From Apostichopus japonicus (lineage: Eukaryota; Echinodermata; Holothuroidea; Aspidochirotida; Stichopodidae): a stretch of DNA of 64,000 nucleotides. A model generated the notes under the pieces. The model did not search any database, was not told where the DNA came from, and was given only the letters and a program-made list of their open reading frames with translations. Shown here piece after piece: positions 1 through 64,000 of the stretch. The translations under genes and the position numbers were made by a program. The first letter of the stretch is position 1. Each line of letters begins with the position of its first letter. Where the stretch lies: assembly GCF_037975245.1 (NCBI RefSeq), contig NC_092576.1, forward strand, positions 30,420,611 through 30,484,610, read 5' to 3'.

Positions 1-1260
1 TATACTATCTGACATAGACATACATCAAAAGATTGAGACAAGCTCGCATCTATATTTAGATCAGTGATTCATAGTCTAAGAAAGTAAGACACATATTGCC
101 AAGTGAAGATCAAGAAAAAAATAATTAATGTTTAAATTGTATTATGATTTAATTCCTTCTAATTTACTGTTGTTTTAAATTTTTGGTGACATGAAACTCT
201 CAAATTGGGGCCAAAGACAATTTTTTCAATTTTTTCGATAATCACATTTTGTACGAGGTTCAACTTTGACTTCAACACCATATTCAATTTCGAAACCGAG
301 GAGCAACGGCAACTTGCATTGCACAGCGTAAGCATTGCTTGGCACGGTTTAATACGATCAATCTAAGCAACTTTCAACTGTTAATCACCCAAGAAGATCT
401 ATAGAAGAATGGAAGTATTAACCGCCACCATCGGCCTACCTGTTGTTCCTTAAACTTGGAGGTAAGACTAACGTTAATTGTTAGGCCACTGGCACTTGTG
501 ACCGTTGTTAGGCTAGCGTTTCGCAATACACAAGTGCAATGACAGTGAGTAGCCTAGGTTTTCTATTGAGTACTGCAGTGCATTCTCAACAACTGTGCAT
601 TCTAAACACCAATTAACAATGTGTTATGTGTGTATTGGGCTAGATTGAACAGTCGCACATAATCTTCTAATTTATTTCCAAACAAATGCTGGGACTGAGT
701 TTCAATACTGTACTTTAATTGAAGCTTAGGTCTACACTCATTTGGTAAAGATTTCTTCAATTTCCCATGTGAATCTAAATGGGTAGGCTATGTGATATTG
801 AATAAAACAAGGCTAGACCTTCAAACTTACTGTTACAGTAGGCTGAACAAATTATGTTGGCTAGTCAACGGTATTATATACTTTAGTACTACTACTAGTA
901 AGACTAAAAAAACGACTAAAAGACAAACTGACTTAGTGTGACAAAGAACTGTTTCTTCTCTAGCCTAGGTCTAAATAAGACTTGTTAAGTGAGCAAGCAA
1001 AATAACAACTTAAAACAATTAGGCCTATAAATAAGATTTAGCCCATGTTTTATTATCTCTGTAGTCTGGGCATTTGATTATGGTTGCAATGATGACACTC
1101 TGGTTCAAATGTTCAGCTTTATACAGTCTGCTTCAGACTTTGGGAATCCTTTTTTCAGACTATTGTGGAAGCAAATCTCACATCACTTTGTGGTGACAAC
1201 TATATTTCATTTTTTCAAATGATTCATGACTTCTGCTGCTTTGCTATTTCCTTTTTCCAG
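1..1260. other. non-coding upstream region, possible 5' exon
   Basis: No sustained reading frame is visible. A stretch ending at 461 is followed by a good splice donor (GAG then GTAAGA at 462) and contains a short ATG frame that stops within 15 codons. It could be an untranslated first exon of the BEN-type gene that follows. This is a guess; the rest is AT-rich DNA with no recognisable feature. Confidence 0.2.
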
Positions 1261-2678
1261 GAAGAATTGAAAAACCAAATATCCAGGTGAGGTTTCCTGT
1301 GATGTACGACACGAGTGTGGAGGCAACAACAGAAGAGGAGAGCGTATATGGCTTAAAGACAATGGTATAAGATGATATTAAGAGTTTATCCAAGAGTCCA
1401 AAAAGCAAAGGAACAAGTGCCATAGAGAAAAAAGATGGAAGGGTGAGTTTAACTATTGTACCCAAATGTGTAATGATATTATTTAGATACTTTTCATAAC
1501 CTGTTTATATATGATATATAAAAAACAGTGTGGTACATCATTTACGTACAAGCGTCATAAGTTTGGCCAATTTTTTACTGATTTGGGATAATTATAAACA
1601 TGGTTATTAAGCTTTGAAAAATAACTTGGTGTTATAGTGCAAAGCTAGTAATTATTTGGTAAAGCTGCTATTCCTGGCTTATAACTTGAGGGACCTTGAT
1701 TTAAATGTTTACCTCCCAATATGTTGATATAAAATTTTAATGTTAATGTATGTTTATGATAATGTGAGTTATCATGTGCTATATCTGTATATATGCTTAC
1801 AGGTGTTTATCATATTTTCTGTTCATAGGTCAATATTGGTGCAGATTTTGGGCTTCCTGAAGACAAGTGGGAGGCCATATGTAGTTAAGAGAAACACTCT
1901 ATGTTCGTGAAGACTTTACTGGTGTTGATTTGGGGTACCAACACTTTGAAAACGAAAGTCGTTGGGAATGCTTGCACACGATTCAACAGTGACAGAGATG
2001 CAAAACCGCTGTTGTCTCCCGTGAAGCTTAATGCTATGGAAGGTTAGTCATTATGAAAAGCTTTCAAACAAGTTACCATTTATATTACAAGCTCATGACT
2101 TAGTACACTAGTGTGCAATATAATTTACTGAATAAGCTGTTTTTCAGGAGTAAGTAATTTTTTAACACTGACAGAACTATTTATCAGTAGGATTATGCAT
2201 TCCAGTATCATGAGTTAACAACTGATATCATTTTGGTTGGTTCTTAATTGCCTTGGAGTTCTGACAGGAAGCCTACAATCAAACTACCATAGTGGTGTAG
2301 CTTTTCCAACCAAAAGATTAAGCAAACCCAAATTCTAAACCAAAAGAATGTTCTTGGTTAGACTGTGATTGCTAGTCCATTCAGGTTGGATACCAACAGA
2401 GATAAATATCGTGAGACATTCTAAACCATAGGAAAGTTTGACCTTAACTTTCCATGAAAGCACTCATCTAGCAATGCAAGAGAGTTTGTTAAGTTTCAGG
2501 ACCACACTGTTACTGTTAATCATGATAAGTCAATTCTTAAGTGTTCATACGCTTTGTTTCTAGCAGCACAATTTGTGGAACGTTTGAAAGAAAGCTGCAG
2601 TTTACTGAGGAAGCTGCAAGGTTCAGCAAATACATATCCGAGAAGCTGACGTCAATCGTAAAACAAAGAAGGCCTTAA
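1261..2678 (+). pseudogene. BEN-domain protein gene fragment (3 exons, in-frame stops)
   Basis: Three exon blocks are seen: 1261-1442, 1829-2042 and about 2564-2678. Exon 1 follows a CTTTTTCCAG acceptor, ends at a GTGAGT donor in phase 0, and joins exon 2 in phase 0. Exon 2 reads VNIGADFGLPEDKWEAIC, then LLVLIWGTNTLKTKVVGN and AKPLLSPVKLNAM, which is the layout of a BEN domain (start of fold, G-x-x-x-L-x-x-S/K core, K-P-x-L-x-P-x-K-L). BEN domains bind DNA or chromatin, so a nuclear role is expected by family. TAA stops interrupt exon 1 (1368-1370) and exon 2 (1886-1888). Exon 3 has a good frame ending EKLTSIVKQRRP, but it is out of phase with exon 2. This is a decayed copy, or it carries base errors. 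A second BEN gene lies at the other end of the window. Confidence 0.5.
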
Positions 2679-2715
2679 AACATTACTATCATATTATTTT
2701 TTTCAATAGTTATTA

Positions 2716-3165
2716 CTTACCATTAAACAGTCTTTAGTTTTATTCAAACTGACAGCATATTGCTGTCACTGACAAGTTAACTTTTCAGAGGAATTTTTTT
2801 AGACAGTTCTTTTTTCAAAGTAGGATTAAACCCATATTTATTATTATGTTTTAAACAGTTATTGTTTGCCATTATATGGTATTTAGTTTTTTAATTAAAT
2901 TCAGGAAATGGAAAGTATGTTGCTGTCAATTACAACTTAAGTTTTCAATGGAGATCTTCTGGACAGTTTTTTCTTGAAAGTGGTTTAACCATGACTATTA
3001 TAGACTGATGTTGACTTTTACTTGGCAAAGTCATCTTTCCACTTTTGCCTTATTTTTTTTTAAAGAACTAACATTTCTAGTAATCAGTATGTACAAATGC
3101 CATTAAACAGTATTAGATTTTTATTCAAACTCCAGAATAGACAGTATATTGTCGTCACATATGTG
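2716..3165. repeat. degenerate triplicated segment in the 3' flank
   Basis: Three diverged copies of a segment of about 70 bases lie near 2720-2790, 2872-2945 and 3100-3160. Each runs AAACAGT..TTTAGTTTT..ATTCAAACT..CAG..ATATTGCTGTCA with small indels. They sit in what would be the 3' untranslated region of the BEN-like fragment. Spacing is about 150 and then 230 bases. Found by eye, so the boundaries are approximate. Confidence 0.45.
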
Positions 3166-3674
3166 TTCAGTATAAATATGCATTACAAATACATGCTTTG
3201 TAGGTAAATATTGTTTTTTAAGATCTGATTGGTAGCCAATTTAAGAATGAATTCCTTTCAAAAGGTTACTGTCTGACTAGCTATTATTGTCTGCCTAGCA
3301 TGCAGAATTGCACACTACATAGTTTGGTAATGCTAACTCTTTAATAACTTTTATCTATTCAGCTGTAACTTTTATTTTGATATAATGATTGATAAAAAAT
3401 TAACCTTTATATTGTTTTAACAGATAGAGTTTCCTTTCTTAATTGCCACAGCAATACATATAATCATTGTTTTAATGAACATATTTAGTTGGTATTTCAT
3501 ATTATATGTAAGTTTTTAATGTGTAATATGAAAGCGTTTACTTCAGAAGTTTGCTTTCTTGTTTAGACTCCAAATTTATGTTTTCTTTTTCATTGCCCTC
3601 AACTTAGCATTATTGTGCAGTACTATACTTTTGCCATTCATGTTTGATCCATTAACTTGTCTTAACTTTGTTGG

Positions 3675-3680
3675 AATAAA
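3675..3680 (+). terminator. possible polyadenylation signal AATAAA
   Basis: AATAAA lies about 1 kb downstream of the last BEN-like exon, in AT-rich DNA and before the next gene begins. It is the first AATAAA I notice after the third exon. The hexamer is common in AT-rich sequence, so assignment to this gene is tentative. Confidence 0.25.
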
Positions 3681-5639
3681 ATGATATTTTCAGATTTTTG
3701 TTAACAGTGATTTTTACTCCATCTGCTGGAAGTTCTCCCTCGCCTTTACTTGCTTGTTAAGTGTTAGACCTACATCATGTGCAACTGTAAAGAGTAATTT
3801 TAACCTGTTGAAATTCATCGCCACCTGTTTTCACCAATTGAAAACAATTGATTGTAGTGATCATGTGTAGTATCTGTTCTTTTAGAGAAAGGTGATACAC
3901 ACCTCACGATTATCACACAGTCCCGATGCAAGGGGACTGGGGTTAGAAGCGGATCAGTCGTTCAGTAGTTTGGTTTTCGTGCCCAGGTTCTTTCGTTTGT
4001 AGTGATGTATGTAGCGAGTGATGTACGTTTCTTTACTGTTCGTTGGTCAGTACGTGTTGTGCATATGCAAGTTGGTTGGTAGTTAGCACAGTGTTTGCGT
4101 ACGTATTTTACATACAGCCTGTTTGCAGTAACACAGAATCGAGATTTGAAGCACGAAAGGTTACTAAACATGGAGGTGAATTCCGGAGTAAGTGTTGATC
4201 CCAAAGGAGGGAGGCCTTTACTTTACGGCCCTACAAAGGAAAGTAGTAGAAGGGTTTCTCAAAGAAGGAAAGACGCCACTAAAATTTTCCTTCTTCAATG
4301 TTACGTTGACTGGCAACTGGAAAAGGACCTCCATCAACTAAGTCGAAACCTGAAACAGATGTCTAATGCTGACTTTGTCGAACATCTGATAGCAGATCAT
4401 GCCAAAAGGTAGCATAACTTTAGGACTTGTAGCATCATCCATAATTAAAAAGGGCCTATATTATGACACTTCATGTGTTGTCAAAGTTGTTATGTGTTCG
4501 TTTGGTGATTCTTTATTAACAAAACGGTTCTAGCAAAGGTCAGTCGCTCCTAACAACCCTAACCAGTCGCGACTGGTTAACAAAATAATAGGCCCTATGC
4601 TAATTGTAGGCTTCTGTGACTCTGTAAGGGATTTACGGACAGTCCCAGACTATACTTTCAAAATTTTATGCCTCAACTTCTATGGGCTTGACTAGGTCAA
4701 CTTTTACCAAAATGATAGATCAAAGGCCTAGTGATAACCATTGGTAAAAGTATTGTGGTAATGATCAAATGCTTTTGGTCACACAAGGCAAGAAAGCTAT
4801 AATTTATAGCCTATCATTACACCATCATACTTTTACTGGTTACATAGAATAATGTTGCCACGATTTGTTAAGGGGGTGGGTTGATTTCTATATTTTATAA
4901 GCTTAATATTTATTTGCCAACAATATTGACAATGCATGCCCAGGTTCCCCTTTTTTGTATTAAAGTTCCAAGTAGGTAAAATAAAAGAAACTAATGCAGA
5001 AATAACAACAATTTCTGAAAATATATTTTTTTCAAACAGATGTAAGCCAAATGAAGACAAACAAGATGCTGCTATGCAAACTACCAATGAAGGCATCAGA
5101 TCAGTTGGCACCCAGACAGAAGAAGTTCAAGGTACACAGATACTGATAGTATGGTGAATTAACCATTTTTGGACAAATACTATGTAATAATGCAATGGCA
5201 TAGCAATGACTTATTTTAAGATGGGTTGGTGGATGATCAACAAATCTGTTGAATATTAGTCCTACTGAATGTTAGCACATACATGTATTGGTGCACCTAA
5301 ACTGTATGCTGAATTGCATCACATAAACATGAAATGTCGGAATAGTTTGAAAAATTCATTTTCTATTAATTGACCCCATTAGCCCATTAGGTATCCCATT
5401 CCAGTTTTTCTGGTTATTCTTGCAAGGAAAATTCTGTTATAAAGATTTCAAGAACTGCACCATGTTACTTTATCCATCTTTCATAATTTGTGTTGTAATT
5501 GTGTGAGCATGGGAGTACTGTATATGTTTGTATGAGTCAATCTGTGAGATGTTTATCTGTTTTCAAAAATTAAAAATTTGGTAATAAACTGTGATAGAAG
5601 TTTTTCTTGCTCTTAAATACCCTAGATATGGGGTATGTG

Positions 5640-6036
5640 GGATTTACATGTTTTATTTGTTGCTAATATCCTTTATCCATCTGCAGTGAAGATTTTCAAT
5701 GCGCACTATAGTCGCTAACTTATTTATCACTCCCTGTATCTTATGTCTTATTTGTTCTGTATTCTGTTTTATTGACTTAGCGCTCTGTTTATCGTATAAG
5801 TATACATTTTATGGTTCTTGCCATACATATTTCTTATCATTGGTATTTTTTTTTCATCGTCACTTTTATCGCAATGTTTTTATACCATTGTCGATAGCCT
5901 ACCGGTATTTATTACTCATGCAATATCACTTTTTATATGTGTTTCAGCGTTTTGCGTTTCAATTTCATGTCTGTTTTAGAGCTCTTGTGTTTTGAACAAT
6001 TTCCATTGTATTTTTATGCATGTGGCTGAATAAACC

Positions 6037-6082
<46 letters not shown>

Positions 6083-6085
6083 GAA
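5640..6085 (+). mobile_element. probable 3' end of a non-LTR retroposon with (ATCT)n tail
   Basis: A T-rich stretch with a phenylalanine-rich spurious frame ends in GCTGAATAAACC, followed by about 11 copies of ATCT (about 6038-6082). An AATAAA-like signal directly followed by a simple tetranucleotide tail is typical of 3' ends of some invertebrate non-LTR elements. It lies inside an intron of the transposase-derived gene. The 5' border is not visible, and it may simply be a microsatellite. Confidence 0.35.
6038..6082 (+). repeat. (ATCT)n microsatellite
   Basis: A run of about eleven perfect ATCT units in an intron of the 4.2-11.0 kb gene. Confidence 0.9.
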
Positions 6086-7259
6086 TATTTTAACAAGTTT
6101 ATCTTTCCAAACAGTTCTAAATATGCATAGCAGAAAATTTCTACATTTTTTTTTATTTATTTTTTGAACGGATATCCTAAGAAATTTGACAATTGATTGC
6201 TCTTTGGATCTTTTTAATTAATAGCCACTTCGACCACAGAAGCTACTACTTCAACACCAGCAAAAAAAGCTCCCACAAAAAATTGGCCTGTATCAGCAAT
6301 TAATCCCCCTACATTCCAATCCCAAAAAGACTCTGTAAAGAGAAATACTATGTAAGTATACATTGTTTATCTGTTATTATTCAATATGCTTCTTCTCTGA
6401 CGAGCTGTACTGGATTCTAATGAAATGTAGGCAGAGCGATCTTCGGATGATGGACCAGAAAAAGGTGTTAACAATTTTTTTTTTACACTTTACAGTATAT
6501 GCATCTAGAGTAAACATTGTAATACGAAATCTATTAAAACTGAAAAGTGATGAACCAAAATATTTGCCGGCCTTTTTTACACTTTCAATATTCATTAGTG
6601 ACATTCATTAATGAGTAATGACATTGAACATTTCAATTGATTTATCAAGTAACCACAGTGCAGCATTGTTGTTTTTGGTATAATGACCTATACTTTTCCA
6701 ATCTTTACCATACCATATTTTGATTTATTTATAGGACTGCCTTTCAAGATAAAAACTTTGAAGATGATGACTTTCATGAGGAGGAGAATCAGTTTGAAGA
6801 CTGGGCTAGAGCTGTCCAAGAACTCAATCAGAGTGAAATTCCTATGTGAGTAGAAATGTCTAAAAATATGGCCACACCTACATCACTACTAGCTGGTGTA
6901 TTGGGCTAATACTTAAAATTGTTACATACAACTCCCGTCTACCTTGCACATTATGTAAATCCACTGCAAGCTCTTCTTAGCAGCAATGTGGAACCTTTAC
7001 CATTCTAAGAACATGTTATGTCAATATGTGGAACGTTTGAAATCTTGTATTCTTATCCAAAGCTATTTCTCATATTGGCAAGCAATCTTCAAGTCTTTTT
7101 CTTTGTGGTTACTGATTTTGATGAAATCCTAAACCTATGCAATCGATGTGAAAACGTAAACACTATTTAAAAAGAAGGAATTTTGGAGCGATTTCACATT
7201 ACGTATGTTACTTTACCACATTAGTCGTGCCACAAGCCAAAGAAGAGTATTGTTTTGGT

Positions 7260-7625
7260 AGAGGTCAACATGGGTGAAATTATGAAAACCTTGTAAACAT
7301 GATATCTCCTGAAGGGAAATTCAAAGAGATCTCATATGTAATATGTATGTGTACTACATAAAGTGGAAAAAGCCTTTCTTTTTGTAGAGGTGGAAGGTCA
7401 TAAATTTGTGATCAGTTGGGGTCAAATCGTGAAAATGTTATAAACGTGATATCCCATGTTAGGGAAACTTGGAGAGATATCATACAGTAAGTGGTATTTA
7501 GGTGTGCTGCATTAGGGGCATTGGGTGTACAGTGTTTGGAGGTGAAAGGTCACTTGGGGTCAAATAGGGTTAAATTTAGAAAGACTTGTAAGAATGATAT
7601 CTTGTGTTAAATATGTTGTTTGTCA
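7260..7625. repeat. degenerate tandem repeat, about 145-bp unit
   Basis: Two and a half diverged units begin near 7263, 7419 and 7556. Each starts with a GGTCAA motif followed by A/T-rich DNA, AAA..TTGTAA..ATGATATC and GGGAAA..GAGAGAT. The block sits in the intron just before the main coding block. The unit borders are estimates. Confidence 0.5.
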
Positions 7626-7770
7626 CATCAATGCTTTCCACCGTATTACTTAGATAAGGATCTTGCACATCCTCACCATACACTATGTCAGATGAAGTTT
7701 TGCATTCTATTGATATATAATTATCATCTAAATTTTAAATCATTTAAAATTATCATGATTTTCTTTACAG

Positions 7771-8523
7771 TGACCAATTGAATGCAATGTCTCTGTTGAA
7801 GCAGACGTATTTGGACATTGTGACAGTGATTATGAGAGCGAGGAAGACCCAGCAACAACAGAGCAAAATGAAACTGATATTGATCTGCAGGATTTTGCAG
7901 AGTCATTTGTGAACGAAGACAAGGTTATTGTTTGGGTGTCAAAAATACAGGATTTACTAAAAACGATCCATGGAGATGTTTGTCCTGTCCCAAATTTCCA
8001 GAGAAAGCCCGTCTTAGTAATTCTTTCTTTGGGTTTGCTTTAAAAATAAAATGGTCATGCAGCCAAGGACACCGACCTGGACAGTGGCTTTCACAGCCGT
8101 CGTTGAAGAAGATGTATGCTGGCAACCTGTTAATTGCAGCTGGTACAGTTTTGTCTGGCAACAGCATACATAAGACCATGCACTTCTTCAAATGAATGAG
8201 TCTCAAGTGTATCACAAAAGATACCTTTCATAGAGTCCAGAGACTGTATGTGTCACCTGTTGTTGAAAATTATTGAAAGAGGATGCAACAAGTCATTCTA
8301 TCATCCTTTCTTGATCATCCTGTAACCATGGCTGGGGACGGCAGATGTGATTCTCCGGGGCATAGTGCCCAGTATTGCAGTTATGTCTTTACTGAAGAAT
8401 CCTCCAAGCAAGTTATACACGTTGAAATTGTAGACGTACGGGAAGCTGGAGGGAAAAGTCCGAACATGGAGAAATTAGGATTTGACAGAAGTATGCATTT
8501 CCTCATGGACCAAATGAATGTGC
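7771..8523 (+). pseudogene. transposase core block 1 (zinc-like segment and first catalytic region)
   Basis: After a TTTCTTTACAG acceptor at 7770 comes an acidic linker (DSDYESEEDPATTEQNE), then a frame change into CLSCPKFPEKARLSNSFFGF and CSQGHRPGQWLSQP. It continues through AGNLLIAAGTVLSGNSIHK and a TGA, then MSLKCITKDTFHRVQRLYVS and a second TGA at 8277-8279 where family members have Trp. The block ends with GDGRCDSPGHSAQYCSYVF and MEKLGFDRSMHFLMDQMNV at the point where a retrotransposon fragment begins. From 7932 onward all parts share one reading frame, so the two TGA codons are point lesions rather than splice features. Confidence 0.55.
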
Positions 8524-8763
8524 TTTTTTACGTGACCCGCCATGCGGGATACAAAACGTGACGGCCAAACGGCACTACCGAACCATCCCATTCTGACAAA
8601 CGAAACTAAGGTCTAGCGAGCCAAAAGAGCATACGCCCGCCGACCTGCAGAGACAAAACGCCCAACCCCCCCCCCACCCAAACATTAAAAAACGTACACA
8701 AGGACGACCCGCACGCAGCGAAACGAAAAACCCCTCCCCAGCGTCCAAAAAAGGCAGCCCCAG
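8524..8763 (-). mobile_element. 5'-truncated Tx1-like retrotransposon 3' end
   Basis: On the minus strand this matches, with small differences, the last about 240 bases of the complete element ending at 17,256. It covers the end of ORF2 (GR..RWG..CFVSLRAGRP), the G-run, the GTCTCTGCAGGTCGG segment, the stem-loop and the final ACGTAAAAA. It is flanked by a 6-bp duplication ATGTGC (8518-8523 and 8764-8769). A 5' truncation with target duplication is the normal product of target-primed reverse transcription. It interrupts the transposase-derived gene between its first and second catalytic regions. Confidence 0.85.
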
Positions 8764-8972
8764 ATGTGCAAGAATTAGTAACAGATGCCCACCTGCAAAT
8801 TTCTGCTCTAATGAGAAACTCCCCAAAGTGCAACCAGGTCACACATCAACATCATGTATGGCATGGCTCGAAAAGCCTTGGCAAGAAAGTGCACAAAATT
8901 TCAGCAGTAGGAGAAAATATAATTTTGCAGAGCTGGATGACCTCTGTGAAAAACCACTTTTGGTATTCATCC
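8764..8972 (+). pseudogene. transposase core block 2, between two insertions
   Basis: Reading continues from the duplicated target at 8764 in the same frame as the upstream block: VQELVTDAHLQISALMRN, then HQHHVWHGSKSLGKKVHK and FWYSS, where the hairpin transposon interrupts it. The TDAH and H..VWH..K motifs are the second catalytic region of the family. No stop occurs in these about 70 codons. Confidence 0.55.
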
Positions 8973-10344
8973 GGTTACATCTCTATGTTCCGACGTCTCT
9001 ATGTTCCGACGTCTCTATGTTCCGACGTCTCTATGTTCCGACGTCTCTATGTTCCGACATCTCTATGTTCCGACAATTTTTTGGGACTGTCATTTTTTTT
9101 ACCCCAATTTTTTATGACCAAATTTTTGACACCAACATGTTTTCGGACCAACTTTTTTCTTTTTGACCAAACTGATTTTGGTCCCAAAAAATTTGAGTAC
9201 AAACGATTTAATTTCGGGTCACAAGCAATTTTCGGTCACAAGCACTATTTGGGTCATAACAAACTTTGGGCCCTTTTTTTCCTGGAAAAAATTTGGTGCG
9301 TCCAAAAAATTGTGTCCTCCAAAAAGGTAGGTCAGAAAAAATGTTGGTCCAAAAAAACTTAAGTCCCCCCCAAAAAAGTTGGGTCCCAAAAAATTTGGGG
9401 CCCAAAAAATTAAGTCTCCCAAAAAAATTGAGACATAGAGACGTCGGAACATAGAGACGTCGGAACATAGAGACGTCGGAACATAGAGACGTCGGAACAT
9501 AGAGACGTCGGAACATAGAGACGTCGGAACATAGAGACGTCGGAACATAGAGACGTCGGAACATAGAGACGTCGGAACATAGAGACGTCGGAACATAGAG
9601 ACGTCGGAACATAGAGACGTCGGAACATAGAGACGTCGGAACATAGAGACGTCGGAACATAGAGACGTCGGAACATAGAGACGTCGGAACATAGAGACGT
9701 CGGAACATAGAGACGTCGGAACATAGAGACGTCGGAACATAGAGACGTCGGAACATAGAGACGTCGGAACATAGAGACGTCGGAACATAGAGACGTCGGA
9801 ACATAGAGACGTCGGAACATAGAGACGTCGGAACATAGAGACGTCGGAACATAGAGACGTCGGAACATAGAGACGTCGGAACATAGAGACGTCGGAACAT
9901 AGAGACGTCGGAACATAGAGACGTCGGAACATAGAGACGTCGGAACATAGAGACGTCGGAACATAGAGACGTCGGAACATAGAGACGTCGGAACATAGAG
10001 ACGTCGGAACATAGAGACGTCGGAACATAGAGACGTCGGAACATAGAGACGTCGGAACATAGAGACGTCGGAACATAGAGACGTCGGAACATAGAGACGT
10101 CGGAACATAGAGACGTCGGAACATAGAGACGTCGGAACATAGAGACGTCGGAACATAGAGACGTCGGAACATAGAGACGTCGGAACATAGAGACGTCGGA
10201 ACATAGAGACGTCGGAACATAGAGACGTCGGAACATAGAGACGTCGGAACATAGAGACGTCGGAACATAGAGACGTCGGAACATAGAGACGTCGGAACAT
10301 AGAGACGTCGGAACATAGAGACGTCGGAACATAGAGACGTCACC
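8973..10344. mobile_element. non-autonomous hairpin transposon with minisatellite arms
   Basis: The element is flanked by the 8-bp duplication ATTCATCC (8965-8972 and 10345-10352). Its ends are inverted: GGTTACATCTCTATGTTCCG on the left, and GGTGACGTCTCTATGTTCCG read inwards from the right (18 of 20 identical). The left arm holds 6 copies of a 16-bp unit (8981-9074) and the right arm about 57 copies of its reverse complement (9433-10341). The central about 360 bases are degenerate units of AATTTTTTGGGAC type on the left and their complement on the right, so the whole element can fold as one long imperfect hairpin. It has no coding capacity. An 8-bp duplication fits hAT, P or Merlin-like transposases, but I cannot assign a superfamily. 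It splits the transposase-derived gene. Confidence 0.8.
9433..10341. repeat. 16-bp minisatellite, about 57 identical copies
   Basis: The unit ACATAGAGACGTCGGA is repeated without any visible base change for 909 bases. Because 16 is not a multiple of 3, every frame cycles through the same 16 residues. On the minus strand this produces long stop-free frames (9208-10359 and others) that are repeat artefacts rather than proteins. Confidence 0.98.
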
Positions 10345-10352
10345 ATTCATCC

Positions 10353-11033
10353 AAGACATTCCAAGGTGATAGCAGTCTTCTGAAGGCCAAATTTCTTGGG
10401 ATTCTTCACCATACAGTGAACGAACATGAGTGGGTATTTGGGACAGATGGCCGTCCTGGCAAGTGCAATTATCAAGAGTTGTAACAAGCAGATCGCGACA
10501 AACGTTGGTTGCAGAAGGGATCTATTCCACATAAGACTTTGGCAAAAGAGTTAACTGCTCATCGCTCCCTGAAGAGCCTCCCATACTATAGGAATTTCAG
10601 GCACACAGGAATCCTGGAATCCTTAAACAACCATGTCCTCATGTATGCCCCAAAAAGGCATTCATATGACTTTGTTGGTTTCAGCATTAGAACCAAACTG
10701 GCAGCCATTGATCACAACTACCACTCCAGTAGACAAGAAGCGAAAACCACAGATGGCCAACCTCGCTATGAGTGCAAATACAGTAAGAGTTCTGGTCGGT
10801 TCACAGCACAGCATGTCTTGGAGCACAAGACACATGGTTATCTTCCAGAACTAATGGCACTTGTTTTTGTGCAAAGAGGCAAGACACAAGATCCTCTGCA
10901 CCAGAAAATTCCACTTGCACAAAATGACCCACGACGAATTCACCCTAGAATTTCAATGCTTCCAAGGCCAACCATCCAAGAACTGATCAGTAGCCACAAA
11001 AGCCGGTTTGAAAAACCAACAACTGAAAGATGA
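10353..11033 (+). pseudogene. transposase core block 3 (C-terminal part)
   Basis: The frame resumes directly after the 8-bp target duplication with GDSSLLKAKFLGILHHTVNE, passes a TAA at 10482-10484, and runs open from there to a TGA at 11031-11033. The second part includes KRWLQKGSIPHKTLAKELTA, HTGILESLNNHVL, YAPKRHSYDFVGFSIRTKLA and AIDHNYHSSRQEAKTT, matching the end of the same transposase family. Both insertions upstream are in-frame by length (246 and 1,380 bases including duplicated target), so the three blocks keep one register. Confidence 0.6.
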
Positions 11034-11491
11034 CCACCTTATTAATTCGTTCAAATTGATCCAACTAGAATATGGTTCAGTAGTCAAAATAGTTTTCTCT
11101 CAATAGAGTTTTCATTATGGTTGCATGAAAATGGAGAACAGAGCATTTTAGCTTTCATAATGATTATATTGGTCTAAAGAACTGTAAGAAATAACTATTA
11201 AGATCTTCATAAATGTTATACTGATACTATAACAAATGTATGGTTATACCTTAGACTAGCCATGATTCTACCTCAAATGTTAGCAGTATCTCAAAGGAAG
11301 CATTCCTTGATGTTGTGTAATAAGCGGCATATGTATTTCAGTCACATGGCATACACAGTAGTTTAACTAAAAACTAAAGTTATAGATGGTTTTAGTATTT
11401 AACACTTTTTTTTCACTTCTGAACTACTCTTTATGGCATCTACTTTATTGCCTTCAGTCCTCCAAATGCCGTTAGCAATTTCAAAACCTTT
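11034..11491. other. non-coding spacer between convergent genes
   Basis: AT-rich DNA between the end of the plus-strand transposase-derived gene and the end of the minus-strand P2X7-like exon. I see no further coding signal apart from the minus-strand AATAAA listed separately. Confidence 0.4.
11444..11449 (-). terminator. polyadenylation signal for the P2X7-like exon
   Basis: TTTATT on the plus strand reads AATAAA on the minus strand, 43 bases beyond the stop codon of the P2X7-like exon. Position and orientation fit its 3' end. Confidence 0.45.
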
Positions 11492-11959
11492 CTATATGTT
11501 ATTAGCAGCTGGAAATCTCATCCTGATTGCCCAAATGCAGCAAGATGGTTTCACTCTTCTTCTTCCTGCACCTAATCTGCCATGCTGCCAATAAATAAAT
11601 TGTTTGTAGGCGTAGTGCCTATAATTTTTGTTTGTACGAACGGCTGCATCTGCCAATATGTCTTCTGTTGCCCGCATTGCTACCTCCAATACATGTACAT
11701 TTATGCAGACAGTTAGGAAAACCTCACACGTAGACAGACAACCTTCCTGCAACCTGCAGCATTTTTTATCCACATCTTGAGGCATTTCTTTACACCGGCC
11801 ACAGTTACACCATCCTGGGCCCTCAGGTGAATGGTCACTTTCCTCTTGAAATGAAGAATTCTCCTTTAAGAATTCACCTTCATATGCACCTGGGTTCCTT
11901 TTCAGTAGATCGGTGGCTACATTCTCCAAGTCTTCCCTCTGAAGCTCATGTACAAAGTT
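11492..11959 (-). CDS. P2X7 cytoplasmic (ballast)-domain-like terminal exon
   Basis: The exon encodes about 155 residues with a CNCGRCKEMP motif, a Cys pair (DKKCCRLQEG) and a conserved C-terminal block YRHYAYKQFIYWQHGRLG, GRRRVKPSCC and WAIRMRFP. These are hallmarks of the zinc-binding cytoplasmic ballast domain of vertebrate P2X7 receptors, which in invertebrates occurs in proteins without channel segments. No membrane segment is visible here. A CAG acceptor just before AACTTTGTACATGAG sets the start in phase 0. The stop TAG is at 11492-11494 and an AATAAA follows. The exon is open throughout. Upstream, a phase-0 donor at 18,596 on the same strand suggests it is the second exon of a CXC-type gene. 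Function unknown; metal binding is inferred. Confidence 0.75.
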   Translation of the reverse strand, partial: NFVHELQREDLENVATDLLKRNPGAYEGEFLKENSSFQEESDHSPEGPGWCNCGRCKEMPQDVDKKCCRLQEGCLSTCEVFLTVCINVHVLEVAMRATEDILADAAVRTNKNYRHYAYKQFIYWQHGRLGAGRRRVKPSCCIWAIRMRFPAANNI

Positions 11960-12389
11960 CTGTCCCAAAAAATCGCTATACTAAATATATTTTATGAGCA
12001 TTTTCTTAACATATACAGTTTTGCATTCCACAGTGATAAACAAACAAACTTATGTCAAAATGAAATCAGTTGAAATTGAACTGAAAATTATGTTACCAAG
12101 TATTGAATCACATGTGCATTTCTTGTCATTGCACGTAGTGAAATGTGCCTGTGAGGTTAACATTGTCATTCTTGAAAGTTCCATTTTCTTTCTAAAATCA
12201 TGTACGACAGTGAAGTGTGGATAGAGCATTGTCATTGACTTTGTAATAGTTTCTCCATACGTTCTTCTATCACATATCTGGTTATATTTACAGTTGGCAG
12301 TTGGCTTTCGTGGAGTGCAGACGTGTTTTTCGCTCTCGCTCTCCATCTGATACAGCTACTATCTTACCTTACTGTACTGTGCTATACTT

Positions 12390-12402
12390 CCCGCCAGGCG
12401 GG
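12390..12402 (+). promoter_or_regulatory. 5' UTR stem-loop of the Tx1-like element
   Basis: CCCGC-CAG-GCGGG forms a 5-bp G/C stem with a 3-base loop, about 100 bases into the element and upstream of ORF1. The other full copy has CCCGC-CGG-GCGGG at 57263-57275. The same stem recurs near the 3' terminus of this element. A role in recognition by the element's proteins is inferred. Confidence 0.55.
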
Positions 12403-12506
12403 TGTGCGTTCGTCGTATATAGTTATCGTATATCGTTTTCAGTTTAAACCTGTGTTTAGTTGGTTTTTGTTTTTGTTACTCCTCTGGCCTAGCCACCTTC
12501 GGTATC

Positions 12507-13676
12507 ATGGCATCGCGCCGTGATTCGAAAATTGTTAAGTTGACCTTCACCGGTGAACAAGCGGTTCCACCGGTGCAAGTTTTTAGTATTTTAAAGAGTA
12601 AGGGTGTTGTTGTGCCTGGAGAGGTTGATGCTTTACAAGCTCTCCAGGGTCGTAATACGTATGATCTACGTTTTACCAGTGACGTGACCCGGCAGAAGGG
12701 TGTCACGTTGCTGAGTGGGGTTGAAGGTTTGACAGTTACTCCATACGAACGTTCCGTATGGGTAACTGTCATCCACGTAGGATTAGAGGTGCGTCAAGAA
12801 CTTGTCGCAACTGTTTTAGGTCGGTTCGGGGCTGTCAAAGCTATTAAAATGTGCTCCTACGCACAGGCCCCTGGGGTGTTCAACGGGCACCGACAGGTTC
12901 GGATCGACCTCAAGCAGGACATTCCCTCCTTCCTTTTTATTGCCGGGCATAAAGCTCACGTGCGTTACCCCGGTCAGCCCCGTACCTGCTTCAGGTGTGG
13001 GGAGACCGGGCACGAAGCTAAGGGCTGCCCAAATAAAAAGTGTGGGCGCTGCCTTCGTCTTGGGCATGATACCTCTGCTTGCCCAAGCGAAGTCGTGTGC
13101 TCACTCTGTGGGAAGGAGGGACATGTCTTTCGCGCTTGTCCCTCCTCTTATGTCTTTATGACAAAGAGTGGGGGTCAAGCAAAGGCGCCAAGTTCTGGCG
13201 CACCTACTGCCCCGGAGGAGGCTTCACGCAAGGAGGGGGAAACGGGTGAGGATTCACTCTCCGCACCTCCTTCACCCTCCCCCGTAGTTGCAGACCCCGT
13301 GCCCGCACCGAGAAAGTCTCCACCAGCTTCCCCCATCAACCCCGTGCCCGCACCGTCTCCACCACACAGCGAAGCGGACACGGGGTCTCCACCAGCTTCC
13401 CCCATCAACCCGTCCAGTTCCGTCCCCAGTCCGCCGCCGGTATCGCCAGATCCGGAGACTCTGTCTGACGACGACTCGGTCGTCCGGTCTCCGGAGGCTA
13501 TGTCTGACAGCGACTCCGGAGGCTCGGTGATCGTCGAGCCGAAACGTGCCACTGGGACGAGCTGGTACGACGAGATGGGGGAACCCTCACTGAAAAGGTC
13601 GGCCTCAAGTGACGACTCTGACGACGATATGTCGTCTAGAGCGCGCTTGAAGCTTACAGAATCGACGTCGGCGTAG
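12507..13676 (+). CDS. Tx1-like retrotransposon ORF1 protein, three CCHC zinc knuckles
   Basis: A 389-residue nucleic-acid-binding protein. It starts at ATG 12507 (MASRRDSKIVKLTF, equivalent to MAARRDSKIVLLSF in the other copy). Residues 1-150 contain a conserved N-terminal region with GEVDALQ and a VWVTVIHV segment. Three CCHC knuckles follow at about 161-174, 179-192 and 198-211 (C-x2-C-x4-H-x4-C each). The rest is a Pro/Ser/acidic tail with repeated PASPINP units. In L1/Tx1 elements ORF1 packages the RNA. No disruption is seen. ORF2 begins 20 bases after the stop. Confidence 0.9.
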   Translation: MASRRDSKIVKLTFTGEQAVPPVQVFSILKSKGVVVPGEVDALQALQGRNTYDLRFTSDVTRQKGVTLLSGVEGLTVTPYERSVWVTVIHVGLEVRQELVATVLGRFGAVKAIKMCSYAQAPGVFNGHRQVRIDLKQDIPSFLFIAGHKAHVRYPGQPRTCFRCGETGHEAKGCPNKKCGRCLRLGHDTSACPSEVVCSLCGKEGHVFRACPSSYVFMTKSGGQAKAPSSGAPTAPEEASRKEGETGEDSLSAPPSPSPVVADPVPAPRKSPPASPINPVPAPSPPHSEADTGSPPASPINPSSSVPSPPPVSPDPETLSDDDSVVRSPEAMSDSDSGGSVIVEPKRATGTSWYDEMGEPSLKRSASSDDSDDDMSSRARLKLTESTSA

Positions 13677-13696
13677 TTTTGCCCCATTGCCCTCTC

Positions 13697-16600
13697 ATGG
13701 CCCATACATTTTCAGTTGCCACCTTGAACGTCAATGGCATGAGGGATCATCGCAAGCGCAGTCGCATTTTCCAATATTGTATTTCAATGGAAGTCGACTG
13801 CGTTTGCCTACAAGAAACACATATTTTGGAAGAAGATGTCCCTCTATGGGCCTATGAGTGGGGTGGTGGGCTGCATGCTTCGTTTGGTTCGTCTTCATCC
13901 TGTGGCACTGTCATCCTCCTGTCACCTCGTCAGGCGGGTTGTGCAACTAGGGTGGAGACGGATCACGAGGGCCGATTGGTTTGCATTCTTTTCAAGTATC
14001 CACAGGGTAACATCTCCCTTTGCAATGTGTATGCTCCCAATCGGCCTTCTGCTAGACGAGATTTTTTTAACACACTGCCTTCCTTTGTTCCTGGTAGTGC
14101 TCCATGTGTCATGGTCGGAGACTTTAACTGTGTCCCAGACTCGGGTCTTGACAGACTCGGGGCTTCTGTGTCTGCTAGTCCCGACGCTGGGATCACAGAA
14201 TTGGACAGATTCACTTCCGCACACCTTTTAGCCGATGTCTGGAGGCGTATACACCCGTGTAGTACGGTGTATACGTGGGTGAGGCCTAACGGAGAAGATG
14301 CCTCCAGGATAGATCGAGTGTATGCGCCCGTAAGTTTTAAATTTTCGGGTTGCGAGACGCTCAGCTGTCCGCTCTCTGACCATGACACTGTGGTAGCACG
14401 TTTTGTTTTGCCTTCCATTTTCCCGATCGGGCGGGGCCTATGGAAGCTTAACTGTCGGATTCTTGGCGAGGCAGAGTTCCGCCAAGGTTTCGAGACCAGG
14501 TACAAAGGATGGCAAACATTGAAGCCGGCCTTTGCTTCTACATCCCAATGGTGGGATGATGTCAAGTTGCGCATCAAACGCTACGCAATTCAGTATTGCG
14601 TGAACCGCGCACGGCGTCGAAGAGAAAAATTCTCGAAGCTGTGCGCGGAGGTGAAGTTTGGCGACCCTTCGGCTGTCATCGCTTTGCAGACTTATCTCGA
14701 TGAAAAGTACCACGGTGCCCGCGTCAGGGCCCGTGTCGAAGCGGTGGAAGCCGAGGAGCGCCCTTCACTGAGGTTTTACCAGTCCGTTAGCTCATCGGCA
14801 GGTGACAGACGCGTCCCGTCTGTGCGCGCTACTGATGGGACCGTGGTGAGTGACCCTCACGGCATTGTCCGCGTATATAAAGAGTATTATTCCAGTTTGT
14901 TTACGCGTGGCAATGTCGACTTGTCGGCACAGGCTGATTTATTGAGGGGAATCTCAAAAACCGTTCCCCACGATGTCAATGATATTTTGGGGGGCGGAAT
15001 AACAACTGTTGAGCTTTGGAAGGCGCTTTCGAAGATGAAGAATGGCAAGTCCCCGGGTTCGGACGGGCTTCCGAGGGAGTTCTACCGAACCTTCTGGGCA
15101 ATAATAGGACCCGACATCAGAGCCGTCTTCGAGGACGCCTTCCAAAACGGACTGTTAAACCAAAGTCAACGTATGGGCATGGTCATTTTGCTGCCCAAGT
15201 CTGGGGACCCCTTGGATCCCCGTAACAAGCGTCCGATCACCTTGTTAAATGTGGACTACAAGTTGCTGGCTAAGGCTTTGTGCAACCGCCTTGCACTGGC
15301 TATGCCGCATCTTGTGGGTGATCTCCAGACTTGTGCAGTCAAGGGTCATTGCATCCAGCAGAACTTGTGGTTGATGCGCGACTTGACCGACTTTGTTATT
15401 GAGCGTGATCTGCCATGTGCATTGGTGTCTCTGGACCAGCAGAAGGCCTTTGACATGGTGGATCGCGGTTTTTTAATGAATGTATTGGAGACGTCTCAGT
15501 TGCACCCGGTTTTTCGTAAATGGATTTCTGTTTTGTATGAAGAAAGTTTCAGTTCTGTTATCGTAAATGGGTTTTGTTCGGAGGTTTTTAACGTAGAGAG
15601 GGGGGTGCGCCAGGGGTGCCCTCTGTCTCCATTACTTTATGTTTTGTTTAGCGAGTCCCTCTCTCGTCTTTTGGAAAGGGACTCCAGACTTGTTCCATTC
15701 GTTGTGCCAGGGGGTGCCAAAGTGAAATGCGCTCAATATGCAGATGACGTGACATGTGTTGTTTCGAGTCTGGGCTCCTTTCGCGCACTCTCGCAGGATT
15801 TATCTATTTTTGAGAGAGCTACCGGGGCGAAGTTGAATCCAGAAAAGACAAAGGGCCTTCGTCTTGGTAGCTGGAGATACAGAGACTTACCATTCGGTGC
15901 GTCGTGGTCGGATCAGAATATCAAAATTAATGGTATATGGTTCGGCTACGATGCACCTGGTGATGTCACCTGGAGCGAGAGGGCTGAGGTATTTGAGAGC
16001 AGGCTCGAAACCTTTGGCACCCGCTGGCTTTCGATCCTAGGGAAAGTCACCGTAGTTAATCGTTTTGTTTCGCCCATCTTGTGGTACCCGGGCGCGGTGT
16101 ATCCAATTCCGCGTCGCGTCCTGGTGCGGTTGGAGAGAGCGATATTTTCATTTATTTGGTCGGGTAGTACAGAGCTTGTGAAAAGGGCGGTAATGTACCA
16201 AAAACTGGAGAAGGGTGGGTTAGGGGTGGTTCATCTGGGAAGTAAGTTAACTTGTTTGTTATTTAAGCAGTTGTTTGTAGCGGTAACTGACCCAGGGTTG
16301 CCTTGTTCATATTTTCTACGTTTTTGGGGCGGTTTGCACCTGCGTCGATGGGTCCCGGCGCTGTTTAGCAACAGAGAACCGCATAGTAGTACTCCAAACA
16401 GGGTGGTGCGTGTCATTTGCTCCGCTCTGATTGAGTTGCCCCCTGTTGACCTGTCACAGCCGGCCCTCGTTCACAGTTCGTTGCGGGATAAGGCCTTGAA
16501 TGCAATTTTTGTACAGGGACGTCATCCTGTCGAAGTATGGCGTTCGGTGCATTCAAGGCTGAATGGTTGCAGGCTCCGTGACCTTGCATGGAGAATTGCA

Positions 16601-17089
16601 CACGGTGCCTTGGTGACCAATCTGAAAAGGTATCACTGGCGATTGGGTGATGGACTGTGCCCGAGGACCGGCTGTGACAGCTTAGAGAGTACTGCCCATG
16701 TTTTTTGGCATTGCTCCTTTGTTTTGAACTTGTGGGAGTGGTTTCAGTCCTTGACCGATCGTTTAACGGGAGACCGTTCCTGGTCGGTAGGACAGGGTTT
16801 TGTTTTGTATGGATTAGATCCTCCAGTTTGTTCCGTTGCTGTGTTGCAGCGTATTATTTATGTTTGTTCTGTTGTAAAAAAACTTATTTGGAGGAATAGA
16901 TGTGATGTTGTTTTTAGGGGGAAATTTGCCAGTTGGCAGGCAGTCCTGGAGGCGGTGAAGTGTGACATTCGCCTTCAGGTCGAAGGCGATTTTCGCCGTT
17001 TATCTAGGGCTGCCTTTTTTGGACGGTGGTGTGCTGGGGAAGGGTGTTTTGTTTCGCTGCGTGCTGGTCGTCCTTTTGTAGTTTTTTAA
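13697..17089 (+). CDS. Tx1-like retrotransposon ORF2: AP endonuclease and reverse transcriptase
   Basis: About 1,130 residues from ATG 13697; I prefer this start over a near-cognate TTG 18 bases earlier. The endonuclease fills residues 1-230, with LNVNGMR, QETH at about 39-42, GDFNCV and SDHD near 227-230. The reverse transcriptase follows, with RPITLLNVDYKLLAKAL, SLDQQKAFDMVD, RRGV-type RQGCPLSPLLYVL and catalytic YADD at about 681-684. Towards the C-terminus lies a CPRTGC..H....C motif starting near residue 988, as in L1/Tx1 ORF2 proteins. All expected catalytic motifs are present and the frame is uninterrupted. The protein would nick the target and copy its own RNA. Activity is not demonstrated, but this is the only apparently competent element in the window. 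Confidence 0.92.
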   Translation: MAHTFSVATLNVNGMRDHRKRSRIFQYCISMEVDCVCLQETHILEEDVPLWAYEWGGGLHASFGSSSSCGTVILLSPRQAGCATRVETDHEGRLVCILFKYPQGNISLCNVYAPNRPSARRDFFNTLPSFVPGSAPCVMVGDFNCVPDSGLDRLGASVSASPDAGITELDRFTSAHLLADVWRRIHPCSTVYTWVRPNGEDASRIDRVYAPVSFKFSGCETLSCPLSDHDTVVARFVLPSIFPIGRGLWKLNCRILGEAEFRQGFETRYKGWQTLKPAFASTSQWWDDVKLRIKRYAIQYCVNRARRRREKFSKLCAEVKFGDPSAVIALQTYLDEKYHGARVRARVEAVEAEERPSLRFYQSVSSSAGDRRVPSVRATDGTVVSDPHGIVRVYKEYYSSLFTRGNVDLSAQADLLRGISKTVPHDVNDILGGGITTVELWKALSKMKNGKSPGSDGLPREFYRTFWAIIGPDIRAVFEDAFQNGLLNQSQRMGMVILLPKSGDPLDPRNKRPITLLNVDYKLLAKALCNRLALAMPHLVGDLQTCAVKGHCIQQNLWLMRDLTDFVIERDLPCALVSLDQQKAFDMVDRGFLMNVLETSQLHPVFRKWISVLYEESFSSVIVNGFCSEVFNVERGVRQGCPLSPLLYVLFSESLSRLLERDSRLVPFVVPGGAKVKCAQYADDVTCVVSSLGSFRALSQDLSIFERATGAKLNPEKTKGLRLGSWRYRDLPFGASWSDQNIKINGIWFGYDAPGDVTWSERAEVFESRLETFGTRWLSILGKVTVVNRFVSPILWYPGAVYPIPRRVLVRLERAIFSFIWSGSTELVKRAVMYQKLEKGGLGVVHLGSKLTCLLFKQLFVAVTDPGLPCSYFLRFWGGLHLRRWVPALFSNREPHSSTPNRVVRVICSALIELPPVDLSQPALVHSSLRDKALNAIFVQGRHPVEVWRSVHSRLNGCRLRDLAWRIAHGALVTNLKRYHWRLGDGLCPRTGCDSLESTAHVFWHCSFVLNLWEWFQSLTDRLTGDRSWSVGQGFVLYGLDPPVCSVAVLQRIIYVCSVVKKLIWRNRCDVVFRGKFASWQAVLEAVKCDIRLQVEGDFRRLSRAAFFGRWCAGEGCFVSLRAGRPFVVF

Positions 17090-17228
17090 TATTTCAGGGG
17101 GGGGGGTTGGGCGTTTTGTCTCTGCAGGTCGGTGAGCGTATGTATTTTTTTTTTGGCTCGCTTGACCCGAGGTTCGTTTGTAAGAATGGGATGGTTTGGT
17201 AGTGCCGTTTGGCCGTGACGTTTTGTAT

Positions 17229-17241
17229 CCCGTATGACGGG
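17229..17241 (+). promoter_or_regulatory. 3'-terminal stem-loop of the Tx1-like element
   Basis: CCCGT-ATG-ACGGG lies 15 bases before the element's 3' end. The truncated relative in the 8.5 kb insertion has CCCGC-ATG-GCGGG (minus strand of 8536-8548). The closing pair thus changes from T-A to C-G on both sides, which supports selection on pairing. It is a candidate recognition signal for the element's reverse transcriptase. Confidence 0.6.
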
Positions 17242-17256
17242 TCACGTAAAAAGCAC

Positions 17257-18160
17257 TCCTTGCCAAAATTTTGGCTGGCTGCCTACATACCTCAGGCTCA
17301 AAGACATCTAAGAATCGGCAAGTGCTGATTAGCTATTGGGCTCTCATGCTTACAGTTCAACAGTTAATAACAACTGCCAGTCCTGCTTTAATTCCACTAA
17401 CAGCCTCTGCAGAGCTTAACCACAAATGTAAACAAACACTGCAGAAACTGGAAGACAAATTAAAGGAGCTTTGGCAAAAGGTGAAGGCTCAGATTTGTTT
17501 TAAACAATGGGGATTAATTGTAATTAATTAACTTTTGACCAAAAATTATTAGGCATCACCTTATTCATTCACAATCCAACAATCATCAGTTCAACTTTGA
17601 ATATGATCCATCAAAATCTTGAGGAGATTGAGATATTTGACAATATTACAAAGCATGACCCCCTAAATGACATTTGACCTCAATTTTCCCAACACCCCTC
17701 GTAACTCTCATCCCGAGGAACGTTGTGACCAAGTTTCATTATAACTGGCCATACACTGTACGAACAGGAGCAATTTGAAAATATAGGGCCGCGGCCCGGG
17801 CCACAAAAGACCCCTAGTTGATCTTTGATCTCAAATTCATCAACACCCTGAAGGTAAACCTTCCATAGTACTATCGTGACAAACCCTCAACATTGTACCA
17901 TGGAATCTGTAGGAGAAGAAGCATTTTGCGTATTTCCGCAGAATGGCCCATTTCGGCCCACAGGTGACCTTTCACCCCAAATACCCCAAATTTCGGACCA
18001 TCTCTGATGACCCTATACCCAATGGTCCTTGTGTCCAAGTTTCATGAAATTCCATCAAACACTGTGCGAGTGGGAGCGGTTTTACCAATTGTTGACGGAT
18101 AGAGTGATAGACGCCGCACTGTAACAATAGCTCACACCAGCATGCTGGTATGAGCTAAAA
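17257..18160. repeat. unannotated flank and probable interspersed repeat
   Basis: From about 17,530 the sequence has TTTGACCTC, GACCAAGTTTCAT, GGGCCGCGGCCCGGGCC and GTGATAGACGCCGCACTGTAAC, of the kind seen in dispersed non-coding repeats with many AGGTCA/TGACCT motifs. A short plus-strand frame (17271-17531) has no recognisable domain. I cannot set borders without database comparison. Confidence 0.3.
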
Positions 18161-18595
18161 ACTCTTAACATGTTTTTATTACCACCTTGGAGCTAAATTT
18201 ACCCAACTAAAACATTAGGTCATATTGTGTGTTCATTTAGAATATCTGAGAACAATTTGGAGAGTAACTACTGCCAGGGGGTACTTTTTGAAAACTTATA
18301 TTGTTCAGTTATAGCGTGCATTCCGACTGAAGACCAATACAAGATCCGGCCTAGCCTTGATAGCTGTATCCGACCGAAGGAATTGGAGGTTTGGTGGGGG
18401 GGGGGGTGATAGTAATTACATGTCAATGGAATCCTTTATTGCTACCTTCTTTGGTAAATCAAGTATGGTTCAAAGAACAAACGAATAATTCAGCCTGCAT
18501 ATATATGGTCCCCTTCGTTCCCACCATATCGGCGAATAGGCATAACCCCTATGATATTGACAGTGACTAAGAATTGTTTCCCCTACTGTACTTAC

Positions 18596-18802
18596 CAGAG
18601 GTTCACGATTTGCGCAATGTCTTGTTCTTGTGCCACATTTACATGATTCTGAACAAAAGAGATCATACATACGACAGGGGCAAGCACTTTTCCCAGACTT
18701 TCGTTGACAGGTCGTACGACATTCACAAACCGTTGGATCAGCAGCTATTGATACATCTGCATCTCCAGATTGAGATAAATTTATTTCGTCCATTTTGTTC
18801 AA
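18596..18802 (-). CDS. Cys-rich CXC-type first exon
   Basis: From ATG 18802 (or 18793) the exon encodes 69 residues, MNKMDEINLSQSGDADVS, followed by CECRTTCQRKSGKSACPC, FCSESCKCGT and HCANREPL. The C-x-C-x3-C ... C-x-C ... C-x-C spacing resembles CXC zinc-binding modules such as those of Tesmin/TSO1 and MSL2, though I cannot name the exact subfamily. It ends in CTG followed by GTAAGT, a strong phase-0 donor. The next phase-compatible minus-strand coding exon is the P2X7-like one at 11,959, so a two-exon gene is likely, with a 6.6-kb intron that contains the complete retrotransposon. Confidence 0.55.
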
Positions 18803-19029
18803 TAGTAGCTATGACTGAAGCAGGAGCTTGGCCACCCTCTAATTCAAGGCGGGCAAGGTTGGGGAATTTTGATCAAGGAGAAACAATCAGAGAATGGCCA
18901 GCTTTGTATTATTGTATATAGGCCTACACGCAGTAAAGGACGACGAAGCCGTAAATCTACAGCGGTTATAAATAACTGTATCGGTTTTTTTTTATACTGC
19001 TGTTCATTTCCGTTGCCAGGAGGGGAAAT

Positions 19030-19106
19030 GATTTGAACGTGGGGAAGGGTGTGTGTGTGGGAAGGGGTGTGTGTGTGTGGGAAGGGGTGTGTGTGTGTGG
19101 GGGGGT
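19030..19106 (+). repeat. GT-rich minisatellite
   Basis: About three units of GTGTGTGTGTGGGAAGGG, of slightly different length. Confidence 0.75.
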
Positions 19107-19479
19107 CATTGTAGGGTTCAAAAGATGCTACATTTTACGCCTATCTTCTTTTATCACATGTTTATCACATGTTTAAAGCTGTATTTATGTGGTACGTGCA
19201 ATATTTAATTCAAGTATTTAGGTTGTGTATTTGACAGCATCCCTACAGTGAACTCCATTTTTCTGCTCTTGGTTTTCCTATCTCTGTATATCATATCATA
19301 TCTACCTCTACCCCTAGCCTCCACCACCACATTTTCTTTACTTTCTTCCTCCATCCCTTCATTTGTCTTTCACTCTTTCTTTTTTCACCGCTTTCCTTCC
19401 CTCTGTTTACCCTGAATTTTTTTAGTTTGCCGACCCCCCCCCCCCCCACATCTCACCCTCCAACCAGAATGAAAACATT

Positions 19480-21590
19480 TCATGGTTCCTTGCTGCTGTT
19501 CATTAGTTCCATTCATAGGGAAATTTCTAACAAAGCCCTAATACAACAACAGTAATTTATGCTCACAAACTTTTGTTGCCAAAGTAATGCTAAGCCCTGA
19601 TATCAATTGCAACACACATCAGTGTGTGAAGACTATCTACCATTATCATGATACCAAGTTTGACGAAATTCTGACTAGTAATAGTAGCCAAGTAATTGCA
19701 CAATTTGGAGTATTTCACGTTTGACCCCATGACCTCATTAATATTCATGAAATGAGCACCAAAATCAACAGGGTTAATGTACTTACTATGGGCCACCCAC
19801 TCACCAAGTATGGTAATGATTGGTCATTCCCTTGTTGAGTTATTGTGCATACAAACTTTTCATAGCCCTGATATCAATTGCAACACACATCAGTGTGTGG
19901 AGACTATCTACCAATATCATACCAAGTTTGACGAAATTCCAATAAATAGTAGCCAAGTTATTGCAACTTGGGAGTTTTTCACGTTTGACCTGTGACCTCA
20001 TTAATATTTTTTAACTTTGACCTCGTATAACTTCGCACACGAAGGTCACACGGGGGTCAACCTATTGACATTTATGATCAGAAGGCACCTTTGACATCTG
20101 AAAATAGCATGGAAACTGTAAAAATCCCCAAAACACGAAAAGGTCACCAGAGGTCAAATTGAGGTCAAGGGTCACCCAGATGCGGGTCGACAACTGGATT
20201 ACATTGAGGCAACTCCCAACCTTAACGGACAGTTCGTTCTCAAGTTATCACCAAAATACTAGTTTTTTTTATCATTAATTGACCTTTGGTGACCTCGGAT
20301 CACATGACCGTTAAGTTTGAAAATATTCCCCTATACCATTTGCAACTTGTCCCAAAATATCAACTGTGTCACACCTTGGAACTGGGAATTATTGCACTAA
20401 ATGTCTGAAAATTTACTTTGACCTCATATAACTTCACACACAAAGGTCACCTGGGGTACACCTATTGACATTTTTGATTGGTGAGACGTGAATATAGCAT
20501 CAAAACTGTAAAAATTCAAACATTTTTTTCTTTGCCCATTTTCTCACCCAAAATACTAGTTTTTTAACATTAATTGACCTTTGATGACCTCGGATCACAT
20601 GACCGTTAAGTTTGAAAATATTCCTCTATACCATTTCCAACTTGCCACAAAATATCAACCTTGTTACACCTTGGCCCTGGGAGTTATTGCATTAAATGTC
20701 TGAAAATTAACTTTGACCTTGTATAACTTTACACACAAAGGTCACCCGGGTGTCAACCCATTGACATTTTTGATCGGAAGGTACCTTTGATATCCAAATC
20801 TAGCATCAAAACCAAACATTTTCTTTTTCGCCCGTTTTCTCCCAAACTAAGCACATTTTTTCTAATGTGACCTTTGACCTTTTGACCTTGGTTTCAAATG
20901 TAGTTTGATCTGCTGATTCCAAAAATCAACACGATAAGTCTGTACAGCCATCCTAACTCCGACCGAAAACTTTGACCCCTTATAAGTTCGCACACAAAGG
21001 TCACACGGGGGTCAACCTATCGATATTTATGATCGGAAGGTACCTTTGACATCTGAAAATAGCATCGAAACTAAAAATCCCCAAAACATGAGAAGGTCAC
21101 CAGAGGTCAAATTGAGGTCAAGGGTCACCCAGATGTGGGTCGACAATTGGATTACACTGAAGTAACTCCCAACCCTAACGGACAATTCGTTCTCAAGTTA
21201 TCGCAAAAAAACTAGTTTTTTAACATTAATTGACCTTTGGTGACCTCACATCACATGACCGTTAAGTTTCAAAATGTTTCCCTAACCAGTTCACAACTTG
21301 TCCCAAAATATCAACCTTGTCGCACATTGGCACTGGGAGTTATTGCAGTTTTAGTATTTTGGGTTTTTGGACCATAACTGACCTTTGTGGGCACCAAAAA
21401 CAATAGGGTTCATCTACTCACTATGGGCCACCCACCCACTAAGTTTGAACATGATCAGTCAATCCCTTGTTGAGTTATCGTGCATACAAGCTTAAGCGTC
21501 ACACACACACACACACACACATACATACATACACACACACGCCAACCTGAATACATAGGTTCCTTTGCTTTTAGCAAGGAACCAAAAATG
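19480..21590. repeat. composite tandem repeat block rich in AGGTCA motifs
   Basis: Two copies of GCCCTGATATCAATTGCAAC with following DNA lie near 19592 and 19865. Four diverged units starting with TTTGACC..TATAA.TTC.CACAC.AAGGTCAC begin near 20020, 20417, 20708 and 20968; units 1 and 4 are about 400 bases, units 2 and 3 about 260-290. Flanking sequences CACTATGGGCCACCCAC near 19786 and 21419 are also duplicated. The block ends at an (AC)n run and a short inverted repeat, GGTTCCTTTG..TAGCAAGGAACC. It looks like an internally amplified dispersed repeat. No coding is seen. Confidence 0.6.
21496..21541. repeat. (AC)n / (ACAT)n microsatellite
   Basis: CA repeats interrupted by ATAC units at the end of the tandem repeat block. 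Confidence 0.9.
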
Positions 21591-22236
21591 TTCACAAGGT
21601 TGACAAGTCTCCCCGTGCTAGTCCCAAGCTCTACACACTTATTGTGCTGACCGTTTACTATACTTGCGGGTCAAGACGGACCCCCCCCCACACCTCTTAC
21701 TTCCCATTGTTATGAATTGGCAAATAGAAGATGATTCGGAGTTGTTCTTGATGGTACAATGATCTTATAGTCAGGCATATGCCTATATGGTTCCTTTGTC
21801 CTTCATTGCCGTCGAAGTTTGAAATGAATTAATCGTGCTAGGAACTTCCGGGCAATGTTAAATTTTCTGTGGCAAGCAAAAAAACCTTCCCCCCCCCCCC
21901 TCCTACAGTCTCTCCTGGTTGACTAGAGCCCGTACGCTTATATGGTCACACAATAGCATAGAGTATGATCCATGCATGCAGACAGTTTTTTTTTTTTTTT
22001 TTTTAAATTCAATCAAATTTCGAGTTGTAATTCGAGTCAGTCGTGATGAGGTGCCCCATGGTGGGGCTGGGTAACCCCCCACCCCATGGACGACTTTTTG
22101 GCATTCGGAACAAGAAGCATGATAGTCAATTCTGGAGTACAGTACGCTGTAAAGCAATAAACTGACGTGGTTTAGAAAATAAATATTTTGGCGCATCTGT
22201 AAAAGTTTGCTCACAATGTAGGCCTAAAGTAGTAAA

Positions 22237-22269
22237 ACCAGGGAGCTGCTAGAGTAGCAGCTCCCTGGT
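22237..22269. repeat. perfect 14-bp inverted repeat with 5-base loop
   Basis: ACCAGGGAGCTGCT (22237-22250), loop AGAGT, then its exact reverse complement (22256-22269). No gene is near. It could be a hairpin RNA or a small MITE remnant; it is not terminator-like for a eukaryote. Confidence 0.7.
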
Positions 22270-23945
22270 CAAACTAACAGACTACGCCTGATGCAAAGCT
22301 TGACCGTAACATATACTGTACAGCCCACTAGTTGTGAAAAGTTCTGAACGTAGAAAAAAAAAACAGAGTTTTGTAGCACACAACACACACGAAATCGCGG
22401 TGTTATAATTTACCGCATACTACCGACACGGCCACAGACAAGAAACTATGCAGGAATCTCGTCAAGGCCACCGCTACAGGTAACCAAACCCGTTTATTGC
22501 TTATAGCCGTAAATACGGGATAGCTTAGAAATTACGAGACAACAGCGACGAGCCGGTATTGATATTATTTTTGAATCGGGTGGTGTGAAGGACATAATAT
22601 ACGAGGAAATTGCGAGAGAGCCCACCTTTAAGTCAAATTGGACCAGCGGGGAACGGTTTTGCTCCTGACCAAGTCACGGGATACCAGCCTATGAGGGATA
22701 CTCCCGACATCGTTGTTGGTGACGCAAGGAGGTCAGCACAGTTACGAAATGAACCGAGAGCTGGCAAGCGCAGCGTAAGATAGGTTTAAGAATTTAACGG
22801 CCGTATAATGTTGTCAAAATCTGTATGTGAGATTCCAAATTTATAGTACCAAGAATCCTTGTACAAATCAGTGGAGATCGTATCATTGTTAATATATCGT
22901 TTTTGTTAACTTTCAGAAACCTCTCAGTAGTCTTTTGGTCCCTTCAGTGTATTGTATTTTATCGGCTTTGAAGGCGAAGGGAAAACCCGGGGTCGCAACA
23001 GAGGGTGCAATTTTGTTTTATCCCACGGAAGTTGTGACATATGGCCTATAGAATGTCTTTTAAGCACAGTAACTCGGTTTGGTGCTACGGGAGAAATGTT
23101 CCTGTCTGACAGGAAACTTTGCTTTCCAACCTCTCTTCTTCCCTCTGAAACCTTCAATCCCAGCATCCAGTACAGAGCTGTGGCCCTGAGTTGAAAGAGA
23201 AAAATGTACTTGTTACTTTGGCGCTATTTTTGCCGATTTTGGGGCCAAAAAAGCTCAGTAAAACAGTGTGCTGTGGGCGCTGGTGAAACAATGTTCCAAA
23301 ATCGTTGTAGTCGATCATATGGACTAGTTTCTCAGTGTAAAGGTAGGATTCCATAAGCACGGATATATGGAACGCAAAATCAAACAACAACAACGTGTAT
23401 TACAATGATGACTATATAAATTCAAATGACGACGACGTGATTTGGTGTAATGATGTTATATTCATGTGCAATAACGACATGTATTCAACAGCTATGTAAA
23501 ATAGTATAACAACGACGCAAAAATATACATTAACATCATATTTCTGTTGGTCATAGTTAATTATTTTATTGACGGGTAAACCGCATATGATAACAACATA
23601 AACACACGTGAACTTACGTAAACTGCACTAATAACAAGCTGAGAACAGATGATGACGGCGCTGTTTGACTTAACGTAATAAAGATATACATCGACGTGGT
23701 ACATCGCTACTACGACAGCTTTTCAAACAATAAATTTTAATCCAACGGCAACAACGTAATAACCGAGTTCAGAGTTTTCATTGCGCAATGGAGGTCAAGA
23801 GGTCAAATAAGAATATTCTCGTTGAGACGAGAGTTGTCTGTTCGCGTACCCACGCTAACTTAATGAGCACTTACACTAAGCTACACTAAACATCATAAAT
23901 CGCATAATTTACGTCTAAATTTACTCTGGTTTTTTTCGCTTCGGG
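22270..23945. other. no supported gene
   Basis: Short open frames at 22952-23194 (both strands) have no recognisable domain or splice support. A possible donor GCTACAG then GTAACC near 22480 is isolated. From 23,400 to 23,780 the sequence is AT-rich with repeated ACAACAACG and ACGACGACG motifs. The last 150 bases may carry the promoter of the SAP-SWIM-YqaJ gene, but no motif stands out. Confidence 0.35.
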
Positions 23946-26491
23946 ATGGATATTCCTACAAGTTTGGAAGAGTTTAAACTTTGGAAAGTTGACAGACTGA
24001 AGGAATTTTTAAAGAAACGAAAGTTGAAGATAAGTGGCCGGAAAGAAGAGTTGGTTGCTCTAGCGTACGCTGCCGTTCAGATGAACATTGCCTGAAGTTA
24101 ATATAGCAGATGCGCGAACTGAAAAGGCAGATGACTACTCATCGGTACTTCAGCTTGAAGGAGAGACCCTGCCCGATCCTTTTTCGGATTTACCACTTGC
24201 ATGGGAAGGTGAAGTTGCAATGCAAAAATGGCTGCCTTGCATGTACATTGATATTGCTCATTATTTTACCAGTATGGATTATATTGAACTGAAGCAAAGA
24301 CTCATGACGGACTACAAAGATGGTAAAGCCTTCAGCTATTTAGAGTCTGGGTGGCTCGGAGAAATATATTACAATGCCATTTCTGCCGAGTCAAGGTTGT
24401 GCTTTTTAAAGGCAGAGTGTACACCATCGCAGCGGATCAACAATATTCCTTGGAAAGCTTGGATTTGTCTGGAGAAATCTTCTGGAAAGATCATGCGTGG
24501 ATATTGTACCTGTTTTGCTGGGTAAGTTTCATAGTTTCACTTTCAGATCAGCAGACAATATCTGAATGGGTTAAGTCTGCAAGCAATCATATGTCTTGAG
24601 ATATTCAAACAGAGGTCATAAATAAAACATAAAGTACAAGCCTGGGCCCTTGTTCAGTAGAAACTGCATCAATTTTATAAATCTAAATTTCAATATCAAA
24701 CCAAAAAAAGTAAATAAAACCATACCAGAACTGCATGCCAAGTCATATGAAAAAATGAAGGCATTTTTATTTTGGCCCTTCAATCCCCTTTTTTAGGGGT
24801 GTACTGGAACTCGGTTCAGGTCGGAACCCTTCACTTAACAATGTTTGGGTTCCAGCTGGAACCCATATATGTATAATTTTAAAAAGTGTTTCAAAAGAAC
24901 GTTTAACTTCATAATTAAAAACACATTTTTATCTTTCTTACTACAGGCTTGGATTGTCGTGCAACCATGTGGGAGCCATACTATATAAAGTAGATTTAGC
25001 TTGGAGGACAGGCCGCACCCGACGCTCTGTTACTGGTCAGGCGTGTGCCTGGAACAGGTATGGTGCAAAGAAGAATGTTGAACCAAAGAGGGTGGCTGAT
25101 ATGGACTGGAGTAAGCCTCACTTTTCAAAACATGGTAAGGAATTAAAAGAAAATAACTGGTGTTTTAATTAAGATCTGAAGACTTGCTGATAATATCATA
25201 GCAAATATAAAAAATAAAAATATCTTACCGTTAAAGGAAAGTTTAAGTCATTATTTTATAATAGCTGTGACTGTCACTTGTCCCGGACCTGGACGTGGCA
25301 AATGCCACGTTATATTCTTTGTACATCATACATAAGAGAAAAAAGGACACAGATAGCTACTCCAACTCTCAGCTGGCTGACCAACTACTGCACCTTATGC
25401 CAGCATATCCAGATGTATGCTTCCTCCAACAAGTGGATATTGGTCTAAGCCTACCAAGTTATGCTACTGAAATGAAATTAAATCATTTTGTTTTTATTCT
25501 GCTTTTAAGTTTGCAGTCGCCAATCAATCCTCCCGAGCGCCAGTTGTTCAGCCCCAACCAAAAGGACAAAGCTACTCCAGCTCTCAGCCTGCTGACCAAC
25601 CACCTGTTGCCAGCTTGTCCAGATGCATGGTTCCTGCAACAAGTTGATATTGGTCAAATTACGCTACCAAATTACGCTACTGAAAGTGATGTAAACATTG
25701 AATGTACAGTGGATGTCTCTACGACCGCTTGCATCCAACCTCACATCACAACACTTGCTAGAACAATGGACAATTTCTTTGAAAAGCCTTCGGTTTTCAC
25801 TGATGAACAGGTGAAACAAATCGAAGAGACGAGAGGGCAAGCAAACAACCCAACATGGATTGCGCAAAGGCAAGGGAGACTTACTGCCTCTAACGTTCGT
25901 GCAGTTGTCAACCGTGTAAGAACAATTAGCAAATCAAAGTCACCGGTTGACACAACCGGTTTGGTCAATTTAATTTCAGGGATTTCATCTCCCAATCCAG
26001 ACTTGCCTGCCCTGAAGTATGGCAGAGAGATGGAGTCACAAGCCAGGAATAATTATGTTTCAGTTATGCGTACCCATGGCCACCCATCCACCACGGTGAC
26101 CGAGTGTGGACTTTTTGTACACCTTCAATTAATTTATTTAGCCGCCACACCAGATGGGATTGTGAAGTGTAAGTGTTGTGGTACGGGACTGTTGGAGATT
26201 AAATGCCCACTGTCAATTTGTGACCAGATTCCTTCCTCAGATTGTGTTGCATACTTGGTAGATGATGATGACAAAGGTAATACTGTTTTGAAAAGATCAC
26301 ATGGCTATTACTTCCAAGTTCAGATGCAGCTTAGAGTAACCAAGACACAATGGTGTGACTTTTTTGTATTTTCAACCCATGGCTATGTCAGAGAAAGAAT
26401 ATATTTTAACAAACAAATCTGGCAAGAAATGTTAAAGTCTACTTCGTTCTTTTTTACTTCTATTTATGCTAAAACCTTAACTGCTACATAA
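23946..26491 (+). pseudogene. SAP-SWIM-YqaJ nuclease gene (one frameshift)
   Basis: Exon 1 (23946-24521) starts at an ATG with MDIPTSLEEFKLWKV and RLKEFLKKRKLKISGRKEEL, a SAP-like DNA-binding helix pair. The frame then shifts by one base near 24,092 before the conserved block LPDPFSDLPL, DIAHYF and LESGWLGEIYYNAI. A SWIM zinc finger (CTCFAG at the exon end, LSCNHVGAIL after it) is split by an intron with matching phase. Exon 2 is 24947-25134 and a final coding block runs to 26491. This last block has a YqaJ/lambda-exonuclease-type fold with WIAQRQGRLTASN, LKYGREMESQA, ATPDG and LLEIKCPLS, the D and ExK metal ligands. Animal members of this family are known but uncharacterised; DNA end-resection-type activity is inferred. 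The 5' part of the last block carries an internal duplication. Confidence 0.75.
25345..25690 (+). repeat. in-frame duplication inside the YqaJ gene
   Basis: A segment of about 125 bases at about 25345-25470 recurs diverged at about 25561-25686. Both copies include CCAGATG.ATG.TTCCT.CAACAAGT.GATATTGGTC and TATGCTACTGAA, in the same reading frame (peptide FLQQVDIG twice). The DNA between them ends in TTTGCAG, a possible acceptor at 25,515, so the first copy may be intronic. Confidence 0.7.
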
Positions 26492-26607
26492 CTTCCATTT
26501 TTAACGGGGCTGTTGTCGGCAAAAATATGCAAATTCTGAATTTTGTAGCAAATTTCATTTTTGGTATTTTTACACTCTTTGACATGTTTAGAAGACTCCT
26601 GGAGGGG

Positions 26608-26613
26608 AATAAA
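26608..26613 (+). terminator. polyadenylation signal after the YqaJ gene
   Basis: AATAAA 117 bases beyond the stop codon of the SAP-SWIM-YqaJ gene. Confidence 0.4.
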
Positions 26614-27190
26614 TAACATTGCATTGAATCTAGGCCTTAGCTTCTTAATTAAGTTGACCATGTTTGCCACAAACCGGAAGTAGATTTTTCAAACCGTGAG
26701 TGGCGTTTTCTGGCCCTAAATAGGCCCTTTAATCTCAGAGAAATGCCCCAGTTGTTTGACTATTCTCAGCCCTCAATACTCCAAACCTATAAACATTGTT
26801 GAAGTTCCGTTATTTTTACACCATAGATTTTACTGTGGTTTATCTGTTTTGAACCGGTTCTGCTACAACTACAAAGCTCACTTAGGGCTTTGAGCCGTGC
26901 TTTATTGTTAAGTTTAAGCAATAGCACACAGAGTAGTGCAAACAGTGCGCCATGGATAGAGACAGTACGACAGCTTGGAATACCAAGAGAAGGAATTCGA
27001 ATTCGAAAAGGAATTCGAAGAGGCTCAAAAGCTGGAAAGAATATATTCAAGTCTGTGGTGTGCAATTTATCTTATCATAACAACATTTTGATTGAGACAA
27101 AGCCCCCTTCTGATGTTAATCTCCATTTTCTTAACCAGGGTGAACAATCATCAGGTCTCTTGAGCAAGAGTATTCCCACAAAACATTTGA

Positions 27191-28065
27191 TTGGGGGGCC
27201 TAGTGAATGCAAGATCCATAAAGAATAAAGATTTTCTTGTATATGATTTCATCACCGAGAATAAAATGGATATGCTATGTGTCACTGAAGCATGGGTGAA
27301 TTCAGACGATGATATCTCACGCGCTCAATGCTCGCAGCTTAATACCAATGAATATCACATTGACCTTGCAAAATTTGGTCATTGGGAGCTTACGAAACAA
27401 AATTTAACATTTTTATTATCTATCGCCCACCATCAGTCCCGGGTGTCACAGCGAATGACTTTTGTCACGATTTTAGTCAGCATATAGTGGAATCAGCCAG
27501 TCAAGTCAAATATGTTATACTTGTTGGGGATTTCAACATGCACGTAAATGACAAAAGCGATTCATCAGCCCAACATTTTATAGAAATGATGAATGCTCTT
27601 GGATTTTCCCAAAAAGTCGACGAGTTTACACACCGCCACGGTAATACCCTTGACTTAGTCTTTGTTGAGGATGCTTTTCACATGCTCGATTCAATATTCG
27701 ATGAATGTAAAATGGGACCATTCTTGTGTGATCATCGTTTTATTGTATTTTCCTTAAATCTAAAGGAGAAAGTCAAACGTCATCAAAAGAGAATCACCTT
27801 TAGAAAACTCAAAGCGATTGATTTAGAGTTTTTTTCGTCTGATCTCGAAACCAGATTCAAAGAGAACCCACCCACGGTAGAACATATTGATGATTATGTA
27901 GCAAATTTCAATGAAAATCTTACGTCTGTTTTAGATGATCATGCCCCACTGATCAATAAAGTCGTTAGTGTACGCAAAATGAAACCTTGGTTTACAACAG
28001 AACTTAAAAAGCAAAAGCAATTGGTGAGAAACAAAGCAAATTTGGAAGAGAAGGAAATCTGCTGA
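27191..28065 (+). pseudogene. L2-like endonuclease region
   Basis: Two overlapping frames (27191-27487 and 27382-28065) together carry an APE-type endonuclease: N-A-R-S-I-K-N-K near the start, CVTEAWV, YRPPSVPGV, ILVGDFNMHV and the SDH-equivalent CDHRFIVF. One frameshift lies between about 27,380 and 27,420. It is followed by a further break near 28,060. Confidence 0.7.
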
Positions 28066-28108
28066 AACGTGGACATCATTTAGAAAAGAAAAATCAAAAT
28101 ATTCTTCC

Positions 28109-29857
28109 ATGCTTAAGTTGGCAAAAGAAAATATTATTAGCGACTCAATTCAGGAAATCGGCAAAGACACAAAGCGCCTTTACTCGCTGGTTAAAAGAAT
28201 CACCGGTCAAGAAGCTAATAACCCATTGCCATCGGACTTTGGAGATGATGATACGCTTGCAAATAGTTTTGCTGATTTTTTTATACAAAAGATCAGTATA
28301 AGAAACGACCTTCATGACAATGAACTTTACAAGCCGCCCATGAGAGAAATATCGCAAAATCTTACTGCCTTTACAATTGTGACAGAAGATGAACTTGCTA
28401 GTATTATAAGCAGTATGTCATCGAAAACTTGTAAGTCTGACATCTTACCAACACCACTCTTGAAGCCTGTCTTGGGAGTGGTCATTAGCCCTCTTACAAA
28501 GATTGTAAATTTTTCTATGGAAAATGGTAATGAATGGAAAAAAGCAATCATTCGACCATTAATCAAAAAGCATGGCGTGTCAAACTACAAACCAGTAAGT
28601 AATCTCCCTTCTCTTTCCAAAGTAGTCGAAAAAGTGGTACTTGGACAGCTGAATTCGCACTTTCAGTCATCGGCTCCTCTTCCATCATATCAGTCTGCAT
28701 ACCGAGCTAATTTCAGCTGTGAGACTGCTCTCGTAAGCTTATTGGACGACTTGTTATGGGCCATGGAGAAACAGCTGCGTTTGATACTGTAGACCACAAA
28801 GTGTTATTGGAGGTGCTAGGAAATGAATATGGGCTTGGTGAAATGTCTTTAGAATGGTTTGCAAATTATCTCTCTGACAGACAATGTTGTGTAAACATCA
28901 ATGGGTCATTATCATCTTCCAAAAGACTGGATTTCAGTGTCCCACAAGGAAGCCTGTTAGGACCTGTTTTGTACTCGGCATATGCAAGCACATTGCGATA
29001 CGTCATTCCAGATTCATTCCAATTACATGGCTATGCGGATGATCATGCAATTAAACAATCGCTTAAACCAACCTTCGATGAGGCAAACACAGTCACAAAT
29101 GAAATTTCAAGAACTATGAGGGATGTGAAAGTTTGGATGGACGAAAATAGACTAAAACTGAACGAAACTAAAACTGAATACATACAAGTTGGATCGAAAA
29201 AATTATTATCTAAGTGTGCTTTAGACAGTATTTGTATCAATAACACTACCGTAAATAGTTCAAATTGTGTAAAATATTTAGGCGCATATCTGGACTCTCA
29301 TTTAACGTTGAAGACTCACATTGCTGCCAAATGTAGAGCTGCCATTGCAGGACTCCGACTTGTAAGAAACATAAGACACTTACTAACCAAGGATGCATGC
29401 CATACTATTTGTTTTAGGACTAGTGATAAGTCACTTAGATTATGCTAACTCCCTCTATGCTAATCTACCAAATGTTGTTATTATGATGCTTCAGAGAATT
29501 CAAAACATGGCTGCCAAACTTGTTCTGGAAAGAGGAAAGGAGGATAGTGCTTCTGAAGCTTTAAAGGAGTTGCATTGGCTTCCCATCAGACAAAGAATTC
29601 TGCACAAAATATTAACGCTGGTCTTTAAATGCGTTGTTGATAAATCTGCTCCTCAATATCTTATATCTAGATTCACTTTAGCTCCACAATCAAGTAGGTC
29701 TCTACGTTCAAATAATATTCTTTTTAAACTGATCATTCCACGAACACAGAGGGTCACTTTTGCTTCAAGAGCAATAAGTGTATTTGGCGCCGAGCAATGG
29801 AATAAATTACCTAACCATGTCAAACAATCTGAGAATCTTGCAATTTTTAAAAGATAA
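28109..29857 (+). pseudogene. L2-like reverse transcriptase region
   Basis: Frames 28109-28792, 28756-29448 and 29393-29857 together form the palm and thumb: PLIKKHGVSNYKPVSNLPSL, ETALVSLLDDLLW, DTVDHKVLLEVL, VPQGSLLGPVLYSAY, HGYADDHAIKQS and CVKYLGAYLDSHLT, then LHWLPIRQRILHKI and FGAEQWNKLPNHVK. Two frameshifts separate them. Catalytic YADD is intact. Confidence 0.75.
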
Positions 29858-30304
29858 CTCAAAACATATTTATTTCCTAGCTAATAACTGTTATACTAAA
29901 TTTTTCAATTTTTTAGTATTTCTATTCATTCTATTTCATATTTTTTTAATTTTCTTTTAGATTTTTTATAACATTTTGCATTTTCTATTTTTCTCTTTGT
30001 CTTTCTTAGCAATTGTATATTTTTGTACATTCATCTAGTATATTTTTCTACGCCATTTGAGATTTTATTTTCTTTTGAATGGTTTATTCTTTCTTAGTAT
30101 TTTGTTGTAAAGCGCAACCGACAACTTTGTTGGGGCTGCGCTATATGAAATTCAATAAATAATAATTGTTAAATGCTGCCATCTATGGGTGAATGTCAGG
30201 GAATCCCCAAAAACATTTCCAAGATGGCCATGCTACTGAATTGTTGAGTGTGATTTTGGAGAGAAATTATATCAGCTCCCATCGACTACATATCGTCATT
30301 ATTT

Positions 30305-33166
30305 GTGCGGAAAAGTATCAAAATCGTCAAATCAAGAAAACGCTTTGGTGTCCTTCATAAATTCAGAGGTTCACCGAAAAGCAGTAAAATCCAAGAAGGA
30401 ATTCCAGCTGAAAACCCCCCAGATACACCGACTACTGGAGACATTGCCAGTGGCAGTGCTACAACGCCAACCATTTTACCACCTGAAGTGGAGCTTAAGT
30501 TGTCGACTGCCAGCTCTAACAAGCTGGGAGCTGGATCTAAGAAAAGAGGAACAACTTCAAAAACAATGAAATCTCTCAAGTCGATTGGAAGTTCCAGAAG
30601 GCTTTCGATTCATGGATATGCACCAACTGTCTGAGGCCTTACTGACGGTGCACCTTTGCCCTGGAGGTGAGATTACAATTGGTTTCAGATTCGTGATATA
30701 TTTGTATGACCTAACCATACATTATTTCCTTACAGTTGATGAATAAATCATAAATCTCATGTTTATGCTGGAATAATCCAGAAATAATCAATGATACCAG
30801 TACCTATGGGTTCAGATGAGTTTTTAGCAAAACTGGTATTAGTGATAATGATATCCCTAAGGGGATGAACCATTCTTTGTTTACAAGTGACAGTGCATAG
30901 TAACATGGAAGCCCAAGGCTATAGGTATATATGGGCATATAGATAGGGTTATAAATAGTAGTATAAAGTAGCATAATTTTTACACATTGTTCCCTTCATA
31001 TGTTAGGAAATGTGACTTGAATTGAGGCATGAGCTGCAGAAAGTCAGTGTGGCATGCGATGGTTTTCAAATCTTTTGCTGCTAGCCTACGGATGAAAATG
31101 CCTCGGTTAGGCCAGGACAACGTGTTCAGTTATAATTTGAAATGGTATATAGGTGACCGAAGGCCCTGCCCATTTTTTCCCCACAATACCCTTCAGTAAA
31201 ATGGCATGGACTAGGCTGAATGTGCACCGTTATGAAATGGCATATGATGACAAAAGCGAAAGGCTCCGTTGAATATTGTGCTGTAGCCATAAGCCCCCTA
31301 AAACTAATAGTAATACACACATTCCCAATCTTGACAGTTACAATAGGGCCAATCCAGAGAGGATGTGTCTGCCTGCCTGGTATTACACTAAGCACAGCTG
31401 GGACAGTATTTTTCTTCTTTTTACTTCTGAAGGAGAGATTATACTCCGGGAAGATCCACGTAGTCGCGAAGGACTGGCCTCCACCTTATATATGTGTTGT
31501 TCAGTATGCACCACTGGAACACCGTTGAGAACTTTACCCTCTAACAAGCGTCTGTTCGACATTAACCGTCGCTCTACGTATGCCTCCATCGAAATCGGTG
31601 CAGGACGACAAGGACCATCAGACCTATGTGCAATACTGAACATACCGCCACCAGTATGTGGACGCCAATTTGGCCAACATGCTGCCAAAGTCCTCCAGGC
31701 ATCAGATAGGGCTGCTGAAAGTAATATGCACCAGGCTGCAGAAGAGCTCAGATCACTGATGATGGAAGAAAATAATTCCTTGAAAGCCGATGACAATATC
31801 GAGGTGTGTGTTAGTTTTGATGGCACATGGTCAAAACGAGGGTTCACAGCAAACCATGGCATCGGAGTTGTCATATCGATGGATACCGGGAAGGTTTTGG
31901 ACAGGATAACTCTTTCCAAACTTTGTGGTCCATGCTCAAAGCAGGACCAGGCTGATGAAAATTTTGAGGCATGGTATGACAATCATAAGCCGGTATGCCA
32001 GAAGAACTACACAGGATCTAGCCCTGGAATGGAGACCTATGCTGCTCATGTTATGTGGAACAGGTGAATTGACAAACATAAACTTATTTATAAGTGGATG
32101 GTGTGTGATGGTGATAGCAAGGCACATGCGGATATGAAATCTACATATGGTGACAATGTCATAAAGCTAGATTGCATCGGCCATGTAGGAAAACGCATGT
32201 ATCGGAACCTCGAGAATGTGAATAAGCCAAACAAAGGCAAGCTCGGTGATGGGAAGTTCATCGGAGGAGGATCCGGTCGAATGACATCTGGACCTAAAGG
32301 CGGTCATCTCCCGTCTGAGCGAATTGTACCGCAATGCTATTCGTCGAAAAGTGAAGAGAGTGTCACTTGACAATACGCAAGAAGTAAAATTGGGGGTTGA
32401 GACCATGCGACGTGCCATACTGGCTGTATTGTACCACGAGGTCAAGCTGGCTGACGATGCAGAACGGCATAGCTATTGCCCAGATTCAGAAGAAAGTTGG
32501 TGTCAGTTCAAACGCACCAAATCCATGGAGGACAAGCTACATCATCTGGACCCAATCTTCCTGGACCTGCTCATGCCAACTTTTGTCAGACTTTCGGATC
32601 CAGTTCTACTTGAACGTTGCCTGAATGGGTATACTCAGAATCAGAACGAGTCCTTGAACGCTCTTATCTGGAAAAGATGTCCGAAATTTCTGTGGCGTGG
32701 TCCTACTGAAATTCAGGTAGGCACCAAGCTGGCAGTTCTACAGTGGAATAGTGGTTCACACATAGGCAGACAGGCCATATTGGATCATATGAGTTTGCCA
32801 TACGAAGAACACACGCAGGCTGCGTCCATCGAGAAGGATGCTAGACGAGTCAGAGATTCATTGTACAGAGCTTCGGAGCAGCAGAAAGGCATTAGAACAG
32901 TGCTCACGAAGAAAAAGGCTGTTGAGGAAGAGCGGATGAAGAAAGACGAAGGGAAGACGTATGGACGGGCTCTATTCTCAGGATTAGTGGAGCCTGATAA
33001 GTGGGACTCCGAAGACGACGAACCACTCGCTGACAACGTACCACTCGCTCGAACCACCACTGACCAGTGGGATTCTGATGACAATATTCTAGTGGCAAAT
33101 GTTGATGACAAGGGCTGGCAATCAGAGGATGATGAACCTCTCATCTCACCTGCGTCTTCTGTGTAA
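30305..33166 (+). pseudogene. Mutator-like transposase gene (one stop, one frameshift)
   Basis: An N-terminal block (30305-30634) is Lys/Arg- and Ser-rich (RKRFGVLHKFRGSPKSS, STASSNKLG) with no ATG in frame, so an upstream exon or lost start is likely. The main block, from about 31,440, has FDINRRSTYASIEIGAGRQG and NIPPPV, then the DDE signature. D is in SFDGTWSKRGF, the second D in MVCDGDSKAHADM, and E in TQNQNESLNALIWKRCPK; IGHVGKRMYRNL lies between. This is the Mutator-like transposase family found in many invertebrates. A TGA at 32065-32067 and a one-base shift near 32,288 break the frame. The C-terminus (about 32,990-33,160) is acidic, with three W-x-S-(E/D)-D-x-x-x-L repeats. Upstream is the L2-like element on the same strand. 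Confidence 0.8.
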
Positions 33167-33283
33167 TTCACAGTGAACAGACTTGCTCGAACTGAATTTC
33201 ATTACCCGAACAGTACTGATGGTTGTGTTCAATAATTCAAGAATTGATCTCCGAGCAGCCAAATACATACATCTTGCTAAGTG

Positions 33284-33289
33284 AATAAA
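33284..33289 (+). terminator. polyadenylation signal after the Mutator-like gene
   Basis: AATAAA 118 bases after the stop codon, in the same orientation. Confidence 0.45.
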
Positions 33290-33299
33290 AGTAACATAT

Positions 33300-36200
33300 T
33301 AACATAGTTAAACCATGTACTATTCCTATAACAATTACCAGTAACCTTATTAATCACATCTGCCACATTGACTGGGTTAAACTGGACCATCAGCATTACA
33401 TGAATGCAATACATGCACTGTGAAGAGAGTGCTAACTTTAAACGCGATTTACTAAAAATCATGAAATCGCGAACGGGAACGACTGTATCTCAATACCCTA
33501 AGGTCCAATGATCATGGAATTTTGCACAGGTAATCACAAGAAGTATATAGCTGTGGTACCATGAAGAGTTTTTTTGGATATCTTGTTCACTTTTCGAATT
33601 ATCCTGGAAAATCTCCTGATTGGCTAATAATCCGGTTGCAAAAGCAACCGAAGAATCTTTTCGAAAATTCGGGATTGATGGTTCCGTGCGTAACATCATT
33701 ATATACCATCGACCCAAAAATGGACTTGATCAGAAGTCCAGTGTTCTAGTTAGAGCCGTAATGCTTTTTAGCCAATCAGGAAGCCCTGCTTTGTTACCAT
33801 AGCAACCATGCATAAATAATTGACGTTAGAATATTCCTCACGTAATATGCTATACAATGATATATGAACTGCATGTGTGAGCCATATATAAGTGGGGTAA
33901 ATCAACCATCAAAGAAACACCTGATTTAACCACAATTGCCCCTTAAGCTCATTTCTTTGGATATTGCCAATAATAGTAATACATATTTACCATATAATTC
34001 CGATTAAGAGCCTGGTATCAGCATTTTAATTTCTTCTAAAAGCTTAAATTGTATTTTTTTTCTTAACAATCTTTAACTTAGAATATTTTTGGGTTATGGT
34101 ATTTGCCTTAAAAATAGTAGCTTATGTTCTGTAGATTTTACATAGGTCAATGACAAATGGATTTTTTGGTTTCTTGTCAAATCATGATTTATTATTCAAT
34201 TTACTTTCATTGCCATTAGTCACATATATATATGTTGCTCTGATTTCTAAGAGAACAAGATGCATTTGTTAATTTTTTTTCTTAGATCTTATGTCACTAT
34301 GACATAATTTATTTAATGGGGGAGTGGTTCAACCCCCAAGTATAATAAAACAAAACGTGACCATGACAGTGCAAAAAATTACATTTCTCAGGGCAAACCC
34401 GTATTGAAAATTTGCAGGCGAAGTCCGTCCACACCCCCCCCCCCCAAAAAAAATTAATATATAGTTGACATGATGTTACGCTTCTGTTCGTAACATAATA
34501 ATGGGTAACAAGGAACACTATGCTATGGGAGTAGTATAGGTAAAGGGAAATGAATGGTCACTGAAAACTAATCCTGCCAAGTAGGTTTTCATATGACCAT
34601 CAGTTGATTATTTTATGTTTATAACAAACAAGAGGTTGTGCATGATTTAAAAATATGTTATAGTCACTGGCTGGTGTTTATTCAAAGTTTTCATTACTGT
34701 TGGGAAAGGTTGCAACTGAATGTGTATGATTCACTGACTTTCAATTTTATATTCAGCAGCAATATAAGAAAATATTAGCTTAATATTAAGAATAAAGTTG
34801 ATATGATTTCGCTTTGTACATAACAGTATAAATAGTCGATATATGCTATTTGCAAACTGAAAATAGTAAGGTTCCTGGAGATAAACATGTTAGGCTTTAA
34901 TTTGTATACATAGACATCTTTCTTTTCTATGTGTTAATACTAAATAAACTGTTATAAACATTACTTTAAATATTGTGACCAACCTTTTCAGTTTTGAATC
35001 AAAGAAATACAATTCCACAATGGAAACTTTACTCCGATAAGAGTTATACTGTCACCAATATTGTTCTGTTTCTTAACACTTAAGTATCTAAGTTGTAGTT
35101 AAAATTTTACTAAACAGAAATATGTATTCGTGCTGTTTGAACATCCTGCTATTGCACATATTCTCACCATGTTCGACCTATAAAAATGAAAAAAAGGAAA
35201 AGGGAAAATAATATTAAAAAGTGCAGGATATTGCTAAAAGTCACTCAATAAAATTTATAGAATGATAAACCTTTTATCACTCTGAACGTTTGACGCGCCA
35301 GCTAACTATACCTTCATCATAATGTTGCATTCCAATTTAGCAATGCAGAATCTTTTGATATTTACTGTACACTAAATCAACTTCATTATTTACTTTTCAC
35401 CACTATAACTCTTTTGCATTAACTGACGTTTACAAAGTTCACATTATAAAGTAAGTAAGAATAAAATGTTCATTCACAATTACTTACAAACCATCAGATA
35501 GTTGTAAGGAGTCACATAAATATTGTGGAGCTGTAAACTCTTGTAAATTCCCCCACCCTCTGTTATCTTTTATGATGTTCTTCCTCATATAAAACAAATA
35601 TCTTCCTTTTTCTCTGTTTGAGCAAACTGAACCCACCCTATCAGTAGTAGGAATATGCCAAGAATAAGAATAAGCTTATTTTAAATCACGCATAAAAATG
35701 AAGAGAACTAATATTTCTTAACGTCAAAAACCAACTACAAGTTATCAATGCCACTACTATGCAGTGTTCGTTGATGGACGTAAAAGCAACGAGTATGAGG
35801 ATAGGTTATGTAGGCCTACTGTTTTCAGATCTACAGTTCTGTCAGTGTCACTGTCACTGTATGTTAGACTCGAGTTGCTTACGATGTTCTCTAAAAAACG
35901 GTTCAGACTCGATACGGATCTGTGTTCCCTTATATTCAATATCATTATGAAGTATTTTCAGTCAATTTATACACGTTTTAAAGCCGTAAACTCACCGAAA
36001 TATGCACTTGAAATAGATTCCGAATGTCGTAGTAACCCATTCTTAGTGCGAAGATCGTTATGAAAAGCTGTCATTGTTTACGTTTTCGAGGATTTCATTC
36101 GCAGTTGACCTGACCCCAAGTGAGAATCGGGCATGCGCACTCGTATCTCTGAACTCGCTTATATCATGCAACGATGGCGCGCTTCTACTTTCTCAGCCAC

Positions 36201-38980
36201 AGCTGTCTCAGTATACGGCTTTGATTTTAGCAAGCGGGAGTTATTGTTTCAACACACAGAAATATGTTTTGTATTTCTAAGTATTATTGTAGGAGGCCTC
36301 AAGTAACTCGTATCGCTTCTTTCATCGATTCTATGTGTCAGCACTACACCTGTTCCAAGGACCTTGTTTAGGAGGACCTTGTGACACTACACATGAAAAC
36401 AAATTGGGGGGATTTACACAAAGTGCCAGGGTTCTAGATATCAATTTCGGGAACTATTTCATTGAAACTTTGGGTATGGTATTGGAATATTTCCACTTGG
36501 TCGTACGAGTAGGCCTAGGCTGTTGATCTCACTGTGGATTTGTACATGGGAGGCAGTTAAGCCTTATTATTAAAATAAATCTTTTGTTGAGACCTTCTGA
36601 ATATTTTTTTTAAACTTCACCAAAAAGTACTCATGAATATCAACGAATCTACATGTCTGTTTTATAAGTTGCATTTTCTTACGTTTTTGTACAATGATAT
36701 TTTACTATAGTCCACATGGTCAATGTGAAATTTGCACATGTACTAGTGCTGCGAAATATTGATGAATGACACTTAGTCCAATCGTTACACTTTAGTTTTG
36801 TGCATGCATATTGCATTATTCACAGTAGACTGCGCTGCGCGTGTACGACAAAAATCTGAGCATGCAAACATCGTCCATGTGGCAAGATCGTGATCGATGT
36901 AAACATTGCTGGCTGCTGAACACACTATTCCTATAATCCCTACAGTACTATGACTGTGCTACAGACATTTATTTATTTCTTACTTTGCGGGATTTTGGCT
37001 GCAGATCCAGTGCCTTAGCCCGAACACTGCACAAAGCTCACCACTACCCTCAAATTACACTCAAAACAACTTTCATGCAGAAAAAATGAGAGTCGGGTGC
37101 ATAGCAAGAGATTTGTCTTGGGGTTCTTTGGGAGGGGTCTTAGGGGATGTGTTTCCACCCTCCCCTTTGGACAAAAAAATGCAATCCACAGGCCTGTAGA
37201 TGGAAAATGATGCAATGTTTGTGAAAAAACTGCAGTTTTTCTTCTTTGTACTCAATTTGTTTTGGCACTCTTGATTGTGTGTGTCTGCTAACTTTCTTGG
37301 CAGATATGCACTGCACTGTGTCATTGTGCGTGTGAAATGCGCATGATTACGGAGCGCTTGCAACACTTTGTACACAATGTTCAGTTGTAGTGTATATAAA
37401 AATGCATACATTATTGTGTTACCCATGCTATGGATGAAGTTACCCTAACTATGCTAACATTTAGCAGATATTGGAGTAGGCTAGAAATATTGCATAATTC
37501 ATGAGCATTAGACTTTGGAGGTATCGTGCAGCAATGAAAAACACTTGAAAATTTGTTTTTCTCATAAAAACAAGCACTACAAAGTTATTCCACACAAATA
37601 AAAATTTTCATACCAAATAGCAATCTTTGCCCATATCGTCTTGTATAGTAAGACTGATCCGTCACAGTGTTTTCGTAAATTTCACTTGCAAATGTCACAA
37701 CTAGGAAATCAGCACTTGAGGCAAACAACAAATTGATAGTACTGTTGTTAGTTAAGTAATTATTTAGTTTTTGGAAGTATTTCAATGATAAAAAGTGAAC
37801 ATTCGACTGCCAAAAGAAGACTTTTTAATTCCATGAGTTCTGTGTGGTTAACGCCAAAGTCATCATGGTAATCTTCTGTAGACGAGTACTGGACACCCTA
37901 CTATTACATAATACTAGCCTAGCCTAATTACCAGTGTGGTTAATAGCTCTCCATAATATGTTTGCAGTTTTGCCAGTTTCTGATCACCTTTTGGCTGGTT
38001 GCTGGAGGATTGTTACATTCCTATTATAGCTGAATGTCGTTGACATCACTGACATGCAGTCTTATTAGTACATTCCGTACAAAAAAAACAAACCAATTCT
38101 TCTGTACTAAACCCTAGTTTGAGATGCAAAATTGGTGATTGGAATTCAATGTTATTTCTTTTTTTGTAAGCTTAACAATAATTTACACACAATATGTCAC
38201 ATGAAAACATTAGCCAGCACTTTAGTCAGTTTCTGATCCCTTTTTAAGCTGGCTGGAGGGATAGACTGTTCAGTTATAACATGGGTAAAGTTCAGGAAAT
38301 TACTAAGATACTTTCTTTCTATTCTATTTTGTGAAAAAAGGACCAAACATCAAATTATGCTAGGCTAAAACTATTTTTTTTATAGGTTGTTTGGCTGAGA
38401 ATCTGGTTTTATTGACACCTATATGGCTGTAGCATATACTGTAATGGGTGCACTGTTGATGACATATCACTGACAGGCACTCTTGTCATTGAATGCTCTG
38501 GACGAAAGCAGGAAGAGTCTTATTTTGTCACTTGTAAACAACAATATAAGGAGAGTACTTGTGCAATGCAATGTGTTATTAGTATTACCAAAGGCTTCTT
38601 GTCTGAGTGCAGGCTATTTGTGTAGGGTTGTATACATCTGGCTTACCAACTTCATACTGTACATATATCCCGGCATGCTGGTTTCTAACCATAAAGTGTC
38701 CTCAGTAAAAATTATTAATATGCTCAATATGGATTTGAAACAAGTTATAAATACTTGTCTTATAAATTTGGTGCCATGGTTAAGAGGCTTATTGTAGAAG
38801 TGGTAATACTACTGTATATTTTCAAAGTGCAGAGTGCCCATTGCACATGTGGTTATCTAATACTGAATTTGTTTGGATAATAATTTGATGTATTATGGAC
38901 AATTATTTCATTATGGATTAATTGATTTGTAAACCATTTTTCAATATATGTAACTCACAGTGTGTATGTTCCCCTTCCTA
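33300..38980. other. long gene-poor region
   Basis: Mostly AT-rich DNA. Open frames (for example 35764-36063 and 38483-38797) have no recognisable domain, biased codon use or good splice flanks. A C/A-rich run at 34,432-34,452 and a fragment of the G-rich repeat near 37,095 are the only distinct items I can point to. Confidence 0.4.
37095..37230 (+). repeat. fragment of a G-rich interspersed repeat
   Basis: GTGCATAGCAAGAGATTTGTCTTGGGG, then a G-rich stretch and CACAGGCCTGTAGA, resembles the repeats at 41,886 and 43,186 (GCGTAGCAAGAAATTT..TTGGGG and CACAGGCCCGTAGA). The copy is diverged and has no visible ends. Confidence 0.45.
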
Positions 38981-38986
38981 ATCCAG

Positions 38987-39095
38987 TCTGAGAAGTGGAG
39001 AACGGGCAGAGCTCTTCGAAGCAGTACAACCTATTCCAAAAACCCTACAGAGGCATGGATATTTGCCGCTCCCGGGCGGACAGGCCCGGACTTAA
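38987..39095 (+). other. possible isolated exon
   Basis: After CCCCTTCCTAATCCAG a frame reads LRSGERAELFEAVQPIPK and LQRHGYLPLPGG before a TAA at 39093. Composition is more protein-like than the surroundings, but I recognise no family and see no partner exon. Confidence 0.2.
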
Positions 39096-39542
39096 AGTCA
39101 AATTTATTGATGATTTTGTCAGGTTTTATTTTGTTGATTGGTTGGTAGCTAGGTTTCATATAGTGAACGGTCACTGATTTTGAGTATGGCATGGAACTAA
39201 CAGTATAAATAAATGGATAGCACAAATGCAGGAATTGGGAACCCAAGTGCATTCAAATATTTGTTATATCTACCATGCTGATTTTGAAAATTACGGAAAG
39301 CCCTGCAGAGGTCAACATGTCCATTGCCTCTAAACCAATACAGGTACTGACGTTTTCACTCTTAACCATGTAACATTAGGGGTACACTTTCATATTTCTG
39401 GTGGAACATTATTGGAACCTCTTTGCAGTCATGTCTGTGTGTAGTACAAGTTTCTATAATATGTACGTGTGTTTTTACAAGTGTAAATGTATGTGTGACA
39501 TAAGGGGTACATTTTCAGCCCATAGTATAAAGGTTAGGTATG

Positions 39543-40098
39543 CAGGGGCGTCCCTGGAAAACCTAGTGGCCCGAGTGCCCCCCATCTGAGATTTGGGTTG
39601 GTAAACAAAAAATTATATATATTTTGTTATATTCAATTCCCATCATTTCAGTTGGTTTTTCATAAGGACAAAGAAGCACAGTAATTCGTAGTTTCTTCAA
39701 ATGAGCTGCGAACAAATTAAAAAGTTTATCCTTGACCATCGGGTATCGAAGTCGTAATCCGCGCCATCACAACAGGTGAAGGACGAGGACAAGAAAGGAG
39801 TCGGGTCATGCACACATTAATTCAAGAAATGTAGGTTATATTGATAGGGTTAGGAATAATATCGACAGCATGTGGTTCATATCCACTGCAAAATTATGCG
39901 CGTTGTTAAAATCATTACCTCAAAAATAGCAATTTCTGGAGATATCTTCAGATCGAATTTAGCATCAAATGTGGCACCATTTTGCATGTAGCCCATCCTC
40001 CCCCAGGACGACGACCCGTATCCACCTAAGTGCCCCCCCCCCCATCAAATGCTGGTGCCCCCTGTGCACCCAGACTGTAAAGTCTGGTGACGCCACTG
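39543..40098. mobile_element. hAT-like non-autonomous DNA transposon
   Basis: Ends are inverted: CAGGGGCGTC at the left and GACGCCACTG at the right, the CAGNGGCG start common in hAT elements. The flanking 8-bp duplication is TAGGTATG (39535-39542) versus TAGGTAGG (40099-40106), with one mismatch. Internal DNA is non-coding and includes short poly-C and GTGCCCCC segments. Length is 556 bp. Confidence 0.7.
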
Positions 40099-40149
40099 TA
40101 GGTAGGGTTTACGCCTCAATTATCAACGTTCCGGCTTTACCTAATTGCA

Positions 40150-40322
40150 CGCCCACAGCCTTTTTTTCACTTTGGATCATTTTCCTACTCCGTTGCTTAT
40201 GCAGAGCACCATAAACAACGGCAGGTCCCAGTTTGTAAGTCTTTCTTATGACTTCACCTGGAATCAAACCCCGTAACTTCCGGCTGCAAGTCAGATGCTC
40301 TACCACTTGACCATGCAGTCCT
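40150..40322 (-). mobile_element. tRNA-derived SINE
   Basis: Read on the minus strand from 40322, the head GGACTGCATGGTCAAGTGG contains a box A-like motif, and GGTTTGATTCC (40260-40270) is box B, with a GACTTGCAGC anticodon-arm-like segment between. The acceptor arm does not pair well, so this is a SINE head rather than a functional tRNA gene. The body continues to about 40,150; its tail is unclear. Confidence 0.6.
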
Positions 40323-41369
40323 TCCTCATAGTATGTAAAAACTATTGTTATTCTACAATTGTAAAATCCCCTGCCTTTCTTCACCATTTTGCCAACAGGA
40401 AGAACTGTCAATGAGTCATATATGAACATGCACTCCCAAAATCATGCATAGTTTATCCGTGGCAGTCACCCAAAGTTTATATTTTGGGTTGCATATTTTG
40501 TCAATTACTGTACCTAAATGGAGTTATGGACTAGTGAACTGAGCCCCTCTGCCGGGCTAGACTGATAGCTATGCCAGCAGTGTACCAAAGGGGAATGCAA
40601 CTTCTTGTTGTGTTTTCTCTTGAAACAAAATATTACACATGTGTTGATGTGCACTAAGGAATCAACCTGAACCAATATTGATACTTTTATTGCAGGTTCC
40701 GGTGTGTTTGCAACCAGAAGCTTCAAAATGAGGGACTTTTTTGGCTACAATATCGCGGGGAGCATATAACAGCAAAACAAGAAAGAGGCATGATACTGTA
40801 GATATGAAGTCTCCAGTGGGCCCTTTTTTTATGGCAGCAACTGGTAAGTTTCCACTTATTTTGTGGGCATTCCATTTTATTTTCAGCTCATCCTACACAG
40901 GACAATTTAGGGGCTTTTGACATTTACATAGAAGTTTGGTAATGCACGTACAGTAAAAAATAAAGTATATATAGTAATGCAGTGTGAAAATAGTAACCCA
41001 TAACTGGAATGTACAGCGGATTTATGTAGCAGGGTGTTATAACAACAATATCTCTTCCATGCTCTTAGCAATGAGCCATTGTTACTCAATCCTTTCAGAA
41101 CTATCACTTTACTGGCACCATCATCAGTGTTCTTGACATTGCAAATCAGCTTTGCCACGCTGTACTGTAGTTTACTTGAGTCCTTTGAAATATCATGGTA
41201 CTACTCTACTGACCTAACTTTTGTCATTAGCATTGCAGAAAAAATACTTAAGTGACGCTGCAAGTTTCCTTAGATTCTTTACATCTGAACATACAAGAGA
41301 GTAGCAGTTAATAAAGTAAAAATGATTTCGCTCAACTCCTTAAATTCCACAGAAAAGGGTTAAAAAATT

Positions 41370-41990
41370 TTTCAATGAGGGCAATGATCCACTTGTTTGC
41401 AATTAGTATAACAATATTATAACCGGATCCCCTCGGGTGGCAGGGGATGGGGGGTTGCCATTTGTGAGGCCTGAACAGTAACATGAAAACAGCAGGCCCA
41501 TGGAATTCCCTGCCTGTCAGAAGTGACTAAAAAGAGAGGACTTGTTACTGTCAACTGAACGACACTGCATGTATAACACAGACATGTTGGGTTCTCATAA
41601 ATTTAATGAACCTACCTACCTGCTCTAGTCCCTGCTTACAACTAAAGGAGTTCCTTTTGACCAAAATTACTTTTATGAAGTTCTCATGGCATTGGTAACA
41701 TTCACCATAGAAGTCAACATGCATGTTTTTTGGCCTCTCTGTACAATCTGTAATACAGATACTGCTGTGTCCACTATAACCATGTAACATTACAGGTTCA
41801 TTTTATATTTCTGAGGGAACACTGGAAACCTATATCAGTCATACATGTCAGTATTGAGGCTACTCCAGTATGTATGTACCAGGCGCGTAGCAAGAAATTT
41901 TTGTTGGGGGGGGGGGGCTCTGGGGAGAATTGCCGAAATATCTTTTTTAGCGAACAAATAATATTCACAGGCCCGTAGACGCCGGATATC
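41370..41990. repeat. diverged segmental duplication, copy A
   Basis: Copy A shares with copy B (42,720-43,300) the same ordered landmarks: AATGATC..CTTGTTTGCA, GGGTGGCAGGGGA, ATTCCCTGCCTG, GATGTGTTGGGTT-like, CATAAATTTA, GAGTTCCTTTT, GAACACTGGAAACCTATATC and TGTACCAGGCGCGTA. Divergence is substantial, with indels. Confidence 0.65.
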
Positions 41991-42719
41991 CGGTGCATCC
42001 CTAGTGGTTACTGTATATTGGGGTCCAACAGTCAAGATGCCTTTTCTATTGGTGATCATGACATGTGGTACGTACCTCATCGACCAATCCTACTGTACAA
42101 ATATGTAATGTAGGATTATATTCAAGTAAAACGTCATTCATTAATTGTGGGGTAATTTTGGCTGTTTGTCTTAGTTCGTCTTAGTTCTAAAATGTCATAT
42201 TTCTCCGAATTATGATCACAAAATAATCCATGAACTACTGTACAGAAATTGATATGAAATTTTTAAATAGCCTAACGAACTGTTGTATAGGGAATTATCA
42301 AGCCTAGGCTGTTAATTTTTCCGGAAATTTCTAAAGTCATGATCAAAACTTCTTTTCATTGTACTTACTCCAAATTTTTGAGGGTCTGCCCTTCTTTTTG
42401 GGATTCTACTTTTGGCAGATATTCTGCATGTTTTCTTGGAAGTTGGTAACATAGATTTAAGTTTTTTTTTAGCAAATGGAACCCTTACCCTAGCTCTTTT
42501 TTGTCTTGCTCTGAACATCAGTGCGTCAAATGGGTAGGTCACTGCGTCATAAACGTGCCATACAGACTTAGCAGAAACACTGATGGGTCTTTCAGGGATT
42601 TAGGTTAAGAGTCATCTCATCTAGTAGCGAAAGTCAATATGCAGAACATGTCCATTGTATCTCTGTATAATTAGTGCAACAAGTACTGTATATTGTATGT
42701 CCCCACCCTTTACCATGTA

Positions 42720-43300
42720 ACATTAGGGGTACAGTTTCGATTTGTAAAACCTTCACAACAATGATCAGCTTGTTTGCAAGTAGTATAACATGTAAATAGA
42801 TTGCATACAGAACTTTGCTACACAGTGACGCGGGTATCCTTGGGTGGCAGGGGAGATGGGGGTTTGTGAGTCTTGAATCAGGACAGTAGAATGAATTCAG
42901 TAGGCGTGTGGTACAGTATTCCCTGCCTGACAAAAGAAGCGACTAAAAGGGAGGACGATAGTTGCTGCTGTTTCAACTTAACAACACTGAACTGACTGTA
43001 ACACAGATGTGTTGGGTTGTCATAAATTTAGTTAATGAACCTTCCTACTTGCTCAAGTACCTACTTCACCTTACAGAGTTCCTTTTTACTCAAAATTACC
43101 TCATACATTTTATATTTCTGTTGGAACACTGGAAACCTATATCAGTCATACATGTCAGTGTTGAGGCTACCCAGTATGTATGTACCAGGCGCGTACCAAG
43201 AAATTTTTCTTGGGGGGGGGGGGGGCTCGCCGAAATATATTCTTTTCGCGAAAAGATGCTACACAGGCCCAATGTTTGTGAACATTCACAAATATTTGTT
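42720..43300. repeat. diverged segmental duplication, copy B
   Basis: Second copy of the segment at 41,370-41,990, about 1.3 kb downstream and in the same orientation. A related shorter stretch (ACCATGTAACATTAGGGGTACA and the GGAACA..GGAACCT part) also occurs near 39,366-39,430, so at least three copies of part of it exist. Confidence 0.65.
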
Positions 43301-43386
43301 AAAAACCGAACAAAATCATTTTTTGGTCACTTGGGCCATGGGGGGGGGGGGTTGAACACCCAAGAGCGTCCCTGGCTACTCCACTG
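43186..43386. mobile_element. small hAT-like MITE with G-rich interior
   Basis: The left end CAGGCGCGTACCAAG and the right end, read inwards, CAGTGGAGTAGCCAG are imperfect inverted repeats. Flanks are GTATGTAC (43178-43185) and GTGTGTAC (43387-43394), 7 of 8 identical. The interior has two poly-G runs. The left half of the same insertion is present in duplication copy A at about 41,886, so the element inserted before the duplication. Confidence 0.6.
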
Positions 43387-43671
43387 GTGTGTACATATAT
43401 GTTTGTGTACATGAATATATATATGTGTTTATCGTGTGTAATTTATGTCATACAACTCTCACAGACAACTTATTTCTGGCTCTTTGATTATTTCAGACCG
43501 TCAAGACATTGAAGTATTCATTATGCCTGGCTGACCATCAAGACAAAGGTCTTCAATGAGAGAGCGAAACTGAAAAAGAAGATGACACAAAGATCTGGTG
43601 AAATGAACATTGAGCAAAATCATGTGTAACACTGTAAGTTTAGCTTGGTTATTCAGTGATCTGTTACATGT

Positions 43672-44630
43672 TGTTACGTTGGAATGCGAGAGGTCTCGAT
43701 AATTTATTTTTAACGAGACACAAGCCTGGGTTCGTTTTGAGAGGAACACAGACAAATTGACGAGTTTAGAGGAATTTGAATGAGAAACTACATTGAACAA
43801 TGAAGCCCGAACCAACAACAATAAGTCGTAATTACAAATATATAGAAAATTACTCAGAAACTTAACAAGATAGGATACACTTTAAAACACGCTGGTCTCT
43901 TCCAACGGCGATATCCCTCAGCGGCCACGACCTTGATAACGACGATCCTCGGTCCGTTGTACCGCGAAATTCACTGGTCCTCGACGAAGTTTCTCGCGAT
44001 CCCAGAAACAGCAGTCACCTTCTTTCCGGCGATGCTCCAAAATAGAAGACGGACTTCCAGCCACAATCGAGTGAAGCACAACTTCTCGCCGACTAAATAT
44101 TACCAGAGTCAGTCCAAAATCAGCTTTGTAGCCACCAACTCCTGGCGTAACGAACTTCCTCAGCGGAGACAGAAATTCTTCACCTTCTCCGAAATAAAGA
44201 CTGAAAAACTGTATTCACAGCAAAGTCCTCTTCAAACTTCTGAATGGAAGTGCAGAATCAATCTTGGTATCGATATCTCAATCCCTCAGAAACTACTGGC
44301 AGTTGAGCACTGACGATATATAGTAGAATGGTATAATATGTGTCGTCTTGGAAGTCCTTTGCATATCTCGCGAACATTCCAGAAAATCCACGAAAATGTG
44401 TGCACAGCTCACACGCGATTTCACGTAAACCGACGTTAACCCGAGACCAGCGTGTCATCATTAGGAATATACCAGAACAATCGTGTATTATAACATTCTC
44501 ACACGGTAACCCGACCTTATTTCTGAAATATTGATTTATCACGTAGGCAATTTCAAATACTTTCTATATTGTAACAGTAGGTTCCTCACTAGCAGTGACT
44601 AGCGTTCGGCTACAATGGGCCCTCGTAACA
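43672..44630 (-). mobile_element. solo LTR of a Ty3/gypsy-type retrotransposon
   Basis: The 959-bp segment is bounded by TGTTACG at one end and CGTAACA at the other, with a 4-bp target duplication ATGT (43668-43671 and 44631-44634). On the minus strand it has a TATA-like ACTATATATCG and an AATAAA (complement of 43704-43709) near the 3' end, in the order expected for U3-R-U5. No internal gag or pol flanks it, so recombination between two LTRs probably removed the body. The superfamily call rests on the duplication length and the TGTTACG start. Confidence 0.7.
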
Positions 44631-44634
44631 ATGT

Positions 44635-46630
44635 GCACCATACGTCTTTGGTAAAAGCTTCTCCGTACATGCTAAGGACAGCATTCATATTAGACCGAAA
44701 TAAAAACAGTAAATTTGATTTGTTTGGGCAGCTATAACAATAACACTGGGCAGTTATTGGCATTTTGATTGCAATTAGAACACATTGTTTTGCGACACAT
44801 CATAGTCCTAAACTATGTCAAAGGTAAATTGACAGTTCAGTTCCTACTCATAAGCTTTTGTTTGTAATGTTAATATTAGGTTAAACAAATCTTGCATTGA
44901 CTGGGGACCTCAATTTTCTGGTTACACTAGATCACTGTACCTGCTGTTTAGAGAAAAGAGAAAGCCCCGTATTTGCTCTGCCATTACGGACTTCACTATG
45001 AGCATGAGCACTATATGGAATTCAATATTAATTTAGTACATGGCCAAAGGCGGTACATATATAGGTTTGTGTAAGTGATCCCATGCAAGGTAACATATGA
45101 TACTGTAAAATAAATAATCATACATTGCATGAACATACACATTTAACATCATTTGTAAAACTGGGATCATTGCTTGGAAAGATAAACCCTGCATGTATGT
45201 TGTGAATTAATGAGAATGATTGTGTTTTGAAGGGACTATTATCAAAGGAAGTAGTTTTTGTTTGAAAGTAAGCACTTAAAAATTGTCAAACTAAAGTATA
45301 ATGCTAAAATAGGACTAGTTCGTGGTGGGGAGGGGATAGGGTCAGGACATAAGAGCCTGCCCAAAAGGTATTAGTGCAGGCTGCACCTTAGTCTTCTAAA
45401 TTGCATTGGTACTCAGCAGGACAACTTTTCAAAGTAGTTTAACTGTCAATATGTGGAAAGCTGTAATCTTCATTCTAGGATTCTACAGTATTACAACCCA
45501 TCAGAAATATTTTAAAATTACTGATGATCCTTTTGTACAGTAGTTAGAGTCGACACTTACAGGCATTCAGGAATGACTACTACAGGCCTTCATTATATGG
45601 TACACCAAATTGGGTGCATTTAAGTTGCGATTTTCCATGCTGTCACCACTGAAATTTCAGCTAGGAGGAGGCAAATGTTGGGGTCAAACTCTTGAAAACG
45701 GCTAATCGGAGAAGTTGTTTTCACATTTTCGCCGCATGATGGCTAAGACCAGGTTAATCACTTCAGAGATTTCCATATTTTACAGATGTTGTTCCAATGT
45801 TACAAATGTTTAAAATTATTCATTTACCAGAAAAGAACCATGTAGAAATTGTAAACAACATTGAATGTTGGCAGAGTAATGAGGATGATGTGAGCCTCAT
45901 GTAACTGTAGTGTGGGCCTTTCAAGGTATACGTTGTGTGGATAACCATTGTCTTGTTCAATAAGCCACTTCACGATTTCAAGTGTGCATACTCACAACGG
46001 CAAATGCGACGATCCCCCATAGAGCTATCATTACGGCTTTTATTTCATTTGTTACCATTGCACATGTGTTTGGGAATACAATCATGTTGAAAAAATGTTG
46101 ACGAGTCACACCTAATTTGCATATTTGAGATTTAAATATGTAATGAGCTCATTTGCATATTTAATGAGATAATTAACTGAATGTTGTATTTTCAGATACA
46201 CCTTAGCACAGGTAACCAGCATACCAAGTATCATCCCTGTACTACTTTTAGAACTTGAGAAAACTCATTTACGCATATTAATTAGCTGTACGTAGTCGTT
46301 TACCAAGATCTTTAAAATGACACCAATTTTGTCTATGTGCTATGTACTTTAAATTTTAGTGTGCTATGCCTACTCTTAACTACCACTACCAAGGCCAGTA
46401 AGGCAAAACGCTCTTACTTTTTCTTCACAGTCATAGTCTCATCAAATTGCAACAAGTCTATGTTCTTGATACAGTTAACTAACGTTCACGCATAGATACT
46501 TTACACTAGACTATATAAGGCATGGGCTATGATGGCAGTGATTTCGTATGCTGTAGCCTAAATCAGGAGGCCTACGTTCTGGCGGTTCCCGTTAGTTCCC
46601 TGCCCTAAATAACGTTAGTTTCCTCCCCTA
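44635..46630. other. no supported gene
   Basis: AT-rich DNA with no sustained frame or splice-flanked coding block. A stretch near 46,110-46,300 with repeated TTTGCATATTT and TTAATGAG motifs looks like dispersed repeat material. Confidence 0.35.
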
Positions 46631-46639
46631 AAACGTTTC

Positions 46640-46975
46640 TTACCTCCTAAATGATGAGGAGGAAATTATCGTTTTCCCAGGGAGGAAGCTGATGAAAGCA
46701 TATTGGCTAGGCTATGTGGAAAGAATAAATTTAGTAGGCCTGGTGCAATAACTGTAGGAATTTATTTTTCTTTCTACCTTTATTACAAATATCTCTTCCC
46801 ATATAGCCTAGCCAATTTGCCTCCATTGAAAAATGTTTCTTTCATTGAAACCGTTATTTTCTCTCCTAAATAAAAAATTACAGTTACTTCAGTATTTAAC
46901 TCTTTCTACGTAGCCTAGCAAAATGTCTCCTTTCTTGAATTCCTCCCCTGAGAAACATTCATTCTACTTTCAGGT
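46640..46975. repeat. inverted-repeat element (family A)
   Basis: TTGGCTAGGCTATGTGGAAAGA (from about 46,702) is inverted against TCTTCCCATATAGCCTAGCCAA (about 46,792-46,816), with further GGGAGGA / TCCTCCC pairs outside. A related copy lies at 55,298-55,545. No coding; a MITE-like origin is likely, ends not resolved. Confidence 0.5.
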
Positions 46976-47025
46976 TTACAAGAAATTTCTCAAAGTGTGT
47001 AGGCAGATTGATCTGTTTTCCTGTT

Positions 47026-47247
47026 ATGGAACAGAATAATTACAAGCACATTCCGCAACTGATGAAGGACATATTTAGACGAAGGCTTCATGATGACAAT
47101 TCTCAACTAGGACGTGTTGTTCTTGCCGAGGATGACCCAAGGCACATCTCTGGTACAATTCGCCCGAGCCAACCTCCATCAGCTTCTTGCAAGCCATCAG
47201 AGCAGGATTGGACCAAGTTCTTCTTTGTAATGAGTCAAATCTATTAG
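47026..47247 (+). other. orphan open frame
   Basis: From ATG 47026 the frame reads MEQNNYKHIPQLMKDIFRRR, then DDNSQLGRVVLAEDDPRH and a Pro/Ser stretch. No family is recognised. It precedes the Myb/SANT-like exons on the same strand and could be an upstream exon, but I see no donor that joins them. Its end is part of a local tandem duplication. Confidence 0.2.
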
Positions 47248-47425
47248 TTTTCCTTGCATCAGCAAGTTATATCCTTTTGGGGGGGGGGGTGGATGAAGTT
47301 CTTGCACAGCTTGTTGCAAGCCATCAGAGCAGGATGGGGCCGAGTTCTACTTTGTAATAAGTCAAATATATTAATCTCCCTCGCTTCAGCAAGTAATATT
47401 ATTTGGGGGTGGGGGGGGGGGGGAG
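47177..47425 (+). repeat. local tandem duplication with poly-G tracts
   Basis: TTGCAAGCCATCAGAGCAGGAT through TCAGCAAGT.ATAT and a poly-G run occurs twice with a period of about 125 bases. The copies differ at several positions. Confidence 0.65.
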
Positions 47426-47429
47426 GTTG

Positions 47430-49181
47430 GAGCGATTGAAACCTGCATGTCTCCTACAACTGTGCAGTAATTTAAAAAGTGGTAGGGGTGGGGGCTTCTT
47501 TTCTCAAATCATTAGTCACGCCAATTGATCTAAAACATAATGCATGACTGCATGTACTAGTTTGGAATCAGGTTTGGACTCGAACAACTATTCCTTTTTT
47601 AAATTTTTGTTGTTGTAAAGATCAGCAGACTTAATCTAAGCACATTCATCAATAAAAAAGGAGCACTTAATTGAACTTGTTATGTGTATTGAAGCTTATT
47701 AATGTCCATGTTTCAGAATAAATTAGATCATTAAATTTGAAGATTTTGCAGATTTAAGTAAGAACAGCAGTGAAAGAAACTGCAAACAAAATGTATTACC
47801 TACTCACCAATGGCCACCTATATAGCAACCAACTTTCACTTCTTGATATTGTTGATAAGGTTTCAAGAGTTCAACATTTCTTGACCTAAAATGACCTTTT
47901 TCAAATTTTCATAAAAAATATTACAATAGCTAATATCATCTGAAGTGAAACCGTTACTTTCGTTAGCTCTAAGGAAGTTACAAACTTATTTATCTTTTGA
48001 ACAGTGGACAAGCTTTTTGGGGAAGGGTGGGGTTGCGGACAGTGACATGCACGGGGTACAGGGAGTGGTTGGGTGGCAATTATTTCGCCTTTTTTTCTCA
48101 GTACCTCCTCCTGATTTTTTGGCCACGACTGACCATAGGCGGTGTCTTTCACCCACCCTTTGGAAATTACTCAAGTGGGCAGTAACAAAAGAGGCACCTG
48201 ATAAACACCCCTGTCAAATGAATCATTATTTGCCACAAACTTAATTTCCATATACATTCAGACTAAAAATATTGCGTGCCCGAAAACGCTGCTTAGTCCA
48301 ACAAAACAATTTGCTACATTGTCCCTTTCTAAAGTTGTAGGTTTCTTAAAGTAAATAGCCAGGGTGGCTGAGGAAAACAACCAAAAAGTTGGGTGAATGG
48401 CCAGCTACAGTTTGAGCAAAACATGTAATGAATGAATACAGTTTGGTTGTCACAACCTATTTTTGTACTTAACGCTGCTAACATCTTTTACGTAGCTTGC
48501 AATCACCATTGTATTTTATTTTGGGATCCTGTGTATCAGTTCAGTGTATTTTTAGAGTACATTTTCATCCTTCTTGGGACATCATTGTTGTGACATGCAT
48601 TTCCTTTTTCACAGGCTGCACAAGAACCAATCGGGTTGGGCAGTAAAATAAGTAAGGTGAATGGTGGAAATAACACAGGCAAACAATGAAGAACAAGAGA
48701 TGCAATTGGGTACATTAACTTTTTTCACTGGCCGGTTGTAGTAACTAAACCTAATGTCCTCCTCAAAGATCAATAATTATAAGTAACTGGACCCAAACTG
48801 ACTAAATGCTCAATTCCTAACAACAATATTAAAATATAGAGCATACAGGAATATCTCATACCCAGTAACCAGCATTTAAATAGAACAATTTTGTAGTCCA
48901 ATAGACCACGATTCTAATGCAAAAGAAAACCTTTATTACCCTCTGATAAATAAATACTAAAGGGCTTCGATTATTCATCACTATTCAAATTTAACTACAG
49001 CCCAGTACTCAATAAAAACCATGTGAACTTGGCTTTGGTTTTCCATGCTAAAACTCGGCTCAAGGACCCTTTATTTTCACCTGTGTCACTTTTCGGTCTT
49101 TTACTGGCAACAAATTAACCATTCAGTGCTTGTAGATATCAAATCAGCATAAAGCTACCAATTTTTTTTATTCTATATTAG
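47430..49181. other. non-coding stretch before the Myb/SANT-like exons
   Basis: No convincing coding block. A TTTTTCACAG acceptor at about 48,615 is followed by a short open stretch that stops soon. The N-terminal helix of the Myb/SANT domain should be encoded upstream of 49,182 but I cannot find it. Confidence 0.3.
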
Positions 49182-50450
49182 GTGGAAGAGAGAAAGGCCA
49201 AATATTGGAAGATGTGTGCTGAGGCGATAAAGGCAGCAGGGGGGAGAGAAAGAGACTGGAGGAAGGTTCGAAAACAATGGTTTGAACTCAAGGATAAAGC
49301 CAAGAGGCTTTAGACTTTGATGGGCGTGACAGGTAATTTTCAACTAAGTATTACATTTAAGTATTACAACAAATTATAAAGAGAAACAAAAATGATTAGT
49401 TTTGAAGGGGCTGGTGACATCATAATGCTATAATAATGGCTGCTCCCTGGTTTAAGCTTTACCATCAGGATATCTCGAGAGAAAAAAAAACTTATTTTTT
49501 TGATGATTTATGTTACTGTCATTCATATGTTCCTTCTTATACAAAAAGTAATTCATTGAATTTACTGAATTTGCAGGGTTTCGTTCTCCTTTAATTAACA
49601 TTATCTTTCTTACTGAATTGTTCAAGCGGCTTTTATTTGCTATCTTTTCTCTTTACAGGAGGTGCTCCAAAACCAGCTTCATCTGCCTCTATGGAACTTG
49701 CAATGGAAGTTGTTACACGGTAGGTTACAAAAGTAGGTTGCTGTCCATTGAGGTGAGCCAGGGTCCAATCATGAAAATCTGGTAACTGCCGTAATTCAGC
49801 AGTGCCAACTTTGACTGAGTAGATGGACGCTATTGATTTTTTCTTTGGGGGGGGGGGGAGGGGGGGCAAACACTAAAAACCATGACCTGCAGCGCCATGC
49901 ATTAGATTTTCATAACAATTATGTGTATGTCATCAAGAAAATCAGATGCATCTGTGACAATGTAATGAACTGACATCATAAATTTGGGGTGGTTCTGTTC
50001 TATTTGAGGTCTTATATATATTCAAACTTAAATAAATCCATTACCAAATATGAAGTTGGACCGAAGCCAAAATTTTTTGGCTCGACTTATGACTGCTTAC
50101 CATTTATTTATACTCTAAATAATGAATTTTATTTTTACATAAGATTCAGCAACTTCATCACCCTCCTCTTCAGCCATTACACCAGCCTTTGCCTCAACCT
50201 CAGCTTCAACACCATCAGCAGAAACAGGTTCACTTTTGTTGCTCTACAACATCAAGTAAACCTGTTGCAGTCTCAAGTAGAGACATTGGCAACCCAGCCC
50301 TCATCTCTACAAAGGGCTACAGAAATCAGGAAAGTCAATTTTCAAGAGGAGCTTTTGAAACTTTTTTCAAGAAGAGCTTTTGAAACAACGGTTGACCTGC
50401 AGCGCCAGGCATTAGAATCTTTGGGAGTGCAAGCTCAACACTATGTCTGA
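49182..50450 (+). pseudogene. Myb/SANT-like protein of a Harbinger-type element (NAIF1-like)
   Basis: Exon 49182-49332 encodes YWKMCAEAIKAAGG and WRKVRKQWFELKDKAKRL, helices 2 and 3 of a Myb/SANT-like domain of the NAIF1 type (W-x-x-V-R-K-x-W-x-x-L-K). A TAG stop (49311-49313) follows. The frame otherwise continues to GVTGG across a phase-1 intron into 49659-49719 (GAPKPASSASMELAMEVVTR). A last block to 50450 ends in a coiled-coil-like QHQVNLLQSQVETLAT, FQEELLKLFSRRAFE and LQRQALESLG, with a probable frameshift in its Ser/Thr/Ala-rich first half. PIF/Harbinger transposons encode such a protein as DNA-binding partner of their transposase, and the HARBI1-like fragment lies tail-to-tail 40 bases away. 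Confidence 0.6.
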
Positions 50451-50491
50451 GCAGTAGCTAGTCAATAACTAAAAGTACAGGACTGTGAAAC

Positions 50492-50908
50492 TCATGCGAA
50501 CAAGTTGCGAACAATGTCGTTCTGGACTGCGGTACCAAGTAAATCATCAGCGGCAGCAGGGGCTGGGTCATCACCATCATCGTCGTCTGGCACATGGTTA
50601 TAGGGTAGTTGGATGTGGTCGTCTTTGCTGATATTGAACACTTCCTCGGGGGTAGTAGGGAACTTGATAAATTGGGACTTTCCTTGGCATAGCGCACGGG
50701 ATACCCGTGGAATAGCTGGACACGCTGTTGGAATGCTGACACCATGGGGCTCAGCACCGGTGTCATCGGTAATTGAGCCATCACCAAGAAAACGAAGTGC
50801 AATTAACACCTACTGCGATTGTGGTAGTGCGCGATTACGCCTGCTTCTATGTTGCAGTTCATCTTGCAGCAAATCAATGATGTTGATGCATGCAAGTCTA
50901 CTGAACCG
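50492..50908 (-). pseudogene. HARBI1-like (PIF/Harbinger) transposase fragment, core deleted
   Basis: The minus strand reads FSRLACINIIDLLQDELQH and RSRRNRALP, a TAG at about 50,808-50,810, then VLIALRFLGDGS, GVSIPTACPAIPRVSRALC and FIKFPTTPEEVF. It then passes directly to a C-terminal tail with DDDDGDDPAPAAADDLLG and NDIVRNLFA before TGA. The N-terminal helix-turn-helix region and the C-terminal end of HARBI1-type transposases are recognisable. The DDE nuclease between them is absent, so the protein would be catalytically dead. The 5' side is cut by a Tx1-like derivative at 50,909. Confidence 0.65.
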
Positions 50909-52690
50909 GTGCTTTTTTTTTTGGCAAAGAAACGGACACGGACCAAATGTCAACAAACCAAAAACAATCCCAGTCTGTTTAACAACCACCAAAAACCCAA
51001 CTGAAAACCCACAAATCTCTCACTAACCCACAAATGTATAAAATGTAGCGTTTAACGTCACGTGAAAAGGACACGGACCCAAAGGCTAACAGAACAAAAA
51101 CAGTAAAGCTCTACAAACCAGCCCCAAAAAGCCAACTCCAAACCACAAACAGAAACCCACCCCAACCCATATTATGTAACGACCACACAAACCCACCACC
51201 CCACACATAACAACTAACTCACTCCAAAATTCATACGGGGTACGCCGTCCCGATAGCAGACAACAGGCTTCGCATTACCTGCGAAGTTTTCCCAATACGG
51301 GTCTTTTGAGGCCCCTAGCAATGTTCCCCCTTTTCTTACGAGGGAGCAGAGTTCTTAACTCCTCGTCAACCTTGATCGAGTGGACCGCCCCTGTCAGGAA
51401 CAGGAGGTCCACTAGCGACCATCGTGTCCGGTATAGCGGAAGCGGCTGCGGGTAGGGTGGAAGGGCCACTCGAGTCAATGAGATCAGTGGCCTGTTTCGT
51501 CTCATCAAACCAATCGGAGGACTCCTTAGCCACGACTAATAAGGCTGTAGTGCAGTCCTCCATTGGCGAGTCAGCATCTGGGCCACTTAATTGTCTCTTG
51601 GGCCGGTTGACTCGGGGCCCAACTAGTATCACCGATAGCGGGCGTAGCTACCGGTGAATCAGTACAAGCGGTATCCTGCGCCGCGTGCCACTCCGCTAGT
51701 ACCATCTCCGCCGTTTTGTCCTGCTCTGCCTCAGTGGGCAGGCTGGCAGTCTCGGCAAGTTCGATCAGGGGAGAGGTCGGACACGAAAGGGGGAACAAAG
51801 CCTCCACCGGGGCACTAGTGTCGGACACTGGAGCTATGGCAGGAGCATCATGTGATACAGTGTCAGAGGCCGGGACAGGGACCGCTTCAACCACGCCCGT
51901 AGCCACTTTCGCGGCGTATGAGCGGTCTGGGCCAAAACGGGCGAGATGGCCCGTTTTCCCACACGAGTTGCAAACAATATCCCTTTACACTCGGCCAGGG
52001 TATGCCCAACCTGTAAACAGCGGCTACACCGCTTGTTCGGGCACAACATGGCCTCATGCCCTTCTAGCCCACACCAACAAGTGCGAGGCTCTCCCGAATA
52101 TGCAATGTGGGCCCTGTGCCCATTAGCCCACAAGGTAGAGGGGATATCGGACTTGAGTTCAACTGTAACTCGTCTAGTCCCGGTCTTGACATCCTTACAT
52201 TCAAGGAATTCCGGCTCCTCGTAGCCGGTCACTTTACCAAAACGCCCCAGTGTCCGCACAACAACCTGTTCAGACATGTACAGGGGGAGATGGAGGACTG
52301 TCACCCACACCAAACTGTCATACGGTGTGACCTTCAGTCCCTCAACTCCCTCCAACACATGGACACCTCGGACGCGGGCAGCCTCCGAGGTGAACCGAAC
52401 ATCAAAAACATTCATACCCCCGGAGAGGGTTTACGCTGAAGCGCGTCAACCTCTCCGGGGACCTTTAAACCAACAGAACGCAAAACTTGAAAAAAAACTT
52501 GTCCGGGGACGACCTTAGCCTCCCCCGATAAACTCCACAATACGATTTTCCTGTCACGGCGAGCCGCCATGACAGCTAGGGGTGTGGCAAGCCACGCACC
52601 TACCAAAAACAAAAACCACAAAGCCAAAACTACACTAAACAAACTATTGAAAGGCCAACGTAAAAAACACAAAGTGTGTGGTGAACGAAA
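50909..52690 (-). mobile_element. ORF1-only Tx1-like derivative (copy 3)
   Basis: Read on the minus strand it starts near 52,690, has the ORF1 start at 52,570, and ORF1 sequence to about 51,275. It then jumps to the last codons of ORF2 (equivalent to about 62,010 of copy 2) and the 3' UTR, ending in an A/T run and GCAC at 50,909-50,912. About 3.3 kb of ORF2 is missing. The junction is the same as in the copy at 53.7-55.3 kb. It inserted into the HARBI1-like gene. The 5' UTR is diverged from the other copies and its border is uncertain. Confidence 0.75.
51275..52570 (-). pseudogene. ORF1 of copy 3, frameshifted
   Basis: The start MAARRDRKIVLWSLSGEAKV (ATG at 52,570) shifts frame near 52,425 into FDVRFTSEAARVRGVHVLEG and VWVTVLHLPL, then knuckles TCWCGLEGHEAMLC (first knuckle lacks one residue) and CSRCLQVGHTLAEC. 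A further frame change precedes the acidic tail. It closes with LGKLRR and TAA immediately before the deletion junction. Confidence 0.75.
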
Positions 52691-53402
52691 AAAGTGGAGA
52701 GTAGCAGTACTTAGCCTATTCCAACTTCAACTTGTGTAGGCTACAGTATTTACAATGATGCCGCGCCTAGCCAAGTAACTAACAATATCATTGCCATTGT
52801 ATTGTAAATTGTTCTTGTACAAGTTTTGTAGCAGCCTAACACTGTTCAGTATGCAAGAATTTGAATGCATGAATTTATATATATACGATGAAGAATAATT
52901 TTTCAACCAACCATCGTAGGAACGCCCGGTCCGTTTACAGGATAAAAGTATTGAAGCCGAAGTTGCGTAAAAACCACTCAGGACAGTGAGTCGCCTACAC
53001 ATATACTCGCAAATGCGTGGCGTAACTTACTTGTGTTATAGATATAATACGTACAGCTACAGTCAACAGTGTGATCACCGCATGTTGCCAATCTACACCA
53101 TTATACGTGTCGTAGCTCGATATATTTATGTACAAGTCATTGACATTCTCTTTATACTTTTTTTTTGGTTTTTAGTGAAATAATTCTTTTCTATTTTCAA
53201 GAGCAAGAACGTTTTTTGTGTGGATGCAATAGGTAAAGAACTAACACACCGCGACCTTTAATGCATATAGTGACGTGACACTAATCCGTCTACTTCCGAG
53301 AAGTGGGAAGCAAGCGTTCCCACGCAAACCGTACCGCCGGTTAACAATTAAACTTCATTTAAACACCGTAGTAGAAACATCGTCAACACAGCACAACGCA
53401 AA

Positions 53403-53569
53403 ATGTCTGCAAATTCAAAGGTACATTTTTTTAATCAGATGGGAAGAACCTCCGAAATCGGATGTCGTGGAAGAACCTAAGATTTTATTAAAAAATAACA
53501 CGATTGGTGCAACCGTTGATGTCGAATATGAAGACGAAAGCGGACCGGCAACTATTTTGAACATCGATC
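53403..53569 (+). pseudogene. BEN gene 2, N-terminal exon
   Basis: The ATG at 53403 has an A at -3 and gives MSANSKVHF. A one-base shift in the T-run near 53,425-53,432 is needed to enter the well-conserved IRWEEPPKSDVVEEPK frame. The exon ends at ATCGATC followed by GTGAGT. The sequence upstream (53,270-53,400) could hold the promoter. Confidence 0.5.
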
Positions 53570-53698
53570 GTGAGTATCAGCCTTGTTTATTGGCAGTGCA
53601 TGTATGAGAAACATCGTTAGGCTCCACAACCTAGCTTAGGCCGTGCCATTAATTTACAGCATGGCGCAACATTTGTAGTATCAACATCGTACAATTGA

Positions 53699-55264
53699 TG
53701 CTTTTTACGTGCAAAGAAAACGGACACGGACCAAAGGTCAAGAAGATCAAAAACAATCCCAGTCTGTTAAACAACCACCAAAAAACAACCAAAAACCCAC
53801 AAACGTATACAATGCAGCGTTCAACGTAATGTGAAAAGGACACGGACCAAAAGGCTAACAGAACCAAAAGAACAAAGCTCTAAAACCAGCCCCAAAAAGC
53901 CAACCCCAAACCACAAACAGGACCCCCAACCCATATTATGTAACGACCACAAACCCCCCCCCCCCCTTCACACCTAACAACTAAATCACTCCAAAACTTC
54001 ATCCGGGGTACGCCGTCCCGATAAGTAGACAACAGGCCTGCGCATTACCTCCGAAGTTTTCCTTTTCGGGTCCCTAGCAGTGTTCCCCCTTTTCTTACGA
54101 GCGAGCAGAGTTCTTAGCTCCTCGTCAATCTTGATCGAGTGGACCTCCCTGTCAGGAACAGGAGGTCCACCAGCGACCATCGTGTCCGGTATAGCGGAAG
54201 CGGCTGCGGGTAGGGTGGAAGGGCCACTCGAGTCAATGAGATCAGTGGCCTGTTTCGTCTCATCAAACCAATCGGAGGACTCCTTAGCATCAACTAATAC
54301 CCGGGGCCCAACTAGTATCACCGATAGCGGGCGTAGCTACCGGTGAACCAGTACAAGCGGCATCCTGCGCCGCATGCCACTCCGCTAGTACCATGTCCGC
54401 CGTTTTGTCCTGCTCTGCCTCAGTGTGCAGGCTGGCAGTCTCGGCAAGTTCGATCAGGGGAGAGGTCGGACACGAAAGGGGGAAAAAAGCCTCCAAAGCT
54501 AGTGTCGGACACTGGGGCGATGACAGGAGCATCAGGTGGTACGGTGTCAGAGGCCGGGACCGCTTGAACCACGCTCGTAGCCATTCTCGCGGCGTATGAG
54601 CGGTCTGGCCATAAACGGGCGAGATGGCCCGTTTTCCCACACGAGTTGCAAACGATATCCCCTTTACACTCGGCCAGGGTATTGCCCAACCTGTAAACAG
54701 CGTGTAACACCACTTGTTCGGGCAGAACATGGCCTCATGCCCTTCTAGCCCACACCTCCAACAAGTGCGAGGCTGGCCCAGGTATGCAATGTGGGCCCTG
54801 TGCCCATTAGCCCACAAGGTAGAGGGTATATCGGACTTGAGCTTAACTCTTACTCGTCTAGTCCCGGTCTTCACACCCTTACATTCAAGGAATTCCGGCT
54901 CCTCGTAGCCGGTGACTTTCCCAAAACGCCACAGTGTCCGCACAACAACCTGTTCAGACATGTCCAGAGGGAGGTGGAGGACTGTCACCCACACCGAACT
55001 GTCATATTGTGTGTGGCCTTCAGTCCCTCAACTGCCTCCAACACATGGACGCCTCGGACGTGGGCAGCCTCCGAGGTGAATCTAACATCAAAACAATTCA
55101 TTCCCGGGAGAAGTTAACGTCGAAGCGCGCCAACCTCTCCAGGGACCTTTAAACCAACAGACCGTAAAAGTGCGAAAAAAACTTGTCCGGGGACGACGTT
55201 AGCCTCCCCCGAAAAACTCAAGAATACGATTTTGCTGTCACGGCGAACCGCCATGACAGCTAGG
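53699..55264 (-). mobile_element. ORF1-only Tx1-like derivative (copy 4), 5'-truncated
   Basis: The minus strand begins at CCTAGCTGTC just before the ORF1 ATG (55,254) and runs through ORF1. At about 54,035 it joins the same ORF2-end sequence as copy 3, then the 3' UTR, ending TTTGCACGTAAAAAGCA at 53,699. An A-run sits at its 5' edge. It lies in an intron of the second BEN gene, on the opposite strand. Target duplication is not obvious. Confidence 0.75.
54040..55254 (-). pseudogene. ORF1 of copy 4, frameshifted
   Basis: Recognisable pieces include VWVTVLHLPLDMSEQVVVRT, GKVTGYEEPEFLECKGVKTG and TCWRCGLEGHEAMFC, with the second and third knuckles in shifted frames. The acidic tail then reads SSDWFDETKQATDLIDSSGP. 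In this copy the ORF1 end runs through the deletion junction into ORF2-end sequence (MRRPVVYLSG) in an unrelated frame. Confidence 0.7.
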
Positions 55265-55297
55265 TTTTTTTTGCTATGAAGCTGCTGAATTCATTTT

Positions 55298-55545
55298 GCT
55301 AGGCTATGTGGAAAGAATACATTTAGTATATGGAATTACCACAAATGATTGAATTGAGTAAAGTAATGCTTTCACTTAAATTTCAGTTTAAGAAACTAGC
55401 ACGTTTAAGGAAGAAATGTAACATTTTTCAAGGGAGGAGATATGCTACTGCTCTTCTGGTGTAGGCCCACTTACTAGAAAAAGTTTCTTCCTCCCTAAAT
55501 CATTTACTACAAATATCTCTTCCCACATAGCCCGACCAAGTTGTT
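55298..55545. repeat. inverted-repeat element (family A), second copy
   Basis: GCTAGGCTATGTGGAAAGAAT at the left and TATCTCTTCCCACATAGCCC at the right match the arms of the element at 46,702-46,816. Spacing between arms is longer here (about 200 bases). Confidence 0.5.
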
Positions 55546-57262
55546 ACCTTTTGGGCCTGAAAAGAGTCGATGTTGTCATGTGTCATGTTTACAAAATCCT
55601 TATTCAATGTAGCATTCTTCCAGGGTGGTGAAAGATAACAACTGTTCACCAATTAGGTGTTCAGATTTAAATATGTGACATATTTGGACCAATATAGCAT
55701 ACTGTACGTGTACTTTTATATTTCAAAAATATTTATTTCACTTGCTTTATGAGGAATGGTTTTTCTAACAAAACCAAAATATCCTGTTATTTATATGAAA
55801 ACAATTCAGTTGTTTGATTAGAAATTCAAGGATCACTAAACCGTTAACTGAATCTGCATTCTTTAAAAAGAGCGATAATGGGTCATTTGGGCGTTCCATT
55901 TGAAAGTAGAAAGGTTAAGGTTTTGATTATTACCTGGTATAAGAATATCAAACCGCAAGCAATCATATTTGAAGCTTTTATTGTTTACCATGCTTATATT
56001 TAATTCTTGCAGGTAATAAACAGAAGCTGATGAAAGAGCTCACCACCGTGGAGGCAGAGCTGAATAAGAAAGAGGAAAATCTACTAGAGAACAGAGAGGG
56101 AAAAGATGTAAACTACATCAGCTCCAGTGAGTCAGATGAAGAACAGGAGTCATTCCAGCAACCAAAAAAGTTGTAAACAAGCTGTAAACAAGTAAGTACT
56201 GTATCTTACATTCAACACATCTGTTTTTTTCCAAAAGATTTTAACCGCGACTGTAGGAAGTTTGAGTTTTCTCTGAAATGTTCATACACATCTCAGCAGC
56301 TTACGGATAAACATGATGACTGAATGTCCCATTGAGGTTAATTTGCTCCAAGGTGGTAATACATACGATTCAATGATCTTAACCAAAGATGACCATAATT
56401 AAATATCGGCATATTTGGGGCCAATACAGCATAACTTTAAATCTCCATTCAGCTAATTGTAGCTCAAGGCACAAGTTGCTTTGCACGTTAACTCATACAG
56501 TAGATGCATATATGCTGAAGGCTAACGAGAGGAAGTTATACTGTTGCTGTCTTGATGTTTTGCAGGTTCTTGTGTTTAAAGAAAGGGCAGAAAAAACAAG
56601 GTCATTTCAGTTTAGGAATTTTATGTTTGAAACATGGGGAAATCATTGGCCTTGATATTGGTTTTCTACAGGTGTCTGTTACTGGTAAATCATATGCTAA
56701 TTGTGTCTCTCAGCTTTGTTACAGATGCTAGACGGACCGTCGTCTCATGTGACCCCACAGAGAGCGCTACCTATAAACAGATCTGAGGAACCAGTTGGAG
56801 GTGTAGAGATCGAAACAGACAGTGCAGAGACTGATTTTTATTTCTTTTTTGGTGAGCCCCTTTATGTAACCTTCGCTGGCCTATTGTGTGCCTTAGAGTG
56901 AAATCCGGTCATGAAACACAACTTTAAGTTTGGTCCGGAGAGCGGAATAAACACCGCTCGGCTCATTTGCTTTCCTACACATTTTATGTGGACCCTACTT
57001 TGTACACTTTGTTCCCTAATTAAGTCCTGTGTGAAGTCAAATTCACTGTGTAGTTTTATTTCGAATCGCCTTATATCTTGTCAGTTTGAACATCATAATT
57101 ATAGGAGGTCCCTAACAACAAAAAATGTTTTTTAGCGTTCCACCTCAGAAGAGTTTAAACCATGACAACTTTCTTTATGCAGGCTGCAGTTGGCTTTCGT
57201 GGAGTGCAGACGTGTTTCGCTCTCGCTCTCCACCTATTACAGCTTTTAATATCACTTTACTT

Positions 57263-57275
57263 CCCGCCGGGCGGG
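57263..57275 (+). promoter_or_regulatory. 5' UTR stem-loop, copy 2
   Basis: CCCGC-CGG-GCGGG, at the equivalent position to the one at 12390 in copy 1, with a loop change only. Confidence 0.5.
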
Positions 57276-57404
57276 TGTGGTAGCTTGTGTTCGTGTGTGA
57301 GTCAGTTCGTTGTTTAGTGTAGTTGGTGTGTTTTGGGTTTGGTTTGGGTTTGTTTCGTTTTGGTTTTTGTATAGGTGCGTGGCTTTGCCCCACCCCTAGC
57401 TGTC

Positions 57405-58678
57405 ATGGCGGCTCGCCGTGACAGCAAAATCGTATTGCTGAGTTTTTCGGGGGAGGCTAAGGTCGTCCCCGGACAAGTTTTTTCAGTTTTGCGTTCTGTT
57501 GGTTTAAAAGTCCCTGGAGAGGTTGACGCGCTTCAGCGTAAACCTCTCCGGGGTATGAATTGTTTTGATGTTCGCTTTACCTCGGAGGCTGCCCGCGTCC
57601 GAGGCGTCCATGTGTTGGAGGGAGTCGAGGTCACACCGTACGACAGTTCGGTGTGGGTGACAGTCCTCCATCTCCCTCTGGACATGTCTGAACAGATTGT
57701 TGTGCGGACACTGGGGCGTTTTGGGAAAGTAACCGGCTACGAGGAGCCGGAATTCCTTGAATGTAAGGGTGTAAAGACCGGGACCAGACGAGTTAGATTA
57801 CAACTCAAGTCCGATATCCCCTCTACCTTGTGGGCTAATGGGCACAGGGCCCACGTTGCATACCCGGGCCAGCCTCGCACTTGTTGGAGGTGTGGGCTGG
57901 AAGGGCATGAGGCCAGATTGTGCCCGAACAAGCGGTGTAGCCGCTGTTTACAGGTTGGGCATACCCTGGCCGAGTGTAAAGGGGATATCGTATGTAACTC
58001 GTGTGGGAAAACGGGCCATCTCGCTCGTTTATGCCCAGACCGCTCATACGCCGCGAGAGTGGCTACGGGCGTGGTTGAAGCGGTCCCCGTCCCGGCCTTT
58101 CAAACCGTATCACCTGATGCTCCTCTCATCGCCCCAGTGTCCGACACTAGCGCCCCGGTGGAGGTTTTCAACTCCCCTTCGTGTTCTACCTCGTCCCTGG
58201 AGGAAGTTGCCGCTCCGGCCGAGACTGCCAGCCTGCCCACTAAGGCGGAGCAGGACAAAACGGCGGAGATTGTATTAGCGGAGTGGCATGCGGAGCAGGA
58301 TGCCGCTTGTACTGGTTCACCTGTAGCTGCGCCCGCTATATCGGTGACACTAGTCGGCCCTCGAGTCAACCGGCCCAAGAGACATTAAGTGGCCCAGATT
58401 CTGACTCGCCAATGGAGGACAGCACTACAGCCTTAGTAGTTGTGGCTAAGGAGTCATCCGATTGGTTTGATGAGACAAAACACGCCATTGATCTCACTGA
58501 CTCGAGCGGCCCTTCCACCCTGCCCGCAGTCGCTTCCACTATACCGGACACGATGGTCGCTAGTGGACCTCCTGTTCCTTGTGACGAGGAGCTAAGAGGT
58601 CTGCTAGGTCGTAGGAAAAGGGGAAACACCGCTAAGGGCCTGAAAAGAGCCGTACTGGGAAAACATCGCAGGTTATGA
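57405..58678 (+). pseudogene. Tx1-like ORF1 (copy 2), one-base deletion
   Basis: From ATG 57405 (MAARRDSKIVLLSFSGEAKV) the frame runs through three CCHC knuckles: CWRCGLEGHEARLC, CSRCLQVGHTLAEC and CNSCGKTGHLARLC. It stops at 58388, because one A present in copy 3 is missing near 58,383. The shifted frame continues with SGPDSDSPMED, SSDWFDETK and LGKHRRL to a TGA at 58676-58678. The ORF1 stop overlaps the ORF2 start (ATGA), unlike copy 1, which has a gap. Confidence 0.85.
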
Positions 58679-61600
58679 CACCAGACACCTTATCCCTCGT
58701 CACCCTTAATGTGAATGGGATGAGGGGTACCCCAAAAAGGCGACGGATTTTACAGTTCTGCAAGTTGCTCCAAGTGGATGTGGTCCTTTTGCAAGAGACC
58801 CACATATCTTGTGAGAGTGATGTTCATCTTTGGTCCTTGGAGTGGGGAGGAGGCCTTTATGCCTCCTTTGGATCAGGGGCATCTTGCGGGACTGTAATTT
58901 TGGTGTCCCCAAAACTGTGTCATTGTGTGGGAAAAGTGGAGAAAGACCATGAAGGTCGGGTGGTGTGCATACACTTAAGGCTCACGCGGGGTGAGTTGGT
59001 TGTTTGCAATGTGTATGCCCCCAACCGGCCAGCATGTAGGAAAAATTTCTTCACGGTGTTGCCATCCTTTGTACCGGGTAAGGCAAATTGTATCCTTGGG
59101 GGGGACTTTAACTGTGTCCCTCACTCTGCGTTAGATAGACGTTCGAGGAAAGAGTCCCCCAATTGTACCACCGGCATGATTGAGCTAGGCTTGTTTGTCA
59201 AGCACCGAGATCCCAGGTGGTTGCTTGTACGTGGCATAAACCAGATGGAACAGTTTCATCCAGACTCGACAGGTTTTATGCCCCGCGTTTCCTCGATCTC
59301 GGTGCTCGATTATTTCATGTCCTTTATCTGATCATGACGCTGTTGTTTTGCGCTTGCAGCTGCCGGAGTCCTTTCATGTGGAGAAGGGACTTTGGCGGCT
59401 AAACACGGAAATTGTTAAAGAGCAAAACTTCAAGGAGCAATTTGTCGAGAAGTACAGAGGATGGCAGTCCCTCAAGCCTGCTTTTCCCAATGCGTTAGTC
59501 TGGTGGGACGAGGTCAAGTCCCTCATCAAGCAGTTCGCAATCAGGTATAGTGTTGAGAGAGCTCACCAACGGAGATTCAAGTTCCATTCCTTGTGCAACA
59601 GAGCAAGGGATGGTTCTTCATCGTCTGATCTGCATGCACTTGGAGTGTTTCTCGATGAGAAACTGCACGGAGCCCGAGTGCGTGCCAGAATCCAGTTTGT
59701 TGAGGCGGACGAGAAGCCCACTATTCGTTTTTACCGGGACGACACCAAGTCTGTGGTTGACCGCAGAATAAGGGCAGTGTGTCATCCTGGTGGGGTCGTC
59801 GTGGAGAGCCCGCAGGCAGTCCTAGGGGTATTTGGGTCGTTCTTTTCGAACCTGTACTCCAGGGCTGCTGTTAGCGAGGATCTCCAGGTCTGGTATAGAC
59901 AAGGCCCCCCCTGAGAGTAAAAATGATAGCTTGGGCTCGAATCTCTCCGTTGGTGAGCTCTGGACAGCGGTAGCAGCGATGAAGAAGGGAAAGTCCCCCG
60001 GTCCCGATGGCCTCCCGGCAGAGTTCTATAGGACCTTCTGGGAGGTCCTCGGTGGGGACTTGAGAGATGTGTTCGTTACCGCTTTCCAGTTGAATTACAT
60101 GAGCCAAACACAGCGGGTTGGAAATATTGTTCTCCTCCCAAAGTCAGGAGATCCTTTGGACCCTAGAAATAGGCGTCCAATAACGCTGTTAAATCTGGAC
60201 TACAAAATCCTGGCCAAAGCATTAGGAAATCGCTTATCGGACGTGATGCCGGATATTGTAGGTCCTCTCCAGACTTGTGCTGTGCGAGGCAAGTGTATTC
60301 AACATAACCTCTGGTTGATGAGAGACTTGATCGAGTTTGTTAAAGTTCGTGATTTGCCATGTGCACTGGTCTCACTGGACCAGGAAAAGGCCTTTGACAT
60401 GGTAGATCACGACTTCCTGTTCAGAACCTTAGAGTCCTTCGGATTGAACTCCGTATATATTCGTTGGGTCTCGTTATTATACAAGGACGTCACGAGCATT
60501 GTCACTGTTAACGGATTAACTTCTGGTCCCTTCCCGGTTCGAAGAGGAGTCCGTCAGGGTTGTCCCCTCTCCCCGTTGTTGTATGTTTTCTTCAGCGAAA
60601 CGCTCAGTACCTCGCTGGACAGATGCTTTGGATTTCGACCCTTCAACATACCGGGTGGGGCTAGAGTTAAATGCGTGCAGTATGCCGATGACGTCACCTG
60701 TATTGTGTCGGACCTCGCCTCCTTCAAGCCTTTATCGAAGGTTTTGACCACCTTCCAAGAGGCTACTGGTGCCAGACTAAACAAGTCCCAAGACCAAAGG
60801 GCTGCGATTGGGAGGTTGGCGCGGCCAATCCCTCCCGTTCGATGCTACTTGGTCAGATGTCATGATCAAGGTAAATGGCATCTGGCTAGGTTATGGTGCC
60901 CCGGAGGCCACCACTTGGGCCGAGAAGGCTGATCAAGTGGAGGCAAGGCTCGACACATTCAGTCACAGGTGGCGCTCCCTCCCTGGGAAGGTTACAGTTG
61001 TAAATAGGTTCATTGTTCCTCTCCTTTGGTATCCTGGTACGGTGATCGCCGCACCGGATCATGCCTTGGTGCGAATGGAGAGGATCATTTTTTATTTCAT
61101 TTGGGGAAAGCGCAAACCAAACCTGGTCAAAAGGACCGTTCTGTATATGACCCCCTTGAGCGGTGGGCTTGGTTTGGTCTACCTACCATCTAAACTGTGC
61201 TTTCTCCTCTTGAAAGGTGTTTTTGTTGCTTTTGAAAATCCTTCGTTGCCCTTTGCTTTTTTTTGTTAGGTGCTGGGGTGGGTTTCTTTTGCGACACCAC
61301 TGGCCCGGATCCTTTTCCAATAACCGGCCAAAGGCGACACGCCCTTCTGGGGTCTATACTCAGATTGGTGACTCTCTTCGTAGAATCAAAGAAGAGGGTG
61401 GGCCACATGTTCTGCTGAACGTGGCTCCCTCTGTGTTATACCCACCATTGTTTCGTTCAATGCTCGCGCCTGTGTGCCCGTCGGCTTGCCGGACCGCCAT
61501 CTCTCCGGATGTGTGGCGGTCTGTGTGTTGCAAGTCACTAGATAGCCGTCTCAGGGACTTGGCGTGGAGGATTGCACATGGGGTCCTCATCACTAACCAT

Positions 61601-62068
61601 TTTCGCGTAGTCAGGTGGCGATTAGGTGATGGGATTTGTCCCCGTGTGGGCTGTAAAGCCATCGAGACTATGCAACACCTTTTGTTGGAGTGTCCATTTG
61701 TCCGGTTGGTGTGGGATTGGTTTCACGCCTTCGTTATTGGTGTTATTGGTTGCACACAGTGGGCCATTAGTAGTGATTTTGTTTTGTATGGTTTGTTGCC
61801 CCCTGTGTGCCCAACCTGGGTTAGGGATCTGCTGTTGTTGTTTGCCGCTGTTATCAGGAGACACATCTGGAACAGCAGATGCCGCCTAGTTTTCGATGGG
61901 GACGTCTGGAGGGCAGAGGATGTTGTCCCCCTCGTGCAAAGTGACATCAGGTTGCGCATGGAGGCGGACCATGCACGGCTTCCCGACACTGCCTTTCGTA
62001 GACGCTGGCGCAAGCCTGTCGTCTACTATCGGGACGGCGTTCCCCGGATGAAATTTGGAGTGAGTTAG
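58675..62068 (+). pseudogene. Tx1-like ORF2 (copy 2), endonuclease and RT, frameshifted
   Basis: It starts MTPDTLSLVTLNVNGMRGTP with an intact endonuclease N-terminal half (LLQETHIS, GGDFNCVPHS). Frame changes near 59,215, 59,330, 59,880, 60,800 and 61,260 break the rest. The reverse transcriptase is recognisable: RRPITLLNLDYKILAKALGN, SLDQEKAFDMVDHDFL, RRGVRQGCPLSPLLYVFF and YADDVTC. The C-terminal CPRVGC..H...C segment and the end KPVVYYRDGVPRMKFGVS are present. It is non-functional, but all parts are in order. Confidence 0.88.
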
Positions 62069-62714
62069 TTGGTAGGTGTGGGGGCTGTGTGGTCGTTACA
62101 TAATATAGGTTGGTTTAATTTTTCTCTTTGTGGTTTCGGGTTGGCTTTTTGGGGCTTGTTTGTAGTGTTTTATTTGTTTTGCTTCTGTTGGCCTTTGGGT
62201 CCGTGCCCTTTTCGCGTCACGTTAAACGCTGCGTTAGTGGGAGATTGATGGGTTTCAGTTGTTGCTTTACAGACTGGGTTTGTTTTTGGTTTTCTTGACC
62301 TTTGGTCCGTGTCCGTTTCTTAGCACGTAAAAAGCACACTTTCTTTATTGATCTCTTTCCATATTTTCAGTTTTAAAGCCCACCTGCTAAAAGAGTGGGT
62401 TTAGGCCATTGTTAGGATAGTTATTTTGACCTTCAACCAGTCACATTGCTGGATCAAGTTGCTCTTTGGACTATATGTTACATCTGATTGGTCGGCGTTC
62501 TTCTTATTATGGAATTTCATTCATAACAATGTTGTTCCCAATGAGCTGTGGACTTGGTCAAGTTCAAATATAGAAAGCCAAATTTTGAGGTCGGAAAATA
62601 GGGCTTTTTTGGGACAAAGGAATGAAAGTTGACATGCAATCTTCATTTAGATGCATACGCATTTGGATTGAAAAGAGCATACCAATGGTATGCTATTTTT
62701 TGCACTCTTAACAG

Positions 62715-62907
62715 ATTTGTAAACGAGCTTGAATTTCACCAATATCCCTTAAGAACATCCCCGGGTCAAGGCCAGTAACCCTTTTCATCAGGGTTGTAGC
62801 TGCGGTTACTTTTGGAAGAGAAGTGTTGGCTAGCCACAGCTTGAAAGGAGAGTCGTCCAAGTCTGCCAAGCCAGCACTTCCGACTGAAAAGGTGACAGCA
62901 TTATTAG
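62715..62907 (+). pseudogene. BEN gene 2, BEN-domain exon
   Basis: After CTCTTAACAG the frame reads ICKRA, a TGA (62730-62732), then ISLKNIPGSRPVTLFIRVVA and FGREVLASHSLKGES, followed by KPALPTEKVTALL. It ends with a phase-1 donor GTAAGT. The L-F-x-R, G-x-E-V-L-A-S and K-P-A-L-x-x-x-K-V motifs are diagnostic of the BEN fold. Confidence 0.65.
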
Positions 62908-63365
62908 GTAAGTCACAGATGTTTGTTCTTGATAAACTGACTACAAAATGACGATCTGACAATTGATATTATTTAAGGTTTCAGTTAAAGTAAAAATGTA
63001 AATATGGAATGAACACTTATTGCACATTTGGCAGAGAGATCTTGCCTCAGTCTTCCCAACTTAGTGTGAAAATAACAATGTTTCACTAAAATGTCAAACA
63101 ATACCATGACTTACGAAAGTTGCTTTCTTTGAATTTTGAAAAGTTTGGGTAAACAAACTATTCATGAAGTATATTTTTACCTACTTGTATTGCCTGAAAA
63201 TTTACCTCTTTTTATAAAACGGTAAACTTTGATCTCCGTAAATCCTTTTAACTTTGTGTTTCTATTGACTCCTGTGACAGCTATGACTTCTCGTTAAAGG
63301 TTGTATTGAAGGCATGCCTTGAAGAAGTACTCTTTTTAATGATTTTCTTTTGTTTCATCCCTTAG

Positions 63366-63439
63366 ATCTTGCGTCACTAAAGTATCCTGGGTGTTCAAGA
63401 GAAGGAACTGAAGACAACACTAAGATCAAAATTGAATGA
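63366..63439 (+). CDS. BEN gene 2, last exon
   Basis: A CCCTTAG acceptor joins phase 1 of the previous exon to give DLASLKYPGCSREGTEDNTK and a TGA at 63437-63439. An AATAAA follows at 63496-63501. Confidence 0.45.
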
Positions 63440-63495
63440 TGAACATAAGATGGCAAAGAAAAGATTGTTGATTTGTAATTTAAAGGGAGAAAGGA

Positions 63496-63501
63496 AATAA
63501 A
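63496..63501 (+). terminator. polyadenylation signal, BEN gene 2
   Basis: AATAAA 57 bases after the stop codon in the same orientation. Confidence 0.45.
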
Positions 63502-63599
63502 AAATTGAAATTGAAAATTTCGGTTCTATTCTTTCACGTGTAGATTTTCTCGAAATGCTGGGTTATTTTTACAGTCAATTAAATATCCTCACATGGTCT

Positions 63600-63815
63600 T
63601 TCACAATTCCTGCATAGTCTTTAAAAAGTCCTGTACAATTCTTGAAACTATCTTCCAAAGTTTTTGAAAAGGCCTGTCAATTGTCATGCATAATCTTTTA
63701 ATAGTCCTGTACAATCCGCAAAAAAATCCATCATAAATCGTGCAGGATGTGGCCAAATCCTGGCATAAATCCTGCAAAAAATCCCCCAGGATTTTATGCA
63801 GGATTTTTTGCACGA
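63600..63815. repeat. degenerate direct and inverted repeats around AATCCTGCA
   Basis: Variants of TCCTG(T/G)(A/C)ATAA(A/T)TC and their complements recur about ten times, for example AATCCTGGCATAAATCCTGC against GCAGGATTTATGCC-like DNA. It resembles a decayed MITE or minisatellite. Confidence 0.45.
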
Positions 63816-63884
63816 CTTTTTTGTATGGGATTCATTGAAGAGAATAAGGTTGATCAAAGTTGGGTAAGGTTGATCTTTAGTGTG

Positions 63885-63920
63885 GCCTTGGATCCCGCAT
63901 GGCGCGTCACATAAAAAGCA
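63885..63920 (+). mobile_element. very short 3' terminus of a Tx1-like element
   Basis: GGATCCCGCATGGCGCGTCACATAAAAAGCA aligns with the last about 35 bases of copy 1 (stem-loop, GTCACGTAAAAAGCA). The stem has one mismatch (GCGCG). Upstream DNA does not match the element, so this is an extreme 5' truncation or a chance remnant. Confidence 0.5.
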
Positions 63921-64000
63921 AAATTGTCCATTACAACCAAAGCCTTGGTTTCCTCACTCATCAAGCCCAGCTGATATGATTTGGTTCTTAGTTGATGCCT

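Follow-up and report, generated by a model that had tools for sequence, protein, structure and literature searches.

The structure at positions 8973-10344 of the stretch analysed here, a window of 64,000 nucleotides of contig NC_092576.1 from the sea cucumber Apostichopus japonicus, raises a simple question. Two arrays of one and the same short repeat face each other across a core, and an earlier note on this DNA took the whole for a transposon with minisatellite arms. Is it indeed a mobile element, what could move it, and how do its arms acquire their very different lengths?

The element measures 1,372 bp and is flanked on both sides by ATTCATCC. The left (8965-8972, plus strand) and right (10345-10352, plus strand) copies of this target-site duplication are identical over all 8 bp and directly abut inverted GGTKAC tips. 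The left tip, GGTTACATCTCTATGTTCCG (8973-8992, plus strand), which begins GGTTAC, is exactly the same in the majority of the 47 elements of the family set described below; the right tip, GGTGACGTCTCTATGTTCCG (10325-10344, minus strand), begins GGTGAC. After GGTKAC the tip runs on as ATCYCTATGTTCCG, which is unit sequence, and the left tip amounts to a terminal 16-bp unit in which the first six bases are altered. The left arm (8979-9074, plus strand) comprises six 16-bp units of the TCTCTATGTTCCGACG type, as had been claimed. The right arm (9433-10341, minus strand) runs in the opposite orientation and holds 56 exact reverse-complement units (TRF: 56.8 copies, 100% matches); the earlier figure of about 57 is reached by counting one degenerate inner unit as well. 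Between the arms lies the core (9075-9432, no strand assigned), an AT-rich imperfect inverted repeat in which, by fold and alignment, degenerate inverted inner arms of the AATTTTTTGGGACC type surround a middle that is conserved across four aligned copies (window, L033, L034 and L046).

The window copy differs from many of its relatives. Its core measures 350 bp versus approximately 550-570 bp in many of the 47 elements, and alignment with L033, L034 and L046 attributes the difference to deletions flanking the middle on both sides. Since its right tip reads GGTGACGTCTCTATGTTCCG where the family form is usually GGTGACATCCCTATGTTCCG, the outermost right unit has taken on the array sequence; the copy has lost this variant end unit as well as stretches of core on either side of the middle. 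Folded as single-stranded DNA, positions 8973-9547 (left arm and core together with the six innermost complete units of the right arm) reach -183.3 kcal/mol against a mean of -65.3 (sd 4.9) for shuffled sequences, none of 100 shuffles being as low, and the perfect arms supply much of this energy. Long inverted repeats able to fold back, evident here from the fold and from the opposite orientation of the arms, are one hallmark of the foldback class. No gene was seen in the element, and the open frames of at least 120 aa that cross it run mainly through array and core. The 8-bp duplication, the inverted ends, the core of degenerate inverted units and the lack of a gene had all been described before and are borne out.

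The site itself tells of an insertion. The 5' part of an open reading frame lies immediately outside the element (8766-8972, plus strand) and the 3' part, with its own stop codon, resumes behind it (10353-10898, plus strand); when the flanks are joined the open frame continues across the site, with a single stop codon of its own downstream. Related frames at three other loci of this genome (L074-L076) lack the element and run uninterrupted across its position, and in translated alignment they match the joined flanks free of gaps. At the protein level L076 aligns over 251 residues with 67% identity and zero gaps, and at the DNA level the alignment with L075 shows small gaps (12 of 745 columns), the nearest approximately 40 bp from the site and none at it. 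Because the related frames align without gaps over the site, the element plus one copy of the duplication constitutes the extra sequence, and on this comparison the window element is an insertion into a multi-copy open frame. The frame family (window 8766-8972 and 10353-11033; L074:655-2307) gave 94 matches to a 151-aa query, both window pieces included in the count; a 550-aa open frame is present in three of its copies, on contigs C5, C9 and C15, and the downstream half of the interrupted window frame has no Pfam match. A DNA search with the left flank (8472-8972) as an empty-site test failed to provide such a site because most of its matches were to another dispersed repeat, at 8517-8765; the protein search provided it. 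This repeat of approximately 250 bp stops shortly before the interrupted frame and recurs with 91-95% identity at no fewer than 40 other places (40 scored of 863 candidates), mostly on C11, C16 and C17.

Other features of the window include a two-frame non-LTR retrotransposon (12423-17089) whose first frame codes for a zinc-knuckle protein and whose second, of 1,149 aa, contains endonuclease and reverse transcriptase domains. Broken stretches at 51571-55117 and 57375-62068 resemble it by eye, with a reverse transcriptase match at 59826-60929 in the part searched. A 406-aa open frame at 25271-26491 carries a YqaJ-like viral recombinase domain, of a kind frequent in eukaryotic mobile elements.

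The genome-wide search for tip and unit that the earlier note had proposed covered 671,581,487 bases in 35 contigs. It returned 463 exact matches to the tip GGTKACRTCYCTATGTTCCG and 726 overlapping matches to a four-unit pattern, while both controls (the reversed pattern in the case of the tip) gave 0. Among the contigs, C29 holds a further, fragmented set of COX1 matches (at 14.7-16.1 kb and at 30.8-31.2 kb), which suggests a redundant or broken mitochondrial contig. The mitochondrial COX1 proper (L086) uses the echinoderm/flatworm code, with TGA as tryptophan and AAA at positions where asparagine is general in COX1.

We fetched 67 stretches (L001-L067), selected because they resemble the window copy or contain an exact tip. 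The main set of 47 elements consists of the window copy and those loci with both tips beginning GGT and flanking 8-mers differing at no more than two positions. Their lengths range from 336 to 1,541 bp (median 703), and their duplications, 35 of them distinct, are perfect in 39 cases, with one mismatch in six and two mismatches in two. Tabulation of the flanking 8-mers, likewise proposed earlier, was extended to 53 two-tip elements by adding L053, L066 and four loci with poor duplications (L013, L039, L040 and L057). Perfect 8-bp duplications flank 41 of the 53 and 49 have at most two mismatches; four of the 12 without a perfect duplication differ at 3-5 positions. As a control, left flanks were combined with right flanks taken from other elements, which yielded no perfect match in 2,088 combinations and 29 with two or fewer mismatches. 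Duplication of the target at many distinct sites is a second hallmark of the foldback class. The distinct duplications begin with a purine in 28 of 35 cases and end with a pyrimidine in 29, and their palindromic pairing is modestly above that of shuffled sequences (198 of 5,000 shuffles reach it); since this excess is only modest, target preference was not used for choosing a superfamily.

The 22 loci outside the main set are varied. Two are flank extensions only (L048, L049), two are complete (L053, L066), four are those with poor duplications, in three the second tip is diverged (L047, L051 and L065, whose flanking 8-mers differ by eye at 2, 1 and 1 positions) and 11 show a single tip, no second one being present in the fetched sequence; the stretches of L009, L017 and L025 end inside the array. 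L041, L043, L052 and L062, each with a single tip, look truncated or interrupted, and L043 continues into sequence whose reading frame we take to resemble a sulfotransferase. L053 had been considered a single-tip locus and was rejected as such, having both tips and the perfect duplication CCAAAAAC with a left arm reduced to part of one unit. L040 (155-555) bears two right-type tips, GGTGACATCCC at either end, between flanking 8-mers that differ by 3 as aligned, which suggests conversion of one end into the form of its partner.

The central claim of a transposon with minisatellite arms is upheld by the duplications and tips, by comparison with the empty site and by tip matches in the hundreds. 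In our reading the element is a DNA transposon of the cut-and-paste type, non-autonomous and built as a foldback, whose arrays change after insertion; we assign this reading a probability of roughly 0.93. A transposase supplied from elsewhere would recognise the GGTKAC tips and the repeated TCTCTATGTTCCGACG unit, excise the element and reinsert it with an 8-bp staggered cut, the 8-bp duplication itself being observed. The arms are tandem arrays of this unit, most often five on the left and three on the right, which after insertion lengthen or shorten by whole units, as copies that share a site show. Slippage, unequal exchange or repair synthesis aided by the hairpin-forming arms would probably bring about these changes.

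Arm length varies widely across the 47 elements, from 2 to 24 units on the left (mode 5) and from 1 to 57 on the right (mode 3); tandem-repeat arms whose unit number differs between copies and between arms are a further hallmark of the class. Copies with common flanks reveal when such differences arise. In the GTTAATGA group (L028, L042, L055 and L059), whose members do not differ in the 60 bp shown of either flank, left-arm length is 6, 3, 5 and 4 units, respectively; left-arm counts alone are given, since small indels disturb those of the right arm. The eight AGCATAAT copies (L002, L004-L007, L029, L030 and L061) have nearly identical flanks and comprise five with 6/3 units and three with 5/2, and in the GTATGTAC group, whose flanks are also nearly identical, the right arm has five units in two copies and six in one. 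When shared-site copies are aligned the differences are 16-bp steps and the tips are kept. Because both flanks are shared, each group probably goes back to a single insertion, duplicated afterwards together with the adjoining DNA, and gene conversion could in principle mix events within such groups. These alignments of copies at a common site indicate that arm length changes after insertion, in steps of whole 16-bp units. The AGCATAAT foldback was evidently carried along within a larger repeat, and as a hAT dimerisation domain is located approximately 2.3 kb from L029 and L030 the carrier may be a hAT transposon.

The longest arms are strikingly homogeneous, with 56 of 57 identical units in the window copy, 53 of 55 in L034 and 23 of 24 in L008; the window copy and L034 represent large, almost perfectly uniform one-arm expansions to 55-57 units. 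In the arms of L021 and L023 variant units recur, a pattern that the copying of blocks of units would be expected to leave. A HiFi assembly of Apostichopus japonicus has been reported (PMC10344927), and if the assembly searched here is HiFi-based a collapsed or invented array is unlikely, as arrays of approximately 0.9 kb are well within a HiFi read. The earlier suggestion that the array drives its own expansion survives in a weak form, in that arrays shift by whole units after insertion. We are doubtful that the arrays are altered mainly during transposition or replication, for instance by hairpin-templated gap repair after excision, and not by ordinary slippage. Such a route would fit the expansions of 24, 55 and 57 units in one arm of single copies, the ability of the arms to pair as a hairpin in the computed fold and the conversion seen in the last right-hand unit of the window copy, but site-bound change does occur, given that copies of one insertion site, and probably of one transposition, differ by 1-3 units.

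The foldback transposon that we favour requires an enzyme, and to our knowledge none that moves echinoderm foldbacks has been named. No transposase gene was found between or beside the tips in the family copies examined. A region with tips far apart (C2:27432121-27442359) was considered as an autonomous copy and turned out to contain three short copies. The candidacy of the Merlin superfamily is tentative and on balance rather improbable. Merlin families start with GG, generate 8- or 9-bp duplications and in some cases bear internal tandem repeats, as described in PMC8101967; the element shares the 5'-GG ends and a duplication of this length, and the genome contains 11 matches to the Merlin domain (DDE_Tnp_IS1595). 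Against this, the best match to either tip within approximately 1.5 kb on each side of 8 of the 11 loci has 7 mismatches of 20, a diverged or absent source being possible, and 8-bp duplications are also possible in Mutator-like elements (PMC6446971). Comparison of the Merlin loci among themselves gave no clear ends, and none of the tandem repeats beside the two loci searched (L078 and L081) is the 16-bp unit; at L081 the transposase copy has 20-bp and 22-bp tandem arrays next to it, neither of them related to that unit. Six P loci (of 45 matches) and six MULE loci (of 38) contain no exact GGTKACATC within approximately 3 kb, the closest tip-like 20-mer at these loci having 6 mismatches (L096). 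A transposase tied to the tips was thus not found among the Merlin, P and MULE loci examined. The hAT domain has at least 150 matches in the genome (150 of 633 candidates scored) and KDZ has 41 among the matches listed.

A bolder proposal, which we consider quite improbable, casts the 16-bp unit as a selfish cassette for transposase binding. The more units a copy has in an arm, the better it would compete for a shared transposase of an unrecognised superfamily, characterised by GGTKAC tips, an 8-bp duplication and a weakly RTNNNNAY-like target, and hairpin-assisted tip repair would add units, the element lengthening its own arms while moving. For the earlier note's own suggestion, that the array may supply many transposase-binding sites, the THAP domain of Galileo, which binds sites in the tandem repeats of its terminal inverted repeats according to PMC3688188, offers a precedent.

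There is scarcely any chance that the structure is an ordinary minisatellite or satellite inverted accidentally around an AT-rich spacer: the right arm by itself is a perfect 56-unit array and the four-unit pattern matches 726 times with overlaps, but recurrent tips, duplications and distinct insertion sites contradict a chance satellite, and all 15 arrays on C1-C3, among the 100 matches listed of 726, lie 7-147 bp from an exact tip. As each of these 15 adjoins a tip, a free satellite seems unlikely, and arrays without tips, which the earlier note had named as the observation that would overturn its view, did not emerge among them. The tip list used for this comparison reaches into C6, and arrays at C7:3877879 and C8:5228916 fall outside it. 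The sole listed array on C4 belongs to L015, whose left tip has by eye a few extra bases and which passed no tip filter; one listed array on C8 belongs to L034, which has both tips.

As a foldback transposon the element is clearly a new family of a long-known kind. Its closest known system appears to be the TU elements of sea urchins. TU elements have long inverted ends with an outer domain made of a variable array of approximately 15-bp direct repeats, an inner domain and an 8-bp duplication. On that description the family reported here would resemble them in its inverted array ends, inner domain and 8-bp duplication, and its host belongs to the same phylum; its unit differs in being 16 bp long, the comparison being one of descriptions and not of sequences. 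The recognised foldback architecture, with inverted arms that fold back and hold variable tandem repeats in gene-less copies, is reported from Drosophila, rye, Arabidopsis, a midge and sea urchin in PMC4079207, which cites a 1983 paper for the last. To call an array that doubles as terminal inverted repeat unusual was therefore an overstatement, variable tandem-repeat arms being known in foldback-type elements (PMC4079207; PMC3573991).

Further likenesses exist among flies. FB of Drosophila melanogaster has the architecture in common, as gathered from PMC4079207, and Tetris of D. virilis, in the same account, shares variable tandem repeats in inverted arms, non-autonomous copies, structural diversity and a duplication of similar length (8-10 bp). 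The Tetris units are approximately 220 bp long with an outer flanking domain, whereas here a 16-bp array reaches to 6 bp from the tip; they also build satellite-like arrays of kilobase size, and among the matches listed here no array was observed away from a tip. Galileo, of the P superfamily in Drosophila, has long inverted ends that in some subfamilies contain tandem repeats unequal between the arms, as described in PMC3573991. It differs in that transposase-coding sequence is known for it, and no such relative was found here. P elements moreover have a CA tip, in contrast to GG in this family. Rehavkus, a MULE-related element, is similar in that a minisatellite adjoins the inverted end, and differs in encoding a transposase, in its 9-bp duplication and in having a minisatellite described, in the account of PMC6446971, only before the 3' end. 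No paper on the present family, and none that pairs sea cucumbers with foldback elements, was found in the open-licence library searched.

A large family with clean tips and duplications and with copies that share an insertion site, in a genome probably assembled from long reads, provides a system for studying how foldback minisatellite arms grow. It also allows one to ask whether the number of units raises mobility and which enzyme moves the elements, and it adds useful evidence on how the arms of foldback elements change.
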